This document shows, piece by piece, positions 1 to 64,000 of a stretch of 64,000 nucleotides of DNA. Origin of the DNA: Thermococcus gammatolerans EJ3. GTDB lineage: Archaea; Methanobacteriota_B; Thermococci; Thermococcales; Thermococcaceae. Where the stretch lies: positions 62,001 to 126,000 of the forward strand of contig NC_012804.1 of the NCBI RefSeq assembly GCF_000022365.1, written 5' to 3'. The notes below the pieces were generated by a model, which was not told the DNA's origin, ran no database searches, and saw only the letters and a program-made list of their open reading frames with translations. The translations under genes were made by a program, and so were the position numbers. Every line of letters begins with the position of its first letter. The first letter of the stretch is position 1.

Positions 1-1112
1 GCCTTAACGCTCAGACCCTTCGCCATTTCCTCCATGACCGGGATGTTGAACATGGTTGGAACTACTATCCTTGACTTCAGAACCCTTCCCTCCTCTCCGA
101 GCTCGACGTAGTGGATGAGCGTCCCCCTTGGAGCTTCATAAACGCCAACTCCCTTCCCCGGCCTGAAAGTTATGTCACCAGTCCTGAATGGCTCCTCTAT
201 CCTTATCTCGTCCAGGATTTCGCCGAGCCTCTGGATGGCCAGCCTCGTATCCTCTATTCTCGCGAGGTGTAAACCGTAGAGGGACTCGTCCCTGAACTCG
301 CGGTACGTGATCATCCTCGCCCTCGGTCCCGTCTCGACCTTCTCGCCGTCGTAGAACGAGACGAGCGTCGTTGATTCCCTCGCGGCCTCCTCCTTCCTGA
401 ATTCGTAGTAGGGAACGCTTGAGACCTTGTCCCACTCGATGTTGTACCTGTCCCCATAGAAGAAGCCGCTCGCGAGGTATTTGAAGGGCCTTTTGGCTTC
501 CCTAAGCTCATCCGCAATCTCGGTCTGGATGTCCTCGTCGATTAAAAGCTCCTCGGCGGCCTCCCAGCTTGCGGTGAGGTCTTTGAACCTCGCCTTCAGG
601 TTGTTGAAGACGCTCCACTTCGGAACTGAGAGCATGCCACCTATCGTCAGGTTCGGTGGGTGGGTAGCAGCACCACCGAGCTTGAGCAGGTAGTCGCTTA
701 TTTTTGCGTGAAAGTCCATGAGCTTGAAGAGCACGTCGTTCCTCTTTTCCTCCTTAATCAGGTCGCCCGCGACCATGAGGAAGAGCAGAGCGTGGCTCTG
801 GGCCCTGTTTATCAGGCCGAGGGCTTCCCGCATGAGCCTGCCGTTCCTCGGGGGAGTAACCCCTATGGCGTGCTCTATGGCCTCACTCGCCGCTATGCCG
901 TGGGAGGCGTGGCAGAGGCCGCATATCCTCATGACGGCCTCGACGGCAAAGAGGGGGTTCTTTCCGACGACCATCTTCTCGAAGCCCCTAACAGGGGCGG
1001 TTGCTATGAAGAGGGCATCCTGAACAACCCCGTCTTCCTCGTACAGGATGAGCTTGGCCTCACCCGCAATCCTGCACACCTTATCGAGGGTTATCTCGCC
1101 CAAAGCCTTCAC
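1..1112 (-). CDS. [NiFe] hydrogenase large subunit, FrhA-like (3' end outside window)
   Basis: Catalytic large subunit of a cytosolic group 3-type [NiFe] hydrogenase. About 370 codons are visible; the C-terminus, which should carry the second cysteine pair (DPCxxC), lies beyond base 1. The first nickel-binding motif is seen as RICGLCHASHG near residue 65, preceded by TAPVRGFEKMVVGK, which resembles the N-terminus of F420-reducing hydrogenase FrhA. The start is uncertain. GTG at 1112 has GGAGTGA upstream, while a TTG at 1103 has a stronger GGAGGTGA five bases away. It lies downstream of two ferredoxin-like genes and a GltD-like gene on the same strand, which probably carry electrons, and has its own promoter with a SurR motif. 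Frh-type assignment is by resemblance; the small subunit is not in the window. Confidence 0.85.
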   Translation of the reverse strand, partial: MKALGEITLDKVCRIAGEAKLILYEEDGVVQDALFIATAPVRGFEKMVVGKNPLFAVEAVMRICGLCHASHGIAASEAIEHAIGVTPPRNGRLMREALGLINRAQSHALLFLMVAGDLIKEEKRNDVLFKLMDFHAKISDYLLKLGGAATHPPNLTIGGMLSVPKWSVFNNLKARFKDLTASWEAAEELLIDEDIQTEIADELREAKRPFKYLASGFFYGDRYNIEWDKVSSVPYYEFRKEEAARESTTLVSFYDGEKVETGPRARMITYREFRDESLYGLHLARIEDTRLAIQRLGEILDEIRIEEPFRTGDITFRPGKGVGVYEAPRGTLIHYVELGEEGRVLKSRIVVPTMFNIPVMEEMAKGLSVK

Positions 1113-1152
1113 CTCCGCTTTTCACTCCATTTCTGAGTTCGAAACGCACGAT

Positions 1153-1183
1153 AAAAGCGTTTTTTGAACTAAAGGTTTGGAAC
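1153..1183 (-). promoter_or_regulatory. SurR-type operator and promoter of the hydrogenase gene
   Basis: On the minus strand the sequence GTTCCAAACCTTTAGTT (1183-1167) is an exact match to GTTn3AACn5GTT, the extended binding motif published for the redox-responsive regulator SurR of Thermococcales. It is followed by GTTCAAAAAACGCTTTT, whose T-rich end (about 1151-1158) is a plausible TATA element some 40 bases before the gene start. SurR is known to activate hydrogenase operons when sulfur is absent. The motif match is direct; binding is inferred. Confidence 0.75.
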
Positions 1184-1278
1184 TCTAATTTTCCGATATG
1201 GGGGGAGTTTAGGTTATGAATCACTGGATCCACCAACGTTAATGCGTTAAAAAAAGAGAAATGGCCATCTAAAGGCTT

Positions 1279-1782
1279 TCAGGGTAGCCTCCCAACCCCC
1301 TCGAGCGATATCGTTGACATCCTCTCCCTCGCTATCTTTTCGGCCGTCCTGCGCCTGATTTCGTCCTCAATTTCCTCGGGCTTTCCAAAGAATATTGCCT
1401 CGGCAGGGCACATCTCACTGCACGCCGGGGCCATGCCGAGTTGCCTTCTGTCGGCGCACATGTCGCACTTGGTCATGACCTTGAGCTTCACGTTGAAGGT
1501 TGGGACGCCAAAGGGACAAACTGCCAGACACATCATACAGCCTATGCACTTGTTGGGGTCTATTATGACCGCCCCGTCGTAGTCCTTGAATATCGCTCCA
1601 GCAGGGCACACGTCCATACAGGGGGCCTTTTCGCAGTGCCTGCAGGTTATTGGAATCGGAATGCCCGTTACCGTGTAGTAGACTCTTATGTTGGGCTTTC
1701 CGTGATGGATGAACTCACATACCCCCTCACAGGTCTCACAACCGATGCAGAGGCTGTAATCCACGTGGAGAATCCTCCTCAT
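1279..1782 (-). CDS. 4Fe-4S electron-transfer subunit, HycB/HydN-like
   Basis: Ferredoxin-like protein of 167 residues with four cysteine clusters: CIGCETCEGVC near residue 12, CRHCEKAPCMDVC near 47, CIGCMMCLAVC near 78 and CDMCADRR...CSEMC near 105-124. This is the arrangement of polyferredoxin subunits (HycB, HydN, DmsB type) that pass electrons between an oxidoreductase and a hydrogenase or formate dehydrogenase. The start has a strong GGAGGTGA site, and the ATG overlaps the stop of the GltD-like gene upstream, so the two are probably translationally coupled. The hydrogenase large subunit follows 167 bases downstream under an additional promoter. Confidence 0.85.
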   Translation of the reverse strand: MRRILHVDYSLCIGCETCEGVCEFIHHGKPNIRVYYTVTGIPIPITCRHCEKAPCMDVCPAGAIFKDYDGAVIIDPNKCIGCMMCLAVCPFGVPTFNVKLKVMTKCDMCADRRQLGMAPACSEMCPAEAIFFGKPEEIEDEIRRRTAEKIARERMSTISLEGVGRLP

Positions 1783-2840
1783 TCTTTCACCTCCATAAGC
1801 CAGTAGTGGATGCTCTCGGCCGCGTACAGGCCGTCCTTCACGGCCCTTCCAACCTTCGAGGGCCCGAGCACAACATCGCCGGCCGCAAAGACGCCTTCCC
1901 TGCTCGTCATGTGCCTGCTGTCCACGACTATCCTCCCCTTCCTGTCGAGGGCTATTCCCGTGTCCTTGGCGAAGGGAGGAGTTGGCATCTGGCCAACCGC
2001 GCAGACCACGTAGTCGACATCGATCTGGAAGTTCGAGCCTTCAATTGGAACTGGCCTTCTCCTTCCCGTCTCGTCGGGCTCGCTCAGCTTCGTCTTGACG
2101 AGCTCTATTGCCCTGACCCTTCCGTTCTCGCCGATTATCCTCACGGGCATCGTCCTCTCGAGCCACTTCACGCCTCTCTGCTGGAGGAGGTTTATCTCGT
2201 AGGCCCCCGCCGGGGCCTCGCGAATGGTCCTGCGGTAGCTGAGGTAGACCTTCTCGGCCCCAAGGTTGACGCTCTCGAGGGCCGCGTCAACGGCCGTGTG
2301 TCCCGCCCCTATGACGATGACTTTCTTTCCCTCCACGGGGGGCACCTTATCCCAGTCCATGTGCCCGAGCTTGGCGCTCTTGATCTTGAACAGGTATTCG
2401 AGGGCCGGGAAGACCCCCTCGAGGTCGGAACCCGGTATGGTTGGCACGTAGGCGTTCCACGTTCCCGTAGCTATCAGAACCGCGTCGTAGTTCTTCACGA
2501 TCTCCTCGAAGTCTATCCTCCTCTCCACGAAGTCGTCGCCGTTCTCGTTTGGATTGCCGAAGCACACCTTTGTCCTCGGGAAGAACTTTACCCCGAAGGC
2601 GTTTTCCAGCCTCTCACAGCCGTCCCTTACCCTGTAAATCGGAATCCTGAACTCTGGAATGCCGAAGAGCATCAGCCCCCCTGGCTCTGGGAGCTTGTCG
2701 TAGACGTGAACCTCGTGCCCCTGGCAGACGAGGTAGCCAGCCGCGGCGAGGCCGGCCGGTCCGGCACCGATTATTGCGACCTTCTTTCCAGTAGGCTCGG
2801 GTTTCTCCCGGCACAGGAAGGCGAAGTTCATACCTTTCAT
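1779..2840 (-). CDS. GltD-like FAD/NAD(P)H oxidoreductase
   Basis: Flavoprotein of about 353 residues, related to the small (beta) subunit of glutamate synthase. An FAD-binding GAGPAG motif lies near residue 28 and an NAD(P)-binding GAGHTAVDAA motif near 180. The C-terminal VFAAGDVV motif contacts FAD. The two-[4Fe-4S] N-terminal domain of full GltD is absent; the separate ferredoxin encoded just upstream may replace it. In a hydrogenase operon such a protein would link NAD(P)H to ferredoxin or hydrogenase electron flow (inference). Several ATGs cluster at the start; 2840 was chosen because GAGGTG lies six bases upstream. The frame is open to 2849. Confidence 0.8.
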   Translation of the reverse strand: MKGMNFAFLCREKPEPTGKKVAIIGAGPAGLAAAGYLVCQGHEVHVYDKLPEPGGLMLFGIPEFRIPIYRVRDGCERLENAFGVKFFPRTKVCFGNPNENGDDFVERRIDFEEIVKNYDAVLIATGTWNAYVPTIPGSDLEGVFPALEYLFKIKSAKLGHMDWDKVPPVEGKKVIVIGAGHTAVDAALESVNLGAEKVYLSYRRTIREAPAGAYEINLLQQRGVKWLERTMPVRIIGENGRVRAIELVKTKLSEPDETGRRRPVPIEGSNFQIDVDYVVCAVGQMPTPPFAKDTGIALDRKGRIVVDSRHMTSREGVFAAGDVVLGPSKVGRAVKDGLYAAESIHYWLMEVKE

Positions 2841-2845
2841 CTTCA

Positions 2846-3274
2846 TCACCTCACGTAGGCTTCATAACTTCGGGCCACGTCAAATATCCGCTTCCTCTTG
2901 CAATCATCGCAAAGGTAGACGAGCGTATCATCCTCACCGGCTTCCCTGAGCTTTGAGGCCATGTATTCGGCCTCTTTGACGGTGTACGGAAGTTTCCTGC
3001 CGCAGGCCCGACAGCGGGCGAACTCAAAGGTGAGCGTCATCCCATCTGGAATGCCCCTTATGGCCCCCAGGGGGCACGCTTCGTTGCACTCAAACCCACA
3101 GCTACCGCACTTTTCGGGCTCAAAGGTTATCCTGCGCGTGCTGTCGTTTACGATTGTTATTGCATTGAAGGGGCATGCTTCGGCACAGAGCCCGCATCCT
3201 ATGCACTTCTCAACCTCCAGCACGCTTATCCCCTCTCTGCCCCATATTGAACTTTTCAGTGCTTTTATGTCCAT
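2846..3274 (-). CDS. 4Fe-4S ferredoxin-type protein
   Basis: First gene of the hydrogenase operon, 142 residues. It has two clusters, [12 protein letters not shown] near residue 24 and [13 protein letters not shown] near 56, as in 2[4Fe-4S] ferredoxins. A C-terminal part has two further cysteine pairs, CRACG near 90 and CDDC near 121, that may bind zinc. It probably supplies the iron-sulfur domain missing from the GltD-like protein encoded next; the two genes overlap. The ATG at 3274 lacks a clear ribosome binding site, so a GTG near residue 18 (preceded by GAGAGGGGAT) is an alternative start. Confidence 0.75.
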
Positions 3275-3325
3275 ATTTTTGTTGGATTCGTTTTCTGTAC
3301 ACTGAAATTTCCATTATCGGGGTTA

Positions 3326-3370
3326 AAAAGCGTTTTTTGAACCGCTTTTACTGAACCAAAGGTGTCCAAC
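3326..3370 (-). promoter_or_regulatory. Second hydrogenase-operon promoter with degenerate SurR motif
   Basis: Minus-strand GTTGGACACCTTTGGTT (3370-3354) matches GTTn3AACn5GTT except CAC in place of AAC. It is followed by the same 17 bases, GTTCAAAAAACGCTTTT (3342-3326), that occur in the promoter at 1153-1169. The shared block argues for co-regulation of both transcription units. Confidence 0.55.
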
Positions 3371-3432
3371 GAAGCGTTGGAGAAAAGGAATTAAGTCAAT
3401 GCATCCCTTGTCACGCACCTGAGGTGCATGAA

Positions 3433-4497
3433 ATGCTCGCGGTCAGGTGGCACGGAAGGAGGGATCTGAGGCTTGAGGACATCCCCGAGCCCCAAGTTAA
3501 GCCGGGCTTCATCAAAATCAAAGTGAAAGCCTGTGGAATATGCGGAACCGACCTGAACGAGTACCTCAACGGACCGATTTTCATACCCACCGAGAGGCCC
3601 CACCCTCTCACTGGCAGAACTGCTCCAGTAACGATAGGGCACGAGTTCGCTGGGGAGGTCGTTGAAATTGGCGAGGGCGTTAAGGGCTTTGAAGTCGGGG
3701 ACAGAGTTGCTATCTTCCCGGTAATCCACTGCGGTGAGTGCTACTTCTGCAGGAGGGGAATGGAGAACCTCTGCGTGAACTTTGGGGTTACGGGCCTCAG
3801 CGAGGACGGGGGTTTTGCAGAATATGCCCTGGTCAGACCATATCAGGCCTACAAAATCCCCGAAAGCGTTTCGTTCGAGGAGGCCGCGTTGGTCGAGCCC
3901 CTCTCAGTCGGGGTGAGGGCGGTCAAAAAGGCCGGCCTGTTACCGGGGGACAGCGTGGTGATAATAGGAGCGGGTCCGATAGGCCTCAGCGTGCTCCTCG
4001 TTGCGAGGGCCTCCGGGGCGGGAAAGGTAATCGTCGTGGAGCCCTCAAGGGTGAGACGGAAAAAGGCCCTCGAGCTTGGTGCTGATATTGCAATCGACCC
4101 GAGCGGCAGGAGCACGGAGGAAGTCGTTGATGAGATAGTGGGCGAAACTGAACTTGGAGCCGATGTCAGCTTCGAGTGCGTTGGGCTCAACGAAACTTTC
4201 AAGACGGCCGTCGAGAGCATAAGGAAAGGCGGGAGGGCCGTTATCCTTGGGGTTTTCAAGTGCTTGACGTCCTTCAACGCAAAAGGCCTCGTCGTTGGGG
4301 AGAAAAGCATAGTGGGCTCGGTTTCCCACAGCGCGGATGACTTCTGCAGGGGGATTTCCCTCATTGCATCCGGGAGGGTTGACGTTGGGCCCATGATAAC
4401 CTCAAGAGTTGGGCTTGAGGAGATAATCGAGAGGGGCTTTGAGGAGCTCGCGAAGAACAGGGAGGGGCACGTTAAGATACTGGCCGTGGGAAAATAA
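3433..4497 (+). CDS. Zinc-dependent medium-chain dehydrogenase, 2,3-butanediol dehydrogenase-like
   Basis: NAD(P)-dependent alcohol/polyol dehydrogenase of 354 residues. The catalytic zinc site is CGICGTD near residue 34 and GHEFAGEV near 68. The structural zinc site is [15 protein letters not shown] near residues 101-115, and the Rossmann motif GAGPIG is near 176. The [14 protein letters not shown] stretch resembles (R,R)-butanediol dehydrogenases more than threonine dehydrogenases, but the substrate cannot be fixed from sequence. ATG 3433 follows GAGGTG by six bases; an in-frame GTG at 3424 lies within the binding site. The gene is followed closely by nadE, so both may be one transcript. 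Confidence 0.8.
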
Positions 4498-4534
4498 ATT
4501 AAAGTCAGAACTCCCAGGTAACTTCGTGGTCAAA

Positions 4535-5299
4535 ATGAGGGAGCTAAACTACGGGGAGGTAATCGAGAAACTGGTATCCTTTATTCAAGAGAAAGTCGGG
4601 GAGGCAAAATCCAACGGAGTTGTGATAGGGATAAGCGGTGGAGTAGACAGCGCAACCACAGCTTATCTGGCCGTTAAAGCCCTGGGAAGGGAGCGCGTCC
4701 TCGGGCTCATAATGCCATACTACAACAACCAAGACGTTGACGATGCAAGGCTCGTCTGCTCCTCCCTCGGGATTGAGTGCAGGGAGATAGGCATAAAGCC
4801 GATCGTTGACTCCTTCGTTGCCGGGCTCGGCTTTCAACCTGATAAACGGAGCCTCGGCAACATAATGTCCCGGACGAGGATGGTCCTCCTCTACGCGCAC
4901 GCCAACGCCAAAAACTACCTCGTCCTTGGGACGGGCAACAGGAGCGAGTTCCTGACTGGATATTTTACAAAATGGGGCGACGGCGCGAGCGATTATGCTC
5001 CCCTCATAAACCTCTACAAGACCGAGGTATGGGAGGTTGCCAAGCTCTTGGGAGTTCCGGAAAGGATCATCGAGAAGAAGCCGAGAGCAGGTCTCTGGGA
5101 GGGGCAGACTGATGAAGACGAGCTTGGAATAAGCTACCGCCTCCTCGATGAGATACTCTGGCGCCTTGTAGATTTGAAGATGCCAAAGGAGGAGATAGCG
5201 GGGGAACTTGGCATTCCAGTCGAGAGAGTTGAATACGTCGAGAACCTTGTGAGGAGAAGCGAACACAAGCGCCGTTTGCCTCTCGGACCGGAGTTTTAG
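4535..5299 (+). CDS. nadE: NAD synthetase
   Basis: Catalyses the last step of NAD synthesis, amidation of deamido-NAD using ATP. The protein of 254 residues has the ATP-pyrophosphatase P-loop SGGVDSA near residue 35, the GTGNRSE motif and the [12 protein letters not shown] region typical of NadE. There is no N-terminal glutaminase domain, so it should use ammonia, as archaeal NadE proteins do. ATG 4535 follows a GTGGT site; the open frame extends further upstream into the end of the dehydrogenase gene. It starts 38 bases after that gene. Confidence 0.92.
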
Positions 5300-5343
5300 G
5301 CGTTTTCACGCTCTTATCTTAATCATCTTTGATACCAATGCAA

Positions 5344-5356
5344 ACCTTTATATACT
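5344..5356 (+). promoter_or_regulatory. TATA box and leader of the TRAM gene
   Basis: CTTTATATACT is a strong archaeal TATA element about 85 bases before the TRAM start, implying a leader of roughly 55-60 bases. The leader (5372-5410) contains GACTC/GAGTC complementary arms and a GGGA...TCGAGGGAG stretch that could fold. Confidence 0.6.
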
Positions 5357-5432
5357 CTACAACTAACCTCCCAGTGGGACTCTTCTCGGAGTCTTTCGAG
5401 GGAGCCCCAATACTGGAAAGTTGGTGTTAGGT

Positions 5433-5648
5433 ATGTATGGAGATAGATTTGGTGGATATGGAAACGAGGCCCCGGTCAAGGTTGGGGAGCGCTACAGGGT
5501 TAAGATTGAGAGCCTTGGTAAGGGTGGCGATGGCATCGCCAAGATAAAGGGGTTCGTTATCTTCGTCCCGAACACCCAGGTCGGAGACGAGGTTGAGATC
5601 GTTATAAACTCCGTTAAGAGGAAGTTTGCCTTCGCTCAGGTTATCTGA
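5433..5648 (+). CDS. Small TRAM-domain protein
   Basis: Stand-alone TRAM domain of 71 residues ([20 protein letters not shown] then [20 protein letters not shown]). This beta-barrel RNA-binding fold also occurs in TrmA- and MiaB-type tRNA-modifying enzymes. Free archaeal TRAM proteins have been described as RNA chaperones. The N-terminus is short and Gly/Tyr-rich. ATG 5433 is preceded by a GGTG site, and the gene has its own strong TATA box and a T-rich stretch behind it, consistent with a monocistronic, well expressed gene. Confidence 0.88.
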
Positions 5649-5678
5649 AGGTTCAAGCTCACATCTCACGCCCGCAAG

Positions 5679-5711
5679 GGCTTTTCCACTACTTTTTTGA
5701 CAAACTTTTTT
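5679..5711 (+). terminator. Poly-T transcription terminator
   Basis: Two T-runs (CTTTTTTG and CTTTTTTAG) follow the TRAM stop codon, as expected of archaeal intrinsic termination. Confidence 0.5.
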
Positions 5712-5743
5712 AGAGGGGCCGAGAAGTTTAACCGGTGGTTACC

Positions 5744-6010
5744 ATGAAGGTCACAGTTAGGTACTTCGCCCGCTACCGCTCCCTAGTCGGTAAGGGAGAG
5801 GAGGAAGTCGAGCTCCCCGAAGGAGCGACCGTCATGGATCTTATTGAGAAAATAAAAGAGATGCATCCAGTTCTCAGGAACGAGGTCTTCGCGGAGGACG
5901 ACGACCTTGCGGACGTCAACGTATCGCGCAACGGGCGCTACGTACGCTTCGACGAGACACTTCGGGAGGGTGACGTGGTCGCCATCTTCCCCCCGGTGAG
6001 TGGAGGCTAA
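5744..6010 (+). CDS. MoaD/ThiS-family ubiquitin-like sulfur carrier
   Basis: Beta-grasp protein of 88 residues ending in PPVSGG. The terminal Gly-Gly is the residue pair that is adenylated and thiocarboxylated in MoaD and archaeal SAMP proteins. It may serve molybdopterin/tungstopterin synthesis, which the tungsten enzyme GAPOR encoded at 51443 needs, or tRNA thiolation or protein modification (SAMP-like). The sequence does not separate these roles. ATG 5744 follows GGTGGT. It ends directly against the convergent gene at 6011. Confidence 0.85.
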   Translation: MKVTVRYFARYRSLVGKGEEEVELPEGATVMDLIEKIKEMHPVLRNEVFAEDDDLADVNVSRNGRYVRFDETLREGDVVAIFPPVSGG

Positions 6011-7216
6011 TCATTTCCTCCTTCTTACGATCATAAGGGGCCACAGGGAGAGCAGAGTGATCACTCCGGGGCCGCAGAGGGCTTTAACTGAGTCTGAAAC
6101 CGAACTTGAAGGCCTTGGAGAGCCGATGTGCTCTGGGGTTCCATGCTGGAGGCCCTCGCTGGTTCCGGGTTCGCCTGTTGACACGACGCTACTGCCGTTC
6201 CCAGTATCCCACGCCCCACAGCCGACAAAGCGAACGAGCAATGGATCCTTGCTCTCGTCGTAGGGTATCCACGCATAAGTGCCGTTCTTCGTCTCGTACC
6301 ACCCGATGTGGGAGTTCCAGCCGGCGTTGCCCCACTCAGAGACCTCCGCTATCTCCTCGATGTCCTCCTCAGTGAGGCCCCTGACAACGCCCCTGGCGAC
6401 GAGCTCTTCAAGAACCTTCATCATTACCATCGAGGCGTTTACCTCCGAGGTATCGTAGGCCGGCCCCTCCTCGGAGCGCGATTGAACTTCGATCTTCGTG
6501 CAGTTTATCCCCGTTGCTTTCAAAAGCTCCTCAACCGCTTCTCTAAGGTCCTCGGGATCTGGGGCCTTTCCGACAATCCCTGTGGGGCCGGCCCGTATAA
6601 CCTTGGAGGGATCCACCCCGTGACTCCTCAGGCACTTCTCAAACTCCGGGTTGGGTTTCCAGGAGCAGGTACCGTTCACACAGCCACAGCTCGTGAGCTG
6701 GAAGCACTCGTACCAGGGAGCGTAAACACAGGGAGTTACGATCTTCTCGACTTCACCTTTTCTGCCACAGACCTCACCGGAGCAGCCGCCGGTGGCGCAG
6801 TCGGAGTCGGATTTGCATTCCCACCCCTGATCTGTGATCCTGAAGGTGGCGTTTCCCTTGATGAGCTTGCTCCCGTTTACGATCCATCCAAGGGCCCTTA
6901 GCTTTTCGAGGGCATCGGAGGTAAGGATGAAGGTTCCGGAGTAGACCCAGTACGCACCTAGATGCCTAACCGTTGGAATCCCAATCCAGACGTGCAGGCC
7001 TTTACTCCCGTTCCAGACCCTGAGCAGGAACGTTTTTCCCTCGATCTCCATCACGGGAGGAACAGCGGGGGAGAGGTTGTACTCAACCCCGGGTTTGTTC
7101 AGAAGAACCTCAACGGAGTATAGGTCGGAGGGATTGAAGCAGGCCCCTACGGACTGAGCCGGCAACATTGAAACGATGAACGCCACGACAACCAACAGGG
7201 AGTACACCCTTCTCAT
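6011..7216 (-). CDS. Secreted Cys-rich protein with CGP-CTERM anchor
   Basis: Surface protein of about 401 residues. The N-terminus is a signal peptide (RRVYSLLVVVAFIVSMLP). The middle holds a cluster of about eight cysteines (CKSDSDC, CSGEVCG, CVYAPWYEC, CGCVNGTC and others, about residues 160-235). The C-terminus is CGPGVITLLSLWPLMIVRR, the tripartite CGP-CTERM sorting signal of Thermococcaceae: Cys-Gly-Pro, a hydrophobic helix and basic residues. A Ser/Thr/Gly-rich linker precedes it. ATG 7216 has GGTGAGG upstream; the longer open frame lacks a sensible signal peptide. The function is unknown. Related Cys-rich domains occur in other CGP-CTERM proteins. Confidence 0.8.
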   Translation of the reverse strand: MRRVYSLLVVVAFIVSMLPAQSVGACFNPSDLYSVEVLLNKPGVEYNLSPAVPPVMEIEGKTFLLRVWNGSKGLHVWIGIPTVRHLGAYWVYSGTFILTSDALEKLRALGWIVNGSKLIKGNATFRITDQGWECKSDSDCATGGCSGEVCGRKGEVEKIVTPCVYAPWYECFQLTSCGCVNGTCSWKPNPEFEKCLRSHGVDPSKVIRAGPTGIVGKAPDPEDLREAVEELLKATGINCTKIEVQSRSEEGPAYDTSEVNASMVMMKVLEELVARGVVRGLTEEDIEEIAEVSEWGNAGWNSHIGWYETKNGTYAWIPYDESKDPLLVRFVGCGAWDTGNGSSVVSTGEPGTSEGLQHGTPEHIGSPRPSSSVSDSVKALCGPGVITLLSLWPLMIVRRRK

Positions 7217-7299
7217 ACCCCTCACCATTAAGTATTCCGGCTTCATTTTATTTAAGCCCCCCGACGGCTTCAAACTGGCTTGAAGTGTAGCTTCAAAAC

Positions 7300-7338
7300 G
7301 ATTATAAGAGAGATTGGCTAGTATCACCCGAGGTGATT
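7300..7338 (+). promoter_or_regulatory. Enolase promoter with TGM-like operator
   Basis: A TATA element ATTATAAGA (about 7300-7309) is followed by TATCACCCGAGGTGATT (7322-7338). This fits TATCAC-N5-GTGATA, the Thermococcales glycolytic motif bound by Tgr/TrmBL1, in 11 of 12 fixed positions. A motif downstream of TATA is the repressing layout. The right half overlaps the ribosome binding site, so part of the match may be coincidence. Confidence 0.45.
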
Positions 7339-7341
7339 GAG

Positions 7342-8634
7342 ATGGAGAACCCGTTCGAGATTACCGCAGTTGTGGCGAGGGAGATACTCGACAGCAGGGG
7401 AAACCCAACCGTTGAGGTCGAGGTCTACACGCCGGTGAGCATGGGGCGAGCGGCCGTTCCGAGCGGAGCGAGCACGGGAACCCATGAAGCCCTGGAGCTC
7501 CGCGACGGCGGAAAGCGCTTCCACGGAAAGGGCGTCAGAAGGGCGGTTGAGAACGTCAACAAGATTATAGCACCGGAAATCATCGGAATGGACGTCACAT
7601 GGCAGAGGGACATTGATATGCTGATGATTGAGCTCGATGGAACGGAGAACAAGAGCAACCTTGGAGCCAACGCAATCCTCGGTGTGTCTCTGGCGGTAGC
7701 AAAGGCCGCCGCCAACGCGCTCGGCCTTCCGCTCTACCAGTACATCGGCGGAACCAACGCCTACGTCATGCCCGTTCCGATGAGCAACGTCATCAACGGC
7801 GGCGTTCACGCGGGCAACGAGCTCGACTTCCAGGAGTTCATGATAATGCCGGTCGGTGCAAAGAGCTTCCGCGAGGGAATAAGGTGGGTCTCCGAGACCT
7901 ACCACACCCTCAAGAAGGTCATAGCCGAAAAGTACGGCAAGAACGCCGTCAACGTCGGCGACGAGGGCGGCTTCGCCCCGCCGATGAAGGAAGTTACCGA
8001 GCCGCTCGAGGTCCTCATCAAGGCCATCGAAGAGGCCGGCTACAAGCCCGGCGACGAGATAGCCTTTGCCCTCGACGCCGCCTCCAGCGAGTTCTACGAC
8101 GAAAAGCTCGGCAAATACGTCGTTGGTGGAAAGGAGTATGACAGAGGCGAGCTTCTTGAACTTTACAGGGAGCTCGTGAGCAAGTACCCGATAGTCTCCA
8201 TCGAGGACCCGTTCCATGAGGAGGACTGGGAAGGCTTCGTCATGATAACAAGGGAACTTGGAGGCAAGATACAGATAGTCGGTGACGACCTCTTCGTCAC
8301 CAACCCGAAGAGGATAAGGAAGGGCATCGAGATGGGCGCGGCAAACGCACTCCTCCTCAAGGTCAACCAGATTGGAACGCTCAGCGAGGCGATAGATGCC
8401 GCCTACACGGCCTTCAGGGCTGGCTACGGCGTCGTCGTCTCCCACCGCTCCGGGGAGACGGAAGATGCCACCATCGCAGACCTCGCCGTTGCTCTCAACG
8501 CCGGCCAGATAAAGACCGGCGCTCCAGCCAGAAGCGACAGGAACGCCAAGTACAACCAGCTGATAAGGATAGAGGAGGAGCTTGAGGGTATAGCAGTCTA
8601 TCCGGGCAAGAGGTTCCGCAACCCGTTCCTCTGA
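7342..8634 (+). CDS. eno: Enolase
   Basis: Phosphopyruvate hydratase (2-phosphoglycerate to phosphoenolpyruvate), used in both glycolysis and gluconeogenesis. The length of 430 residues is normal. Visible motifs are [17 protein letters not shown] at the N-terminus, [36 protein letters not shown] and the metal/catalytic region [11 protein letters not shown]...[14 protein letters not shown]...[12 protein letters not shown] 7342 sits five bases after AGGTGA; an in-frame GTG at 7333 is part of that site. Confidence 0.97.
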
Positions 8635-8664
8635 ACCTTTTTCTTTATGTTTCTGGTGAAGATT

Positions 8665-9288
8665 ATGAGAATGAGTTTAACCCCGATAAACCACCGCTAT
8701 CTCTTGCTAACTGCTGAGCTGTTGCTCGTCCTTGCCGTTCTGCTTTCGGCGACGTCACATTACGGCCTATCGGTCGTGTGCCTTGGAGGATCCACGATCC
8801 TCTACTACTCGGGCATGAGAGAGCTCGTGAGAAAAAGGTTTGGAACATGGGCGGTCAGGAGATTCACGATAGCTTACTTTCTAAGGGCACTATCGTGGTT
8901 CCTGATTGGTATTTCCGCGTTTTACACGTACTCTGCAGTTATAAGAAATGTGTTTCCCTTTGGCCCCAGTGAGTTCTTCGCGACTTCGATCGTTGCGCTT
9001 GTAGGTGCGGTTGTTAATTACCTATCGGTTGGAATAAGGAACAGCGTCCTCTGGAAGATCGAAGGTTTGAGGACTAGCCTCTGGTTTTCCCGTCTCAACT
9101 CGATTGTTCTCTTCATGGCTGCGATTGTGCCCTTTCTGCCGGCACTTGCAAAAATCTGGGAACTGACAGGGTTTCTGAAGATTTTAGCGGCCCCTGCACT
9201 TAGCTCGTTTACGTTTCTAGCTCTTCTGAGCAAGGTTTTTTACTTAAAGTTTCTCCTAACCTCTGAGAACTTGAAGACGGAGAAATAG
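8665..9288 (+). CDS. Membrane protein of unknown function
   Basis: 207 residues with about five to six hydrophobic segments (for example LLLTAELLLVLAVLL, ALSWFLIGISAFYTYSAVI, FFATSIVALVGAVVNYL). No family is recognised. The start at ATG 8665 follows GGTGAAG; an upstream in-frame ATG at 8647 lacks a binding site. It lies just after enolase, 30 bases away, so it may be transcribed by readthrough. The codon use is more AT-rich than that of enolase. Confidence 0.6.
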   Translation: MRMSLTPINHRYLLLTAELLLVLAVLLSATSHYGLSVVCLGGSTILYYSGMRELVRKRFGTWAVRRFTIAYFLRALSWFLIGISAFYTYSAVIRNVFPFGPSEFFATSIVALVGAVVNYLSVGIRNSVLWKIEGLRTSLWFSRLNSIVLFMAAIVPFLPALAKIWELTGFLKILAAPALSSFTFLALLSKVFYLKFLLTSENLKTEK

Positions 9289-9309
9289 ATAGCGTTTTCT
9301 TGAAAAGAA

Positions 9310-9792
9310 CTAATTGGGAGAGTTCTCGATCATATCTCTAAGCTGCTCTCTCTTTTTCTGGAGTATCTCTATGATGCCGTCCAGCAGTTTGAGGTATTCC
9401 CCAACGGCCTCCTTGGCGAGCTCTCTACCGTATCCCATTTCCCTGAGCTTCTCCCTAAGCCTCTCGTGATACTGAATTGCCAGATAGAGGGATTTCAGGG
9501 TGAGTTCGTTTGCCTCTCTAAGGTAGAGCCATCCTTTCTCCGTGAGGCGATATCTGATGACTCTCCTTTTTCCCCTGTATTCTTCCCTCGACTCGACTAG
9601 TCCCTCATCCGCCAGCTTGTTGAGCATGGTGTAGAGGTTGCCGTGGCTGGGCTTCCAGTTGCCGAAGGTTATTCTCTCTATCTCCTTCAGTATCTCGTAG
9701 CCGTGGGTTTCCCCCTTCAGGCCTATTATCAGGAGGATGAGGTTCTTCATCGGGACCGTGAAGAGGTTTCTCACGAGGCTTGAGTCCGACAT
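9310..9792 (-). CDS. PadR-family transcriptional regulator
   Basis: 160 residues. The N-terminal winged helix-turn-helix carries the family pattern ILLIIGLKGETHGYEILKEI then KPSHGNLYTMLNKLADEGLV. A C-terminal helical dimerisation region follows. PadR proteins typically repress neighbouring efflux genes and release DNA on binding a ligand. The gene is divergent from the RND exporter, with two palindromes between them, so it very likely controls both. The start has GGTGGTGAG upstream. Confidence 0.9.
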   Translation of the reverse strand: MSDSSLVRNLFTVPMKNLILLIIGLKGETHGYEILKEIERITFGNWKPSHGNLYTMLNKLADEGLVESREEYRGKRRVIRYRLTEKGWLYLREANELTLKSLYLAIQYHERLREKLREMGYGRELAKEAVGEYLKLLDGIIEILQKKREQLRDMIENSPN

Positions 9793-9840
9793 GGTCTCAC
9801 CACCGGCGAAAGGCTTATAAGCTTCACCCTGCCCATATAT

Positions 9841-9872
9841 GTCTGAATTAGACCTATCTGAATTAGATAGGT
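9841..9872. promoter_or_regulatory. Tandem palindromic operators, probable PadR site
   Basis: Two palindromes share the core TCTGAATTAGA. The first is GTCTGAATTAGAC (9841-9853). The second has 8-base arms ACCTATCT and AGATAGGT around GAATT (9852-9872). Their centres are 15 bases apart, about one and a half helical turns. They lie between a minus-strand TATA candidate (CATATATG, about 9832-9841) and the plus-strand TATA candidate (TTTAAAAAT, about 9900), so occupancy could block both divergent genes. Confidence 0.75.
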
Positions 9873-9924
9873 TTACAATTTACATATTCATGACAATCAT
9901 TTAAAAATCTTTGGGGGTGTCAAG

Positions 9925-12900
9925 ATGGCCTGGAACGAGTGGATTGCAAAGCACCCAAAGACAGTGCTGGCAATTTGGGTGGCGCTTATCCTTATTCTAG
10001 CACCTTTAGCAGGAAAGATCGGTGAGCTGACCGATTACAGCACCGAGCAGATGGTGTCGCATAAGATAGAGTCAATCAGAGTTCAGGACATCATGAGCGA
10101 GGAGTTCACAAAAGCCCAGAACGAGAACATGACGTACCTGATAATAACCAACATCAGCGTCAACGACGAGAACGCGAGGAAGGCCTACTACGCGTTTAAG
10201 GACCGCGTAGAAGGTAGGTACGCCACGAACGTAACCTCCTACTACGACGCCCTCGACATGCTCTGGGATATGGACTACAACCTCACGCTGAACATCACGA
10301 GGATGACGGCCAACATCACGGGCATTCTTTACGAGGCTGTGATCAACAGCGAAAAAGGCTTTGGGCAGGTGCTCAACCTCATGTACCATCTCAAAAACAC
10401 GACGGAGATGACCAAAAACAGCCTCGTGGGCGCCGCCCAGGGTTATCTCGCACTCAAGAACAACTTAACCTTCCTCTGGAACCAGACCGTTCTCCTCCGG
10501 AATGCCCTCAACCAGACGGATTCTGCCTACGTCGCCCTCCACAGAAACCTGACATCAACGAGTGAGATGCTCAGGAGCCTCAACTCTACGCTGATAGAGC
10601 TCAACAGTGGTCTCTATGCTCTCAACTCGACATATGGGAAGACGTACGTAGGGGTCATGGTCGTTCACAAGGCCATCCTGGCCACTGGGGCCTACGATAG
10701 GGGAAACCTTACTCAGGTCGAGGCAGAGGTGATAGCTAACCAGACGGGGACAACTCCAGAGTTCGTCTATGCGGTCTTTGACGCCGTCTACCCGATTTAT
10801 GCACAGGGTGGAAGCCTCGCGGTAACGGACACCCTCCTTGCAAACGTGACAAAGGCCATAGTTCTTGCTGGAACCCCTGACGACCAGAAACCCCTCGTCG
10901 AGGCCTATGGGACAGCTTTCTACCTCGGCGTCAAGGCCTTCGACGAAAAGGTCGGAAGTGAGTACGCCCTTCAGAGCATGAACGAGTCCCAGCTGATGGA
11001 AACGGTTTCGGGGATAGCATCGCAGGCCCTTCAGAGCCTGCCCCAGATTATCGCCCAGGGCAACCAGACGGTGAGTGTGCCCGGCTTTGGAACCCTCGAT
11101 GCAAAAACGTTTGCCTCAATAATTGAGACCGCGATTTCGCTCGGCCCAGAGCCAGCCCCCGAGGCCGTTGAGAACGCAACCGTCCAGCTCGGGCTAGGGT
11201 TCACCGCAAAGGCACCTGAGAATCCTCTCGCAAACGTCGAAAACCCGGAGGAAATCCTGAGAGTCCTCCTCGTCAGGGGGCCGACTCCAGAGCTCGAGGC
11301 CGAGCTCCTCACCGCGGGAATGGCCAAGATGATGAACGGCACCGCCGGCCAGCTCGGCCCCGTCATCGTCCAGACGGTAATGGCCTACGACCCAACTGCG
11401 GAGGGGGTTCTCTCGAAGAACGCGAGCGTGCTCGAAGAGGCCACCCTGAAGGTCATAGAGGGAATGGTGGGCAACATCGGGATTGAGCTGGATGAGAACG
11501 TCCTGAAGGCCATCTACGAGAGCAACGGGGACGAGAGGGTAATCGAGGACATCGCCAAGGAGCTCCTCAAAGAAGGAACCATCAAGCAGCTTGAGAGCGC
11601 AAACGTCCCGGAAGCAGAAAAAATAGCTGAGAAAATCGTCGAAACCGTTACAGCGGATCCGGAGGGAATAATAAGCGGCGAAAGGCTCGAAGACGCGACC
11701 ATCGAGGTAATCGCGAGCATGAGCGAGGGCATGGTTCCGGAGGGTGTTGACATAGACATCTCCGAGGTCGTGAAAGAGCTCTACGAGGGCGCCGACCCGA
11801 GAACCGTCGCGGAGAACCTCTTCCTCAAGGGCGCGGAGGAGCAGATGAGCCAGATGAACGCCACAGCAATACCTGAGGAGTTTAAGGGAGTTTTCATGAA
11901 CCTCACGAAGGCCGTCGTCAAGAACTACCCGCTGAGCGATGAGGAAATCGAGAGCCTCGTCAAGGAAACAGTCCTCTCGATGATATCGAGCTACGCAAAG
12001 GACAACCCCTACGGAGTCGAGCTGAACTTTAACGAGACCCTTCTCGCGGATATAGCCTTCCGTTTCAAGGATGACCCAAGTGCGATAACGAGGGAGGACG
12101 TCAGGCCCCTCGCGGAGGAGCTCTGGCCCGTCATCAGGGAGAAGGCCGGAACCTATCTCAGCATGCTCAAGAGCGAGGACAACACCACGATTCTGATAAC
12201 CTTCGTGCCCTTTGGAAAGCCGGGCCCGGACAGAGACGAGTACCTCTACCGCGCCCAGAACGCCACGAAGGTCAAGGAGATAGCCCTTGAGGAGTTCAGG
12301 AAGTACTTCCCAGAGGCCTCTGGAGCCCTCGGTGGAACGCCAATTCAGATGCACGAGATGACCGAGTACGGCAAGAAGGACAACCAGAAGACAAGCCAGG
12401 CGAGCATCATAAGCGCCCTCATCGTGCTGTTCATCCTCATGGGAGGTGCTCTGCTGGCGACGTTCCTGCCCTTCACTGGCGTCGCGACATCAGCACTTAC
12501 AGCTTTAGGAATAGCGTACCTGCTCGCGAGGAGTGGAATCCTCAACATTGGAAGCTGGGCCCAGATGCTAACCATAACAACGGCCCTCGGCCTCGGTATA
12601 GACTACTCGACCTACTACGTCCACCGCTTCAAGGAGTACATAGCCGAGGGCTACGACCATGAGAAGGCCGTCGCAGAGGCCCTCAGGAGGGCTAAGGACG
12701 CCGTCCTGGCGAGTGCCTTCACGGACATCATAGCCTTCGCGAGCTTCGTCCTGGCCTGGGAGTTCCCGATATTCCAGCAAATGGGAATGGTTGTCCCATT
12801 AGCGGTCATAGCGGTGCTCCTAGCAAGCCTGACACTCATCCCTGCAATAACGGCCCTCATAGGCGACAAGCAAATATTCTGGTGGCCGAGGCACATAAAA

Positions 12901-14046
12901 CACATCGAAACGCTCGACGTCCACGAGAGGAGCAGAATAGCCGAGTGGGTTGTCAACCACGCCAAGGTCGTCCTGCTCATAGGCCTCCTGATAGCGGTTC
13001 CGGCGACGTACACGTTCTTCAACTTCGAGGGAACCCATGACATGAGCCTCTTCCTGCCTGAGGGAAGCGAGACCCTCACCTTCATGCAGCTGAGCCAGGA
13101 GAAGCTCGGAGCGGCCATAACCTCGCCGAACTACGTCATAATCGACCTCGGCCACAACTTGACTGACGAAGACCTCAAGGTGATAGACGAGATAACGGCC
13201 CATGTAACGAGAATGGAAGGCGTTAAGGCGGTCTACTCTCCAACCAGACCCTACGGCGAGCCGGTGAGCAACCTGACGCTGTCAGCGGTCAAGGCGCTCG
13301 GCGGGGACAGGTTCATCTCAAGCAAGGGAGACAAAGTGATGATACAGGTGGAGTCGGTTTACGAGCCGACCGAGGAGGGAGCCAAGAAGCTCGTCAGGGC
13401 TTTAAGGAGCTACATGGCCGAGCTTGAGAAGGAGGGCAGGATAAAGGAGGGACTCGTCGGAGGAGGGGCGGCGCTCTCGATGGACCTCACCGACAGGATA
13501 AACGACATCTTCTGGCACAGGATAATCCCAGTGGCCCTCGTGCTGATGTTCCTCTCGCTGATACCGACGCTCAAGGGACTGCCTGCTGTGGTATCGACGA
13601 TGATGACCATATTCCTCGGCGTCATGACGAGCATCTGGGTCTCAACGTGGCTCTTCGGCAGGGTCTTCGGTAAGGAAGTCATGTGGTTCCTGCCGCTGAT
13701 GGTCTTCGTTGTGCTCATGGGAGTCGGCATTGACTACAACAGCTTCTACCTCGTCAAGGCCAGGGACGAGTTCGAGCGCCGTTCACCGAAGGATGCACTG
13801 GTGGTCGCAGCGGGAACGATGGACATGCTGGTAATCGGCCTCGCGGTGGTTCTGGCGAGCACCTACGGCGCGCTGATGCTCAGCAGCACGTGGGGAATGA
13901 GGGAGATAGGCTTTGCATTGGCCGCTGGAGTCCTGCTGACGGCGACGATGGCGGTGTACTTCATAGGCCCGGCCTTCATGAGCCTCTTCGGCGAGAAGGC
14001 CTGGTGGCCCCTGTTCAAGAACCACAAAGAGGCCAAGAAGGAGTGA
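9925..14046 (+). CDS. RND/MMPL-superfamily exporter, very large
   Basis: 1373-residue membrane exporter. After the first membrane helix there is an unusually long extracytoplasmic region (about residues 35-815). It is rich in N-glycosylation sequons and includes helical, coiled-coil-like stretches. A first block of RND membrane helices follows with the GIDYSTYYVHRFKE motif, then a second extracytoplasmic loop. The second membrane block carries GVGIDYNSFYLVKARDEFE. These GxGxDY motifs hold the proton-relay aspartates of MMPL/RND proteins. Substrates may be drugs, lipids or hydrophobic compounds; the sequence does not say. ATG 9925 follows GGGGGTGTC. The divergent PadR gene and its operators imply ligand-induced expression. 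Confidence 0.9.
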   Translation: MAWNEWIAKHPKTVLAIWVALILILAPLAGKIGELTDYSTEQMVSHKIESIRVQDIMSEEFTKAQNENMTYLIITNISVNDENARKAYYAFKDRVEGRYATNVTSYYDALDMLWDMDYNLTLNITRMTANITGILYEAVINSEKGFGQVLNLMYHLKNTTEMTKNSLVGAAQGYLALKNNLTFLWNQTVLLRNALNQTDSAYVALHRNLTSTSEMLRSLNSTLIELNSGLYALNSTYGKTYVGVMVVHKAILATGAYDRGNLTQVEAEVIANQTGTTPEFVYAVFDAVYPIYAQGGSLAVTDTLLANVTKAIVLAGTPDDQKPLVEAYGTAFYLGVKAFDEKVGSEYALQSMNESQLMETVSGIASQALQSLPQIIAQGNQTVSVPGFGTLDAKTFASIIETAISLGPEPAPEAVENATVQLGLGFTAKAPENPLANVENPEEILRVLLVRGPTPELEAELLTAGMAKMMNGTAGQLGPVIVQTVMAYDPTAEGVLSKNASVLEEATLKVIEGMVGNIGIELDENVLKAIYESNGDERVIEDIAKELLKEGTIKQLESANVPEAEKIAEKIVETVTADPEGIISGERLEDATIEVIASMSEGMVPEGVDIDISEVVKELYEGADPRTVAENLFLKGAEEQMSQMNATAIPEEFKGVFMNLTKAVVKNYPLSDEEIESLVKETVLSMISSYAKDNPYGVELNFNETLLADIAFRFKDDPSAITREDVRPLAEELWPVIREKAGTYLSMLKSEDNTTILITFVPFGKPGPDRDEYLYRAQNATKVKEIALEEFRKYFPEASGALGGTPIQMHEMTEYGKKDNQKTSQASIISALIVLFILMGGALLATFLPFTGVATSALTALGIAYLLARSGILNIGSWAQMLTITTALGLGIDYSTYYVHRFKEYIAEGYDHEKAVAEALRRAKDAVLASAFTDIIAFASFVLAWEFPIFQQMGMVVPLAVIAVLLASLTLIPAITALIGDKQIFWWPRHIKHIETLDVHERSRIAEWVVNHAKVVLLIGLLIAVPATYTFFNFEGTHDMSLFLPEGSETLTFMQLSQEKLGAAITSPNYVIIDLGHNLTDEDLKVIDEITAHVTRMEGVKAVYSPTRPYGEPVSNLTLSAVKALGGDRFISSKGDKVMIQVESVYEPTEEGAKKLVRALRSYMAELEKEGRIKEGLVGGGAALSMDLTDRINDIFWHRIIPVALVLMFLSLIPTLKGLPAVVSTMMTIFLGVMTSIWVSTWLFGRVFGKEVMWFLPLMVFVVLMGVGIDYNSFYLVKARDEFERRSPKDALVVAAGTMDMLVIGLAVVLASTYGALMLSSTWGMREIGFALAAGVLLTATMAVYFIGPAFMSLFGEKAWWPLFKNHKEAKKE

Positions 14047-14047
14047 C

Positions 14048-14068
14048 TTCCTTTTTCCCATTTTTGTC
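14048..14068 (+). terminator. T-rich terminator after the RND gene
   Basis: CCTTTTTCCCATTTTTG directly behind the stop codon fits archaeal poly-T termination. Confidence 0.45.
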
Positions 14069-14170
14069 CCGGAAGGGTTTTAGCCTCTTTTCACTTTTCT
14101 CCAGTTGGAGTCTCATTCAGAAAGGTGGCCAATGAAGGGGGCAAAACCTCCGTTCTGAGAGGTGAATTGT

Positions 14171-14224
14171 ATGACAGAAAGAAAGAAGCTGAAGATATAC
14201 ATCCCCGGAATCAAATTTCCCTCG
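14171..14224 (+). pseudogene. Duplicated 5' fragment of the radical SAM gene
   Basis: An ATG with ribosome site GAGGTGA begins MTERKKLKIYIPGIKFPS. This repeats the first residues of the radical SAM gene starting at 14393; 35 bases are identical (14189-14223 and 14414-14448). After that the frame runs into GC-rich hairpin sequence and does not encode a radical SAM domain. The original start was probably separated from the gene by an insertion, or a paralogue was deleted here. Confidence 0.65.
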
Positions 14225-14231
14225 CAGAACC

Positions 14232-14362
14232 GGGGGGTTTCACCCCCCACGTCCTTGCTAACCCCCTCCCCCCGAAGGTGGGGCTTCGCCCCACATAGAG
14301 GGGGAAACTACGTTTCCCATACCCTTCCTTCTTTTTTAAACACTGGAGGGGGCTCCGCCCCC
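14232..14362. repeat. GC-rich multi-hairpin insert
   Basis: Four perfect hairpins follow each other: GGGGGG/CCCCCC (14232-14248), GTGGGGCTTCGCCCCAC (14278-14294), GGGAAAC/GTTTCCC (14302-14318) and GGGGGC/GCCCCC (14348-14362). The second is the exact reverse complement of a hairpin at 31330-31346, showing that it belongs to a dispersed family. The block separates the duplicated gene start from the intact gene. Confidence 0.7.
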
Positions 14363-14392
14363 TGCAACCCCCTGCTCTGAAAGGTGATTGAA

Positions 14393-15232
14393 ATGGAAGC
14401 AGAAAAAAAGAAACTGAAGATATACATCCCCGGAATCAAATTTCCCTCTGTCTCGCTCACGGGGAGCTACTGCGCCCTCAACTGCGCCCACTGCGGGAGA
14501 CACTACCTCGAGGGTATGAAGAAGCCCAAAAAGGGGGAGCTCGTTGACTTCTGCCTCAACCTTGAGCGCTCCGGCGGTCTGGGCTGTCTGCTCAGCGGTG
14601 GTATGGACTCCCGCCTGAAGGTGCCGATTGACAAGTATGCGGACGAGTTAAGGAAGATAAAGAGGAGAACGAACCTGAAGATAAACGCCCACGTCGGCTT
14701 CATAGATGAGAGCGATTTGGAATGGCTGAAATACGTTGATGTCGTCTCCCTTGACTTTGTCGGCGATGACGACGTGATAAGGCGAGTTTACAGGATAGAC
14801 AAGACCGTAGAAGATTACCTTCGCATAGTTGAACTTCTGACCGAGAACGAAATTCGCGTGGCGCCCCACATAACGATAGGCCTCGATTTCGGGAGAATCC
14901 ACTGGGAGTACCGGGCGATTGACCTGCTCATGGAGTATCCAATAGACGTCCTCGTGCTGGACGTTCTCATCCCGACGAAGGGGACGGAGATGGAGAACGT
15001 CCCGAAACCGGGCGTTGAGGAGAGCCTGAAGGTCGTAAAATACGCGCGCGAGCGCTTCAACGGAGAGCTGAGCATAGGCTGCATGCGCCCGACTGGAAGG
15101 TGGCGTCTTGAGTTCGACAGGGGGGCGGTTTTGGCGGGCGTTGACAGGCTGACGAACCCGCCGAGGAAAGTCATCGAGTGGGCAAAAACGGTGAGGGACG
15201 TTGAGATAATCTACGAGTGCTGCGTTATGTGA
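14393..15232 (+). CDS. Radical SAM protein, LipS1-like (possible lipoyl synthase component)
   Basis: 279 residues with the radical SAM cluster motif CALNCAHC (CxxxCxxC) near residue 25. A TIM-barrel pattern follows (LLSGGMDSRLKVP, LKINAHVGFID, VVSLDFVGDDDVIRRVY, VAPHITIGLDFG). The overall look fits the biotin synthase-related archaeal family that includes LipS1, half of the two-protein archaeal lipoyl synthase; this is recognition from memory. No LipS2 partner is nearby, but a lipoate-ligase-like gene lies at 30210. ATG 14393 follows AAGGTGAT. Its first 35 conserved bases are duplicated 225 bases upstream. Confidence 0.65.
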   Translation: MEAEKKKLKIYIPGIKFPSVSLTGSYCALNCAHCGRHYLEGMKKPKKGELVDFCLNLERSGGLGCLLSGGMDSRLKVPIDKYADELRKIKRRTNLKINAHVGFIDESDLEWLKYVDVVSLDFVGDDDVIRRVYRIDKTVEDYLRIVELLTENEIRVAPHITIGLDFGRIHWEYRAIDLLMEYPIDVLVLDVLIPTKGTEMENVPKPGVEESLKVVKYARERFNGELSIGCMRPTGRWRLEFDRGAVLAGVDRLTNPPRKVIEWAKTVRDVEIIYECCVM

Positions 15233-15516
15233 CGCCCATATTAAACGTCCATGTTTTCTGATTTTATCACCCTCAATTAGACGTAGATTTTTAAGAGTAA
15301 ACGCCCTATATTATTCTGCCAATTAGGAGTAGCGGTATATAGGGAGGACCTTGACGGATTCAACGTGAAGGGGGTAAATCAGGGATGGAATTGAGCAGGG
15401 CAAGATGGAGTGTGAAACCGGAGAACAATGGTGACAGTCATGCAAAATGGTGCCCAAATTCGCCCTAAAACCGGCCCGTACACTGGTGTTGGTTACTTTA
15501 TGGAGGTGGTTTGGGG
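15233..15516. other. Intergenic region with promoter candidate
   Basis: 284 bases between the radical SAM gene and the AT-rich island. GGTATATAGG (about 15331-15340) is a TATA candidate, which would give a leader of about 150 bases. Inside it, a 30-codon frame (15428-15520, GGAG upstream) overlaps the next start as ATGA; it may be a leader peptide or chance. Nothing else is recognised. Confidence 0.35.
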
Positions 15517-16509
15517 ATGAAGAAGCTCCTTGCCGTTTTTGGTTTCTTTTTGATTTTTCTCCTGCTTTTTGGCTACTTTTACCTTCCGAGCGAGAGCATG
15601 GATGAACTATACAAGAAGATCCCAGAGCAGGTTAGGGAAAATTCGCAGTTGATAGCGGCTTACTACTCTTCCCAAACTGGCTTTAGCGGCTTCAGAGAGT
15701 ATCAATTCGCGTTTTACAATCCAAAAGAGCGGACACTCAGCATTTACACGTTCAAAATCTCCAAACTCTTGAAAGTCTGGCCAAGAATGACAGAAGACAA
15801 AATCTCGTGTAAAACCCAGCTCAATTACTCCGTACTGGCCACCAGCCCAGAAAAACTCAAAAACTTCAAAAACTGTGACAATTGTAGAGTCCTCCTCTAC
15901 ACGGGCAGGATTTACAAGAACGAAGAAATTGAAAACATTTACCCGTCAATCGAACAGGTAATCAAGGGCAAAGAGAACACCACCTACGTGAAACTCTCCC
16001 TCCTCAAAGACTCAGAAATCACCACCGGAACGATCATAGAGGTTCACGGTGACATGATGTTTCCTACGGACGATATTTATTATGGAAAGGGTTTGCTTTA
16101 TTTGCCCAGTCCTATGGTTAATCTCACGAGGGGTGTTGTGGTTGAATTTTTGCCAGTGGACAATGAGACCATCAAGCGGGTTATCCACTATCCTGACAAC
16201 GTTACCCTCTCCGACGAGTTCAAAATCACAAAATACCACAGGGTTAACATTACACCAAACATGACGTGGACCCCAAAAGAAATCCCCCTCAAACAAATCC
16301 TCCAAAAACTCAACTCACTCCAACACCAAAAAACCATAGGAAAAAACACAAGGGTGCGGTTCCATATATTCAAAGATTCTGGAGAAGTGTACGCATGGAT
16401 AAGATGGATAGACAAAGACAAGAAAATTCACGCCGAGCTGAGAATATATCCCCCGGGGAGCATTGATAAAAGGAGATTCGACTATATTTACGAATACTAT
16501 TGCAATTAA
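15517..16509 (+). CDS. Membrane-anchored protein of unknown function, island paralogue 1
   Basis: 330 residues: an N-terminal hydrophobic anchor (LLAVFGFFLIFLLLFGYFY), then a long extracytoplasmic part with many N-glycosylation sequons and a CDNC pair near residue 125. It shares layout with the next two genes: anchor, YNP motif near residue 70, a middle PTDDIYYGKG or LCEGTWL-type region, and a C-terminal strand with a charged, Cys-containing end. The family is not recognised. ATG 15517 follows GGAGGTGG, and the three genes carry nearly identical start regions. The base composition is distinctly AT-richer than that of the flanking genes. Confidence 0.6.
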   Translation: MKKLLAVFGFFLIFLLLFGYFYLPSESMDELYKKIPEQVRENSQLIAAYYSSQTGFSGFREYQFAFYNPKERTLSIYTFKISKLLKVWPRMTEDKISCKTQLNYSVLATSPEKLKNFKNCDNCRVLLYTGRIYKNEEIENIYPSIEQVIKGKENTTYVKLSLLKDSEITTGTIIEVHGDMMFPTDDIYYGKGLLYLPSPMVNLTRGVVVEFLPVDNETIKRVIHYPDNVTLSDEFKITKYHRVNITPNMTWTPKEIPLKQILQKLNSLQHQKTIGKNTRVRFHIFKDSGEVYAWIRWIDKDKKIHAELRIYPPGSIDKRRFDYIYEYYCN

Positions 16510-16524
16510 AGAGGTGGTTTGGGA

Positions 16525-17496
16525 ATGAACATTGTTAAGGCTTTGTTTGTTTTTCTTTTCGTCTTTCTCCTCCTGCTTGGGGGGTTAGCTTACACCAAGC
16601 ACGCGAGAAACGAAGAGCTGAAAAACCCAAAATTCGTTTACGAGCACTACCTAAAAACCTATGAAGCCCAGAATTACACCCTCCTCGGAGTTTACTTCGA
16701 GCTCGATAAGGGTTCAATAATAACCCCCTGGAAGCCTAAGTGGGAATTCTACCTTTACAACCCCTCCGGAAAACTCGTAAAGCTGACAATAACGCCAGAC
16801 GGAGAGAGCAAAGAAGAACTCGCAACAATCCTCCACTACACGAACTTGACAACACCAGTAAGCCAAGTCCAAAACCTACCAAAATACGAGGAGGGATTCA
16901 GGGAGATAGTATACCTGCCTAAAAACGGGAAACTGATAAGTCATCCGGCAAGGAGTTACAGTGAGTTCAGGAAAGTATGCGTAAAACTCAGCAGAATCCT
17001 CGACAATGGAACCTTCAAACTAATCAGGACAGTCCACGGGGTTAATGCGGTCAGAAACCACGAATGGCTAACCTTAGAAAACACTAGCCTTACGGGTGGA
17101 ATCTTGGCTTTCACAACGTCAAACGATCCGCTTTGTGAGGGTACTTGGCTGGTGGTTGAGCCGTACAATGAAACGCACGATCTGGTGAGGGTCATTTACC
17201 CGCACGGGAATGCAAGCGCGTTAATAAAAGCACTGAACCAGCCGGTCTTTCAAGGAAAGGACTACTTAGGGCTTTTGAAAAAGATTGACGAGAGTCCATG
17301 TGTGGATGTAGAGAGCACTTTAGTGAATGCTACTGGAATTTACGTTAATCCGCACGCTCAGGAGATTTTTAACCAAACGGCGCCAAAAGCAATAAAGGAG
17401 AGGAAGTGTTTCACGATCATACAGGTGATAGTTTTGAAGAACGGTACGGTGAAAACATGGGCAAGAGGAACAATATGGTGTGCCAGAAGAGACTAA
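16525..17496 (+). CDS. Membrane-anchored protein of unknown function, island paralogue 2
   Basis: 323 residues with N-terminal anchor (ALFVFLFVFLLLLGGLAY) and a glycosylation-sequon-rich outer domain. The FYLYNPSGKLVKL segment corresponds to FAFYNPKERTLSI of paralogue 1. The C-terminal region, with NATGIYVNPHAQEIF and then KNGTVKTW, corresponds to NASGVIVNPFPSKLL and NGTVETLKY in the third copy. Its start context (GAGGTGGTTTGGGA then ATG) repeats that of paralogue 1, 15 bases downstream of that gene. No function can be assigned; the series looks like tandem duplication of a fast-evolving surface protein. Confidence 0.6.
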   Translation: MNIVKALFVFLFVFLLLLGGLAYTKHARNEELKNPKFVYEHYLKTYEAQNYTLLGVYFELDKGSIITPWKPKWEFYLYNPSGKLVKLTITPDGESKEELATILHYTNLTTPVSQVQNLPKYEEGFREIVYLPKNGKLISHPARSYSEFRKVCVKLSRILDNGTFKLIRTVHGVNAVRNHEWLTLENTSLTGGILAFTTSNDPLCEGTWLVVEPYNETHDLVRVIYPHGNASALIKALNQPVFQGKDYLGLLKKIDESPCVDVESTLVNATGIYVNPHAQEIFNQTAPKAIKERKCFTIIQVIVLKNGTVKTWARGTIWCARRD

Positions 17497-17542
17497 ATCC
17501 CCACACACCAACACTGGCCACTTCACATGAGGTGATCTGGGA

Positions 17543-18431
17543 ATGAAGCGCTTGCTTTTGCCCTTCATTATTTTTGTGCTGGTCTTCGGGTCGCTGTTAG
17601 CTTACGACCACAGGGAATCATCATGCTTCAACTCACCAACCTGCGTGCTGGAGAGAGCCGGACTCGACAAAGAGAATCTGCTCCTAATCTACAAAGACCT
17701 AGCCGGATGGGTGGCTATAACCTACACGGACGGAACACTGAGGGAAGCCCAGGTAACCCTAAAGAGAGAATTCCCAACATCAAAAATCGTGGTCAACGAA
17801 CGGGCGGTGAAAACCGAGATAAACTACAGCCCGCTGGTGTTCTCAATCCGCCAAATCCCCCACTTCCCCCAAAGGGAGCAGTTCTTGGCGATAAAAGTGA
17901 ACGGTACTGTAACGGTGCTGAAGGGGGAAGAGCTGGAGCATGTTCTAAGAAACACCCCAAAGCTGGAAGGGATCCTTGAAAAATGCAACAACTGCACGTT
18001 AATATTCGGTGATAAGTCCAACCGCCCCGGAGTGGACAGAAATCCTCTGATCGGCGGTTACTTCGTGTTTCCGACAGAGGTCAAATGCGGGTACTCAACC
18101 TGGATAACGGTCGTCAAGGACGATAATTCTGCCGGCATTATTGCTGTTTATCCCCTTATGGGAGCTTGGTGGAAGCTTCAAACCCAAAAAGCAAACACCC
18201 TCTATCTGGGACCTTCCACCCCTTCCCATAATCTTGGACAGAATGTGCGAAGGCAGGGAGATCCTCATAAACGCATCAGGAGTCATTGTAAACCCTTTCC
18301 CGTCCAAACTGTTGGAGGAAGAAAAAGGCTTATGTCCGAGGGTGGACAAAATCACAATTTACCCCAACGGAACCGTCGAAACCCTCAAGTACATGAAAAA
18401 ATGTGTCCTCGCGCAGCGCGGCAAAAACTGA
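17543..18431 (+). pseudogene. Island paralogue 3, frameshifted
   Basis: It starts with GAGGTGATCTGGGA then ATG and an anchor (LLLPFIIFVLVFGSLLAY), like its two neighbours. Homology to paralogue 2 follows the first frame to about residue 205 (GIIAVYPLMG). It continues in the +1 frame from about 18160 (KPKKQTPSIWDLPPLP, NASGVIVNPFPSKLL, NGTVETLKY) and stops at 18431. The first frame itself runs on to 18496 as unrelated sequence. One extra base around 18155-18190 explains this. It may be a real mutation, a sequencing error or, less likely, programmed frameshifting. Confidence 0.65.
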
Positions 18432-18492
18432 GGAGGGAGAACGAGACGTGGAAAAAGATGAGCATGGGAACTCCTGCTGGAGGGAAGGAAAG

Positions 18493-19650
18493 CTAGGAAG
18501 GTACGTAGTCCTTCATCTCCACGAGTTCGGCGAGCCTTTTACCGCTGCCCAGTACTCTGAGGAACTCCAGGTAGGTGCCCTTGACGCGCTCAACTGAGGA
18601 AACGCTCACCCACTCATCGGCCCCGTGCCAGTTGCCGCCGATTGGGCCAAAGACTATCGTCGGGACTCCCAGATAGGTGCCGAAGTAGTTGAAGTCGCCG
18701 ACGCTCTTTCCGTAGATTTTCTCGGGAGTTCTGCCCCAGAGGATCGAATGGATCCGCGACATCATCGAGACGAACCTGTTGTTCTCGCGAACGAGGTATG
18801 GCAGCATCTCGGGGGTGGGGCGGGGGAATTTGGATATCTCCAGCTCCCCTCTCATCCCAACCTTCTCCGCGGCCTTTCTGAGCTCTCCAACGACCCTCTC
18901 CCAGTCCTCACCGATCACGACGTGCCTGTCGACTATCGCCTCGGCCTCCTCCGGAACGCTCAGCCCGTCCGCCTCGCCGTGGGCGTAGAGTGTGCAATAC
19001 GAACCGGAACCGAGACGGACGTGCTTCTTCGTCTTTATTCTCGGGAGGAACGCCAGGAGCTTGGACATTTCCTCAATCGCGTTTATTCCGTTCTCGGGCC
19101 GTGCGGCGTGCGCCTTCTTCCCCCTGACCCTCAACCGGATCACGTACCTGCCCCGAGCACCGAGCATCAGGTTCTCCCCGGTTGGCTCGGCTATGAGAAC
19201 GAGGTTCGCGTCCTTAACCTTGTTCTCCTCGATGAGCTTCCAGGCACCCCGGGAATAGCCCTCCTCGTCGACGACCGCCGTGAAGAGCACCGTAGGCCTT
19301 TTCCTCCGGGGGAGGTATGAGGCCTCAACGAAGGCTGCCATGAGCGCGGCGAGACCACCCTTCATGTCAGCACTTCCCAGGCCGTAGAAACGATCGCCGT
19401 CGAGCTCGCCCCACGGGTTTCTCGTCCAGCCCGAGCCAAGGCCGACGGTATCCATGTGACCGTTGAGAACGACGGTTAGCCTCTTTCCCTTGATCCGTGA
19501 TATAACGTTGCTACCAAAACCTTCGACCTCCTGATACTCAACGGAGAGCCCATGTTCCTCAAGAAACGAACCAATGAAGTTCGAAATTTTATCTTCCTCT
19601 CCAAAACGGGAGGGAATTGATACAAGTTTTTTTAGTAACTCTAACTCCAT
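18493..19650 (-). CDS. M20-family peptidase/deacylase (ArgE/DapE type)
   Basis: 385-residue zinc hydrolase related to acetylornithine deacetylase and succinyl-diaminopimelate desuccinylase. Metal-binding motifs are NGHMDTVG near residue 70, GLGSADMKGGLAA near 97 and VDEEGYSRGA near 133 with the catalytic Glu. The GNWHGADEWVS near residue 350 carries the last ligand His. The insert between about 180 and 290 is the usual dimerisation domain. The natural substrate is uncertain: an N-acyl amino acid or a dipeptide. ATG 19650 follows GGTGGGTG. It converges with the frameshifted paralogue, overlapping its run-on frame by four bases. Confidence 0.85.
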   Translation of the reverse strand: MELELLKKLVSIPSRFGEEDKISNFIGSFLEEHGLSVEYQEVEGFGSNVISRIKGKRLTVVLNGHMDTVGLGSGWTRNPWGELDGDRFYGLGSADMKGGLAALMAAFVEASYLPRRKRPTVLFTAVVDEEGYSRGAWKLIEENKVKDANLVLIAEPTGENLMLGARGRYVIRLRVRGKKAHAARPENGINAIEEMSKLLAFLPRIKTKKHVRLGSGSYCTLYAHGEADGLSVPEEAEAIVDRHVVIGEDWERVVGELRKAAEKVGMRGELEISKFPRPTPEMLPYLVRENNRFVSMMSRIHSILWGRTPEKIYGKSVGDFNYFGTYLGVPTIVFGPIGGNWHGADEWVSVSSVERVKGTYLEFLRVLGSGKRLAELVEMKDYVPS

Positions 19651-19846
19651 AACACCCACCGGTATAAAAATTGGAACTTAAAGTTTAAATATCTTTCTAA
19701 TCGTTGGGGCCTTTATCTCAGAGAATATACAATCCAGATTTCAGAAAAAGAAGAAATATACAGGAAAGAGTTCCAATGCTACAATGAAATCCAATAGGAG
19801 TACAGCAGTGTAGAGATTTCTCCGGAAAATTGGAAAACCATCAACC

Positions 19847-20890
19847 CTATCCTGCCAGATAGAGGGTCAGCGTCAGGTTAACCCCGCTCTTGGAGAGCTC
19901 AAGCCAGAAGGCACGGGACTCGCGAAGTTTTTTGCCAAGCTCACTCTGGGTCCCCATCTGATCGAGCATGTAATCGACCATCTCATCGCGGGTGATAGGC
20001 AGGTAGTAGTCGGCGTAACCAGGGAAAATGCCCTGCCAGAGGGATACCCAGTGATAGCGCTCCGATACACCTTCATCCGCTATTCTGGGGAGCGTGGGAT
20101 CGGGAACCACGTTGTACCTCAATTCAAAAGACCTTACGAGCTCCTCCGACATGGATTTGAGATCCCGCTCGCTCATGTTGTAGTCCTGTGCCAGAAAATC
20201 TCTCCAGGAGAGCTCGCTGTACCTTTCCATAACGATTCTGCCCCCTCTCCAGGAGAGCACATAGACGGTGGCGCGGGATATGTGGGCGGGATCATCAACG
20301 TAGAGCGCCCAGTGGCGGTAATAGGCCCCAAGATCCATAAGGGGCGGGTGCTGATCCGCAACGAGGTATCGGCCGTTTACAGATACGGCAGCGGTCAGGT
20401 GACCAACGTCTGAATCATTGAACTCTATCGAGAGAACGTAAACCGGGGAGTGGTTCATAACCAGGAGAAGCCCTGCGGTCAGTAGTGCGTAATCGCCGCA
20501 TATTCCCCTGCCCCGGGAGATGAACTCTGAGGGCGGTATGAACATCGGTTCAGTTCTGTTGCGATCGTAATTGAGGTGCTCGTCCTCCCAGGTAAGAACG
20601 TTCCATGCGGAGCTCACGGCGTCCTCTCCCTTGAGGGCAACGGAGATGTTCCTGAGCACGGAGAGTTCGTTAGGATCGTTGAGGTAGCGCTCAAAGGCCT
20701 CGGTTACGAGGTAGTCCTCAGCGCGGGACGCAACCCGCTCCCGAAGCCCCTCAAACTCATCAAGAACCGGGCGGGGGAGGTACTTCTTGGTTAGAGCGCC
20801 GTCGTTCAGGGAAACGTCAAGGGTAACCCCGAGGAGAAGCAGTACTAAAACCCATGATAGAAGCCGCATAGCCTTTGAGATTGCCCCCAT
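19847..20890 (-). CDS. Transglutaminase-like cysteine protease-fold protein, membrane-anchored
   Basis: 347 residues. An N-terminal hydrophobic segment (LLSWVLVLLLLGVTL) anchors an extracytoplasmic transglutaminase-like domain. The catalytic triad is visible: Cys131 in GRGICGDYALL, His164 in VGHLTAAV and Asp179 in LVADQHPP. Archaeal members are mostly uncharacterised and may be proteases or peptide ligases acting on surface proteins. The start has GGTG upstream. About 20 bases separate it from the tRNA-Tyr gene on the same strand. Confidence 0.8.
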   Translation of the reverse strand: MGAISKAMRLLSWVLVLLLLGVTLDVSLNDGALTKKYLPRPVLDEFEGLRERVASRAEDYLVTEAFERYLNDPNELSVLRNISVALKGEDAVSSAWNVLTWEDEHLNYDRNRTEPMFIPPSEFISRGRGICGDYALLTAGLLLVMNHSPVYVLSIEFNDSDVGHLTAAVSVNGRYLVADQHPPLMDLGAYYRHWALYVDDPAHISRATVYVLSWRGGRIVMERYSELSWRDFLAQDYNMSERDLKSMSEELVRSFELRYNVVPDPTLPRIADEGVSERYHWVSLWQGIFPGYADYYLPITRDEMVDYMLDQMGTQSELGKKLRESRAFWLELSKSGVNLTLTLYLAG

Positions 20891-20911
20891 CGAGAACACC
20901 GAGAATTCTGG

Positions 20912-20989
20912 TGGTCCCGCGGCCCGGATTTGAACCGGGGACCTGCGGATCTACAGTCCGCCGCCACTCCCAGGCTAGGCTACCGCGGG
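20912..20989 (-). tRNA. tRNA-Tyr (GTA)
   Basis: Acceptor arms CCCGCGG/CCGCGGG, anticodon loop CTGTAGA (anticodon GTA), T-arm GGTTCAAATCC and an encoded CCA end. A TATA element (TTTATAAACC on the minus strand, about 21026-21037) is in the right place. The reverse of this TATA may also serve the gene at 21068. Confidence 0.95.
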
Positions 20990-21067
20990 ACCCTACAGTT
21001 AGCCCGATCCATTATCCCCGGGGCAGGTTTATAAATTTTTCCCTCGGAGTACATGCGGTGGGAGAAG

Positions 21068-21637
21068 ATGAGGGAGCCGATAACCGTCGCGGTTCCTCTC
21101 GCGAAGAGGATGAGGGACGTCATGGTCACTGAAAAGCGTCTCCCGGGCGGGGACGAGGTTAGGGAATTCCTGAGGGAACTTGGGCTTGAGGAGCTCTACG
21201 CGGGAAAAGGGATAGCACTCTTCAGGAGCGGGGACGTTGTGGCGCTTCTGTTCCCGAGGGAGAGCTTAGTCGTTGACGTGATCCCGGCGAGCGGAGAGGT
21301 AAGCGACGCGCTTGAGATCATAGCTTACCACGACAGAAAGCTCAACTCTCTTATCCTTGAGATACTGCCTGCGAACGATCTGGAGTACGAGGGCAACATA
21401 GGGCTCGAGCCCGTGATAGTGAACCTCGAAACCGGTGAGCTCGAGAGCAATCCCGTTCTGGGCGACTTCGAGGAGGAAAAGGACGGCATCTACCTCGTCG
21501 TTGATAGGGAAACCCTCGAGCGCTGGAAGGAAAACGGAAACATCGAAACGTGTCCCCTCTGCGGCGGCGAACTCGCGTGGCGCGGGAAGAAGGCGGTCTG
21601 TCTGGACTGCGGTTACGGGGTTAAGGTTAAAGATTAA
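21068..21637 (+). CDS. Conserved protein with C-terminal zinc ribbon, unknown function
   Basis: 189 residues. The C-terminus has CPLCGGELAWRGKKAVCLDC, a treble-clef or zinc-ribbon pair. The N-terminal 140 residues form an alpha/beta domain with no motif I recognise. ATG 21068 follows GGTGGGAG; another in-frame ATG lies at 21053. A strong TATA (GGTTTATAAATTT, about 21026) shared with the divergent tRNA-Tyr drives it. The role is unknown; the zinc ribbon suggests nucleic-acid or protein binding. Confidence 0.6.
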   Translation: MREPITVAVPLAKRMRDVMVTEKRLPGGDEVREFLRELGLEELYAGKGIALFRSGDVVALLFPRESLVVDVIPASGEVSDALEIIAYHDRKLNSLILEILPANDLEYEGNIGLEPVIVNLETGELESNPVLGDFEEEKDGIYLVVDRETLERWKENGNIETCPLCGGELAWRGKKAVCLDCGYGVKVKD

Positions 21638-21670
21638 GTACCATGCCAACGAAGAATACACGGTGAGAGC

Positions 21671-21811
21671 ATGATAGTCAAGTTCGAGGTATATTTCGAC
21701 GGTGAGTACTGGTGTGCCAAAGGCATAGATGATGATATCTTCACCCAGGGGAAGACCCTCGATGAGCTTATGGAGAACATAAGGGAAGCCGTTGAAGTGC
21801 ACTTTTCTTGA
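21671..21811 (+). CDS. HicB-like small protein (antitoxin-type domain)
   Basis: 46 residues: a start of the type MIVKFEVYFDGEYWCAKGID, then TQGKTLDELMENIREAVE. This is the HicB N-terminal pattern of a short beta hairpin and a helix. No C-terminal DNA-binding domain and no HicA toxin gene are present beside it, so it is a solitary HicB-like protein. GGTGAG precedes the ATG, and the aldolase gene starts 12 bases after its stop, suggesting a shared transcript. Confidence 0.7.
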   Translation: MIVKFEVYFDGEYWCAKGIDDDIFTQGKTLDELMENIREAVEVHFS

Positions 21812-21823
21812 GAGGTGATTTCC

Positions 21824-22393
21824 ATGAGCCGAATAGCAAAACGCCAGCTCGTTCTCTACTCGAGGAAGGCCCACGAGCGCGGTTTAACTGCAGCTTTCGG
21901 CGGGAACCTGAGCGTCCGCGTCGGAAATTTGGTATTCATCAAGGCGACCGGAGCGGTTATGGACGAGATGACCGATGAGCAGGTGGCCGTGATAGACCTC
22001 AGCGGAAATCAGCTCTCGGACGTTAGGCCCTCCTCCGAGTACAGGCTTCATCTGGCCGTTTACAGGGTAAGGCCTGACGTTAAGGCAATAGCTCACCTCC
22101 ACCCTCCGTACTCGATAGTCGCCTCGACCCTGCTCAAGGGAGAACTGCCGATAATAACGCCCGAGGCCGAGATATACCTGAAGAGGATTCCAATTGCACC
22201 CTTCCGCCCGGCGGGCACAGAGGAGCTCGCGGAGGTCACGGCAGAAGCCTTGAAGGAGGCGGACGCGGTCTTGATGGCGAAGCACGGAATCGTGACCGTC
22301 GGAAAAAGCCTGAGGGAAGCTTTTTACAAGGCGGAGCTGGTCGAGGAGAGCGCCAAACTCTGGTACCTGAGGGGAAATGAGCGGAAAAATTAA
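21824..22393 (+). CDS. Class II aldolase/adducin family protein (FucA-like)
   Basis: 189-residue zinc-dependent aldolase related to L-fuculose-phosphate aldolase. GGNLSVRVG near residue 25 binds phosphate. HLHPP near residue 90 and KHG near residue 150 give the three zinc-ligand histidines, with PEAEIYL between them. Archaeal FucA-like enzymes can make or split sugar phosphates; the actual substrate is not evident. ATG 21824 follows GAGGTGATTT. Confidence 0.85.
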   Translation: MSRIAKRQLVLYSRKAHERGLTAAFGGNLSVRVGNLVFIKATGAVMDEMTDEQVAVIDLSGNQLSDVRPSSEYRLHLAVYRVRPDVKAIAHLHPPYSIVASTLLKGELPIITPEAEIYLKRIPIAPFRPAGTEELAEVTAEALKEADAVLMAKHGIVTVGKSLREAFYKAELVEESAKLWYLRGNERKN

Positions 22394-22397
22394 AGGC

Positions 22398-22649
22398 TCA
22401 CTTCACCTGCTCAAGGGCACCGAGAACCTCCCAGATGATGGTCCTCGTGTGCATGGGCATGTTGGGGTCTTCACTGATCTCCTCGAGGATGGCTATGGCA
22501 TCCGCCGCCCTGACGGCGGGCTCCTTGCTCTCATCCAAGAGAATCTCTATGGCCTGCTCGGCGGCGCGCCTTATGTTCCGGGGAACAACGGTGTCCTGAA
22601 CGACCTGCTCCTTGAGAACCTGCACGATCTGCTGAATCAGCTCGCTCAT
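22398..22649 (-). CDS. UPF0147 family protein
   Basis: 83-residue, entirely helical protein. It matches the archaeal UPF0147 family ([18 protein letters not shown], then [20 protein letters not shown]). The function is unknown. It converges on the aldolase gene with a four-base gap. The start has GGGGGTGATAG upstream. Confidence 0.88.
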
Positions 22650-22848
22650 TCTATCACCCCCTTCCGATTATCCTAAAGAATTGTTACTAAAACCTCCCCG
22701 GCTTATCTTAAGCTTTCCTAACTAAAAAGCTTTTCGGTTGAGTGATCTTCTATAGCCGGGCCAAGCTTTTTTGGGTTTGTAAAACTCAAAATGGACCAAA
22801 AACAATATAAACGCAACGGCACCTAAAAGCCAATCGGTGGTATCAACA

Positions 22849-23610
22849 ATGGACGGGAAAATTATCGGTGGGCTTTTGGTTTTAATGCTGGCTGCCGCGG
22901 TTGCCTCCAGCGGTTGCATCAGTGGCGGCTCAAAGGAGAAGGTTTTGGTCGTTGGGACCAGCGCCGACTTTCCGCCGTTCGAGTATAAAGACCCGCAGAC
23001 CGGGAACATAACGGGCTTTGACATAGAACTCATCAAGATGGTGGCCAAAAAAGCGGGCTACGACAAAGTTGAGATAAAGGACATGGACTTCGATTCCCTA
23101 ATCCCGGCCCTTCAGACAGGGAAGGTTGACGTCGTAATAGCCGGAATGACCATAACCGAGAAGCGCAAGCAGGTCGTTGATTTCAGCATTCCCTACTGGA
23201 AGGCGGATCAGGCCGTCGTCGTCAGGAAGGACTCAAGCATCACGGTCAGCTCCCTTGACGACCTGAAGGGTAAGGTGATAGGCGTCGAAAAGGGAACAAC
23301 CGGCGCGATTTACATTAAGGACAACCTCGGGGATCAGGTCACGCTCAAGGAGTACAACAGCTACGTCGCGGCGCTTCAGGCCCTCCTGAACGGTCAGGTT
23401 GACGTCCTCGTCATAGACTCGCCCGTTGCCAACATGTTCACCAACAAGTACGACGTCAAGGTTGTCTACACAATAAACACGAACGAGCACTACGGAATAG
23501 CTGTTAAGAAGGGCAACAAGGAGCTCCTCGACAAGATAAACAAGGCCCTCCAGGATATCATGAACTCGCCCGATTGGAACAAGCTCGTTGAGAAGTACTT
23601 TGGAAGCTGA
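22849..23610 (+). CDS. Polar amino acid ABC transporter, substrate-binding lipoprotein
   Basis: 253 residues. The signal peptide ends in the lipobox ASSGC (Cys near residue 22). A family 3 solute-binding fold follows: VVGTSADFPPFEY, GFDIELIKMVAKKAG, DVVIAGMTITEKRKQVVDFS and GVEKGTTGAIY. Such proteins bind glutamine, histidine, arginine or similar amino acids outside the membrane. It is the first gene of a four-gene transporter operon. ATG 22849 follows GGTGGTAT. Confidence 0.9.
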   Translation: MDGKIIGGLLVLMLAAAVASSGCISGGSKEKVLVVGTSADFPPFEYKDPQTGNITGFDIELIKMVAKKAGYDKVEIKDMDFDSLIPALQTGKVDVVIAGMTITEKRKQVVDFSIPYWKADQAVVVRKDSSITVSSLDDLKGKVIGVEKGTTGAIYIKDNLGDQVTLKEYNSYVAALQALLNGQVDVLVIDSPVANMFTNKYDVKVVYTINTNEHYGIAVKKGNKELLDKINKALQDIMNSPDWNKLVEKYFGS

Positions 23611-23640
23611 CCTCTTCTCTATTTTTTGGAGGTGCCACGC

Positions 23641-24316
23641 TTGATTACCTCCACGAGCGTTCCGTTAGACATTGCCCTCAGAATGCTCCTGAACGGTGCT
23701 AAAACGACGATAGTCCTGTCGGTGTTCTCGATCCTTCTCGGCCTTCTCATAGGTCTCCCCGTCGCACTGATGGAAACCTACGGGGGTAAAACCCTGAGGC
23801 GGGTCGCGATGGTTTACGAGGGGACGCTGAGGGGGATCCCACTCCTCGCGATATACTTCGTGATCTTCTACTCGATGCCGATGCTCATCGGTTTGGGGCT
23901 CTCACCGTTCTTAGCCGCCGTCGTCGGCCTTGGGATACGCTCATCGGCCTATCAATCCCAGATATTCAGGAGCGGCATACAGGCGGTTGATGAAGGGCAG
24001 ATAGAGGCGGCGCTCTCGCTCGGAATGAGCCAGTGGCAGATAATAAGGCACATCGTTCTTCCGCAGGCGCTGAGAATGTCTATTCCAGCCTGGATGAACG
24101 AGTACGTCATAGTCCTGAAGGACACGTCAATAGCACTGGCCCTCGGCATAGTGGAGCTCACGAGGCAGGCAACTTACCTCGTTTCGATCACGGCGGAGCC
24201 CTTCAGGTACTACGGACTGGCGGCGCTGTTCTACCTCGCGATGGTTCTGCCCCTGACTTACCTCGCGAACTGGATGGGTAAGAGGTACGGAATAAAGGGA
24301 ACCGGAGGGGCGATGG

Positions 24317-24330
<14 letters not shown>
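23641..24330 (+). CDS. Amino acid ABC transporter permease 1 (HisM/GlnP type)
   Basis: 229 residues with about five membrane helices. The family signature is seen as [15 protein letters not shown] and the EAA loop as [25 protein letters not shown] 23641 is the likely start, since GGAGGTG lies six bases upstream; an in-frame TTG at 23626 would place that site inside the gene. The gene overlaps the ATPase gene by 14 bases. It should pair with the second, frameshifted permease to form the channel. Confidence 0.85.
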
Positions 24331-25080
<750 letters not shown>

Positions 25081-25081
<1 letters not shown>

Positions 25082-25757
25082 TGGTCTGGGAAACGATAGC
25101 GCGGTACCTCCTTCACGGACTCGTCGTTACCCTGGAGCTCACGATCGTGGGCTTCATAGGCGGCTTCGCTTCGGGTTCCTCTTAGCTGTGGCCAGAACCT
25201 ACGGGGGGAGGCTTTCAAGGGCACTCTCGGCAACCTACATCGAGCTCATCAGGGGAACGCCAATGCTCCTCCAGCTCTACATAATCGGCTTCGGGCTCCC
25301 GCTTGTGATAAGGGACCACTTCCCGAACTTCGTCATGGATCCAACGGTGGCGGCGGCCCTAGGGATGGTCATCAACAGCGCGGCCTACCAGGCGGAGTAC
25401 ATAAGGGGTGCCTTCAACTCCATCGAGTACGGCCAGGTTGAGGCGGCCCTCTCACTGGGGATGACGAAATGGGAGATAATAAGGCACGTGATCTTCCCGC
25501 AGGCCTTCAGAATAATGCTCCCGAGCTGGACCAACGAGATGGTCTACCTGCTCAAGTACTCATCGCTGGCGATGCTCTTAGCTGTCCCGGAGCTGATGTA
25601 CGAGGCGAGCGTGGCAGCGTCCCAGACATTCCTCTACGCCCAGATATACCTCGTCGTCGCTGGGATCTACCTCGTTTTCGCCACCCTGATAATAGGGATA
25701 ATGAGGAAGGTGGAGCTCAAGCTCCACATACCGGGCGTCACCACGATAAAAAGGTAG
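25081..25757 (+). pseudogene. Amino acid ABC transporter permease 2, frameshifted near the start
   Basis: The coupled ATG at 25081 reads VWETIARYLLHGLVVTLELT, then GFIGGFA, before stopping at 25183. One base inserted near 25170 would give GFAFGFLLAVARTYGG. It would then join the long frame that contains LIRGTPMLLQLYIIGFGL and the EAA loop [22 protein letters not shown]. The gene is otherwise intact, so either a recent frameshift or a sequencing error is likely. If real, the transporter could only work with permease 1 as a homodimer or with a restart downstream. Confidence 0.75.
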
Positions 25758-25760
25758 GCG

Positions 25761-26300
25761 TCAGTACTCCACGCCCCTCCTCGCTATCACACCCCTCTGG
25801 TAGGGGTGCTTTATTTCCCTCATCTCAGTAACGTAGTCTGCCAGCTCGAAGAGCTCCTCAGGGCAGTAGCGGCCCGTCAGGACGAGCTCGGTGTGGGGTG
25901 CTTTGCTTTTTATCAGCTCCCTGACCTCCCCAACGTCCAGCATGTTGAAGCCGAGGGCGACGCAGACTTCGTCGACGATCACCAGATCCCACTCACCGCT
26001 TGAGGCGAGCTCCTTTGCCCTTGCGAGGGCCCTCTTTGCCGCCTCAATGTCCTCCTCCGTCGGTTTGCCGTGAACGAACTTCGGCAGGCCGAAGGACTCT
26101 ATCAAAGCTCCACACTCCTCTATCTTCTTCTGCTCCCCGTAGGCCTTCGGAGCCTTCATGAACTGAACTATCGCGACCTTTCCGCCGGAACCGAGCATTC
26201 TAACGGCCAGGCCAAAAGCGGCGGTAGTTTTTCCCTTCCCGTTGCCAGTGTAGATGTGCACCAGTCCGAGCTTGTCTTTCCAGGTCACGGACATCACCAT
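25761..26300 (-). CDS. Cob(I)alamin adenosyltransferase-type ATPase (CobO/BtuR-like)
   Basis: 179-residue P-loop protein. The GNGKGKTTAAFGLAVR motif near residue 20 and the VDEVCVALGFNML Walker B region near 115 are characteristic of corrinoid adenosyltransferases of the CobA/CobO family. It would transfer adenosine from ATP to cob(I)alamin for B12 salvage. ATG 26300 follows GGAGGAT; an ATG six bases later is possible. It converges with the permease gene after three bases. Confidence 0.85.
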   Translation of the reverse strand: MVMSVTWKDKLGLVHIYTGNGKGKTTAAFGLAVRMLGSGGKVAIVQFMKAPKAYGEQKKIEECGALIESFGLPKFVHGKPTEEDIEAAKRALARAKELASSGEWDLVIVDEVCVALGFNMLDVGEVRELIKSKAPHTELVLTGRYCPEELFELADYVTEMREIKHPYQRGVIARRGVEY

Positions 26301-26368
26301 GGATAAATCCTCCAACTCCTTAAAAAACCCTCGAAACCGTTAAAAATCAGCGGATCCAATCTGCAAAC

Positions 26369-27196
26369 ATGGTAATGATCCGCTCCCTCTGGTATTTTAT
26401 CAGAGATCTCACAGTCCTCATCCTCTCCCTCGGAATAGTCTTTCTCCTTCTCTCGATAGGCAAGAACACGAAGAAAAACCTCGGGAGCAGGTACTTCGTC
26501 CTGAGCTTCAACGTTCTCGTGGCCTCGTTCATCCTGGTGGCCATTGCCGAGTTCATCGGCGTCCTGCTGAGGACGGACGTGCTCTGGGGAAATAAGTTGA
26601 TGATGGATGTTAGATCGGTGATCCTGACCCTCGGGGCGGTTCTCCTCTTCGTCTCCTCCATAATGGTGTACCTGCCCTTCTCCCGCAACGAGTACACGAT
26701 AGTACCGATAGTCACCGAGCCCCTGAACCCTTCAATCTACGGGGCCTACTGGGGGGACGAGAAAGGGGCCTCAAAGGCCTTCGTCAGGCTCGTCAAAAGC
26801 CTCCACCTGCCGGCGATAGTGCTGAGCAGGGATCCGCCGGAGGTCTTCCGCTCCAAACTCGGCCTGAAGCTCGTTCCGGTCATCTGGATATCCAAGGTCA
26901 GCCACGAGGATGCAGTTGATCCGAGGAGGCTCCCCTACCTCCTCGACCGCATCCTCAACTTTCTAAAGTCCACCGAGACCGACAAGGTCGTTCACATCGA
27001 CTGCATTGAGTACCTGATGCTCGAGAACGGGGACGAGGCGATGCTCAAGTTCGTGACGAAGCTCAAGGATCTGGCGTCCCTGCACAGGGGGATAGTGATA
27101 ATCTCCATTGAAAAAAGTGCAATCGACGAGAGAACGTACCACGTGCTTGCCTCCGAGCTCAGACCCGTTGAAGAGCTTGAGAAGATGCTGGGATGA
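26369..27196 (+). CDS. DUF835 membrane protein
   Basis: 275 residues with three N-terminal membrane helices (about residues 7-30, 43-68, 82-103) and a cytoplasmic C-terminal DUF835-type domain. The VVHIDCIEYLMLENGDEAMLKFV segment resembles the KaiC/RecA-related core of that family without nucleotide motifs. No ribosome binding site is seen. A TATA candidate (GTTAAAAATC, about 26338) about 30 bases upstream suggests a leaderless transcript. Thermococcales carry many DUF835 genes of unknown role, possibly sensory. Confidence 0.75.
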   Translation: MVMIRSLWYFIRDLTVLILSLGIVFLLLSIGKNTKKNLGSRYFVLSFNVLVASFILVAIAEFIGVLLRTDVLWGNKLMMDVRSVILTLGAVLLFVSSIMVYLPFSRNEYTIVPIVTEPLNPSIYGAYWGDEKGASKAFVRLVKSLHLPAIVLSRDPPEVFRSKLGLKLVPVIWISKVSHEDAVDPRRLPYLLDRILNFLKSTETDKVVHIDCIEYLMLENGDEAMLKFVTKLKDLASLHRGIVIISIEKSAIDERTYHVLASELRPVEELEKMLG

Positions 27197-27338
27197 CATG
27201 GTGGAGGATTGGGATCCGCTTGAGCAACTTGTTAGTTAGGAGTGACTTCCGAGTACTTCAATATTCCGATGATCTTCTCCGATGCCCTTTGATTAGTTTG
27301 GGACTTGCAGATAAATCGTCCGCGTTGAGACACCTCAC

Positions 27339-27548
27339 AGAATCTTCAAGAGCCCGCCACACCTCAACGAGAGTTACCCGCTGAGGATTAAGATCAGGCC
27401 AATAAAGCTCGGCGAGCTCGACTTCAAGCCGCTGGTTCCAAAGCTGAAGTTCATCACCAACAAGAAGCGCTGGAGCGGCCACCTGATGGGCAAGGCGATG
27501 AGAGAAATCCCGGAGGAGGACTACCGGCTCATCGAAGGCCTGCTTTGA
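27339..27548 (+). pseudogene. EVE-domain (UPF0310) gene remnant
   Basis: 69 codons read [20 protein letters not shown], then [19 protein letters not shown] to the stop. This matches the C-terminal half of archaeal EVE-domain proteins such as the Pyrococcus UPF0310 protein, which bind modified bases in nucleic acids. The N-terminal half is missing, and the preceding 140 bases (27197-27338) show no EVE homology. The gene was truncated, probably when the repeat-rich region downstream was rearranged. Confidence 0.75.
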
Positions 27549-27690
27549 CTTTTCATTTTGACTAACAACCTCGAATTTTTTTGATGGTTGTTATTCATTC
27601 TGTCAAACTTAAAAAGAAGTCACAAAATATTTTGATCAAATTGATCAAACCCCCGCACAAGCGGAGTTATTAGGATGTGAGAACGTTAGC
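27549..27690. other. AT-rich intergenic stretch
   Basis: Contains ATTTTGATCAAATTGATCAAA and a T-rich run. No gene, promoter or RNA is recognised. Confidence 0.4.
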
Positions 27691-28307
27691 CCCCAGTAAG
27701 ATTGGCTTGCACAGAGCTTAACCAAAGAAGACGCCCTCTTTTCGTCAACACTAAAACTTTGGGAGAAGTCCTATCAAAGGTCGTGATTTTCCTCATATCT
27801 CCCCTATTATCGTGGATTTTTATACTCCTGGGGTTTTAGAGGAATGCAGTTCTAACTTGGCTCTCGAAGAGGGTTTGCTCTTTTTAGCGCTCCATAGGAG
27901 CGCGAGTTGGAGTAAACCCACTTGAAAGTTAGCCATTAAGAGCGCATTCAACCGAAAAACAGTCCCTTGAACCCGAAAATCATTACTGCAAAAGAGCACC
28001 TTGGATAAGAATCACGAACCTTGATCAAACTTCGCGCTCAGCCTTTAAGAAAGGCTGGCGAAAAGATTGCCCTTCTCATCAAACTGGCAGAAAAATCAGT
28101 CGTGCACTAGTCAAGTGCAACTTTGACTGGGGTTTAACACTAAATGAAGCCTTCCACGTAGTTTCAACTTTATTGTTGGCGTCCTTCGGACGCCGTTTGT
28201 AGAGTGAAACACTCACAGAAGAGCAAATTTGAGCTTAAACCCCTCTAAAATCAAACCTTTAGAAAAAGCACCTAATCTTCCGCCAGCGCTTGCTTTACAA
28301 GGGCTGT
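27690..28307 (+). repeat. Hairpin-rich non-coding repeat, copy A
   Basis: About 620 bases without a coding frame, ending against tRNA-His. It contains in order: a block GCTTGCACAGAGCTTAACC (about 27715); an outer GGGTTT/AAACCC stem around the perfect hairpin GCGCTCCATAGGAGCGC (27871-27919); CAGCCTTTAAGAAAGGCTG (28039-28057); an outer GTTTCAACT/AGTGAAAC stem enclosing GGCGTCC/GGACGCC (28161-28210); and CCGCCAGCGCTT...AAGGGCTGT (about 28280-28307). The last three and the first hairpin recur with different bases but the same pairing at 55.24-55.68 kb on the other strand, and partly at 31.05-31.60 kb. Confidence 0.75.
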
Positions 28308-28309
28308 TA

Positions 28310-28386
28310 TGGGGCCGGGGCCGGGATTTGAACCCGGGCTAGGGGATCCACAGTCCCCTGTGCTGACCAGGCTACACCACCCCGGC
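28310..28386 (-). tRNA. tRNA-His (GTG)
   Basis: Acceptor arms GCCGGGG/CCCCGGC, anticodon loop CTGTGGA (anticodon GTG), T-arm GGTTCAAATCC and encoded CCA. Base 28387 would encode the G(-1) typical of tRNA-His. A TATA element CTTTATAAATC lies upstream on the minus strand (about 28409-28420). Confidence 0.95.
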
Positions 28387-28528
28387 CACGTCCAGCTTAA
28401 GCTTTCGAGTTAGATTTATAAAGTTTTCGTCAGATGCCGCAAGAGAAAGTAGCTGATCCGGTATTAACCCAATATTGAAAACCAGACGCGGTTAGAGGCC
28501 GATTAAAAACTTTAGAGGGGGCCAACGG

Positions 28529-29158
28529 ATGAAGGCAAAGCGGGAAGCGCTGGTCAGCCTCTTCACGGCAATGAGAGAGGGCAAAGTCGACGAGGACATA
28601 ATAGACCTCCTCCTGCTCATCAACTCAATCAGGGGAATCTACACGACGAGCTCATGCTCGGGCAGGATAGGAATCATCGAGGAGCCTGCCCTGGGGGCCA
28701 AACCCCTTAGCAGGTGGCTGATCAAGGTTCACCGCGAGATGGAGTTTGAAGAGGCAAAGAGGGCTCTAGAAAAGGCGAGAGAAGGCTTAATCTTTCTCAA
28801 AAGCCAACCCCCGATTTTTCACGTTGTGGCTGAAGACCTTGAGAGGGCCAAAAAGCTCCACGAGCTCGGTTTAGCCAGCGGTTTCAAGTATACGACATTC
28901 AAGGTAATCTCCAACCGCTACCTCGTCGAGATAAACGCCACTGAGTATCTAACCGCTCCACTTGGTAGGGATGGAGAAATCCTCGTCAGCGACGACTACC
29001 TGCACTTCGCCATTGAAATCGGCAACTCGATGTTGAGACGCTCGAAGGGCAGGCTTCCGAGGCTGATGAAGAACTTTGAAAAACTCCGGGAGGAGCTCGG
29101 GGAGGATGAGCTCTTCTACGAGCTGGCGGAGGAGTTTGGAATAGAGTCTGCAGTTTAA
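28529..29158 (+). CDS. taw3: tRNA wybutosine-synthesising methyltransferase Taw3 (TYW3 family)
   Basis: Transfers a methyl group to N4 of the wyosine precursor at position 37 of tRNA-Phe. The 209 residues include the family motif TTSSCSGRI near residue 38, then the conserved WLIKVHREM and the SGFKYTTFKVISN region. The length is normal. ATG follows GAGGGG. It stands alone between tRNA-His and the toxin-antitoxin locus. Confidence 0.9.
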   Translation: MKAKREALVSLFTAMREGKVDEDIIDLLLLINSIRGIYTTSSCSGRIGIIEEPALGAKPLSRWLIKVHREMEFEEAKRALEKAREGLIFLKSQPPIFHVVAEDLERAKKLHELGLASGFKYTTFKVISNRYLVEINATEYLTAPLGRDGEILVSDDYLHFAIEIGNSMLRRSKGRLPRLMKNFEKLREELGEDELFYELAEEFGIESAV

Positions 29159-29163
29159 AACTT

Positions 29164-29253
29164 TTAGAGTTTTGGCGCTTCTCTTGAGGCTGAGTCTCTC
29201 TTTTGGAACACTATCTCAAGCGCCTCGCGGTCGAGGTAAACACCCAGGGCCAT
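29164..29253 (-). CDS. 29-residue frame coupled to VapC
   Basis: MALGVYLDREALEIVFQKRD is the start of a 29-residue frame. Its ATG overlaps the VapC stop (TGATG), with GAGGTG upstream. This could be the remnant of a truncated gene or a tiny real protein. No homology is recognised. Confidence 0.3.
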   Translation of the reverse strand: MALGVYLDREALEIVFQKRDSASREAPKL

Positions 29254-29621
29254 CACCTCTTTCGGGGTTTGTACAATTTCACCCCAAAGTCCCTCATCCT
29301 CTCAAAATGGTCAATGTTCGTGGTCCACACGGTATAGCCTTTAGCTATCGCGGTGGCGCCGATGAGTATATCAGCGTCATCGATTAGCTCTCCTTTCCTC
29401 TTCAAGTGCCTGTATATTTTCGAGGCCGTGAGGATTATTACGTTGTCAAGGGGCTCAACCTTGAACAGCTTCTCCAGCCTCTTAAGAACTTCCACTCTCT
29501 TTCTCTCACTGCGGATTCACCTCACGAACTCAAAGAGAGTGATGATTGAGATTGCCGAGCCTGAGTATTCTTCGAGCTTTCTGTCATGATACAAGTCAAT
29601 TAAAACGCTCGTATCAATCAA
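29253..29621 (-). pseudogene. VapC-type PIN-domain toxin with in-frame TGA
   Basis: The frame from TTG 29621 reads MIDTSVLIDLYHDRK, then SIITLFEFVR, a TGA (29517-29519) and, still in the same frame, RSERKRVEVLKRLEKLF to the stop at 29253. PIN-domain acidic residues are present: Asp3 in IDTSVLID, Glu in LFEFVR, Asp in DDADILIGATA and Asp in TTNIDHF. The family usually has Gly (LFEFVRG) where the TGA stands, so a single GGA-to-TGA change disrupted a ribonuclease toxin. The second half could restart at an internal GTG. It overlaps the antitoxin gene. Confidence 0.7.
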
Positions 29622-29808
29622 TATCCCCGAAGTCCCTGAACGAGACCCTCTTCTTTGAGACTTCCCTTTTGATTTCATCGAGCTCCTCCTCCGAAAGAAG
29701 TTCATACAACTCGCTCGCCGTCTTCTTAACCTCAAGCGCACGCTTTAACTCCCTCGCAAGAACCCGCTCCGGAATCGAGCCGCCATACACCTTGACCCTG
29801 ACCTTCAC
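29614..29808 (-). CDS. VapB-like antitoxin
   Basis: 64-residue charged, helical protein (RVLARELKRALEVKKTASEL, then SEEELDEIKREVSKKRVSFR) directly upstream of and overlapping the PIN-domain toxin gene, the usual antitoxin position. GTG is the start and overlaps the end of the gene before it. It lacks an evident AbrB or RHH motif, so the class of antitoxin is open. Confidence 0.6.
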   Translation of the reverse strand: MKVRVKVYGGSIPERVLARELKRALEVKKTASELYELLSEEELDEIKREVSKKRVSFRDFGDID

Positions 29809-29972
29809 TCCTCAAGCACCTCCACCCTAACCCTCACCTTTTTCAGCTCCTCCTCGCTCGCGCCCTTCTCTCGAAGGTATCTGAGGACAATCTCCCTCAC
29901 CATCTTCCGAATCTCGCTAACGCTCATTCCTTTGGGAACCTCAACCACAATCTCGCTCCTGGTCGCTCCCAT
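29805..29972 (-). CDS. Small protein at head of toxin-antitoxin operon
   Basis: 55 residues, MGATRSEIVVEVPKGMSVSE then a helical, charged tail. The pattern EIVVEVPKGMS followed by a helix is similar to small archaeal antitoxin-like proteins, but I cannot name the family. ATG 29972 follows GAGGGAG. It overlaps the next gene by four bases, so all three are one operon. Confidence 0.5.
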   Translation of the reverse strand: MGATRSEIVVEVPKGMSVSEIRKMVREIVLRYLREKGASEEELKKVRVRVEVLEE

Positions 29973-30041
29973 AAAGCTCCCTCGCTTCTTGTTCTCGCCT
30001 AAGTATAAAACCCTAACGCCAGCCAAAGGAGGGCCGAGACC

Positions 30042-30179
30042 AAAGCGGCCGCGTGGCTCAAGCAGAAGCTCTTCATCTCAACGCTACTCTCCAAGAACCT
30101 CTCACTGGGGCAGAGGCAGAGGATTGGCCTCGCGAGCGCTCTGGCAAGGAATCCAAGGATTCTAATCCTCGATGAGAGC
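30042..30179 (+). pseudogene. ABC transporter ATPase remnant
   Basis: The plus strand reads NLSLGQRQRIGLASALARNP then RILILDES, which are the signature motif and Walker B of an ABC ATPase. There is no Walker A, no frame start and no continuation after DES. It is a decayed fragment between the toxin-antitoxin locus and the lipoate-ligase-like gene. Confidence 0.7.
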
Positions 30180-30209
30180 AAGAAAAAGGGAAGGGGAGCC
30201 CATAAGGTT

Positions 30210-30959
30210 TCACTTCATCTCGTTCCACTCGGGGTTTCCATAGCGCTTCTCTATCAGCTCCTCCGCGAGTTCAAGCTCATAGTCTGTAAGCTCCCCCTCC
30301 TCGAGTTCGAAGGCTCTGAAAAAGCTCTCTTTCAACAGCTCGTAGGCCTCCCAGCGGTTCAGCTTTATCCCCTCGCGCTCCAGCGTTGTAACGCGCTCCC
30401 AGATGCTCGAAACGCCCTTATCTGCGAGCTTCGCCTTCGAAACGCGGAGAACTCTACCAAGCACGTCAACGCGCGTCGCGTACATGAAGGTGCCATGCTG
30501 AAGGATTACACCCTTCCTCCTCGTCTGGGCTGAGCCGCTTATCTTCTTCCCGTTTGCCACGATGTCGTTGAGACCAGAAAAGCCAGCGTTAAGCCCGAGG
30601 TCCCCCAAAGCATCCACGAGCGGGCCGGCCAGGTAGCGGTAGCTCGTCTCGACGTTTTTCAAAGCCGGATGAAAGTTCTCGCCGACGACGACTGAATAGG
30701 TTATCTCACCGAACTCGTCGTGGAAGACGCTCCCACCGCCTGTTATCCTCCTGACAACGGGGATGTTGAGCTTTTTAGCTTCCTCAAGGTTTACATCGTG
30801 AACGACGCTCTGGAAGCGCCCTATCGTCACGGAGCTCGGCGAGAAGGCGTAAAGCCTTACCGTGTCGGGAACCTTCCCCTCGATTCTGGCAATCATTATC
30901 GCCTCGTCTATCGCCATCTGAACCTCGGGCCTGGCAACTATGAGCGGGATGAAGCGCAT
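30210..30959 (-). CDS. Lipoate-protein ligase A-like protein (catalytic domain only)
   Basis: 249 residues of the LplA/LipB/BirA fold. The lipoate-binding loop RRITGGGSVFHD lies near residue 75, ITYSVVV near 92 and the lysine region NDIVANGKKISGSAQ near 139. The C-terminal accessory domain of bacterial LplA is absent, as in archaeal two-part ligases, where a second small protein (LplB) is needed. It could attach lipoate or octanoate to a carrier protein and be a partner of the LipS1-like enzyme at 14393 (inference). ATG 30959 follows GGTGGTGGC. Confidence 0.8.
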   Translation of the reverse strand: MRFIPLIVARPEVQMAIDEAIMIARIEGKVPDTVRLYAFSPSSVTIGRFQSVVHDVNLEEAKKLNIPVVRRITGGGSVFHDEFGEITYSVVVGENFHPALKNVETSYRYLAGPLVDALGDLGLNAGFSGLNDIVANGKKISGSAQTRRKGVILQHGTFMYATRVDVLGRVLRVSKAKLADKGVSSIWERVTTLEREGIKLNRWEAYELLKESFFRAFELEEGELTDYELELAEELIEKRYGNPEWNEMK

Positions 30960-31049
30960 CGCCACCACCAGGGTTAAAAGGCTTGGCGGGTTTTTAAGTC
31001 CAGCGATGATGAGGCTAAGCCCTCCTGAGGGGTGATGAGAGCGGTCACC

Positions 31050-31600
31050 TCTGAGCAACCTTTGCTTGCACAAAGCTTGACCAAAATGGTTTAACTATCT
31101 AAACAGGACAAAAGGAAAGTTGCATGCGTGATTAAACAGTCAATGGATTTGGGGTTTACACTTGCAATATCTCCTGGAGAAGGTGTTTAACTTAAAAGGG
31201 CGCCCGAAGGGCGCTAACGGGAGAAAACACGCTTAAAACTGGCAAGTTTGGAAGTAAACCCCCATGAAGACAAGCCATTCAAGAGGCATGCCGACTTTGA
31301 TGAAACTTTGCCCAGCAAAGTTTCTTAACGTGGGGCGAAGCCCCACTCCAGGGGTTTGAGAGTACAGGAAGGATTTAGAACTTGATAGGAATCAAAGCGT
31401 GCGCTCCAAATTCAGCAGCGAATTAGGGATTGACGTAGAAACTGACCTATTGAGCTAGTTTCACTTATGTTCTGGCGTCTGGAAGACGCCTTGTCAGAAG
31501 TGAAACACTGTGAAAGTGCCGGTTGAAAATAATCCAAAAAAGAAAGGGAAGTCTAGTTGCACGCCCTCTTTCCGCCAGCGCTTTCGTCAGAAAGGGCTGT
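31050..31600 (+). repeat. Hairpin-rich non-coding repeat, copy B
   Basis: About 550 bases without a gene. GCTTGCACAAAGCTTGACC (about 31064) matches copy A. A GTGTTT/AAACAC outer stem surrounds GCGCCCGAAGGGCGC (31183-31230). GAAACTTTG/CAAAGTTTC (31302-31323) recurs at 55975 and 56321. GTGGGGCGAAGCCCCAC (31330-31346) is the reverse complement of a hairpin at 14278. The GTTTCACTT/AAGTGAAAC stem encloses GGCGTC/GACGCC (31458-31506). CCGCCAGCGCTTTCGTCAG ends near 31590. The base pairing is kept while bases differ from copy A. Confidence 0.75.
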
Positions 31601-31656
31601 TGGTCAGGGGCCGATTAGTTCATCACTGCTCAGCCACCTACCCTCACATCATCCCA

Positions 31657-32127
31657 TCACAGGTGTTCCCTGATCCAGAGGGGAATAAGACCTATTTTCG
31701 GAAAAACCATCACAGCCTTTGCATCGACCGCATAGGCCGGAACGCAGGGCACGCCCCCATATGGTGTCGGGTACAGCCTGTACTCCCCCCAATCGGGAAC
31801 CGGGTTGTTGTCGCCCCACGTGACGAAGCACCTCTCAACCTTCCCGCCGAGGTTCACGGTTTTAATCTCCCTCACCCTGTGGATTATCGGGTAGCTGTAC
31901 ATGGGGGCGTTGTAGACGATGACGTCTCCAACATGGATATCGCTCGGCGGGACGGACCTGAGCAGGACGACGTCCCCCCTGTAAAAGACAGGCTCCATTG
32001 AGCCGCTTATGACTATGACGAGGGGTGAGTCCGTGTGCATGACGATCTTGAGGCCGTAGTTTATACCGGCCACGATGAGGACCGCTATGAAGAACCACGC
32101 TACGTCCTTTTTCCAGCCTTCATCCAT
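31657..32127 (-). CDS. Signal peptidase I (archaeal/SEC11 type)
   Basis: 156-residue membrane protease that removes signal peptides from secreted proteins. One N-terminal membrane helix (FFIAVLIVAGINYGL) is followed by the catalytic serine in ISGSMEPVFYRGD. His in YPIIHRV replaces the lysine of bacterial enzymes. The C-terminal strand GVPCVPAYAVDAKA completes the fold. The start overlaps the end of the DUF531 gene by 28 bases. Confidence 0.85.
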   Translation of the reverse strand: MDEGWKKDVAWFFIAVLIVAGINYGLKIVMHTDSPLVIVISGSMEPVFYRGDVVLLRSVPPSDIHVGDVIVYNAPMYSYPIIHRVREIKTVNLGGKVERCFVTWGDNNPVPDWGEYRLYPTPYGGVPCVPAYAVDAKAVMVFPKIGLIPLWIREHL

Positions 32128-32651
32128 TTCAGCGCCTCCATGAGCGTTCTTATCTTCGCGGGAATGGCACCTATCGCGGTGCAGGTTTCGAGGCTGATCC
32201 TTTTACCAGTTATGTCCATATGATGACGTGCCAACTTAAAGATTTCCCCGGGGAGACCGTGTCTGCCGAGGCCGACGAGAAAGATGAAGCTCTCACCTCG
32301 GAGGGCCCTCTCGGCCAGTTCAAGGGGTGATATCTCCTTCTCATCCGAGGGTTTTCGGGTGGTGGCCACAACGGTTCCGAACTGGGGAGGAAAGCCCTTC
32401 CTCGGAAAGTCGAGGAGATGGAAGCGGTTTCTTCGGGCGAGCTCGAGCAGGTAGGTTCCGCCCTCACCTATTGTGGTGTGGGACGATACCTCCTCGGCAA
32501 CGTCCAGTGGCCGGCCCCGGAGCGGAAAACCGACGAGGGCAAGGTGGAAACCAAAGGCATAAGCTATGGGGCCCGCTCTCGCGATAGCCCGGAGGTGAGC
32601 CTCGTGAAGTTTTCGGGTGTCATATGTGTTGTACAGGGCGAGAGTCAGCAT
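32100..32651 (-). CDS. DUF531 family protein
   Basis: 183 residues that look like the archaeal DUF531 family (start MLTLALYNTYDTRKLHEAHL; GLGRHGLPGEIFKLARHHMD; SLETCTAIGAIPAKI). The knot-like GLGRHGLP pattern resembles SPOUT methyltransferases, but this is not established. ATG follows GGTGGTGCG. A TATA at about 32684-32692 appears to be shared with the divergent gene. Confidence 0.7.
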   Translation of the reverse strand: MLTLALYNTYDTRKLHEAHLRAIARAGPIAYAFGFHLALVGFPLRGRPLDVAEEVSSHTTIGEGGTYLLELARRNRFHLLDFPRKGFPPQFGTVVATTRKPSDEKEISPLELAERALRGESFIFLVGLGRHGLPGEIFKLARHHMDITGKRISLETCTAIGAIPAKIRTLMEALKWMKAGKRT

Positions 32652-32682
32652 CGCACCACCATGCGGAATTTCCGAGAACCCT

Positions 32683-32693
32683 TATAAACTGTT
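32683..32693. promoter_or_regulatory. Bidirectional TATA box
   Basis: CTTATAAACTG reads as a TATA element on both strands. It is about 33 bases from the DUF531 start on one side and about 30 from the start of the helical-repeat gene on the other. Confidence 0.5.
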
Positions 32694-32722
32694 GTGGTGT
32701 ATACAAGACAAGAGTGATGAGT

Positions 32723-33811
32723 ATGAGTTCGTACGATGATATCCTCGTGCTCGCTTCTAAGGGCCTCTTCGAGGAGGCCATTAAGGCGGCCGGAGAGATA
32801 GAGGATCCCTTTGAATGGGCCGACGCGCTTCTCGAAATAGCGTTTAGGGCAAAGGACGTGAGGAGGGATCTGGTTCCTCTTCTCCTTGAGGAGATACGGA
32901 GAACCCTCAAGAAAATCAAGGATCCCGGGGACAGGGCATACATTTACTCAAAACTCGCCCGGTTCCACGCGGTCACGGGGAACGGGGACGAGGCAACGGA
33001 AGTCTTCGACAGGGCAGCAGAGGAGATAGCGAGGATAAAGGACGAGGGGGAGCGGGCAATAGCCATGGCTGTCCTGGCGCAGAACCTGGCCCTTACGGGC
33101 CTGACGGAGGAGGCCATTGAGACCTTTAACGAGGCCTTTGACGCGGCCATCTCGGCCGAGATGGACTACAGGACGAAACTTGACGTCATAACTGAAATAG
33201 CGGGCCTCATCGAAAACGCCGGCGACAGCCTCGACTCACGGGAAGCTATAAGGTTCTACGAGATGGCCTACGACATCTTTGACAAGCTCAGGATAAGCCA
33301 CAGGGCCGCAGACGTTGAGAAGAAGCTGAAGATGGCCAGGACCCTCTACTATCACGGCCCGCCGGAGGTCAGGGCAGCCCTTCTGGAGGGCAGGTACAAC
33401 TACTCCCTCAAGCTCATAGAAAAACTCTACAAAGATCCGCAGGAGAGGTTTATAGCAATGCTCGAGATGGCGAGCTGGCTGAAGCAGATAGGTGCTCCCG
33501 AGTACCTCGATGTACTCGAGGGGGCTTTCAAGCTCCTCGAGAGGATAGGCCTCTCCGAGACCAACGTCCAGAGGGCGGCCGCAATACTTAGCGGCATGGG
33601 GGAGCTTGAGAAGGCTCTCCGCTTTGCCGTCGAGATCAAGGATCCGGAGAAGAGGGACGACGCCCTCGCGGCGATCTCGCTAAAACTGGCCGAAAGAAAG
33701 GACTTCCTGGAGGCCAGAGAGGTTGCAAAGCTTATAGGAAACTCCATGCTGAAGGCCAGGCTCCTCGAGGAGATAGCAAAGATTGAGGAGGAGAGCAGGT
33801 GGGAGATATGA
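32723..33811 (+). CDS. TPR-like helical-repeat protein
   Basis: 362 residues, all helical, with degenerate TPR-like repeats of about 35-45 residues (for example GLFEEAIKAAGEIEDPFEWA, KARLLEEIAKIEEE). It is probably a scaffold for protein contacts. The start is ATG 32723, or ATG 32717 two codons earlier; GAGTG lies just before. Its stop overlaps the next start (ATGA), so it is coupled to the dipeptidase and possibly to the DUF257 gene. Confidence 0.75.
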   Translation: MSSYDDILVLASKGLFEEAIKAAGEIEDPFEWADALLEIAFRAKDVRRDLVPLLLEEIRRTLKKIKDPGDRAYIYSKLARFHAVTGNGDEATEVFDRAAEEIARIKDEGERAIAMAVLAQNLALTGLTEEAIETFNEAFDAAISAEMDYRTKLDVITEIAGLIENAGDSLDSREAIRFYEMAYDIFDKLRISHRAADVEKKLKMARTLYYHGPPEVRAALLEGRYNYSLKLIEKLYKDPQERFIAMLEMASWLKQIGAPEYLDVLEGAFKLLERIGLSETNVQRAAAILSGMGELEKALRFAVEIKDPEKRDDALAAISLKLAERKDFLEAREVAKLIGNSMLKARLLEEIAKIEEESRWEI

Positions 33812-34746
33812 TAGGGGTTTTTGACGCACATTCTGATCTTCCAACCCTCGTATGGAAGGAAAGAGGAAAGGGCAAGACCCGAGTCCTTGAGTCCAGGTTT
33901 GAAGAGTTCTTCGGGGATTACGTGAAGGCCAGGGTTATGGCAGTCTGGACACCGGTGGACAAGAGGCCAATCGCCCTGAGGTACGGCCTCGAAGCCGTTA
34001 TGAGGCTGAAAAAAGATGTCGCCGAGAGCTCAAGGCTCGAGATGGTGACATCAGTTGAGGGAATGGAGAGGGCCATAAAGGAAGGGAGAGTAGCCCTGTG
34101 GCTCGGAATGGAGGGAGGAGAGCCCCTCGAGAGCCTTGACGTCCTGGAGGTCTTTTACAGCCTTGGACTCAGGGTTCTGACCCTCACGTGGAGCCTTAGG
34201 AACCAGATAGGCGATGGTGTCTTTGAAAGAACAAACGGCGGGCTAACGAACTTCGGAGCGGAGGTCGTTGGAAAGGCCGAGGAACTTGGTATCCTGCTGG
34301 ATCTGAGTCACATAAACGAGGCCGGCTTCTGGGATACCCTCGATCTGACTTCCTTCCCGGTAATAGCGTCCCACTCGAACGCGAGAAAGCTGTGCGACAA
34401 CCCGAGGAACCTGAACGACGAGCAGCTGAAGGCCATAGCCGAGCGGAACGGAGTCGTTGGGGCGGTTGCCATACCGAGCTTCGTGGACGAGAAAGATCCC
34501 ACCCTCGAGAGGTACGTTGAGCACATCATATACATGGTCGATCTTATAGGCTACAGGAGCGTGGGACTGGGCTTTGACTTCGTTTACTACCTCGAGGGCT
34601 GGAGCGGAAAGGCCGTCAAAGGCCTTGAAAACGAAGCTGGGATCCCCCTCCTCCTTGAGAGCCTCGGCGAGAGGCTGAGCGAAAAGGAGGTGAAGGCGAT
34701 AGCATACGGGAACTTTAAGAGGGTTTTTGAAGAAGTAATTGGGTGA
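33808..34746 (+). CDS. Membrane dipeptidase family protein (M19, renal dipeptidase-like)
   Basis: 312-residue zinc peptidase of the amidohydrolase fold. FDAHSDLP near residue 6 is the HxD metal motif, GMEGGEPL near 100 includes the bridging Glu, and SHINEAGF and ASHSNARKLCDNPRNL carry the other His ligands. GLGFDF near residue 250 holds the catalytic Asp. M19 enzymes cleave dipeptides, including those with D-residues. No signal peptide is present, so it should act in the cytoplasm. Confidence 0.9.
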   Translation: MIGVFDAHSDLPTLVWKERGKGKTRVLESRFEEFFGDYVKARVMAVWTPVDKRPIALRYGLEAVMRLKKDVAESSRLEMVTSVEGMERAIKEGRVALWLGMEGGEPLESLDVLEVFYSLGLRVLTLTWSLRNQIGDGVFERTNGGLTNFGAEVVGKAEELGILLDLSHINEAGFWDTLDLTSFPVIASHSNARKLCDNPRNLNDEQLKAIAERNGVVGAVAIPSFVDEKDPTLERYVEHIIYMVDLIGYRSVGLGFDFVYYLEGWSGKAVKGLENEAGIPLLLESLGERLSEKEVKAIAYGNFKRVFEEVIG

Positions 34747-34755
34747 GGTGTTGTG

Positions 34756-35889
34756 ATGATAGACGAGCTACTCGGGGAGATGAAAATTGGGGAGATGGTC
34801 CTCGTAGAGTACGAGCCCATCTCGTCACCCGAGGTAGTCTTCCACAGGATCGTGGATCACTTTCTGAAGGAGGATGTCCCGATTCTGGTGGTAGACGTTC
34901 TCGACACGCTCCATACGTTCAACGAGCATTTGAAGAGGCGCGGTATAAGACTGCCGGTGGACAGGCTGACAGTTGTTAAGGAAGGGGGAAGGGTAAGGCT
35001 TGGCAACATCATCGGGGAGGTGTTCATACCCTCCGAGCCCAGTGAGTTCACGTATCACCAGGTTCAGTACTCGAAGACAGTCAAGCCCTTCTTTGAGAGG
35101 GACGAAAAGCCAAAGGCCATAATAGTGCTCGGCATGGAGAAGTTCATACTGCCGTTTCAGAACGACCTGAGAAAGGTTGAGATGTACTTTGAGATGATTG
35201 AGAGGCCCCCAATAGCCCCGGGTGGCAAGTACACCTTCCTGTTCATAAACAGGTCGGTTGCAAGCGAGTACGTGCTGAGGAACCTCGAGAGCGAGAAGCA
35301 CTACGTCGTGGAGCTAACCGGAGAGGCCAAGGTCACAAAAACGCCATTCAGCCTGCTCCAGGTTGGGAGGGGCCTTTCACTGATAGAGTACGGTTCCAAG
35401 GATCACCCAGAACTCGTCCTCGGTGCGGCCCTTGACGAATTCGGTGCGGAGAACGTTCTTGTGGTCGACGTCGTCGACACGGGTATGGTCGTGGGAAAGC
35501 ACCTCGAGGCAATGGAATGGGACGTTGAGGAACTGCCCCGCGTGGTGAAGATAGGGGGAAGGTTTGAATGGGGCAGGACTATAGCGACGCTTGACATATA
35601 CAACGAGCCAGCGGTGTTTCTCAGGAAGCTCGACGGGATACTGCAGCGCGAATCACCCGGGCTGATCCTCTACTTCGGGATGGAGAGGATCCCAAGGTTC
35701 CACAGGGACTCGGCGAGGATAACCCTGACGATAACCAATAGGGCTGCGGTTGAACTCTCCGTTCCTTACAGTGCGGTTTACCTCATAAACAGGGACACCT
35801 CGTCCCCAGAACTCCGGGGACTCCTTGAAGAGACTGCGGAAACCGTCCTCATGTTCCACGACGGCGGATTTAAAAAGCTGAAGGGTTAG
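34756..35889 (+). CDS. Tandem DUF257 protein
   Basis: 377 residues built from two related halves. Residues 1-190 (LVEYEPISSPEVVFHRIVDH; VVDVLDTLHTFNEHLK) and residues 195-377 (LIEYGSKDHPELVLGAALDE; VVDVVDTGMVVGKHLEA) repeat the same pattern. DUF257 is a Thermococcales family, apparently a RecA-like fold lacking a P-loop. A fused pair is notable because members are usually single (memory-based). ATG 34756 follows GAGGTG. Its end overlaps that of the convergent KaiC-like gene by four bases. Confidence 0.7.
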   Translation: MIDELLGEMKIGEMVLVEYEPISSPEVVFHRIVDHFLKEDVPILVVDVLDTLHTFNEHLKRRGIRLPVDRLTVVKEGGRVRLGNIIGEVFIPSEPSEFTYHQVQYSKTVKPFFERDEKPKAIIVLGMEKFILPFQNDLRKVEMYFEMIERPPIAPGGKYTFLFINRSVASEYVLRNLESEKHYVVELTGEAKVTKTPFSLLQVGRGLSLIEYGSKDHPELVLGAALDEFGAENVLVVDVVDTGMVVGKHLEAMEWDVEELPRVVKIGGRFEWGRTIATLDIYNEPAVFLRKLDGILQRESPGLILYFGMERIPRFHRDSARITLTITNRAAVELSVPYSAVYLINRDTSSPELRGLLEETAETVLMFHDGGFKKLKG

Positions 35890-36596
35890 ACGGCCTCGAA
35901 GGGACTACCCTTCCTGACAACCAGGCCCCTCTGGGTGAACTCCATGCGGAACAGCCCCGTTTCGTGCTTCGTTCTTCTCATTTTCAGGATCTGAATCGCC
36001 CTGACCATTTTCTTCTCGAGCAGGAAGTAGTGGAGCATTATGACACCGCTGACGAGGTAGTGTTCCTCAGTGTAGCGGTTGAGGTCAGTCATCTCGGCTA
36101 TAAGGTACGTCGTCACACCCAGATCCTCAAGGCCGCGAACGAAGCGGGCCAGCTCGGCCTTTTTCTCAGCAGGGTTTTCCATTGAGAACTCTATGGCAGT
36201 GAGGGGGTCTATGACAAGGCGGGATATTTTTTCGTCCTCCGCTATCTCCCTTATCCTCAGCAGAACGCTCCGCCACGTTGGAACGTGGGCGGATTCCCTC
36301 CAGAGAACAGGGCCAAGGTCAAAGAGAAGGAGCCTTTTCGTACCGGCGTAAACCTGAACCGAGGGGTCAAAGCGCATCATGTCTTTCACGGCCTCGTGGG
36401 GGTCCTGAATGAGAGAGACGTAGGCCACCTTCTCGTTCTTCCTCGCACCCTCTATGAGAAAGTGCATTCCCATCGTGGTCTTTCCGCTACCGGGAGGGCC
36501 CGTTATCAGGTAAACCTTACCCGGGATGAGGCCGCCCTCGATGAGTTCGTCCAGTCCAGGGATGCCAGTCGAGATCCTGTCCTGAAGGGTTGACAT
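35886..36596 (-). CDS. KaiC/RadB-like RecA-superfamily ATPase
   Basis: 236 residues. Walker A is GPPGSGKTTM near residue 32, the start pattern RISTGIPGLDELIEGGLIPG is typical of archaeal KaiC-like proteins, and Walker B is LVIDPLTAIEFS near residue 127. A single KaiC domain without a C-terminal extension suggests signalling or a regulatory ATPase rather than recombination. ATG 36596 follows GGGGGC. Two GTATTAAAC repeats (about 36612-36635) in the divergent region may serve as TATA elements for both genes. Confidence 0.8.
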   Translation of the reverse strand: MSTLQDRISTGIPGLDELIEGGLIPGKVYLITGPPGSGKTTMGMHFLIEGARKNEKVAYVSLIQDPHEAVKDMMRFDPSVQVYAGTKRLLLFDLGPVLWRESAHVPTWRSVLLRIREIAEDEKISRLVIDPLTAIEFSMENPAEKKAELARFVRGLEDLGVTTYLIAEMTDLNRYTEEHYLVSGVIMLHYFLLEKKMVRAIQILKMRRTKHETGLFRMEFTQRGLVVRKGSPFEAV

Positions 36597-36666
36597 AGTT
36601 CTGCCCCCATATGTATTAAACGGCAACGTATTAAACCTTTGCCATCAACGATCCCGGGGTGTGGAG

Positions 36667-37512
36667 ATGGAGGACGTCTACTACCTGACCTCGAGGGAGG
36701 CAAGGCTCCTGCTGGCTTCAAGGGGCCCGGTCAAAATAAACCTAGACCTCAGGAAGACAGGCAGAAGGTGGGAGATAACGAGGGATGGGGATGAGTTCGT
36801 TTTCCCAGACGGGACGAGGGTCTCCAGGGAGATCATGGAAAGAATCGCAAGGGACACGGAGAACGTTTACTTCATCAGGAAAGGCGTTTACAAGGCCGCC
36901 ATAGCGGGGGAACACTTCTACAAGCTGGTACCTACAATCCCTCCAACGATAGAGATAAACGGAATCAGGATGCACAGAACGAAGGGAACAAATCCCCTCC
37001 AGGATACGAGGAGCAAGGTGAACGCGGTGAAGCCGAGGGAGGGCGAGACAGTTCTCGACACCTGCATGGGACTCGGCTACACGGCGATAGAAGCCTCGAA
37101 GCGCGGGGCTTACGTCATAACCATAGAGAAAGACCCCAACGTCATTGAGCTGGCAAGGATAAACCCCTGGAGCAGGGAGCTCTTCACCGGCGGTAAAATC
37201 CAGGTGATCCAGGGCGACGCCTTCGAGGTCGTGAAGCGCTTTAACGACGAGACATTTGACGTTATAATCCACGACCCGCCTCGCTTTTCTCTAGCCGGCC
37301 AGCTCTACTCTGAGGAGTTCTACCGTGAGCTTTTCAGGATTTTAAAGCCAGGGGGGAGGCTCTTCCACTACGTTGGCAATCCCGGGAAGAGATACCGCAG
37401 GAAGGACCTTCAGAAAGGCGTTATGGAGCGGTTAAGGAGAGCGGGCTTCGTGGAGGTTAAGCGGGTTGAAGAAGCACTCGGCGTTGTGGCAAAAAAACCG
37501 GGGAAAAAGTAA
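36667..37512 (+). CDS. SAM-dependent methyltransferase
   Basis: 281 residues. After an N-terminal 100-residue domain comes a class I fold: VLDTCMGLGYTAIEA (SAM loop, near residue 130), VITIEKDPNVIELARINPW and IIHDPPRFSLAG (motif IV DPPR), which suggests N-methylation of nucleic acid or protein, then ILKPGGRLFHYVG. The family looks like predicted archaeal methyltransferases of unknown substrate. ATG 36667 follows GGTGTGGAG. Confidence 0.8.
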   Translation: MEDVYYLTSREARLLLASRGPVKINLDLRKTGRRWEITRDGDEFVFPDGTRVSREIMERIARDTENVYFIRKGVYKAAIAGEHFYKLVPTIPPTIEINGIRMHRTKGTNPLQDTRSKVNAVKPREGETVLDTCMGLGYTAIEASKRGAYVITIEKDPNVIELARINPWSRELFTGGKIQVIQGDAFEVVKRFNDETFDVIIHDPPRFSLAGQLYSEEFYRELFRILKPGGRLFHYVGNPGKRYRRKDLQKGVMERLRRAGFVEVKRVEEALGVVAKKPGKK

Positions 37513-37519
37513 GGAGGAG

Positions 37520-38923
37520 TTAAATCCCGCCGACTTCCTCAAGCTCCTCGAAGGCCTCCAAGTTGGTGTAGTAGTCCATGAGCTGAGCTATCTCCTTTCT
37601 CAGCTTGAAGCTCCTCACTATCGCTATTCCAAAGCCTATTATCGATGGCCATATCAGCAGGAGGAGCAGTTTGGCGTCGCCTATCGGGATGGGCCTCGGC
37701 TCTGTAAAGCGGTTGAAGTTCCATATCATGAAGCTTATCATCAGCCACGCCGTCGAGAAGTTGGTCAAGCCACTGCCGCTTTCACCCAGCTTGAAGCCCG
37801 GGATGACGTCCTTTGTGATTGGCGGCAGGAGGTTGCTGCCCATGAAGCCGAGCTGGTCTTCGAAGACGTGCAGCCACTGACCTATCATCGAGGCCAAAGC
37901 TAGGTCACCCGCGTGGTTGTAGCCGAGGAGCTTGAAGATCGCGTAGACGAAGGCCCCTATTATGATGCCCATCGTGAGCGAGTGGCTGAAGCCGTGATGC
38001 CAGGGTAAAAAGCGGTCTTTGACAACTGTTTTGCCCCTGAACTCAGCCCTCCTGAAGGCTATCTCCGGGCCCGAAAAGGAGTCTATCCTGGTGGGCTTGG
38101 GGTAGGTCTTGATGAAGGGCACGCTGACCTTCGCTATTCCATAGCGCCTGTACTCGGGCGGTTTGTCGGTTATGGCCACTCCACCTGGCGTTACTATCGG
38201 GCCCATCTCGACGCGAACTTCCCTCTTCGGGGGGTCAAGGTAAACGAAGAACTGCCTGTAAACGTCCCCCGGCAGGCGGATGTTGTGGATCTTGACTATC
38301 CTCTCGCCCTCGTGGTAGGCCTCCTCTATCGCCTTCGCTATTGTCTCGGCTATACCCTGCGGGTGCGGGGCGTCGCTGACGACGAAGCGGAGCTCCTTAT
38401 CGACCTCGTCGATGTCAACGTAGCCAAAGACCAGTATCTCCTTGCCCTCCTCGATCTGACCGAACTCCTCCTCGAAGAACTTGTAGTCGTCCCCAACGGC
38501 CTCAACGGTTATCCTGCCGGTTCCGTCGTTGAGGATGAAAACAATGCTGTTGTACTCCTCCTCAACGGTCTTCTGCTCACCTTTCTCGTCGAGGATAGTG
38601 TAGGTAACAGTTCCAGAACCCCTCGTCAGGATCTCCTCGACCCTTCCCTCGATGGCGAAGAACTGGTAGCGGTTCTTCTCGCTCAACTCCTTTATCTTCA
38701 CGAGCTTCGGGGCGTAGTGCTTCTTCTCGTCCCAGGGAGCTGGATCGATCTCGTAGTCCCTCCGGGCGAAGAACTTCCCGAACTTGAAATCCACGAAGTC
38801 GGGGAAGTATGCAGCGGCAGCCGCTATTACCGGGAGCAGGATGCCCATCCTGAGGTCAGATACCAGCGAGGGGAAGAAGGTTGCAGCGGCGAGACCAGAG
38901 ATGTAGTGGGTAAAGCCCCTCAT
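37520..38923 (-). CDS. Membrane-bound metal-dependent hydrolase (YdjM/DUF457-like) with OB-fold insert
   Basis: 467 residues. The N-terminus (FTHYISGLAAATFFPSL; YFPDFVDFKFG) and the later HHGFSHSLTMGIIIGAF and MIGQWLHVFED segments give the His/Asp pattern of YdjM-type membrane hydrolases, with about five membrane helices. Between them (residues about 85-200) lies an OB-fold-like stretch, VFILNDGTGRITVEAVGDD then KEILVFGYVD, much like the modules of the downstream-named proteins at 40263 and 42319. It is last in a minus-strand cluster, seven bases after the permease-like gene. The substrate is unknown. Confidence 0.65.
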   Translation of the reverse strand: MRGFTHYISGLAAATFFPSLVSDLRMGILLPVIAAAAAYFPDFVDFKFGKFFARRDYEIDPAPWDEKKHYAPKLVKIKELSEKNRYQFFAIEGRVEEILTRGSGTVTYTILDEKGEQKTVEEEYNSIVFILNDGTGRITVEAVGDDYKFFEEEFGQIEEGKEILVFGYVDIDEVDKELRFVVSDAPHPQGIAETIAKAIEEAYHEGERIVKIHNIRLPGDVYRQFFVYLDPPKREVRVEMGPIVTPGGVAITDKPPEYRRYGIAKVSVPFIKTYPKPTRIDSFSGPEIAFRRAEFRGKTVVKDRFLPWHHGFSHSLTMGIIIGAFVYAIFKLLGYNHAGDLALASMIGQWLHVFEDQLGFMGSNLLPPITKDVIPGFKLGESGSGLTNFSTAWLMISFMIWNFNRFTEPRPIPIGDAKLLLLLIWPSIIGFGIAIVRSFKLRKEIAQLMDYYTNLEAFEELEEVGGI

Positions 38924-38929
38924 CCCCCA

Positions 38930-40252
38930 TCACCCCAGACCGAGCAGGCGCATAACCTCACCGGTGTGGCCCGTCATGCTTATCAGCACGGGCAGGACGA
39001 GACCGCCGAGGCAGTAGCTCCTCCTCGTGTTGAAGGCAGCCGCCATCATGCCTATGGCAGTTGAGACGAAGAGCACGAGCACACCCATCGGGCCCGTGAG
39101 TACGTAGGAGATCGCTATGAGGACTACTGCGACGACGTAGGAGAGCTTCCTGATGTGAACCACCGTGAAGCTCCTGGCTATCAGCTTGGAGAGGTAGTAG
39201 GTGAAGAGGAAGCTTATCCCCGCGCTGAGCAGGATGACGCCTATGGCCGCCAGGTACTCGGCGTAGCTCTTCGGCGTGTAGACCGAGCTCACAAGCCAGG
39301 CCGCCGCCCCCCTCGTCAGCCTCAGGTTCGGCAGGAAGAGGAGCGTGAAGGCCCCAACGTAGTAGATCACCCTGTTGACGCCCTGGCTGATGATGAAGGC
39401 ATCGTCACCGCGCTGGCTGGTTATGTGCCCCGCTATGAGCGCTCCCATACCTCCGGTGATTATCGGGTAAACGGCCGCTATAGTGCCTCCCAAGGCCCCT
39501 CCAAAGCTCGCCTTGAGGGTGTTGTAAATACTGCTCTCGACCTTATCGTCGATCTTCTGCGGAAGCATCGGTGGATTGGAGAGTATGTTGAGGAGAACCC
39601 AGGACATTCCGAAGAAGCCTATAAACATCGGAGTAAGCCTCGTGTAGGCGCTGGTCGAGGGGAGCAGGTTTGTGTTCATCACCGCGAAGCCCAGGAGACC
39701 GGAGAGGAAGAACACCAGAATTCCGCCGAGTATCTGCCTCCATGCCAGCCAGAGTCTCTGGAGGGGTGTTTTTCCCCTGTCGCCTTCTTTGGGCCACTCA
39801 CTCATGAACATGAAGACCACTATCGCGGTGAGGAAGTACGTTATGTACGGGCTGGTCGCCTGATAGATCGGCGGGAGAACCTTGGGGAAGATGAAGAGCG
39901 CCCCAAGCACCAGGACGAGAGTTCCCGCAACCGCCCCTATGAGGTAGAGGAGCACTGCCTCATGCCCCCTGCCGAGGAGCAGGTAGCGCTGGGTCGGGAA
40001 GAGGAGGAACACCGCGCTCTCGTCGGCAACGCTGAAGTAGACGCTCGATATTGCGCTCACGTAGGCGTAAGCAACTATCGCGCCAATGGCGAAGAACGGG
40101 AAGGCCTGGACGGGCATCAGCTCGCCGACGCCGAAGACCGCCACGAGCAGGGCCATAATGTTGAAGATGTGAAAGCCGGGGATCCAGGATATTAATGATC
40201 CGAACAGCACCCCGGCGAGCGACCATACCAGGACCTCAGAGAGGGGAACCAT
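38930..40252 (-). CDS. TctA/DUF112-like membrane permease
   Basis: 440 residues with about ten to twelve membrane helices. The N-terminal GSLISWIPGFHIFNIMALL and the internal GGTIAAVYPIITGGMGALIAG repeat the GxxxGxxPG(H/I) pattern of the tripartite tricarboxylate transporter large subunit family (TctA, archaeal DUF112). No TctB or binding protein gene is present. ATG 40252 lies five bases after GAGGTG. The gene stands between a membrane hydrolase and two OB-fold surface proteins. Confidence 0.7.
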   Translation of the reverse strand: MVPLSEVLVWSLAGVLFGSLISWIPGFHIFNIMALLVAVFGVGELMPVQAFPFFAIGAIVAYAYVSAISSVYFSVADESAVFLLFPTQRYLLLGRGHEAVLLYLIGAVAGTLVLVLGALFIFPKVLPPIYQATSPYITYFLTAIVVFMFMSEWPKEGDRGKTPLQRLWLAWRQILGGILVFFLSGLLGFAVMNTNLLPSTSAYTRLTPMFIGFFGMSWVLLNILSNPPMLPQKIDDKVESSIYNTLKASFGGALGGTIAAVYPIITGGMGALIAGHITSQRGDDAFIISQGVNRVIYYVGAFTLLFLPNLRLTRGAAAWLVSSVYTPKSYAEYLAAIGVILLSAGISFLFTYYLSKLIARSFTVVHIRKLSYVVAVVLIAISYVLTGPMGVLVLFVSTAIGMMAAAFNTRRSYCLGGLVLPVLISMTGHTGEVMRLLGLG

Positions 40253-40262
40253 TGGCATCACC

Positions 40263-42212
40263 TCACTCCTTAACTATCGCGTCTCCCCTGTACGGGACGA
40301 CCTCCAAGGTTCCCCGGTATTCCGTCACGTATCCGCCTATCTTCACGATATCACCCTCGTTGAACGTCCTGTCGCCGAGAACGCTCTTTGGAATGAAGAT
40401 CACGAGCTCGCCACTTCCGTCGTCTATCGTGAGCTTTACGAATGAACTGCCCGTGTAGATGCTCTTTACGGTTCCCTGGACGACTACGGTCTTTCCGAGC
40501 ATGTCAGAGGAGACTTCACCGGTCTCGAGGAGCGGCGAGGCAACGGCCTTGACGACCTCAATCGAGACCACTCTGTCTTTGTCGGCGTCATAGGTTATCT
40601 CGAGCTCGCTTCCGGTCCCGGTCTTGAGCGGGTTGGGGATCAGATCCCGCGAGACCGTGAGGTTAACCCTTCCCGTATCGTCAGAGACCTCGATGAGGTA
40701 GTTCGGCTTGGAGTAGTAAACGGCCTCCCACTTCACCTCCAGCTTAACGGTGCCGCTCGCCGAGGGCAGTTGGGAGAGGGTGATCGTTCCGTTCCCGCCC
40801 TGGCCCGGACTCGGGGTGGTAGTCGTTTCAGTCGTTCCACCTATTGGCTTTCTGTAGGCGATTATGGCCTCGGGGGTGTACGGTATGACCTCGAGCGTTC
40901 CCCTGTACTCGTCGAGGTAACCGGCGACTTTAACGCCGAGTCCGGCCTTGAGCTGGCCCTTCACGTTCTCATCGAGCTCCCTGACCACCGAACCGGGTAT
41001 GAAGATGGTTATCTCGCCGGTTCCATCGTTTACGACGAGCTTGAGGTTCGAGCCAACGTTGGCCGTGCTCACGATGTTGCCCTCGATAACAACTATCCTC
41101 CCGAGCATCTCGGAGGAGAGATCCCCGATTCTGCTCAGTTCGGGTTTGACCGGGCTGATAACCTCGAACTTCGAGACCTTGAGCGTGCCGTTGTCACCAA
41201 CGAGGCCAATGGCCTTGATCCTCGATCCAGAGCCGGCCTGGAACGGGTTTATCGCGGCCAGTACGTCCCTTGAGGTGTACAGGACGGCAGAAACATCTCC
41301 GTCGCTGACGGTGACGAGGTACTGCCCGGACTTGTAGGTTATCTTCTCGAGGGTGGCCTCCACCGAAACGGTCTCTCCAACGTGATCCCTCAGCTCATCA
41401 AGCGAGACCTGTGGAACCTGCTGGGCTCCAACGACGGTAAAGTCCTTGAGATCCCTTACGACGATCTCAGGCGAGCTACCCTTGTAGAGGTAAACCACGC
41501 CAGCGACCTTGACCTGATCACCCAGGGCAACCTTAGGAGCCTTTCCAATGACCAGGAGAACCTTGGGTATGAGAACAGTCACCCTACCGGAGCCGGTGTC
41601 CACCTCCATCAGGATTCCGCTGCTGACGTTGTTGAGGGATGTAACGAGGCCCTCCGTGTAGACGTACTCGTTGGCCATCTTTTCCGTGAGGGTCGTCACC
41701 TTGGGCGGATTGGGGGAGTAGGCCTTGCTTATGAACTTAAGCCCGTCGAGGTACTGGAGCATTCCGTAGGTGTAGGTTTCCCTCACGCGGAGCTGTATTT
41801 CCGCCTCTATCCTGTCGCCCGGGAAGGGAACCTTTCCCTCTTTGATGAGCTTTTCCGCAACCGGAGAATAAACCCTGATGTCGATCGAGCCGGTGCCATC
41901 GTTAACGGAGAACGTAACGCTCAGTTTTCCGCCACTTTCAGAAACGTAGGGGACGCTCACGACGTTTCCTTCCACCCTGACAACGGCGTAGTTCATCAGA
42001 TAGTTGCCGTAGACATCACTTATCTTCGCCATTGGAGCCTTCGCAGATTGAGCCGCTATGAGGATCAGCGCGACACCGAGAACTGCTATAACGAGGGAAA
42101 CGTACTTCAGCTTCGAGACGTCGATCTTCTTCTGCTCCTTAAGTCCGTGATAGTAAAGCTTCTTCTCCTCCTTTCTGGAGTCAGGATTACCATTTGAGCC
42201 GTTTGAGGTCAC
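40263..42212 (-). CDS. Membrane-anchored multi-OB-fold protein
   Basis: 649 residues: a cytoplasmic tail rich in Lys and Gln, one membrane helix (VSLVIAVLGVALILIAA, near residue 40), then about five to six extracytoplasmic OB-fold modules. The modules repeat VVIEGNIVS, LVVNDGTGEITIFIPGSVV and GYLDEYRGTLEVIPYTPEAI patterns. A Thr/Gly linker (near residue 460) separates the last two. The final modules are nearly interchangeable with those of the lipoprotein encoded upstream. GTG start with GGGGGTG. OB folds of this kind bind nucleic acid or sugars; which is unknown. Confidence 0.75.
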   Translation of the reverse strand: MTSNGSNGNPDSRKEEKKLYYHGLKEQKKIDVSKLKYVSLVIAVLGVALILIAAQSAKAPMAKISDVYGNYLMNYAVVRVEGNVVSVPYVSESGGKLSVTFSVNDGTGSIDIRVYSPVAEKLIKEGKVPFPGDRIEAEIQLRVRETYTYGMLQYLDGLKFISKAYSPNPPKVTTLTEKMANEYVYTEGLVTSLNNVSSGILMEVDTGSGRVTVLIPKVLLVIGKAPKVALGDQVKVAGVVYLYKGSSPEIVVRDLKDFTVVGAQQVPQVSLDELRDHVGETVSVEATLEKITYKSGQYLVTVSDGDVSAVLYTSRDVLAAINPFQAGSGSRIKAIGLVGDNGTLKVSKFEVISPVKPELSRIGDLSSEMLGRIVVIEGNIVSTANVGSNLKLVVNDGTGEITIFIPGSVVRELDENVKGQLKAGLGVKVAGYLDEYRGTLEVIPYTPEAIIAYRKPIGGTTETTTTPSPGQGGNGTITLSQLPSASGTVKLEVKWEAVYYSKPNYLIEVSDDTGRVNLTVSRDLIPNPLKTGTGSELEITYDADKDRVVSIEVVKAVASPLLETGEVSSDMLGKTVVVQGTVKSIYTGSSFVKLTIDDGSGELVIFIPKSVLGDRTFNEGDIVKIGGYVTEYRGTLEVVPYRGDAIVKE

Positions 42213-42318
42213 GCTAACACCCCCTCAACTTCTGGATTTCGGGACGTAGCAAAGGAGTAGAAGGGCCGGGCTTTTAACAGTTTCGTGTATAACCATGACC
42301 AGCGAAAAAATGAAAGGA

Positions 42319-43731
42319 TTAGGTCAGTATCTCGATGCCCTCCACCGAGTAGGGTATGATCTCTATCGTGCCCTTGTACTCCGTAACGTAGCCGCCAATC
42401 TCAACGGAAGCCCCGTCCTGGAGCCTTGACTTAACGTCCTCCGGGAGCTTGGAGGCAACTGAGGATGGCACGAAGACCGTTATGTTGCCGCTACCGTCAA
42501 CGACGAGGAACTTGAGGTTCGCACCGATGGTCTTGAAGTCCGAAACCGTTCCCTGAACGACCACTGTCTTCCCGAGGAGCTCTGCGGTAACGTTGGCCGT
42601 GCTGAGGAGCGGCGACGGCTGCGGACTGACGGCGGAGAGGTTGAGAACCTTCATCGATGAGGCATCGACGACCAGGTGGAGCACGCTGCCCGTCCCCACC
42701 TTTATGGGGTTCGGGAGGATCTCCCTCTCCGCCGTGAGGTTAACCCTTCCCGTATCGTCAGAGACCTCGATGAGGTAGTTCGGCTTGGAGTAGTAGAGCT
42801 TGACCCAGGTGGCGTTAAGCTGAACGGTACCGCTGGCAGAGGAGAGCTCCGAAACGGTAACCCACTGAACCTCGGTCTGGGTCTGAGTGCTCGTGGTCGT
42901 TGTCGTCGTTGTGGTTGTCGTGGTGGTAGTCTCTATCTGGAGGGGCTCCCCGTAGGCGATTATGGCCTCAGGGATGTACGGTATGACCTCAAGCGTTCCC
43001 CTGTACTCGTCAACGTAGCCACCGATCTTAACCCCGAGACCTCCCTTCAGGCCGGAGAGGGTCTCGTTTGAGAGCTCCTTAACTACCGATCCCGGAATGA
43101 AGACGACTATCTCGCCGGTTCCATCGGTCACGGTTAGCTTCAGGTTGGAGCCTATCTTCTTCGTGCTAACCACGTTGCCCTCGATGACTACAATCTTCCC
43201 GAGCATCCCAGAGGAGATGTCTTTGATCTCACTGGTGGTTGGGGCCTTCTTCTCCACAACTTCGATTTCACCGGCCGAGAGCTGCTCCTGGGATTCAACC
43301 TCTCCGGTCACCAGGATCTTGGAGCCAACGCCAACCTCAAGCGGGTTGAGAACCGACAGGAGCCCACGCTTCGCCGTGACGTTTATCTTCGCACCGTTTT
43401 CGCCCATTGATATAACGTAGACGTGGTTCGCTGAGTCGTAGGAGATGCCGAGGAGAAGGCCCTCAACGCTGACGTTCTTTCCGACGTAGTTCCCGATTTC
43501 ACCTATCGACACCTTGGGAATGGAAGGCGTTGATGTAGTGGTGGTCTGTGGAGATGTCGTTGTCGTCGTGGTGGTTGTGGTCGTCTGAGCAGCGGAAGTC
43601 GTTGTCTGGGTTTGAGAGCTGGTCGTCGATGAGGTGGTTGGAGTGCTCTCCTTGGAGCCGCCCCCGATACAGCCGGCCGAGATCACGACCAGACCTATCA
43701 GGAGCAACGCTAGGGCAAACTTCACCCTCAT
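42319..43731 (-). CDS. Multi-OB-fold lipoprotein with Thr-rich linkers
   Basis: 470 residues. The signal peptide ends in the lipobox ISAGC (Cys near residue 21). A Thr/Ser-rich stalk follows, then OB-fold modules, a second poly-Thr linker near residue 275, and two more modules (VVIEGNVVS; GYVDEYRGTLEVIPYIPEAI; VVQGTVSDF; GYVTEYKGTIEIIPY). The linkers are likely O-glycosylated. It is the first gene of the cluster, with GAGGTGAA before ATG, and is clearly a paralogue of the protein at 40263. Confidence 0.8.
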   Translation of the reverse strand: MRVKFALALLLIGLVVISAGCIGGGSKESTPTTSSTTSSQTQTTTSAAQTTTTTTTTTTSPQTTTTSTPSIPKVSIGEIGNYVGKNVSVEGLLLGISYDSANHVYVISMGENGAKINVTAKRGLLSVLNPLEVGVGSKILVTGEVESQEQLSAGEIEVVEKKAPTTSEIKDISSGMLGKIVVIEGNVVSTKKIGSNLKLTVTDGTGEIVVFIPGSVVKELSNETLSGLKGGLGVKIGGYVDEYRGTLEVIPYIPEAIIAYGEPLQIETTTTTTTTTTTTTSTQTQTEVQWVTVSELSSASGTVQLNATWVKLYYSKPNYLIEVSDDTGRVNLTAEREILPNPIKVGTGSVLHLVVDASSMKVLNLSAVSPQPSPLLSTANVTAELLGKTVVVQGTVSDFKTIGANLKFLVVDGSGNITVFVPSSVASKLPEDVKSRLQDGASVEIGGYVTEYKGTIEIIPYSVEGIEILT

Positions 43732-43801
43732 GGAGATTCACCTCTACCCAGTTCCGAGAAGCAGTATATAGCTCTTTCTGAAGAAAGTTAAGAAAAGGTG
43801 G

Positions 43802-45673
43802 TCATTCCTCCCCGCCCTTGAGAACCTTCTCCACGTCGAAGCCCTCCTCGTACTTCCTGAGCTTCCTCTCGAAGAACTCGATGAAGAGCCTGTAGCGCTT
43901 CGCCCTGTGCTTCGGGCTTCCCCTGATGCTGTGGCCGTGTGGGCCTTTCTTGAAGACGGCTATGTAGGCCTCCTTGCCGAGGTCCTTCAGAACGTTGTAG
44001 AACATCAGACTCTGGTCGAGCGGACAGCGGTAGTCCTCCAGCGAGTGTATCAGCAGAATCGGGGCCTTCACGTTCTTTGCGTAGAACAGGGGGCTTAGCT
44101 TCCTGAAGTTCTCGTTCTCCAGCGGGTTTGGCCCGATGACCTCGACGTCGAACCAGAGGCCAATGTCCGAGAAGGCATAGCTCGTCAGCCAGTAGCTTAT
44201 GCCGTTCTCGCTGATTCCAGCCTTGAAGAGGTCGCTCTGCGTTAACGCCCAGTTGGTCATGAAGCCGCCGTAGCTTATGCCGGTTATTCCAACGCGCTCC
44301 CTGTCGGCTTGCGGTTCGAGCTTGAAGAACTCCTCTATTCCGGCCATTATGTCCTCGAAGTCTTCTAAGCCAGTCCTCTCAAGGACGCGAAGGGCGAAGT
44401 CCTCGTCGTAACCGTCGCTGCCGCGCGGATTGACGTAGACCACGTAATAACCTTTGTTCGCCATCAGCTGCATCTCGTAGACGAAGCGGTGCCCGTACAT
44501 TCCCTTCGGCCCGCCGTGGACGAAGACTATCACAGGGGCCTTCTCATCCTCCTTGAGCTCCGGTTTGAGGTACCAGCCGTCTATCTCCATGTCTTTGCTT
44601 CTAAAGCGGAAGTGTCTCGGCTCGAAGGTTTTCAGTTTGGCGAATATCGGGCCGTTGTAGTCGGTGACCTGCTTGAGCTCGCCGTCGTACAGGTAGAGCT
44701 CGCCTATCCTCGTGGCGGTCATTATGAGGAGTAGGGCCTTTCCGTTGCTGGCATCCAGGCCGTAAATCCAGTGGTCGCCAGCTACTACGCGCTCGGCTTT
44801 ACCATCCCAGAGCCAGAGGTTCACCCTGCCCGAATCTGGAGTGAGGAAGTAGACCTTGCCCCCGGTGAGCTTCGCGCCCCAGACGTCGAGCGGGCCCTCG
44901 TAGACGGGCTTGAGCTCGCCGTCCCACAGATAGAGCCAGTCGTGCTCGCTGATGAACTTCTTCTCCCTCCTGCCCCTGAGGAGAATGGCTTTTCCATCTG
45001 AATCAACCGCCTCAAAGGAAACGCGCTCGAAGAGCTTCTCCTCGTTTCCGTCCTTCCAGAGGATTATGTCGTAGAACTTGAAGAGGGCCGGCTTTCCGTT
45101 TTCCCTGTGCGGGACGTTGATTACAATCGAATCGCCGTGCCAGAGGCCCGAGCTGAAACGGGGCTTCTCGAACTCCTCTATGATCTCTTCGCTCTCCGTG
45201 TCGAGGACCCAGAAGGTCGTCTTCTCGCCGTCGAGGAAGCCCATGCCGTCGAACCAGAAGGGAACGTCATCGTCGAAGACGAAGTCCTCATCGTCGTGTC
45301 TCTTGAAGCCGACCACCAAAAGCCTCCTCGAGTCGTCGTTCCACTGGAGGGAGCGGATGTTTTTGGCGGAGAGAACCTTCTTTGCCGAGAGCGTTTCGAG
45401 CTCGGCAACCCAGACCTCAGTTTCCTTCTTCTCCTCGTTGGGCCTCGTGAAGGCAATCTTTCTGCCATCGGGCGAGAGCCTCGGCATTGAGGCGTTCTCT
45501 ATGAAACGCCTTGAGCCCTTTCCAATGTCCTCAACGACCACCGTGCTCTCATACTTATTGTCCTTCATGTTGACCTTGGTCAGGGTGTAGGCTATTCTCG
45601 AGCCTTTAATCCTCGGGTCGTTCACGTAGGCGAACCGAGAAAAGGTCTTCTCGTTCCATTCGATACCGCTCAT
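43802..45673 (-). CDS. Acylaminoacyl/oligopeptidase S9 family
   Basis: 623-residue serine peptidase. An N-terminal beta-propeller (about residues 1-350) narrows access to a C-terminal alpha/beta-hydrolase domain. The catalytic residues are Ser in GISYGGFM, Asp in HSLEDYRCP and His in GPHGHSIRG. The HGGP oxyanion motif is seen near residue 385. It degrades short or N-acylated peptides in the cytosol. A TATA (CTTATATAC, about 45704-45712) and a site CAGGTGATA precede the ATG. TATCAC and GTGATA flank six bases upstream. Confidence 0.9.
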   Translation of the reverse strand: MSGIEWNEKTFSRFAYVNDPRIKGSRIAYTLTKVNMKDNKYESTVVVEDIGKGSRRFIENASMPRLSPDGRKIAFTRPNEEKKETEVWVAELETLSAKKVLSAKNIRSLQWNDDSRRLLVVGFKRHDDEDFVFDDDVPFWFDGMGFLDGEKTTFWVLDTESEEIIEEFEKPRFSSGLWHGDSIVINVPHRENGKPALFKFYDIILWKDGNEEKLFERVSFEAVDSDGKAILLRGRREKKFISEHDWLYLWDGELKPVYEGPLDVWGAKLTGGKVYFLTPDSGRVNLWLWDGKAERVVAGDHWIYGLDASNGKALLLIMTATRIGELYLYDGELKQVTDYNGPIFAKLKTFEPRHFRFRSKDMEIDGWYLKPELKEDEKAPVIVFVHGGPKGMYGHRFVYEMQLMANKGYYVVYVNPRGSDGYDEDFALRVLERTGLEDFEDIMAGIEEFFKLEPQADRERVGITGISYGGFMTNWALTQSDLFKAGISENGISYWLTSYAFSDIGLWFDVEVIGPNPLENENFRKLSPLFYAKNVKAPILLIHSLEDYRCPLDQSLMFYNVLKDLGKEAYIAVFKKGPHGHSIRGSPKHRAKRYRLFIEFFERKLRKYEEGFDVEKVLKGGEE

Positions 45674-45790
45674 AACGCTATCACCTGATTGTGATAAGCG
45701 TCGAAGTATATAAGCCTAACTTCAATGGACATTGCTGAACCCGGGGAACATTTAAAAGGAGCCCGCCGATAACGCTGGAAGGTGAAGGCT

Positions 45791-46126
45791 ATGAAGGAAA
45801 CAACGGCCGTTGCGGTGATATTCAGCACGGGACTTGTGCTCTCGCTCGCGCTGAGGACGTACTGGGGAGTGGTCTTCGCGGCGATGGGGATCCCGGTTTA
45901 CCTTGCGTACATAGCCCGCGAGCAGAACATCCTCGCGAAGTCAAGGCTCTACGACAGGGACCTCTTCGTGATGATCGGGATAGCCATAGCGGTCATATTA
46001 GGCTTTGACTACTTCTGGGACCCCAGGGCGGGCCTCATAACTCTCGCCATAATCGTGCCTGTGATAGCGGCCCTTCACGATAGGATTAAACGCTCAAAGG
46101 GTGGCCAGAACGTCCAGCACGGCTGA
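45791..46126 (+). CDS. Small membrane protein of unknown function
   Basis: 111 residues with about four hydrophobic segments (TAVAVIFSTGLVLSLAL, VVFAAMGIPVYLAYIA, LFVMIGIAIAVILGF, LITLAIIVPVIAAL). The family is not recognised. ATG 45791 follows GGTGAAG. Its last 33 bases overlap the 3' end of the convergent kinase gene. Confidence 0.6.
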   Translation: MKETTAVAVIFSTGLVLSLALRTYWGVVFAAMGIPVYLAYIAREQNILAKSRLYDRDLFVMIGIAIAVILGFDYFWDPRAGLITLAIIVPVIAALHDRIKRSKGGQNVQHG

Positions 46127-46741
46127 AAGCTTTCCCTCCCTCTTGTACACTCTCAGGGCGCTTTTCATTGCCTCCCTGAAGTCCTCACCAAGGTTAAAGC
46201 TTTTGTAAACCCTCTCGGATATCGCGTTCCTTCCTATGAAGATCATAGCCATCGCGGAGGTCAGGTTGTTCGGCTTTCTCCAGTTGGCCTTCTCGAAGTC
46301 GATGATATAAACGTCCCCGCCAATTATGATGTGCTTGCCCCCCTGTATTTGGCCGTGATCGAGGTAAAGCCTGTCCAGGAGGGCAGTTTTCTCGGCTATC
46401 TGGAAGAGGTGCCTCTTCTTGAGCTCAGCGTAAAGGATCGGCTCGCCCTCTGCAAACTCACGGACGAGGTAGCTCAGGTTCCCAATCCTGCCCCGGGCGA
46501 TGAGCGGGGGCGAAATTCCAAATGGTGATATTGCCTCGAGTATCTCCGCCTCTCTCCTGAAGTTGTCCCGGGGAGAATCCGGTCTCTGGAGTTTGACGAT
46601 TACCCTCTTTTCTCCGAGCTTCCCGAGAAAAACAACGCTGGTTGTGCCCTTGGAGTACGGCTTGAGGGCCTCGATTCCAAGCCCTGAAAGCTCCCGAAGG
46701 AGCTCCTTCCTTATGCGCTCCGGTATCAGGTGGTCGAACAT
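46094..46741 (-). CDS. RIO/Kae1-associated-like predicted Ser/Thr protein kinase
   Basis: 215-residue minimal kinase. VIVKLQR near residue 50 has the ATP-binding Lys, LDHGQIQGG near 135 is a variant catalytic loop with Asp, and VYIIDFEKA near 150 replaces DFG as DFE. Such atypical kinases are common in Archaea; the substrate is not known. The start has GAGGGCC upstream. A TTAAATA element at about 46755-46762 may work in both directions. Confidence 0.75.
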   Translation of the reverse strand: MFDHLIPERIRKELLRELSGLGIEALKPYSKGTTSVVFLGKLGEKRVIVKLQRPDSPRDNFRREAEILEAISPFGISPPLIARGRIGNLSYLVREFAEGEPILYAELKKRHLFQIAEKTALLDRLYLDHGQIQGGKHIIIGGDVYIIDFEKANWRKPNNLTSAMAMIFIGRNAISERVYKSFNLGEDFREAMKSALRVYKREGKLSAVLDVLATL

Positions 46742-46795
46742 GGCCCTCGATAACCTTAAATACCCCCTCCAATAAAATAGTTTTGGTGATAGCCC

Positions 46796-47023
46796 ATGGT
46801 GACGGCTTTTATTTTGATGGTTACGGCCGCTGGAAAGGAAAGGGAAGTCATGGAGAAGCTTCTTGCTATGCCCGAGGTCAAAGAAGCCTACGTTGTTTAC
46901 GGCGAGTACGACCTCGTTGTCAAGGTTGAGACCGATACTCTCAAGGACCTTGACCAGTTCATAACGGAAAAGATAAGACGCATGCCGGAAATCCAGATGA
47001 CCTCGACGATGATAGCGATCTGA
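46796..47023 (+). CDS. Stand-alone RAM domain of the Lrp/AsnC family
   Basis: 75 residues with only the ligand-binding/oligomerisation domain (MVTAFILMVTAAGKEREVME; VYGEYDLVVKVE); the helix-turn-helix is absent. Such proteins bind amino acids and may modulate full-length Lrp regulators. ATG follows TTGGTGATA. It has its own promoter. Confidence 0.88.
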   Translation: MVTAFILMVTAAGKEREVMEKLLAMPEVKEAYVVYGEYDLVVKVETDTLKDLDQFITEKIRRMPEIQMTSTMIAI

Positions 47024-47059
47024 TTTCGTTCTTCTCTTCTTCCAAAGAGGAAATAGGGA

Positions 47060-47734
47060 TCACTTGTTCATCATCAACCTTATCCTCTCGGCGGCGTCTT
47101 TGGCCTTGTCCGAGATGTTGCTGAGCGTTCTCGCGATGTTGAGGATGTAGGTTCCGTCGCCCCACGTTAGTTTATCTTCGTTCTTGAAGACGAGCTTCAT
47201 AAGCTCCGTGTCGAGCCCATCGATGTTCTGTTCAACCCCTTCGATCTCCCTTATGAGCTCGTACTCCCGCTCGATCTCCTTCTCGGCAAAGCCGCTCTCT
47301 ATAACGCGATCCATCTGGACTATCGCCTCATACACGAGCTTGGCAGCCTTTATGCTCTCCCGCCCCATCCTGAGTATCACGTCCTTGATTTCTTCCGGTA
47401 TCTCCCCCGGCCTCTTCACGAGCAGCCATTTAGCAGTGTCCTCAGCGGCGTCGGCCACCTTGTCCTGCATGTGGAGGTATATCAGAACGTCCTCCCTCGC
47501 AACGGCCATCATGAGCTTCGAGCTGAGCGAGTCCCTTATCTCCTCCTTTATCCTGTCGGCGACGTCCTCGAGCCTGTCAACCTCAACGGCGAGCCTCTCC
47601 ATCTCACCGTAGTTTCCGGCACGCCACGCCTGGAGGGCCCTCTCAAGGGTCTCGACGGTCTCGATAACAACTTCCGCATGCTTTATCAGGGGTTTGAAGG
47701 GGCTCTTCGCAAAGAGCTTGATCCAGACCTGCAT
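47060..47734 (-). CDS. DUF47 (PhoU-like) phosphate transport accessory protein
   Basis: 224-residue helical-bundle protein. HAEVVIETVETLERALQAW and MQDKVADAAEDTAKWLLVK are typical of DUF47/Pit accessory proteins, which act with the PiT phosphate permease. It starts four bases after the permease stop, so the pair is co-translated. Confidence 0.88.
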   Translation of the reverse strand: MQVWIKLFAKSPFKPLIKHAEVVIETVETLERALQAWRAGNYGEMERLAVEVDRLEDVADRIKEEIRDSLSSKLMMAVAREDVLIYLHMQDKVADAAEDTAKWLLVKRPGEIPEEIKDVILRMGRESIKAAKLVYEAIVQMDRVIESGFAEKEIEREYELIREIEGVEQNIDGLDTELMKLVFKNEDKLTWGDGTYILNIARTLSNISDKAKDAAERIRLMMNK

Positions 47735-47738
47735 GGTA

Positions 47739-48950
47739 TCACCCCACGAGCATTAAGACCCTGAATATAACGGCACTTATAACTGCCGCAACGGGGACGG
47801 TAACGAACCACGAGATTATTATATCCCTCACGATGTCCTTGTTTATTGCCTTTACCCCCCTCGCGAGGCCTATGCCGATGACGGCTCCAACGACGGTGTG
47901 GGTGGTTGAGATCGGCATCCCGAGCCAGCTCGCAACGAGGACAACGGTCGCGGCCGAAAAATCGATCGTAAAGCCGCGAGTGTTCGTCAGCTCGGTTATC
48001 TTCTTCCCAACGGTCTCCATGACGCGGTAGCCGTATGTGGCGACGCCGACGGCTATGCCAAGGCCTCCCATCGCCAGGATCCACCTGGGCACTGGAACCT
48101 TCATGCCGCTCAGCCCCATCGAAGCTACCGCGTAAACGGCCGCAACTGGCCCTATGGCGTTGGCGACGTCGTTTGCCCCGTGCGCTAAAGCCACGTAGCC
48201 CGAGGTAACGACCTGGACGCGGCGGAATATGCTCTCAACACCGATGTAGGGGTCGCTTATTGGGAACCTAAGCCGTATCAGGGTGTAAGTAATCAGAAAA
48301 ACTACAAAACCGGCCGGGATTCCGCAGAGGAGGACGCCCGCCTTCAGGTCTTTACCGTGGAGAACCTTGATGTAGAACATCGTTCCAATGACGACGAAAG
48401 CTAGGCCAACCCAGAGGGGAGACCAGAGGCGGGCGTTCTTAACGGGATCCCCGCTCATGAAAATGCTCCTTGTGAGGGCCTTGAACACGAGGTACGCCAT
48501 AACCGCACCGACGATCGGGGAGAGGATCCAGCTGAGAACAACCTGTGCCATCTTACCCCAGTTCACTATAGAAAGTCCTGCGTAGACGATTCCGTAACCA
48601 ACTATGCCGCCGATAATCGAATGGGTGGTGGAAACGGGGAGGCCAAACTTCGTGGCAATGATGAGCCATACCGTCGCGGCAAGCAGGGCGGCCACAGAAC
48701 CGTAAATAAGAACAGACGGTTCTGTTATCTTGTCAGGATAAATTATGCCCTTCCTTATCGTCTCCGTAACGCTCTTCCCGAAGAAATATGCACCCGTGAA
48801 CTCGAGAACGCCGGCGATTAAAACGGCCTGCTTCGGCGTTATCGCACCGGCCCCAACTGCAGTGCTCATCGAGTTCGCGGCATCGTTGGCACCTATCGCC
48901 CAGGCCATAGCGAAACCGACGACGATCGTGACGAGCAGCCATGGATCCAT
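47739..48950 (-). CDS. pit: PiT-family inorganic phosphate transporter
   Basis: 403 residues with about ten membrane helices and two PD001131-type signatures: AIGANDAANSMSTAVGAGA near residue 18 and AHGANDVANAIGPVAAVYA near residue 265. It is a cation-coupled phosphate importer. ATG 48950 follows GGTGGGGG. The DUF47 partner follows directly. Confidence 0.92.
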   Translation of the reverse strand: MDPWLLVTIVVGFAMAWAIGANDAANSMSTAVGAGAITPKQAVLIAGVLEFTGAYFFGKSVTETIRKGIIYPDKITEPSVLIYGSVAALLAATVWLIIATKFGLPVSTTHSIIGGIVGYGIVYAGLSIVNWGKMAQVVLSWILSPIVGAVMAYLVFKALTRSIFMSGDPVKNARLWSPLWVGLAFVVIGTMFYIKVLHGKDLKAGVLLCGIPAGFVVFLITYTLIRLRFPISDPYIGVESIFRRVQVVTSGYVALAHGANDVANAIGPVAAVYAVASMGLSGMKVPVPRWILAMGGLGIAVGVATYGYRVMETVGKKITELTNTRGFTIDFSAATVVLVASWLGMPISTTHTVVGAVIGIGLARGVKAINKDIVRDIIISWFVTVPVAAVISAVIFRVLMLVG

Positions 48951-49051
48951 ATCCCCCACCGGGCCGGACTAAACGGTCTCAAATAAATACCTTGTCGCAG
49001 TAGAATATAGGCAGCCATATAGGCTAAATAGCTGACGATAGAAAATATAGA

Positions 49052-49993
49052 TCAGGGAAAAACCTGCGTTCCCGTCTTCCCTTCGAGGGCTTCAACGGCC
49101 CTGTCGAGCGAGGCTATTATCGCCCTTTCACCGCCCCACTCAAGGAATCTTATGACGGCCAGAACCTTCGGACCCATGCTGCCCCTCTTGAAGTGTCCCT
49201 CTTCGTAGTACTTCCTGAGCTCCTCGACGGTGACCCTCTCAAGCCACCTCTCGTCCGGCTTCCCGAAGTTTATCGCGGCACCGTTGACGTCGGTGAGAAT
49301 CATGAAGATATCCGCCTTGACCTCCTCGGCCAGCTTTTCCCCCGCCAAATCCTTGTCTATGACAGCCTCGACGCCTTTAAGCTCTCCATTCTCCTCTATG
49401 ACGGGAACGCCACCGCCACCGCTCGCGATGACTATGAAGCCCTTCTCCACGAGATCCTGGATCACCGGGGCTTCAACGTGGCCCTTGGGATCGGGACTCG
49501 GAACAACACGCCTCCAGCCCCTTCCCGCATCCTCGATGACCACCCAGCCCTTCTCCTTGGCCAGCTTCTTCGCCGTCTCCTCGTCGTAGAAGGGCCCGAC
49601 GGGCTTGCTCGGGTTCTTAAAGGCGGGGTCATTCTTGTCCACAATCGTCTGGGTTACTATCGTCGCAACTGGCCTGTCTATACCGCGTTTTCTGAGCTCA
49701 TTGATTAGGGCCTGCCCTATCATGTACCCGATCTGTCCCTGCGTCATCGCACCGGCCACGTCCATCGGCTGGGCCGGTATGCCGTAGAGCTGCTGGCCCG
49801 CGTCCATGTGGAGGAGTAGTGCGCCAACCTGGGGACCGTTTCCGTGAGTTATAACGACCTCGTAGCCCCTCTCGATTATGTCAGCTATCTGCTTCGCCGT
49901 CTTTCTCACGTTCTCCATCTGCTCCTCGTAGGTTCCCCTTTGACCTCGCTGGAGGATTGCGTTACCGCCAAGGGCTATGACGACCCTCTTCAT
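49052..49993 (-). CDS. Carbamate kinase
   Basis: 313 residues: [54 protein letters not shown] and [20 protein letters not shown] are all family motifs. Pyrococcal homologues were shown to make carbamoyl phosphate from carbamate and ATP, and can also make ATP from it. ATG 49993 follows GGAGGTGATA. A TTTTTATG element lies about 35-45 bases upstream. Confidence 0.93.
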
Positions 49994-50134
49994 TAGTATC
50001 ACCTCCGTGATGTAAGGTTTCGTACTTGGGCATAAAAACGTTCGTTAGAAGACACTGGTGTCCACTGAAAAAAGGTTCGATGTGTGAAAAAATAAGTTGT
50101 CAAAGGTAAAAGGAGAACCCATTGGAGGGACAGG

Positions 50135-51397
50135 CTAAAGGTACCACTTGGAGAAGCTTCCCAGGCCGAGCATCTCAAGGGTTCTCATAACTCCCAGCGC
50201 TATCCCCTCGACCTCTATTCCTCCGGGGAGCTTGTAGGCGTCGCCGACGACGTAGACGTCTTTTATTGGAAAGTCCTCGACGACCTGACCGCTGGCGACC
50301 CGGTTCACAGGGTTTCCGTCGAGGTAGGTCTGTATCAGCAGGATTTCGCCCTCACTATCGAGGTTCGGGAAGATTTTGTAAACATCCTCGATGCCCTTCC
50401 TCCGTTCGGCCTTGATGTTCCTGCCCTGCAAAGCGTGGTGGAGCATTACCAGGGTGTAGCCATCTTTGGCTAGCTCGGGACTGAGCGATGACGGCTCGTT
50501 GTAGCCGTTTATCCTCTCAGTGTCGAGGGTGAAGACGACGGTGTTGCCAACCCTTGGCTTTCCCTTCAAGGCAACGTTGTACTTTATGCCCTCGCTCGGC
50601 TTCAGCGAATCGACGCGCCTCAGGTAATCGCGGTCGAAGTTGTCCCGGCCTATCAGCTCGACAGTTTCTTTGATTCCTGCGTTCGAGATGAGGACGTCGT
50701 AGGGGAACTCCTCGCCTTCGGCGGCGATGACCTTCTTCCCCTCAACATCGACTTCAACGACCCGCTTTCTCGTGAGCACTCTGCCCCCGTTCTCCTCGGT
50801 TATTCTCGCGAGTTCATCGGTTACGGCGCTACACCCGCCCTTAATCAGCCCAGGCCCGCCCCATTTAAGTGCCGCTTTAATTTCCCTCGCCAGCTCTCCG
50901 GCCGGGACGTCTAAGACGCTGTCGGCCCAGCCGAGGAAGCTCTTGATGAAGAGGTCAACGAACTCGTTATCACCTATCTTTTCCCGAATCCACTCGCGCC
51001 CGCTCATCTCGGCCTCTTCTCCCTCTGGGAGTTTGTTCCTCTTCACGTCGAGGAGCAACTTCGTCGCTTTGGCCTTCTCGGTGAAGCTTAAGTACTTCCA
51101 GCCCTCGCGGTAGTGGAACGTTTTGCCCTCATAGAAAATCATGCCCTTCGGGTTGGAGTCGACTACTCGGACTTTCGCACCGAGCAGTTTCAGGAGATAG
51201 GCCAGAGGCCCGTCCTCGCCGTGCGGGAGCATGTGGAAGGCACCAGTGGAGAGGCCGAAGCCCCTGTATGGAAGGTTCGCGAACCTGCCACCGATTCTCG
51301 GGGACTTTTCGAGAACCATAACCTCATAGCCGTTTTTAGCGAGAAATGAAGCCGTCAGAAGGCCTCCGATTCCAGAGCCTATGACCACAGCCCTCAT
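50135..51397 (-). CDS. Phytoene desaturase-like FAD oxidoreductase
   Basis: 420 residues. The dinucleotide site is GSGIGGLLTASFLAKNGYEV then LEKSPRIGGRF, and a C-terminal VVGDAYKLPGGIEVEGIALG contacts FAD. The fold is that of CrtI/amine-oxidase-like enzymes. In Thermococcus, which has isoprenoid lipids, it might reduce or desaturate polyprenyl chains (inference). It is single-gene; the ATG lies 46 bases from the GAPOR gene stop. Confidence 0.75.
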   Translation of the reverse strand: MRAVVIGSGIGGLLTASFLAKNGYEVMVLEKSPRIGGRFANLPYRGFGLSTGAFHMLPHGEDGPLAYLLKLLGAKVRVVDSNPKGMIFYEGKTFHYREGWKYLSFTEKAKATKLLLDVKRNKLPEGEEAEMSGREWIREKIGDNEFVDLFIKSFLGWADSVLDVPAGELAREIKAALKWGGPGLIKGGCSAVTDELARITEENGGRVLTRKRVVEVDVEGKKVIAAEGEEFPYDVLISNAGIKETVELIGRDNFDRDYLRRVDSLKPSEGIKYNVALKGKPRVGNTVVFTLDTERINGYNEPSSLSPELAKDGYTLVMLHHALQGRNIKAERRKGIEDVYKIFPNLDSEGEILLIQTYLDGNPVNRVASGQVVEDFPIKDVYVVGDAYKLPGGIEVEGIALGVMRTLEMLGLGSFSKWYL

Positions 51398-51442
51398 TCT
51401 ACCACCGGGAAGAGAAGAGAGGGGGGATATAAAAGGGTGTCG

Positions 51443-53401
51443 TCAGAGCCTCCACTCAACCCCCAAAATCTCGCTGTAGGCATCCAAGACTTTGCTCAGA
51501 TACTCCTTGGCCGTGCCGACCTTGTCGAGCCTGAACTTCTCGGCCCACTTTTCGTTTCCGAACTCCTCACTGCCCGCTGCAACGAGGTCTATGACGCGCA
51601 TGCTGTCCCAGAAGACTGGGACATAACCGGCTTTCCTCGCGTACTCGATGAGCCTCTTGATCTGCTTTTTCGCGTGCTCCTCCATGTCGATGTTTATCCC
51701 ATAGGCGTCCATGAACAGGGCCTTGAGCACTGGCTTCATCCAGCCCCTATGGAAGCGGCACCAGCCGACGTTGTCGTACCAGAACTCCCAGAGAGCTGAA
51801 GCGATTATCTTTTGGGCGAGCTCCTCCGGCTCGAGGAAGACGCCGAACTGGTAGAAGGTCCAGTAACGACCCTGAATCGGGAGCGGGATGTAGTTGCCTA
51901 TCGCCCAGTACATCGTCGGCGTAATCTCGCCGTCCTCGCCAAGCGGAGTGAAGACCGCGTAGTCCTTGAAGCTCTCGCCGTACTTGAGCCTGTCCTTAAA
52001 GCGCTCGTCGAAGATTACGCTCGCCTTCCTCTTGCCGAGGCCGAGTATTTTAGCAATCTCGTTCTCGCCGAAGGCCACGCGGTGGGCCAGCTCTGCCACG
52101 AGCTTGGCGTTGACCTCGCTCGTCTCAACGGGGCGTTCGATTAAAGCGTCCTTCGTAAACTCAGGCTTACCACTGAGGCCAACCTCCTCAGGTTTGAGCA
52201 GGTCGCGGTGGATCAGCTCAAGAACCCACGCTGCCGTTCCACCGAACTCTATCGCGTCGAAGCCCATAGCATCCACTGCAGGAACACTTATGTCACTGGC
52301 CCGGAGGGTTATGACGCCGCTGAGCGGGCCGTTGGCTTCCCTCGGTTCGTACTCAATGTGGTGGCCATTGGCATACTTCTTACAGACCACAGGACAGGGC
52401 TCACCACAGGTCGTCCAGTTCTTGGGCTTTATTGCCTCCTCGTTGAAGGGCTCCCAGTAGTGCTTCATTATGTTCTCATGGATTTTTATGCGGTCCTCTT
52501 TCGGGATGTAGGGCATCTGCCAGTTGAGAATCGGGACGAAGTCGCCCTCGGCCGGATAGTTGCCTCCAAAAGTTCCCCCCGTTTTTAGCTTGGGGTTGTA
52601 CCTGTACTTGACCGTTTTCTCGGCAATAATCTCGTTGTAGGGCTTCTTGTGGACACCCTCGACTATCTCCTTGGCGGTTTTGAAGTTCGAGATGTCCTCG
52701 CCCGGGAACTTCCTCTTCCTCGGCTTGCCGCCGAAGATAATTCCGATGACGTTATGAGCCCTGAGCAGAACGCTTCCTGAACCTCCACGAGCCGCCCAGT
52801 CCTCACTACCCACGAGACGCTTGCCCTTCCTCAACGCCTGAGAGAATATGCCTCCGTAGTTAGTGTTCAGCGCGGCAGGACCAACGACTGCTATCCTGTA
52901 CTCGAAGTCAAAGCGGCTTCCGAAGGCGTCTATGAGGTACTGAGTGAGTGCATAGACACCTTCCTCGCCCTTGTAGCCCCTCCAGACCTCTATGACCTTT
53001 TCAAGCTCAACCTCGTGGAGCTCGACCCTTACGCTCTCACCATCGTTGTAGAGGAGAACCACGACGGGCTTCTCGGCCTTGCCCTCAAAGGTCACGAAAT
53101 CAACGCCGACGTTCTTGAAGGCGTAGGCGGCACCACCCATTGCCGAGGGAAAGAGTGTGCCGTAGAGCGGTGAGCGGAAGAAGAACATCAATCTATGCGC
53201 TCCGGGAAGAACCGAGCCCGCAAAGGGCCCCATGCCCATAACAATGATGTTCCGAGGATCGTAGGGGTCGATGGAATGGGTCTCAAGGCTTTCGTGAAGC
53301 TCAAGACCGTAATCTATGACGCCGTAGACGTCGTCCTTCTCAAACTCCTCGCTCTCAACTCTGTTTTCGTCCAGCTTGAGTTTGAGAACCGTGAACCTCA
53401 T
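51443..53401 (-). CDS. gor: Glyceraldehyde-3-phosphate:ferredoxin oxidoreductase (GAPOR)
   Basis: 652-residue tungstopterin enzyme of the aldehyde ferredoxin oxidoreductase family. It replaces GAPDH and phosphoglycerate kinase in the archaeal Embden-Meyerhof pathway. The N-terminus (DPYDPRNIIVMGMGPFAGSV; LMFFFRSPLYGTLFPSAMGG) closely resembles the known Pyrococcus GAPOR. The [4Fe-4S] ligands are CGEPCPVVC near residue 310, with a later Cys. ATG 53401 lies after GGGGTGAG. A TGM-like operator overlaps the predicted transcription start. Confidence 0.92.
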   Translation of the reverse strand: MRFTVLKLKLDENRVESEEFEKDDVYGVIDYGLELHESLETHSIDPYDPRNIIVMGMGPFAGSVLPGAHRLMFFFRSPLYGTLFPSAMGGAAYAFKNVGVDFVTFEGKAEKPVVVLLYNDGESVRVELHEVELEKVIEVWRGYKGEEGVYALTQYLIDAFGSRFDFEYRIAVVGPAALNTNYGGIFSQALRKGKRLVGSEDWAARGGSGSVLLRAHNVIGIIFGGKPRKRKFPGEDISNFKTAKEIVEGVHKKPYNEIIAEKTVKYRYNPKLKTGGTFGGNYPAEGDFVPILNWQMPYIPKEDRIKIHENIMKHYWEPFNEEAIKPKNWTTCGEPCPVVCKKYANGHHIEYEPREANGPLSGVITLRASDISVPAVDAMGFDAIEFGGTAAWVLELIHRDLLKPEEVGLSGKPEFTKDALIERPVETSEVNAKLVAELAHRVAFGENEIAKILGLGKRKASVIFDERFKDRLKYGESFKDYAVFTPLGEDGEITPTMYWAIGNYIPLPIQGRYWTFYQFGVFLEPEELAQKIIASALWEFWYDNVGWCRFHRGWMKPVLKALFMDAYGINIDMEEHAKKQIKRLIEYARKAGYVPVFWDSMRVIDLVAAGSEEFGNEKWAEKFRLDKVGTAKEYLSKVLDAYSEILGVEWRL

Positions 53402-53416
53402 GATCTCACCCCGTTG

Positions 53417-53457
53417 TATCACTCCAAGTGTTAGGTAAGATAAGGAGCGTATTTAAG
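53417..53457 (-). promoter_or_regulatory. GAPOR promoter with TGM downstream of TATA
   Basis: TATCACTCCAAGTGTTA (53417-53433) fits TATCAC-N5-GTGATA in 11 of 12 fixed positions. A TATA element (CTTAAATAC on the minus strand, about 53449-53457) lies just upstream, so the motif covers the expected transcription start. This is the repressing arrangement known for glycolytic genes controlled by Tgr/TrmBL1. Confidence 0.65.
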
Positions 53458-53536
53458 TTTTTCCTGTTTCACGGGGAACACAAAAGAAATGGACACTCCT
53501 AAACAGCAAGGAAGGGGGGAGCAAAACGAAAGGGGC

Positions 53537-54664
53537 TCACTCAATGTCCTCAAAGCGCTCCTCAAGCCTCTTCAACACGCCGGGCAGGGTGGTGTATTCC
53601 ATATCCTCGAGTGGCAGGCGGTGTGGCTCGAACGGACCGTGCCTGCGCATATAATCCGTTATCTCAAGGGCCTTCTGCCTGGCGTAGTCGAAGGCCGGGT
53701 CGTCGAAGAGATCAACGGGACCGACGAGCTTTCCTTCTGGGCTTATCTGCCAGCCTAGAGCGACAACCCTCGGCGGACCGTCGAACCTGGTCGGATTGGC
53801 CTGGTGCATCGGAACTGGCATTATCGGTCCGTTGTGCGAACCCCTCATCCAGCCGCTGACGAGGTGCGGGAAGGCGAAGGGCTCAAGGACTTCTCCAAGG
53901 GCCGGAAGGCCGCTCTGGGCCCTGACTATAGCGACCGGGTCGTCCTTGCCCACGTATTCTCCAGCAATCTCGTAGAGCTTCTCAGTGCTGACCACAGCTA
54001 CCGGCTCGTCCTTCGGAATTGGGTGGCCCTCCTTCGGGTAAACGCGCTTGATGACGTAGCGGCTCTTTGCCCCTATGAGTGCAAGAAGGTCGTAGACCTC
54101 CTCGGGGGTGTTGAGGATGACGCGCTTGTGCTTGAGGATGTCCCAGACCTCGAAGCGGAAGCCCATGTGCATCTTGGGGTCGATGACCAGGCCAGCGGTG
54201 TTGAACGGGTCGGCGAACATCCTGAATATCGGCAGGTTGAAGGCTCCAGGCTCAGTCTTGTCCATGTGGAAGGTCACAACCGGCTCGCTCTTCCTCAGGG
54301 TAATCTCCATCTCCGCAACGCCCGGGCCCATTCCGCGGACGTTTCCGCTGAATGCATCCTTGAGGAGGTCCTGTCCGGCGCCGTAGAGGCCAAGCTCCTT
54401 GGCGACCTTGGTTGCTTCCTCGAAGGCCTTCCAGGCCAGTCCGTGAACATCGGGGCTGTCAACGCCTTTCTTGTGGGTCATGATCAGCTGGAGGTCGTCA
54501 CCCGCGTAAGCCACGTAGAAGTCGATTATCGTCCCTTCTTCCTTGGCCTTGGCGAGAATCTCCTCGGCGGTCTCTATGAGCTGGGGGTGCACCCTGGAGT
54601 GCCCCGGCCAGCCACCGATGTCAGCCTTAATCACGCTAATCGTTATTTTCTCTCCAACGGCCAT
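53537..54664 (-). CDS. fbp: Fructose-1,6-bisphosphate aldolase/phosphatase (class V)
   Basis: 375-residue gluconeogenic bifunctional enzyme of Archaea. It makes fructose 1,6-bisphosphate from triose phosphates and hydrolyses it to fructose 6-phosphate. The magnesium motif is seen as VIKADIGGWPGHSRVHP at the start and DDLQLIMTH near residue 55. GMGPGVAEMEI and KMHMGFRFEVWD are conserved, and the Lys-containing aldolase region is complete. ATG 54664 follows GGTGGTT. It is separated from gor by 115 bases. Confidence 0.95.
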   Translation of the reverse strand: MAVGEKITISVIKADIGGWPGHSRVHPQLIETAEEILAKAKEEGTIIDFYVAYAGDDLQLIMTHKKGVDSPDVHGLAWKAFEEATKVAKELGLYGAGQDLLKDAFSGNVRGMGPGVAEMEITLRKSEPVVTFHMDKTEPGAFNLPIFRMFADPFNTAGLVIDPKMHMGFRFEVWDILKHKRVILNTPEEVYDLLALIGAKSRYVIKRVYPKEGHPIPKDEPVAVVSTEKLYEIAGEYVGKDDPVAIVRAQSGLPALGEVLEPFAFPHLVSGWMRGSHNGPIMPVPMHQANPTRFDGPPRVVALGWQISPEGKLVGPVDLFDDPAFDYARQKALEITDYMRRHGPFEPHRLPLEDMEYTTLPGVLKRLEERFEDIE

Positions 54665-54695
54665 GGCAACCACCGATAAGAACTGGGAGTTTTAT

Positions 54696-54728
54696 GCTTA
54701 TAAAACGTTAATATCACCGCCGATGATA
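54696..54728 (-). promoter_or_regulatory. fbp promoter with TGM upstream of TATA
   Basis: TATCACCGCCGATGATA (54712-54728) fits TATCAC-N5-GTGATA in 11 of 12 fixed positions. It abuts the TATA element (TTTTATAAGC on the minus strand, 54697-54706) on the upstream side. This is the activating arrangement expected of a gluconeogenic gene. Confidence 0.65.
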
Positions 54729-54774
54729 CACACGAATCCGTCAAAATTAGGGAAGCAGAAATGAACTTATGAAC

Positions 54775-55023
54775 TCATTCGCATACGTCAGTCCAGCCGA
54801 AGTGCTCCCTGACCACCTTGATGAGGTTCTTGAGCTCCTCCTTCTTGATGTTGACGCTTGAACTGGCACCAACCAGCGCTATTATACCATGAACTTCCTC
54901 CTGAACCTGTATAACGTCGTCGTGAACCCTGACAACCCTGAGTTCTCTCCTTGCCGTCTCGTCCTCCCCTATCTTAAATTTATCCTTACCGATGACAATT
55001 GGCTCACCCACTAGGACCACCAT
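54775..55023 (-). CDS. Small conserved protein of unknown function
   Basis: 82 residues, mixed alpha/beta (start MVVLVGEPIVIGKDKFKIGE). No family is recognised. There is no ribosome binding site, while TATA-like elements (TTTATAAATTTTG and TTTATTAAG on the minus strand, about 55035-55075) lie upstream, so the transcript may be leaderless or nearly so. It is divergent from tRNA-Trp. Confidence 0.55.
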   Translation of the reverse strand: MVVLVGEPIVIGKDKFKIGEDETARRELRVVRVHDDVIQVQEEVHGIIALVGASSSVNIKKEELKNLIKVVREHFGWTDVCE

Positions 55024-55101
55024 TAGACTTGTCAATGTCAAACTTAATAAAATTTGCCATCACAAAATTTATAAACCTCCCCTCGCTAAGGTTGGTCGGA
55101 C

Positions 55102-55241
55102 GGGGGCGTGGTGTAGCCTGGTCCATCATCGCGGGCTCCAGAGGTATGAGGACTTGCGGGTTTGCTGAGCGGGGATGAGCCTTTGGAGCTCTGACCCGGA
55201 GAAACCCGCGGACCGGGGTTCAAATCCCCGCGCCCCCACCA
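55102..55241 (+). tRNA. tRNA-Trp (CCA) with box C/D-type intron
   Basis: Acceptor arms GGGGGCG/CGCCCCC with discriminator A and encoded CCA; anticodon loop CTCCAGA gives anticodon CCA. An intron of about 62 bases (about 55142-55203) follows base 37. It contains box-like elements in C-D'-C'-D order: TATGAGGA, CTGA, GGATGAGC and CTGA. In Archaea this intron is known to guide 2'-O-methylation at positions 34 and 39 of the same tRNA. A TATA (TTTATAAACC, about 55067-55076) lies upstream. Confidence 0.93.
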
Positions 55242-55243
55242 TT

Positions 55244-55678
55244 ACAGCCCTTTCTGACGAAAGCGCTGGCGGAAGAGTAGGTGCTTTTCTACGGAGTGGC
55301 AAGTTCTAAGAGAGGTTCTAACTCAACTTGCCCTTTGATTAGTGTTTCACTCTAAGAAGGCGTCCTTCGGACGCCGATGATAAGTTGAAACTATCTCAAG
55401 GGTTTTATTATAGGGTGAACCCATTTATAGACTCGCTCTTTTGTTAGTGCACGATTGACTTCTTGCTCTTCGGCGAGAAGGGCGCTCATTTCGCCAGCCT
55501 TTCCCAAAGGCTGTTACAAAGTTTCATCAAAGTTTGTAGCTCCTTTTGGAAGGCCATATTTCAAGAGATTTTCCATTTAATTGGCCGTATTGAGTAAGAG
55601 AACTTTTTAAATTGCCCCTTTTGGAAGGGTTTGACATTTAAATCGACGCCCGAAGGGCGTCAAGAAGAGAGCAAACCC
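55244..55678 (-). repeat. Hairpin-rich non-coding repeat, copy C (inverted)
   Basis: On the minus strand the order matches copy A: GGGTTTGC...GACGCCCTTCGGGCGTC...CAAACCC (55678-55627), CAGCCTTTGGGAAAGGCTG (55513-55495), the GTTTCAACTT/AGAGTGAAAC stem around GGCGTCC (55391-55344), then GAAAAGCACCTACTCTTCCG and the CCGCCAGCGCTT end (about 55275-55246). Loops differ from copy A while stems pair. It lies directly after tRNA-Trp. No protein is encoded. Confidence 0.75.
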
Positions 55679-56000
55679 CTTTGTAGGGTGCTGTTTTTGT
55701 GTTCTCCATTTGGAAAAAGCAATTTCGTGAGTAAAATCGATTTTATGGGGGTCTTTGGCGAGAAGCTACTAACTTTTGGTGAAGCTTTTGGAAAAAAGCT
55801 CCAGCGCTGGCGGAAAGTGTTGTACGTTGTTTTTAAGTTGATTGCCGGCAGAGGTTTTGCTTCATCGAAAGCGCCCGATGGACACCACCAAGAGAAAACA
55901 CGCCTAAACAGGCGAGTTTAGAAGTAAACCACCTAAAAATCAACCCTTTTTTGAAAATGCATTCTCATTTTGATGAAACTTTGCGAAAGCAAAGTTTCTA
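55679..56000 (+). repeat. Partial repeat copy D
   Basis: The AGAAAACACGCCTAAACAGG block and the following TTTAGAAGTAAACC (55891-55929) match copy B at 31222-31259. GAAACTTTGCGAAAGCAAAGTTTC (55975-55998) is a perfect hairpin. CGCTGGCGGAAAG (about 55803) matches the end block in inverted orientation. It ends against tRNA-Gln. A 96-residue frame across 55631-55921 is composed of repeat sequence and is not taken as a gene. Confidence 0.6.
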
Positions 56001-56076
56001 TGGTAGCCCCGCCGGGATTCGAACCCGGGTCGCGGGATCCAAAGTCCCGCATGCTTGGCCGCTACACCACGGGGCT
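56001..56076 (-). tRNA. tRNA-Gln (TTG)
   Basis: Acceptor arms AGCCCCG/CGGGGCT, anticodon loop CTTTGGA (anticodon TTG), T-arm GGTTCGAATCC, encoded CCA. A TATA element (AACTTTATAAGCC on the minus strand, about 56102-56113) lies upstream. Confidence 0.95.
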
Positions 56077-56113
56077 GCCCGTTATGAAAAGCTGAGAAGA
56101 GGCTTATAAAGTT

Positions 56114-56342
56114 TAGTGAAAAGTCACCCCATAGGGATTTATCAAAATTCGTAGCCCTCTCCTAGTTTGACCAAGTTTGTGATTCTTTTGTGAAGTGCTC
56201 TTTTGATAGGTTTACCTTTTTAAGTGTGGAGTTTTAGGGAAGAATTCCTTTGAAAATGCCTGTTGGGACTGCAAGCCTTTTTCTCAGTTGGCTTTCTGGG
56301 AGGAATCACGAAACTTTGATGAAACTTTGCCCAGCAGAGTTT
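56114..56342. repeat. Repeat fragment E beside tRNA-Gln
   Basis: Non-coding. GAAACTTTGCCCAGCAGAGTTTC (56321-56343) is a third copy of the hairpin at 31302 and 55975 and reaches into the stop region of the zinc-ribbon gene. TTTGACCAAG near 56165 resembles the block at 31078. Nothing else is recognised. Confidence 0.5.
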
Positions 56343-57029
56343 CTAGAACGCAAACTCCTCGACGCTGAACTGCTCGATGACCCTCTCGAAGTCAGTCTCG
56401 GGGGTGTAAACGAAACCACAGCGGGTACACTTCAAAACGCCGTTCTCCTCGGTGAGTGGAGAGAAGCAGACCGGACAACGATACTCCTCTCGCTTTAGAG
56501 AGTCGTAAACTTCATCCCTCATCACGAGCAGGTTGAGCTCGCTCTCCCAGTCCTCGTGGAGCATTCCCCAATAAGGGGTCTCAACGGGATAGAAATCCTC
56601 GAGGATTAGGGCCTTAATCCCTATCCCCCTGATTCCCGGCGGAAGCTTACCGGCGGGTTCTATCCCAACCACGTACTGGTCGTAAAACTCTATGTGCTCC
56701 GTCCTGACGGTTAAACCGCGGGAGAGCCTCGAACGGAGCGGAATAAGCTGGAGAAACAGACTTTCCCTCTCGACGTCCCAGCTCGCGCTTATTGAAACGC
56801 CCTTCTTCGTGAAGAACTGAGTGATGTAACGGTCGTCTCTCTCCTCCCCTACCAAGGAGAACCCAAGCTTTCTCATCGCCCTTCCGAGGAAGTTCGGCCT
56901 GGGGAGCTTCTGATAATTAATCAAGTACTCCCCGATCCACCCCGCCAGGGGCATGGAGTAGCCTATGAAGGCCTGCCTCTCGACGCGCAGGTAGGCAACG
57001 CTGGGGAGGAGCTTGAACTGGTCGAGCAT
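56343..57029 (-). CDS. Conserved protein with C-terminal zinc ribbon, unknown function
   Basis: 228 residues. The C-terminal CPVCFSPLTEENGVLKCTRC is a zinc-ribbon. The N-terminal 180 residues (PLRSRLSRGLTVRTEHIEFY; PPGIRGIGIKALILED) show no family I know. No ribosome binding site is seen. A TATA (GCTATTTATAGG, about 57048-57059) about 25 bases upstream suggests a leaderless transcript. Its 3' end borders the repeat region. Confidence 0.6.
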   Translation of the reverse strand: MLDQFKLLPSVAYLRVERQAFIGYSMPLAGWIGEYLINYQKLPRPNFLGRAMRKLGFSLVGEERDDRYITQFFTKKGVSISASWDVERESLFLQLIPLRSRLSRGLTVRTEHIEFYDQYVVGIEPAGKLPPGIRGIGIKALILEDFYPVETPYWGMLHEDWESELNLLVMRDEVYDSLKREEYRCPVCFSPLTEENGVLKCTRCGFVYTPETDFERVIEQFSVEEFAF

Positions 57030-57068
57030 CAAGAGAAATAGGCGGAAGGCCTATAAATAGCTAACCCC

Positions 57069-60000
57069 TCAACTCCCGAAGAACTCGTCGAGGCTTATGC
57101 GCTTCTTCCTCTTGGCCTTCGCCTTCTCCTTCTTGACTTCCTTCTTGAGGTTCTCCGAGGGCTTTTTCTTTGTCCGGGATTCTGCATCATTCTTCTTTTC
57201 AACCTCTTTGCTAGTCTTCGCTTTCCCCACCTTCCCGTTCTTTCCGTTGAAGCCGTCGAGGTAGCCGTTCTTTCCGTTGGAAGAACCAGTCCTCTCCTTA
57301 ATCATCTTCTCGCAGACGTCCGCAGAGAAGCCGAGCAAAGTCCTCTGCTTTTCGGGCAAAACGGTCTCGAAGAGCGTCTTTATGTCCTTCTCGGTCAGGC
57401 AAATCCTCTGCCTCGTGTAGTCCTTGACGTTATAGCGGGTGACCAGCATCTTTGCAGTGGGCAGGTACTTTTCCACCGCGCCTTTGCTAACCGTCAGGAC
57501 GATTTTTCCACCGCACTTCGGACAGCGGCCGGTAAGGGGCGGCCTCCTGTATTTCGTGTTGCACTTCACGCAACGGAACTCCTGTCTCGTGAAGCTCCTC
57601 AGGTTGCCCCTTAGGTCGGGAATCAGGTGGGAGTTGAGTATCGTCTCAGCCACGTGGTGCTCATCGACCGCGCGAATCCGCTCAGCTAAAGCGAGCTGTC
57701 TCTCGACCTTCTCGACCATGTCGCCGAGCTGTTTGTACAGGCTCATCTTCGGGCCCAGGCCTATATCGTCCGTATCGTGAGTGAACTTTATCCCCTCGTA
57801 CATCTCGGGCTTTCCAAGGCGGTCTTCAACGCGCTCGATGAACTTGATTTCCTTCGGCGATTTCATCTCGTAGGTGGCCTCATAGAATTCGAGGGGATAA
57901 TAGCGGACGACATCCATGTTGTGGACCTCGCTGTCAACCTCGCGCGGGTCGAGCCTCGTGGTGACGACCAGCGGTGCGTCCATTTTACCGCCGCGCTTCT
58001 CTGGGAGGTAATACTTGCTGAAGTTTAGTAGCGCATCGAGGAGGAGCATGACAGCGTCCTCATCTCCGTCGCATTGATGTGTTACAACATTCTCATTTAT
58101 TAGTACATTATGGTAGCTTTTAGCGTTCAATGAGAACACAAAGTCATCTTTAGGCTTGACGTATTTAATGCGTTCAATTTTGAATGGTTTTATGGAGTCA
58201 TTCTCATAAACTCCAATTAACTCCCCTTCCTTCACCTCGAAGGCCCTCTTTTCCACGAACTTCCCATTTTCGTAGACGAGAACCGGGTGGTCGACGGTCG
58301 TTTCGAAGCTCCTCCCGAGTTCGAGCTCGAAGCGAATCAGGTGGTCGGTGCTTGGAGCTTTTATAACGTCCTCGATATCGGTGAGAACGACCTTCCCTCT
58401 CTCGGGGTCGAAAGAGTAAACCTTAACGTCCCTCTTCGGCTTCCGTCTCACGTAGACCATGTTCTCGTAGCTTTCCCCTTCAAACAGCTCGTAGAGCTCG
58501 CGGAGCGTTATCCTCGCGGGTTTTCCATCAATCTGAACTAAAATTCTCGTATCACCAGGGAAGCAGTTCCTCCTCTTCGCCGCATGATAATACGGGTGCG
58601 CGTAGCCGACCAAAACGTCGGAGAAGCCGATTATCCTGCCGATGATTCCGGCCGAGGTGTGGGGTGCTAAACCGATGACGAGGTGGCCTATCAGGTCTTC
58701 CATCTTCTCGGCGTTGTAGAACCTCGGCAGACCGTAGAACTTCTCAAGCAGGTCATCAACGAAGCGCGCGACCTTGAGAAGGTATTTACCCGCCTCGTAG
58801 GAGAGGATTATGTCCTGAACCTTCAGCTCGACTATCTGGTCGTCCCGTTCAAGGGGCTTGCCCTCGAAGTCGTGGGTGTAGCCAAGTTCGCGAAGCTTTT
58901 CAACGCTGACCCCTATCTCCTTCGGCTTGAAGTGGGTTATCGGGGCGTCGGTGGCGTCGAAGCGGATTGTGCCGTCCTTGAAAACGTAAACGTCGTTCTT
59001 AACCCTCAGGAGGCCCTTTTCAAGGGGCTCGGCCATTTTGTAGCCGGAGGTCATACCCTTGACGCCCTTGAGCCTGTCGATGCCGTAGACCTTGACGTTC
59101 TCCATTGCCCTTCTGAGCAGTTCGGAGGGCTTTATTTCCCTCTCAGCGTAGGGCCTCAGCTCGACGTCACAGCGCGGACAGCGGAAGCCGAACTCCTTAG
59201 CCTCGCTTTCAGGATAATCAACGTTGCACTTGGGGCAGTGCCAGAGGAGCTCCTTCCTCGTCCCACAGACGGGGCAGAGGTGCTCGGGGCCAACGTGTCC
59301 GCACTTCGGGCACCTGAAGAAGGCTATCTCGACCTTGGCGGTCTTGCCCTCCTCAGCGGCCTTCTTAATGTCCCTGCTCTGCCCGCCAGCGAGGCCAATC
59401 GGGAAGAGCACCTGAACAGGGGGCTTCATTTTCCTCTCCTTGGCCTTCTCGGGTCTGCCCATTCTGGCCCCTATCCAGCTTATTCCCCTGTCGCGGAGCT
59501 TTATCGGGTTGTTCTCGTTGATTATATCAATGACCGTGTGGAACGGCTTAGCCTTGAACTCCCACTCAAGGTTGCCGAGAGGCGTGAGCAGAGCGGCGCT
59601 CCACGGGTAGTCAACGACGATGACCTTCCTCCTGTCCTCTGTCCTCTCGAGCCTGTGGGGCAGGCCGAGGAGCTCGAGGTAGCGCTTGATTCTGGGGTCG
59701 TTGTCAAGGATTACCTTCCTCGCGAACTTCAGCTTCCTGAACTCGTCCCACTCGATTTGGGCGTTTAGCAAAGCCCTCTGGAGTTCCTCCACTTCCTCAG
59801 GCTTCAGCGTGTTCCAGTAGAGGGTGTAGTAGGGGTGGAAGGGTATGTCCAGAACCTTTGAGAGGTGTATCGCCAGCTCGACGCTCGGCCTGACGCGGAG
59901 CGGGTCTCTCAAAAGACTCTCAAGGAAATCGGGGTCTATTTCGAGGTACTCGGCGGCCTCTTCTATTGCCTCGCGCGGGTTGTCGGAGAAGGGCTTGAGC

Positions 60001-61448
60001 TCGACTTCGTAGAGTTCCTCGATTGCCTTCACCAGCTCCTGAACCCACCATTCCTCGACGTAGTTGGCCGGCAAAAGCGTCTGGTTGTTCTCAACGAAGT
60101 CGCCGAAGTTCACGAGGGCATCTCCGACGTAGAGAATCTCCTCAATTTCGTTTTTAACCCTAAGAGCCGTCTCGTAGTCGTCAACCCGTACGACGCTCCC
60201 GTCCTTGAGCTTGACTATTGGCCCCTCAACAGTGGTTGCGGGGGTAACGATACAGCCCTTCCCAGGCCTCTCGGTCTTCATCTGCGTTCCTATCGCTATG
60301 AACTCGTCGAGGATTAGCATGGTGGCCGGGTTAACGCTCCACGTCGCGAAACCGCTGACGCGACTCCTTCCGTAGCGCAGGCGGAAGCCACCGTTCTCTG
60401 AAGGCTCGGCAAAGAGGGGCCTGCCACCGATTATCTCCTTCGTGTACTTCTTGTTGGGGGCGATGTTGGCTTTAAACCTCTCGTAGAGCTCGTAGTAGAA
60501 GCCCTTCTCGACCTTCTCGGTGATTTCCTCCCTCGCTCCGGAATCTTCGGCCTTGGATTCGTCGGCCTTGGGTTCCTCGGATTTGCCCTTCTCTTTGGCC
60601 TCCACGAACTCCTTTATCCAGTCCCAGCCTTCCACGCCCATCTTGTCTATGTACTTGACGAGCTTTTTCGCCTTCTGGAGGACACCCTCCGCCAAAACGA
60701 GAATCGCTCCACCGCGCAGGTGGTTGGTCTCGACACCGGGAACGTTCCTGTGACTCACTTCCACCTTATCGGTCTCTTCACCGGTTATCTCAATGGGGAT
60801 GTTCCTCATCGCGAGCCTTACCTCATCGGCCTCTGGGTGATACTGCAGTCTCGTAACGGCTCTATGATAGAGGTCTATCTCCTCGACCATCCTCTCTATA
60901 TGCTCCTCGCTCGGCTTGAAGCGGTCGAGGCCAAGCTTTTTCCTCACGTAGTCGCCGACGAGGACGCTTAAAGCTTGAGCGGTTCCGCCGGAACTCCTTA
61001 TCGGGCCGGCGTAGTAGAGGGCCAGGTACTCGCTGTTGTCGGCCCAGGTGTTGCGCTTGATTTTTACATCAGCTATTCCCTCGAGCGGAGCTGAGACTAT
61101 ACCCTCGGTGAGTATCGCGAGGGCAGTTCTGACGGCCTGCTCAGCATAGCGCTCCTTGCTCCCAAGGTCGCCAAACTTGCCCTCGATGATTTCATCAACA
61201 ACCTTCAGCGCAGCCAATTCCTTGCCGTACTCCTTCACAAGAACCCTGATCCTCTCGGCGACGCCCGGCGGACCCACGAGGCTCTCAACACGGCCGGCCA
61301 TATCGGTTGCTTGGGGAACCTCAACGTCGAGGCTTGGGTCTTTTCCCTGAGAGCGAGCTTTTCTTGCTATCTCATAGGCCCTGTCAATCTCCCTCTGGAG
61401 TGATTCGAAGTAAGCCTTCATCCCGGGTGAGTAGAGCTCATCCCCCAT
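57069..61448 (-). CDS. polC: DNA polymerase D large subunit DP2, with intein
   Basis: 1459-residue precursor of the catalytic subunit of the replicative family D polymerase; 1295 residues remain after intein removal. Seen: the N-terminal KH-like and PolD-specific regions, zinc clusters (CPKCGHVGPEHLCPVC; CPKCNVDYP; CPRC; CVKCNTKYRR...CPKCG), and the catalytic segment around NADNS/NCDGDEDAV, which holds the metal-binding acidic residues once the intein is gone. The Lys-rich C-terminus ends ISLDEFFGS, a PCNA-binding PIP motif. ATG is one base after the DP1 stop, which fits co-translation. Confidence 0.95.
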   Translation of the reverse strand: MGDELYSPGMKAYFESLQREIDRAYEIARKARSQGKDPSLDVEVPQATDMAGRVESLVGPPGVAERIRVLVKEYGKELAALKVVDEIIEGKFGDLGSKERYAEQAVRTALAILTEGIVSAPLEGIADVKIKRNTWADNSEYLALYYAGPIRSSGGTAQALSVLVGDYVRKKLGLDRFKPSEEHIERMVEEIDLYHRAVTRLQYHPEADEVRLAMRNIPIEITGEETDKVEVSHRNVPGVETNHLRGGAILVLAEGVLQKAKKLVKYIDKMGVEGWDWIKEFVEAKEKGKSEEPKADESKAEDSGAREEITEKVEKGFYYELYERFKANIAPNKKYTKEIIGGRPLFAEPSENGGFRLRYGRSRVSGFATWSVNPATMLILDEFIAIGTQMKTERPGKGCIVTPATTVEGPIVKLKDGSVVRVDDYETALRVKNEIEEILYVGDALVNFGDFVENNQTLLPANYVEEWWVQELVKAIEELYEVELKPFSDNPREAIEEAAEYLEIDPDFLESLLRDPLRVRPSVELAIHLSKVLDIPFHPYYTLYWNTLKPEEVEELQRALLNAQIEWDEFRKLKFARKVILDNDPRIKRYLELLGLPHRLERTEDRRKVIVVDYPWSAALLTPLGNLEWEFKAKPFHTVIDIINENNPIKLRDRGISWIGARMGRPEKAKERKMKPPVQVLFPIGLAGGQSRDIKKAAEEGKTAKVEIAFFRCPKCGHVGPEHLCPVCGTRKELLWHCPKCNVDYPESEAKEFGFRCPRCDVELRPYAEREIKPSELLRRAMENVKVYGIDRLKGVKGMTSGYKMAEPLEKGLLRVKNDVYVFKDGTIRFDATDAPITHFKPKEIGVSVEKLRELGYTHDFEGKPLERDDQIVELKVQDIILSYEAGKYLLKVARFVDDLLEKFYGLPRFYNAEKMEDLIGHLVIGLAPHTSAGIIGRIIGFSDVLVGYAHPYYHAAKRRNCFPGDTRILVQIDGKPARITLRELYELFEGESYENMVYVRRKPKRDVKVYSFDPERGKVVLTDIEDVIKAPSTDHLIRFELELGRSFETTVDHPVLVYENGKFVEKRAFEVKEGELIGVYENDSIKPFKIERIKYVKPKDDFVFSLNAKSYHNVLINENVVTHQCDGDEDAVMLLLDALLNFSKYYLPEKRGGKMDAPLVVTTRLDPREVDSEVHNMDVVRYYPLEFYEATYEMKSPKEIKFIERVEDRLGKPEMYEGIKFTHDTDDIGLGPKMSLYKQLGDMVEKVERQLALAERIRAVDEHHVAETILNSHLIPDLRGNLRSFTRQEFRCVKCNTKYRRPPLTGRCPKCGGKIVLTVSKGAVEKYLPTAKMLVTRYNVKDYTRQRICLTEKDIKTLFETVLPEKQRTLLGFSADVCEKMIKERTGSSNGKNGYLDGFNGKNGKVGKAKTSKEVEKKNDAESRTKKKPSENLKKEVKKEKAKAKRKKRISLDEFFGS
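58074..58565 (-). other. Mini-intein in DP2, C-terminal Gln
   Basis: 164 codons inserted between KRRN and CDGDED in the catalytic core. Block A is CFPGDTRILVQ with the nucleophilic Cys1, block B is TTVDHPVLV, block F is DFVFSLNAKSYHNVLI, and the end is VVTHQ followed by Cys+1. There are no LAGLIDADG motifs and no room for an endonuclease, so it is a mini-intein. The last residue is Gln instead of the usual Asn. The Pyrococcus abyssi PolII intein is the known precedent for Gln there. Confidence 0.93.
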
Positions 61449-63431
61449 TCAAACCCCCTCGCAGAACTGCTCGAAGTTTATAACCGCACGCAGACGGGCG
61501 GTTTCAACGTCTATTATCGGCACGCGCGCGGGCGTCGGAACTATGTTCACCATCTTCTGGAACTCAGTCTGGGCCTGCCATGTTCCCGTGTTTATGACGA
61601 AGACACCGTTGTAAATCTTGTACTGCATAACGTGGACGTGGCCGGCCTGGAAAAGATCGGGAACGCTCTCGATGACGAGCAGATCCTCGGGGTCTGGGGC
61701 GATGGGTACCTTCCCACCGAAGGTCGGGGCTAAGTGCCTGAGCTTGAGAAGCTCAACCATCGCCTCCGCCGGCCGGTGGTGGCTCCTGTTGGGTATCTCG
61801 GTGACGACGTCCTCTATTCCCCTGCCATGAGCTATAAGGAACTCCCTGCCGTGAAGTTTTATGAGGGCGGGGTTGCTGATTATGGTGACGTTCTTAAGAC
61901 GGTATATCGGGCGGGCGTACTCCTCATAAAAGCCGGGCTGCGGCAGGGCAGTTCTCGCGGCGTCGTGGTTGCCGGGTCCGATGAACACGTGAATATGATC
62001 CGGAACGTTGCGGAGGAGATTAGCCAAGGCCTCGTACTGATCAAAGATGTCGGGAATCGCAAGTTCCTCGTACTGACCGGGGTAGATACCCACACCATCG
62101 ACCACGTCGCCAGCTATGATCATGTACTTTATCCTGCTTACGAGCTCTGCATGGGTCTCGTTCTCGACGTTGCCGTTAAGCCATTCGAGAAACTTCTCAA
62201 AGGCTTTCTCGCAGAACTTGTTTGAGCCGACGTGGATGTCGCTCAGTAAAACTGCATAAACCTTCTCCTTGAGGGGCGGCTTGGGAGAGCGAACCTTTGG
62301 AACGTCAGGGAGGTATATGTGATCCGCGAATATCATACCCTTACCCGAGTACTTACCGGAAACAGCAATCGCTGCGTCGTGCATTATACTCATGACAAGC
62401 TTGGCATCCTCTCTGTTTCTGTTGATGAAGACCTTTATCCTGCCCGTTGCATCCTCGAGCTCAAGCACGTACCCTTTGCTCGTCTCCCTCTTGTCGGTGA
62501 GCAAACCCACGACCGTTACTTCTGAACCTGGCTGGACATAGCTGAGCTTTCCTATATCGATGATCCCACCTATCTCGGGGTTTTCCCGGAAAATCCGGCG
62601 CATCTTCTTCAGGCGAGAGCGGAAATAAAGGCGATAAGCCTCAACGAGAAACTCCCCCTCTTTACCGGCCGCGTTGTTGGCCTTGGGAGGGGAGAGCCTC
62701 ACATTCTTAACATCAAACACAACCTCCGATTCGTCGGGCATCTCCGCGGCACGGTAGTGAAAAGCGGGGTTTGGGGTTATAACAACGTCATCGTAAACAG
62801 AGTAGCTCTTTTCTTCCTCGGGCACCTCCTCACCAACGTAGGCTATCGGAATGCCGTAGTCCCCGTAGATTATCTTCGGCGTGACCCCGTTCCCGTTTTC
62901 CACTGAAACACCGTTCAGCTCTCCATTTGAGTCGGCATCGAGGGGTTCATCACCATAAAGGTCAGGGACATCAACGACGTTCTCCCCCGTTTCCACTGGA
63001 AAAGGCCCTGAGGAAACCTCCTCTTGTGCGGATTCCTCGGAATCAACAACGACTTCAACGGGGGATTCGTTTAGATCGGTTCCAGTGGAAACGAAACTCT
63101 CCCCTCCGGAAAAACTCTCTGTTTCAACCATATTTTCATCATTAGAGGATTCTAAAGGGCCTTTTTCAACGGGGTTTCCAGTGGAAATATAGGTCTCTAG
63201 TCCCCCCGTTTCGGAAGGAACTTCGGATGCCTCGGGAGGAGCACTGGTGATGAGGCCCTTGGACGAAAGAAACTCCTCCGCTATGGAGGATGTGATAACG
63301 AATGATCCCCGGGCCTTGGCAAATTTTATCAGCTCAGCGAGAGAGAAATCCTTTTTGTAGTACTGCTCGAGGAGGTAGTATGCGGAAGGGGTGATGAGGT
63401 ACTTGTTCCGCATTAGATCTTCAACCAGCAT
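61449..63431 (-). CDS. polB: DNA polymerase D small subunit DP1 (exonuclease)
   Basis: 660 residues; Mre11-like calcineurin phosphoesterase that provides the 3'-5' proofreading activity. Metal motifs are LLSDIHVGSNKF, AGDVVDGVG, GPGNHD, IAHGRGIEDV and GHVHVMQY in order. An OB domain lies before it (about residues 280-380). The N-terminal region (residues 70-210) is an acidic, Ser/Glu-rich, probably disordered linker. Its start overlaps the Cdc6 stop (TGATG) and its stop touches the DP2 start. Confidence 0.95.
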   Translation of the reverse strand: MLVEDLMRNKYLITPSAYYLLEQYYKKDFSLAELIKFAKARGSFVITSSIAEEFLSSKGLITSAPPEASEVPSETGGLETYISTGNPVEKGPLESSNDENMVETESFSGGESFVSTGTDLNESPVEVVVDSEESAQEEVSSGPFPVETGENVVDVPDLYGDEPLDADSNGELNGVSVENGNGVTPKIIYGDYGIPIAYVGEEVPEEEKSYSVYDDVVITPNPAFHYRAAEMPDESEVVFDVKNVRLSPPKANNAAGKEGEFLVEAYRLYFRSRLKKMRRIFRENPEIGGIIDIGKLSYVQPGSEVTVVGLLTDKRETSKGYVLELEDATGRIKVFINRNREDAKLVMSIMHDAAIAVSGKYSGKGMIFADHIYLPDVPKVRSPKPPLKEKVYAVLLSDIHVGSNKFCEKAFEKFLEWLNGNVENETHAELVSRIKYMIIAGDVVDGVGIYPGQYEELAIPDIFDQYEALANLLRNVPDHIHVFIGPGNHDAARTALPQPGFYEEYARPIYRLKNVTIISNPALIKLHGREFLIAHGRGIEDVVTEIPNRSHHRPAEAMVELLKLRHLAPTFGGKVPIAPDPEDLLVIESVPDLFQAGHVHVMQYKIYNGVFVINTGTWQAQTEFQKMVNIVPTPARVPIIDVETARLRAVINFEQFCEGV

Positions 63432-64000
63432 CAGATCAACCTCCTCTGACGGGAGAGGTTAAGGGTGAGGAGGGGCCTGAGCTGATCGTCCTGACTGAAA
63501 ACCTTCTTAACCTTGTGGGGGGTAACGTTCAGGCGGATTTCTTTGGTTCTACCGTAGCGGCCCTTGCTCACAACCTTGGCGTTTATTATACCAAGCATGT
63601 CGAGTTCGTTTATCAGATCACTTATCCTGCGCTGGGTGAGGGGGTCGAGGTCAATGTAATCGCATAGGGATTTGTAGATGGAGTAAACGTCCCCCGTGTT
63701 TGCCGGCAGTTCACCGTTCTCGTCCAGGAGAACGATCGCGTGGAGCAGAACTTTGGAGTGAAGGGGAAGCGTTTTTATGACCTCTTCCATGGTGTCCTGC
63801 TCTATCTTCTCCTGTGCGAGCCATACGTGCCGTTCGGTTACCTTGCTCGCACCTTCGCGCTCAGCGATCTCACCGGCAACACGGAGCAGATCCAATGCCC
63901 TTCTCGCATCGCCGTGCTCGCGAGCGGCAAGAGCCGCACACAGGGGAACTACCGCGTCGTCGAGGACGCCTTCATTAAAGGCATCCTTTGCGCGCTGCAT
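63431..64000 (-). CDS. cdc6: Cdc6/Orc1 replication initiator, C-terminal part (5' end outside window)
   Basis: 189 residues are visible; the ATPase core lies beyond base 64000, so the Met at the edge is internal. LCAALAAREHGDARRALDLL is sensor 2 of the AAA+ domain, followed by the lid (VTERHVWLAQEKIEQD) and a winged-helix domain (YKSLCDYIDLDPLTQRRISDLINELDMLGI) that binds origin DNA. The gene is first in a TGATG-coupled operon with DP1 and DP2, the order known from Pyrococcus, where the origin lies near cdc6. Confidence 0.93.
   Translation of the reverse strand: MQRAKDAFNEGVLDDAVVPLCAALAAREHGDARRALDLLRVAGEIAEREGASKVTERHVWLAQEKIEQDTMEEVIKTLPLHSKVLLHAIVLLDENGELPANTGDVYSIYKSLCDYIDLDPLTQRRISDLINELDMLGIINAKVVSKGRYGRTKEIRLNVTPHKVKKVFSQDDQLRPLLTLNLSRQRRLI

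Follow-up and report, generated by a model that had tools for sequence, protein, structure and literature searches.

Several kinds of short, dispersed sequence provide a background for the element described here. The RAYT-associated REP and BIME sequences of bacteria possess a hairpin of ~35 nt with one conserved mismatch in the stem and a conserved flanking foot, and are dispersed, intergenic and often arrayed; IS200/605 elements insert without target duplication. MITEs are short, non-coding and mobile, with target duplication, Rickettsia palindromic elements are small palindromic mobile sequences in genes and RNA genes, and introners are mobile inserts of eukaryotes that become spliced introns, of the spliceosomal kind and in protein genes, at many sites of a genome. 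The archaeal splicing signal is the bulge-helix-bulge (BHB), with cleavage usually inside the bulges, and how the introns of archaeal tRNA and rRNA genes arose is a question of long standing. Group I introns occur in rRNA genes of some of the archaeal phyla dealt with here (PMC6125680).

The present element fits REP sequences, MITEs, introners and BHB introns each in part and none of them fully. Copies matching our covariance model R1 (below) carry a C-C mismatch and an RCGGAAA tail, as the REP/RAYT hairpins would lead one to expect; unlike REP and BIME sequences they are archaeal, are associated with duplications of ~14-38 bp and are found at tRNA ends and in introns, and the Y1 domain (PF01797) of TnpA_REP is absent from 30 of 40 genomes. 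The resemblance to MITEs lies in a short, non-coding, mobile sequence with target duplication and, at pyrB-pyrI, empty sites; the differences are a duplication of variable length, one constant end and a parent transposon that was not found (see below). Introners would share the conversion of a mobile insert into an intron, but the introns predicted here are of the BHB type and in archaeal RNA genes. With the known BHB introns of tRNA genes the exact hBHBh' motif is shared by 17 of 23 T-loop inserts; the open literature searched describes for those introns neither a shared conserved terminal hairpin nor duplication-flanked intergenic copies, both of which are present here. Rickettsia palindromic elements are set apart, by their description, in host domain, sequence and size. 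Group I introns (Nawrocki et al. 2018) are far larger, and no Rfam group I match was obtained at the tested loci.

Searches of Rfam 15 at gathering score, covering the window and 50 loci, and an E-value search of 27.6-31.7 kb returned only the host tRNA, rRNA and C/D RNA genes. The open-access literature on tRNA introns of these phyla, Thermococcales repeats, palindromic elements and introners, subscription journals and preprints lying outside its scope, contained no description of the element. An earlier note on this DNA had known of no named family that fits, and these searches agree; as far as we could find, the hairpin inserts are previously undescribed.

Hairpin arrays in the window

The window, a stretch of 64,000 nucleotides, comprises bases 62001-126000 of a complete 2.05 Mb Thermococcus genome. 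The earlier note had reported a dispersed family of nested-hairpin elements in three copies with fragments, and the sequence does contain them: A at 27.69-28.31 kb, B at 31.06-31.60 kb, C, in inverted orientation, at 55.24-55.51 kb, and the D fragments at 55.5-56.0 and 56.13-56.34 kb, composed as follows.

27690-28307, minus strand: copy A, an array of hairpin units with its terminus 2 nt past the CCA of tRNA-His (tRNA gap 2, L171)
28279-28307, minus strand: copy A type-1 end hairpin, ACAGCCCTTG..CAAGCGCTGGCGGA (R1 match G000:C1:90276-90307, E 1.8e-6)
28161-28210, unstranded: copy A nested body, GTTTCA..GGCGTCCTTCGGACGCC..TGAAAC (sequence and body-stem analysis)
28039-28061, plus strand: copy A inner hairpin, CAGCCTTTAAGAAAGGCTG and GCGA, a variant module
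28310-28386, minus strand: tRNA-His, host gene whose 3' end adjoins copy A
31057-31600, minus strand: copy B, an array extending from one to the other of two convergent C/D RNA genes
31571-31600, minus strand: copy B type-1 end hairpin, ACAGCCCTTTCTGACGAAAGCGCTGGCGGA (R1 match, E 7.4e-11)
31458-31506, unstranded: copy B nested body, GTTTCACTT..GGCGTC..GACGCC..AAGTGAAAC (body-stem analysis, L167)
31057-31085, plus strand: copy B type-2 end hairpin, AACCTTTGCTTGCACAAAGCTTGACCAAA, adjoining a C/D RNA
31296-31323, minus strand: copy B inner type-2 hairpin, AAACTTTGCTGGGCAAAGTTTCATCAAA
31602-31656, minus strand: C/D box RNA sR36, host gene to the right of copy B (Rfam RF01124, 79.8 bits)
31002-31056, plus strand: second C/D box RNA, host gene to the left of copy B, converging with sR36 (RF00095, 44.4 bits, just below the cut-off of 45)
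55244-55513, plus strand: copy C, an array beginning 2 nt past the CCA of tRNA-Trp (tRNA gap 2, L168)
55244-55273, plus strand: copy C type-1 end hairpin (R1 match, E 5.3e-10)
55344-55391, unstranded: copy C nested body, GTTTCA..GGCGTCCTTCGGACGCC..TGAAAC
55491-55513, minus strand: copy C inner hairpin, CAGCCTTTGGGAAAGGCTGGCGA
55514-56000, unstranded: fragments D, additional units
55803-55813: unit junction in fragments D, AGCGCTGGCGG
55775-55800 and 55969-55997: type-2 hairpins of fragments D, the second adjoining the tRNA-Gln 3' end
56001-56076, minus strand: tRNA-Gln, host gene next to D
56130-56344, minus strand: additional fragment past tRNA-Gln, with a type-2 hairpin at 56315-56342

Each of the arrays A, B and C possesses a single strongly conserved end, ACAGCCCTTTC-loop-GAAAGCGCTGGCGGAA, which is oriented in the sense of the adjoining RNA gene and faces its 3' end, that of tRNA-His for A, of the C/D RNA sR36 for B and of tRNA-Trp for C. 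The terminus of D is the second hairpin type, AAACTTTGC..GCAAAGTTTC-ATCAAA, set against tRNA-Gln. The proposal that the elements lie beside tRNA genes is thus borne out for A, C and D, but B sits exactly between its two convergent C/D box RNA genes. Copy C does follow tRNA-Trp, from whose CCA it is separated by 2 nt, and D is adjacent to tRNA-Gln as proposed, it being D's own end that adjoins the 3' end of that gene. Copy A, described before as upstream of tRNA-His, is in transcription terms on its 3', downstream side. A block order common to the copies had also been suggested: the nested body is indeed found in A, B and C, but the pair CAGCCTTT/AAAGGCTG is confined to A and C, its place in B being taken by a AAACTTTGC..GCAAAGTTT hairpin. 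The end block CCGCCAGCGCTT..GGGCTGT proved to form a hairpin, mismatched at one position, and no other part of the element is as conserved or as diagnostic. In the related genome G049 the entire copy-B site consists of one 27-nt type-2 hairpin between the same two RNA genes (L428).

Three further features of the window may be recorded. Next to copy A, positions 27349-27549 hold just the C-terminal part of an apparently truncated gene, whose counterpart at this place in L067 (MTYYLCINN...) looks complete and presumably encodes an EVE-like product. A 49-nt direct repeat of 96% identity occurs at 14175-14223 and 14400-14448, 225 nt apart. Three direct-repeat pairs of 76-83% identity, spaced by ~2.1 kb, lie within 40602-43217 and are probably tandem paralogous genes.

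The core hairpin, its covariation and its distribution

The core of the element is a hairpin of 32-45 nt, (A)NNRC-C-CUUU..AAAG-C-GYNN-RCGGAAA, containing a C·C mismatch and a strongly covarying base of 4 bp. The type 1 tail reads RCGGAAA and that of the sister type 2 RYCAAA, a purine tail in both. When the exact end-hairpin pattern was scanned over one genome per species, the matches listed came from many Thermococcus contigs and also, as was not expected, from numerous DPANN archaea. In bacteria the pattern's matches scored no more than 29 bits; in viral contigs it had 14 matches, and those inspected lacked the hairpin.

The covariance-model search for further copies that had been recommended found them in both Thermococcales and DPANN, with covariation above that in shuffles. 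The model, R1, has 39 positions and nine pairs and was built on a seed of 32 copies, in which 99.6% of cells are paired and five pairs have changes on both sides. A further 77 matches, from DPANN loci, have 99.2% of cells paired; since these were fitted to R1 their alignment leans towards it, and the useful part of the comparison is its controls, in which a structure shifted by one column has no more than 69% of cells paired and shuffling yields 18.9 cells with both-side changes, as against 78 observed. The first four bases of the stem (N4) read CAGC, GAAC, AAAC, TAAC, CAAC, AAGC, GCAC, CGGC, GAGC, TGAC and more, the partner strand nearly always matching.

The nested body of Thermococcales copies is more variable than the end hairpin. 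An apical hairpin, GC-rich and enclosed by a second stem, is found in 41 such copies at a distance of ~77-117 nt from the conserved end. Compensating variants are seen in the apical stem (GGCGTCC/GGACGCC, GGCGCCC/GGGCGCC and AGCGCCC/GGGCGCT) and in the outer stem (GTTTCA/TGAAAC, GTTCCA/TGGAAC, GTTCGCA/TGCGAAC and GGAGTTC/GAACTCC), and an outer body stem of at least 6 bp can be formed by 83% of the 41 copies, compared to 51% when flanks are swapped between copies. The body stems therefore vary with pairing kept, above the swapped control, and their covariation is real, as had been surmised from the window alone.

R1 matches are present in 72 of 115 genomes of the window's phylum, including nearly all of its genus; among the listed genomes of genus g3 of that phylum there was none. 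The genome studied here has eight good matches, its census of copies being based on model and BLAST searches. In the phylum containing the Woesearchaeota 20 of 279 genomes have matches, several of them with 5-17 copies. Selected carriers, with genomes of 0.6-1.2 Mb, have 2-39 copies each, the highest count being 39 in a genome of 0.7 Mb. Presence in DPANN is patchy, with some copies flanked by target duplications and many within tRNA or rRNA genes; such a combination of patchy occurrence and many copies is as expected of a mobile element. The many genomes without any match also bound the false-positive rate.

The Thermococcales bodies are long and DPANN copies have none, so a single origin has this against it and common descent rests on ~40 nt. 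That length in common, and a first scan that itself fixed part of the sequence, would be compatible with unrelated chance hairpins in the two groups. We regard this as extremely improbable, given that per-genome E-values reach 1e-11 although the majority of genomes in these groups show no match at all, that the bacterial pattern matches score low, and that a type-2 hairpin (RYCAAA tail) is likewise common to Thermococcales and DPANN. None of the outcomes listed beforehand as telling against the family (no more copies, chance-level covariation, a known insertion element, an rRNA or tRNA fragment) was encountered.

Insertion sites, duplications and predicted introns

Three results go beyond the earlier note, namely an exact 2-nt spacing to tRNA 3' ends, a wide archaeal spread and the hairpin as 5' end of predicted DPANN tRNA and rRNA introns. 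A structure-based scan gave 99 Thermococcales copies, and in 69 of these a CCA stands at precisely the same distance, 2 nt ahead of ACAGCCC. The remaining offsets account for 0-10 copies, except for 40 at 3 nt further upstream, a count probably due to the many ends that read CCACCA or GCCACCA and so contain CCA twice. Independent tRNA detection succeeded for 70 of 90 copies, with a gap of 2 in nearly all. All tRNA-flanking Thermococcales copies are in the tRNA sense, and the others follow RNA genes of other kinds or occupy gaps between protein genes. That the tRNA-flanking copies sit exactly at +2 implies a choice of target. In many copies the bases directly upstream of the fixed end are C-rich, ACCNN at tRNA ends and CACC opposite ribosome-binding sites; as a target cue this is a lead only.

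Such exact spacing would also be expected of a functional RNA module, one that marks 3' trailers or intron ends for RNase Z, for the splicing endonuclease or for circularisation of the RNA and is copied for its usefulness. The pairs kept by covariation, among them those of a pyrB-pyrI insert after a shared insertion, and the two alternative partners retained by the intron N4 strand (below) point in the same direction. Nevertheless, most tRNA genes in the same genomes lack the hairpin (eight good matches in this genome), it is patchy between related genomes, and the operon copies are antisense to the genes and have target duplications, so that we consider a functional module of this kind rather improbable.

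Flanking target duplications, whose presence the earlier note had proposed to check, do surround the copies between protein genes, as direct repeats of ~14-38 bp. At L244 the repeat CTCATTCTCTCACCACC is identical at 17 of 17 positions, and other examples measure 16 bp (L198), 14-17 bp (pyrB-pyrI), 28 bp (L170) and 32 and 36 bp (L191). The pyrB-pyrI site is decisive in that, in several genomes including this one, two GGGGGTGCTCTGAATG sequences or close variants surround an insert of ~120 nt, and in many relatives the flanks overlap by 14-16 bp to give one GGGGGTGCTCTGAATG, the 16-bp target, with no insert. These empty sites with one target copy show that the element is mobile. Within the pyrB-pyrI insert (L370, L371, L373 and L375) an inner hairpin has diverged in sequence with its pairing preserved (GCATCCCC/GGGGATGC, GTATCCCA/TGGGATAC), a hint that it may act in the mRNA of the operon.

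Flanking repeats with a score of at least 13 were found for 10 of 120 DPANN copies, for comparison with 0.5% when partners were swapped. The loci concerned are L279, with a perfect repeat of 39-41 bp that is part of a tandem duplication, L363 (24 bp), L283, L285, L280, L284, L334, L348 and L302. At L363 and L279 the duplication repeats the last codons of a gene, which for this reason remains intact. In genome G116 intergenic copies with target duplications (L279, L283, L285) occur together with copies within tRNA genes (L281, L286); no recent intron birth was seen among them. The fixed end of the inserts is always N4 (N4/ACAGCCC) and the other end varies, the distance from tail to second repeat being 0-43 nt in DPANN and longer in Thermococcales. 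A duplication of the tRNA 3' end was sought at the far side of tRNA-flanking arrays, and none was found beyond neighbouring tRNA genes; mobility is accordingly shown for the operon and intergenic copies, and is extended to the tRNA copies by virtue of their shared end. Two individual loci deserve mention: at L302:384-509 the insert and a 38-nt flank are tandemly duplicated before an intact tRNA gene, perhaps as a young insertion, and at L066:2498-2524, in an Aenigmatarchaeota genome, a copy lies just upstream of an apparent thermosome gene, a possible promoter or 5' UTR insertion.

The combination of one fixed and one variable end with duplications that range over 14-38 bp resembles the outcome of target-primed reverse transcription, and the terminal stem-loop at the end of the element is typical of the templates of such reverse transcriptases. 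In a SINE-like element of this sort an RNA ending ...CCGCCAGCGC-hairpin-GGGCUGU would serve a reverse transcriptase as template for synthesis at a nick in the target. The enzyme in question was sought as RVT_1, which was found in 0 of 61 Thermococcus genomes and exceeded the cut-off in four of 26 carrier DPANN genomes; this weakens an RNA-mediated origin of that type, which we judge unlikely.

Among 126 DPANN copies, 23 start directly after the T-loop sequence GTTCRA, for which shifted controls give 0-1. These T-loop copies were scored for the hBHBh' motif, a 4-bp helix between two 3-nt bulges made up of T-loop exon bases, the N4 strand and the nucleotides immediately preceding the T-stem's second half, and the proportion with an exact motif (17 of the 23) compares with 3.5% expected. 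Given the usual cleavage inside bulges, the predicted intron would begin at the first N4 base or one base earlier; the same point of the element is the boundary of the target duplication in L279, L302 and L363. Further DPANN copies are located in anticodon loops and D-loops, and the Rfam tRNA model spans the insert at L006, L013, L032, L281 and L312. A splicing test with ARAGORN was positive for 24 of 119 copies compared to four of 97 controls, the count being a lower bound since two or three inserts are present in many of the tRNAs concerned. Copies also lie within the genes for 23S (L082) and 16S (L308) rRNA; an initial guess that placed the L082 copy in RNase P RNA was unsupported by Rfam. 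In the 0.7 Mb genome G300, L345, L353, L354, L357 and L359 are single tRNA genes each with two or three inserts in the D-, anticodon- and T-loops, an unusual load of predicted tRNA introns for a genome of that size.

In the T-loop introns the N4 strand can pair either with N4', forming the hairpin, or with N4'', forming the BHB, the two pairings being mutually exclusive. A second downstream complement of N4 is weakly enriched over all copies and clear in the T-loop introns only. That N4' is kept despite the BHB pairing suggests that the hairpin serves a purpose other than splicing, either as DNA or within the intron once excised. As hairpin base and BHB use the same N4 strand, the conservation of both calls for a further reason.

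A candidate mechanism and its significance

The earlier note had left a choice between a structured RNA, a non-autonomous mobile element and the remains of an integrated element. Covariation, target duplications and empty sites favour the second, in the form of a non-autonomous mobile element with a selected hairpin structure. Candidate mobilising enzymes were looked for in the carriers. Conserved mismatch, conserved flank and intergenic, arrayed, numerous copies would suit a REP-like element whose mismatched hairpin and foot are recognised by a Y1 (HUH) transposase of the IS200/IS605 type. However, PF01797 was detected in 10 of 40 genomes, its presence is uncorrelated with copy number and it is absent from those with most copies (from G116, with 39 copies, from G118, G122, G124 and G300, and from the present genome), and the duplications seen here run counter to IS200/605 behaviour; we therefore hold mobilisation by such a transposase to be very unlikely. 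Movement by Cas1, as in a casposon, was set aside, PF01867 being missing from most carriers (found in three of 26 genomes; absent from this genome and G116). An autonomous parent was sought between neighbouring same-strand DPANN copies, by inspection short of gene-by-gene annotation, and was not found, the copies lying mostly in tRNA and rRNA genes.

Since reverse transcriptase, Y1 transposase and Cas1 are missing from many carriers, we propose a non-autonomous element moved by another enzyme acting in trans. The copies are thus probably an archaeal mobile element, introner-like, whose essential part is the short hairpin, a reading that brings together the duplications and empty sites, the variable end, the predicted BHB introns and an enzyme supplied in trans. 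That enzyme would recognise the hairpin and join it at a staggered cut, with repair creating the duplication. Copies would survive where RNA processing removes them, as in 3' trailers and BHB introns, or where the duplication restores a gene end, so that processing by RNase Z or the splicing endonuclease, and likewise the target duplication, may render insertion harmless exactly at the places where copies are found. In Thermococcales the element, with nested body and in arrays, lands 2 nt behind tRNA 3' ends or between operon genes; in DPANN a bare hairpin of ~32-85 bp is also found within tRNA and rRNA genes, in the T-loop with its first base at the predicted 5' splice site. In this respect it may act like an intron-seeding element.

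A more far-reaching and doubtful possibility is that one hairpin family seeded the BHB introns of tRNA and rRNA genes in several archaeal phyla. Mobile unit and excised intron would on this view share their first base, and the transposing form might then be the spliced-out intron RNA, possibly circular, or a copy of it, moved by a so far undescribed archaeal enzyme, and the N4 base might be a bistable switch under selection between splicing and the mobile form.

The absence of the usual candidates from many carriers would imply an undescribed mobilising enzyme. The element may show how archaeal tRNA and rRNA introns arise: a mobile element whose end forms the 5' splice site of introns, found in DPANN and Thermococcales alike and still marked by target duplications and empty sites, would open the gain of introns in archaea to direct test, cultivable Thermococcus included.
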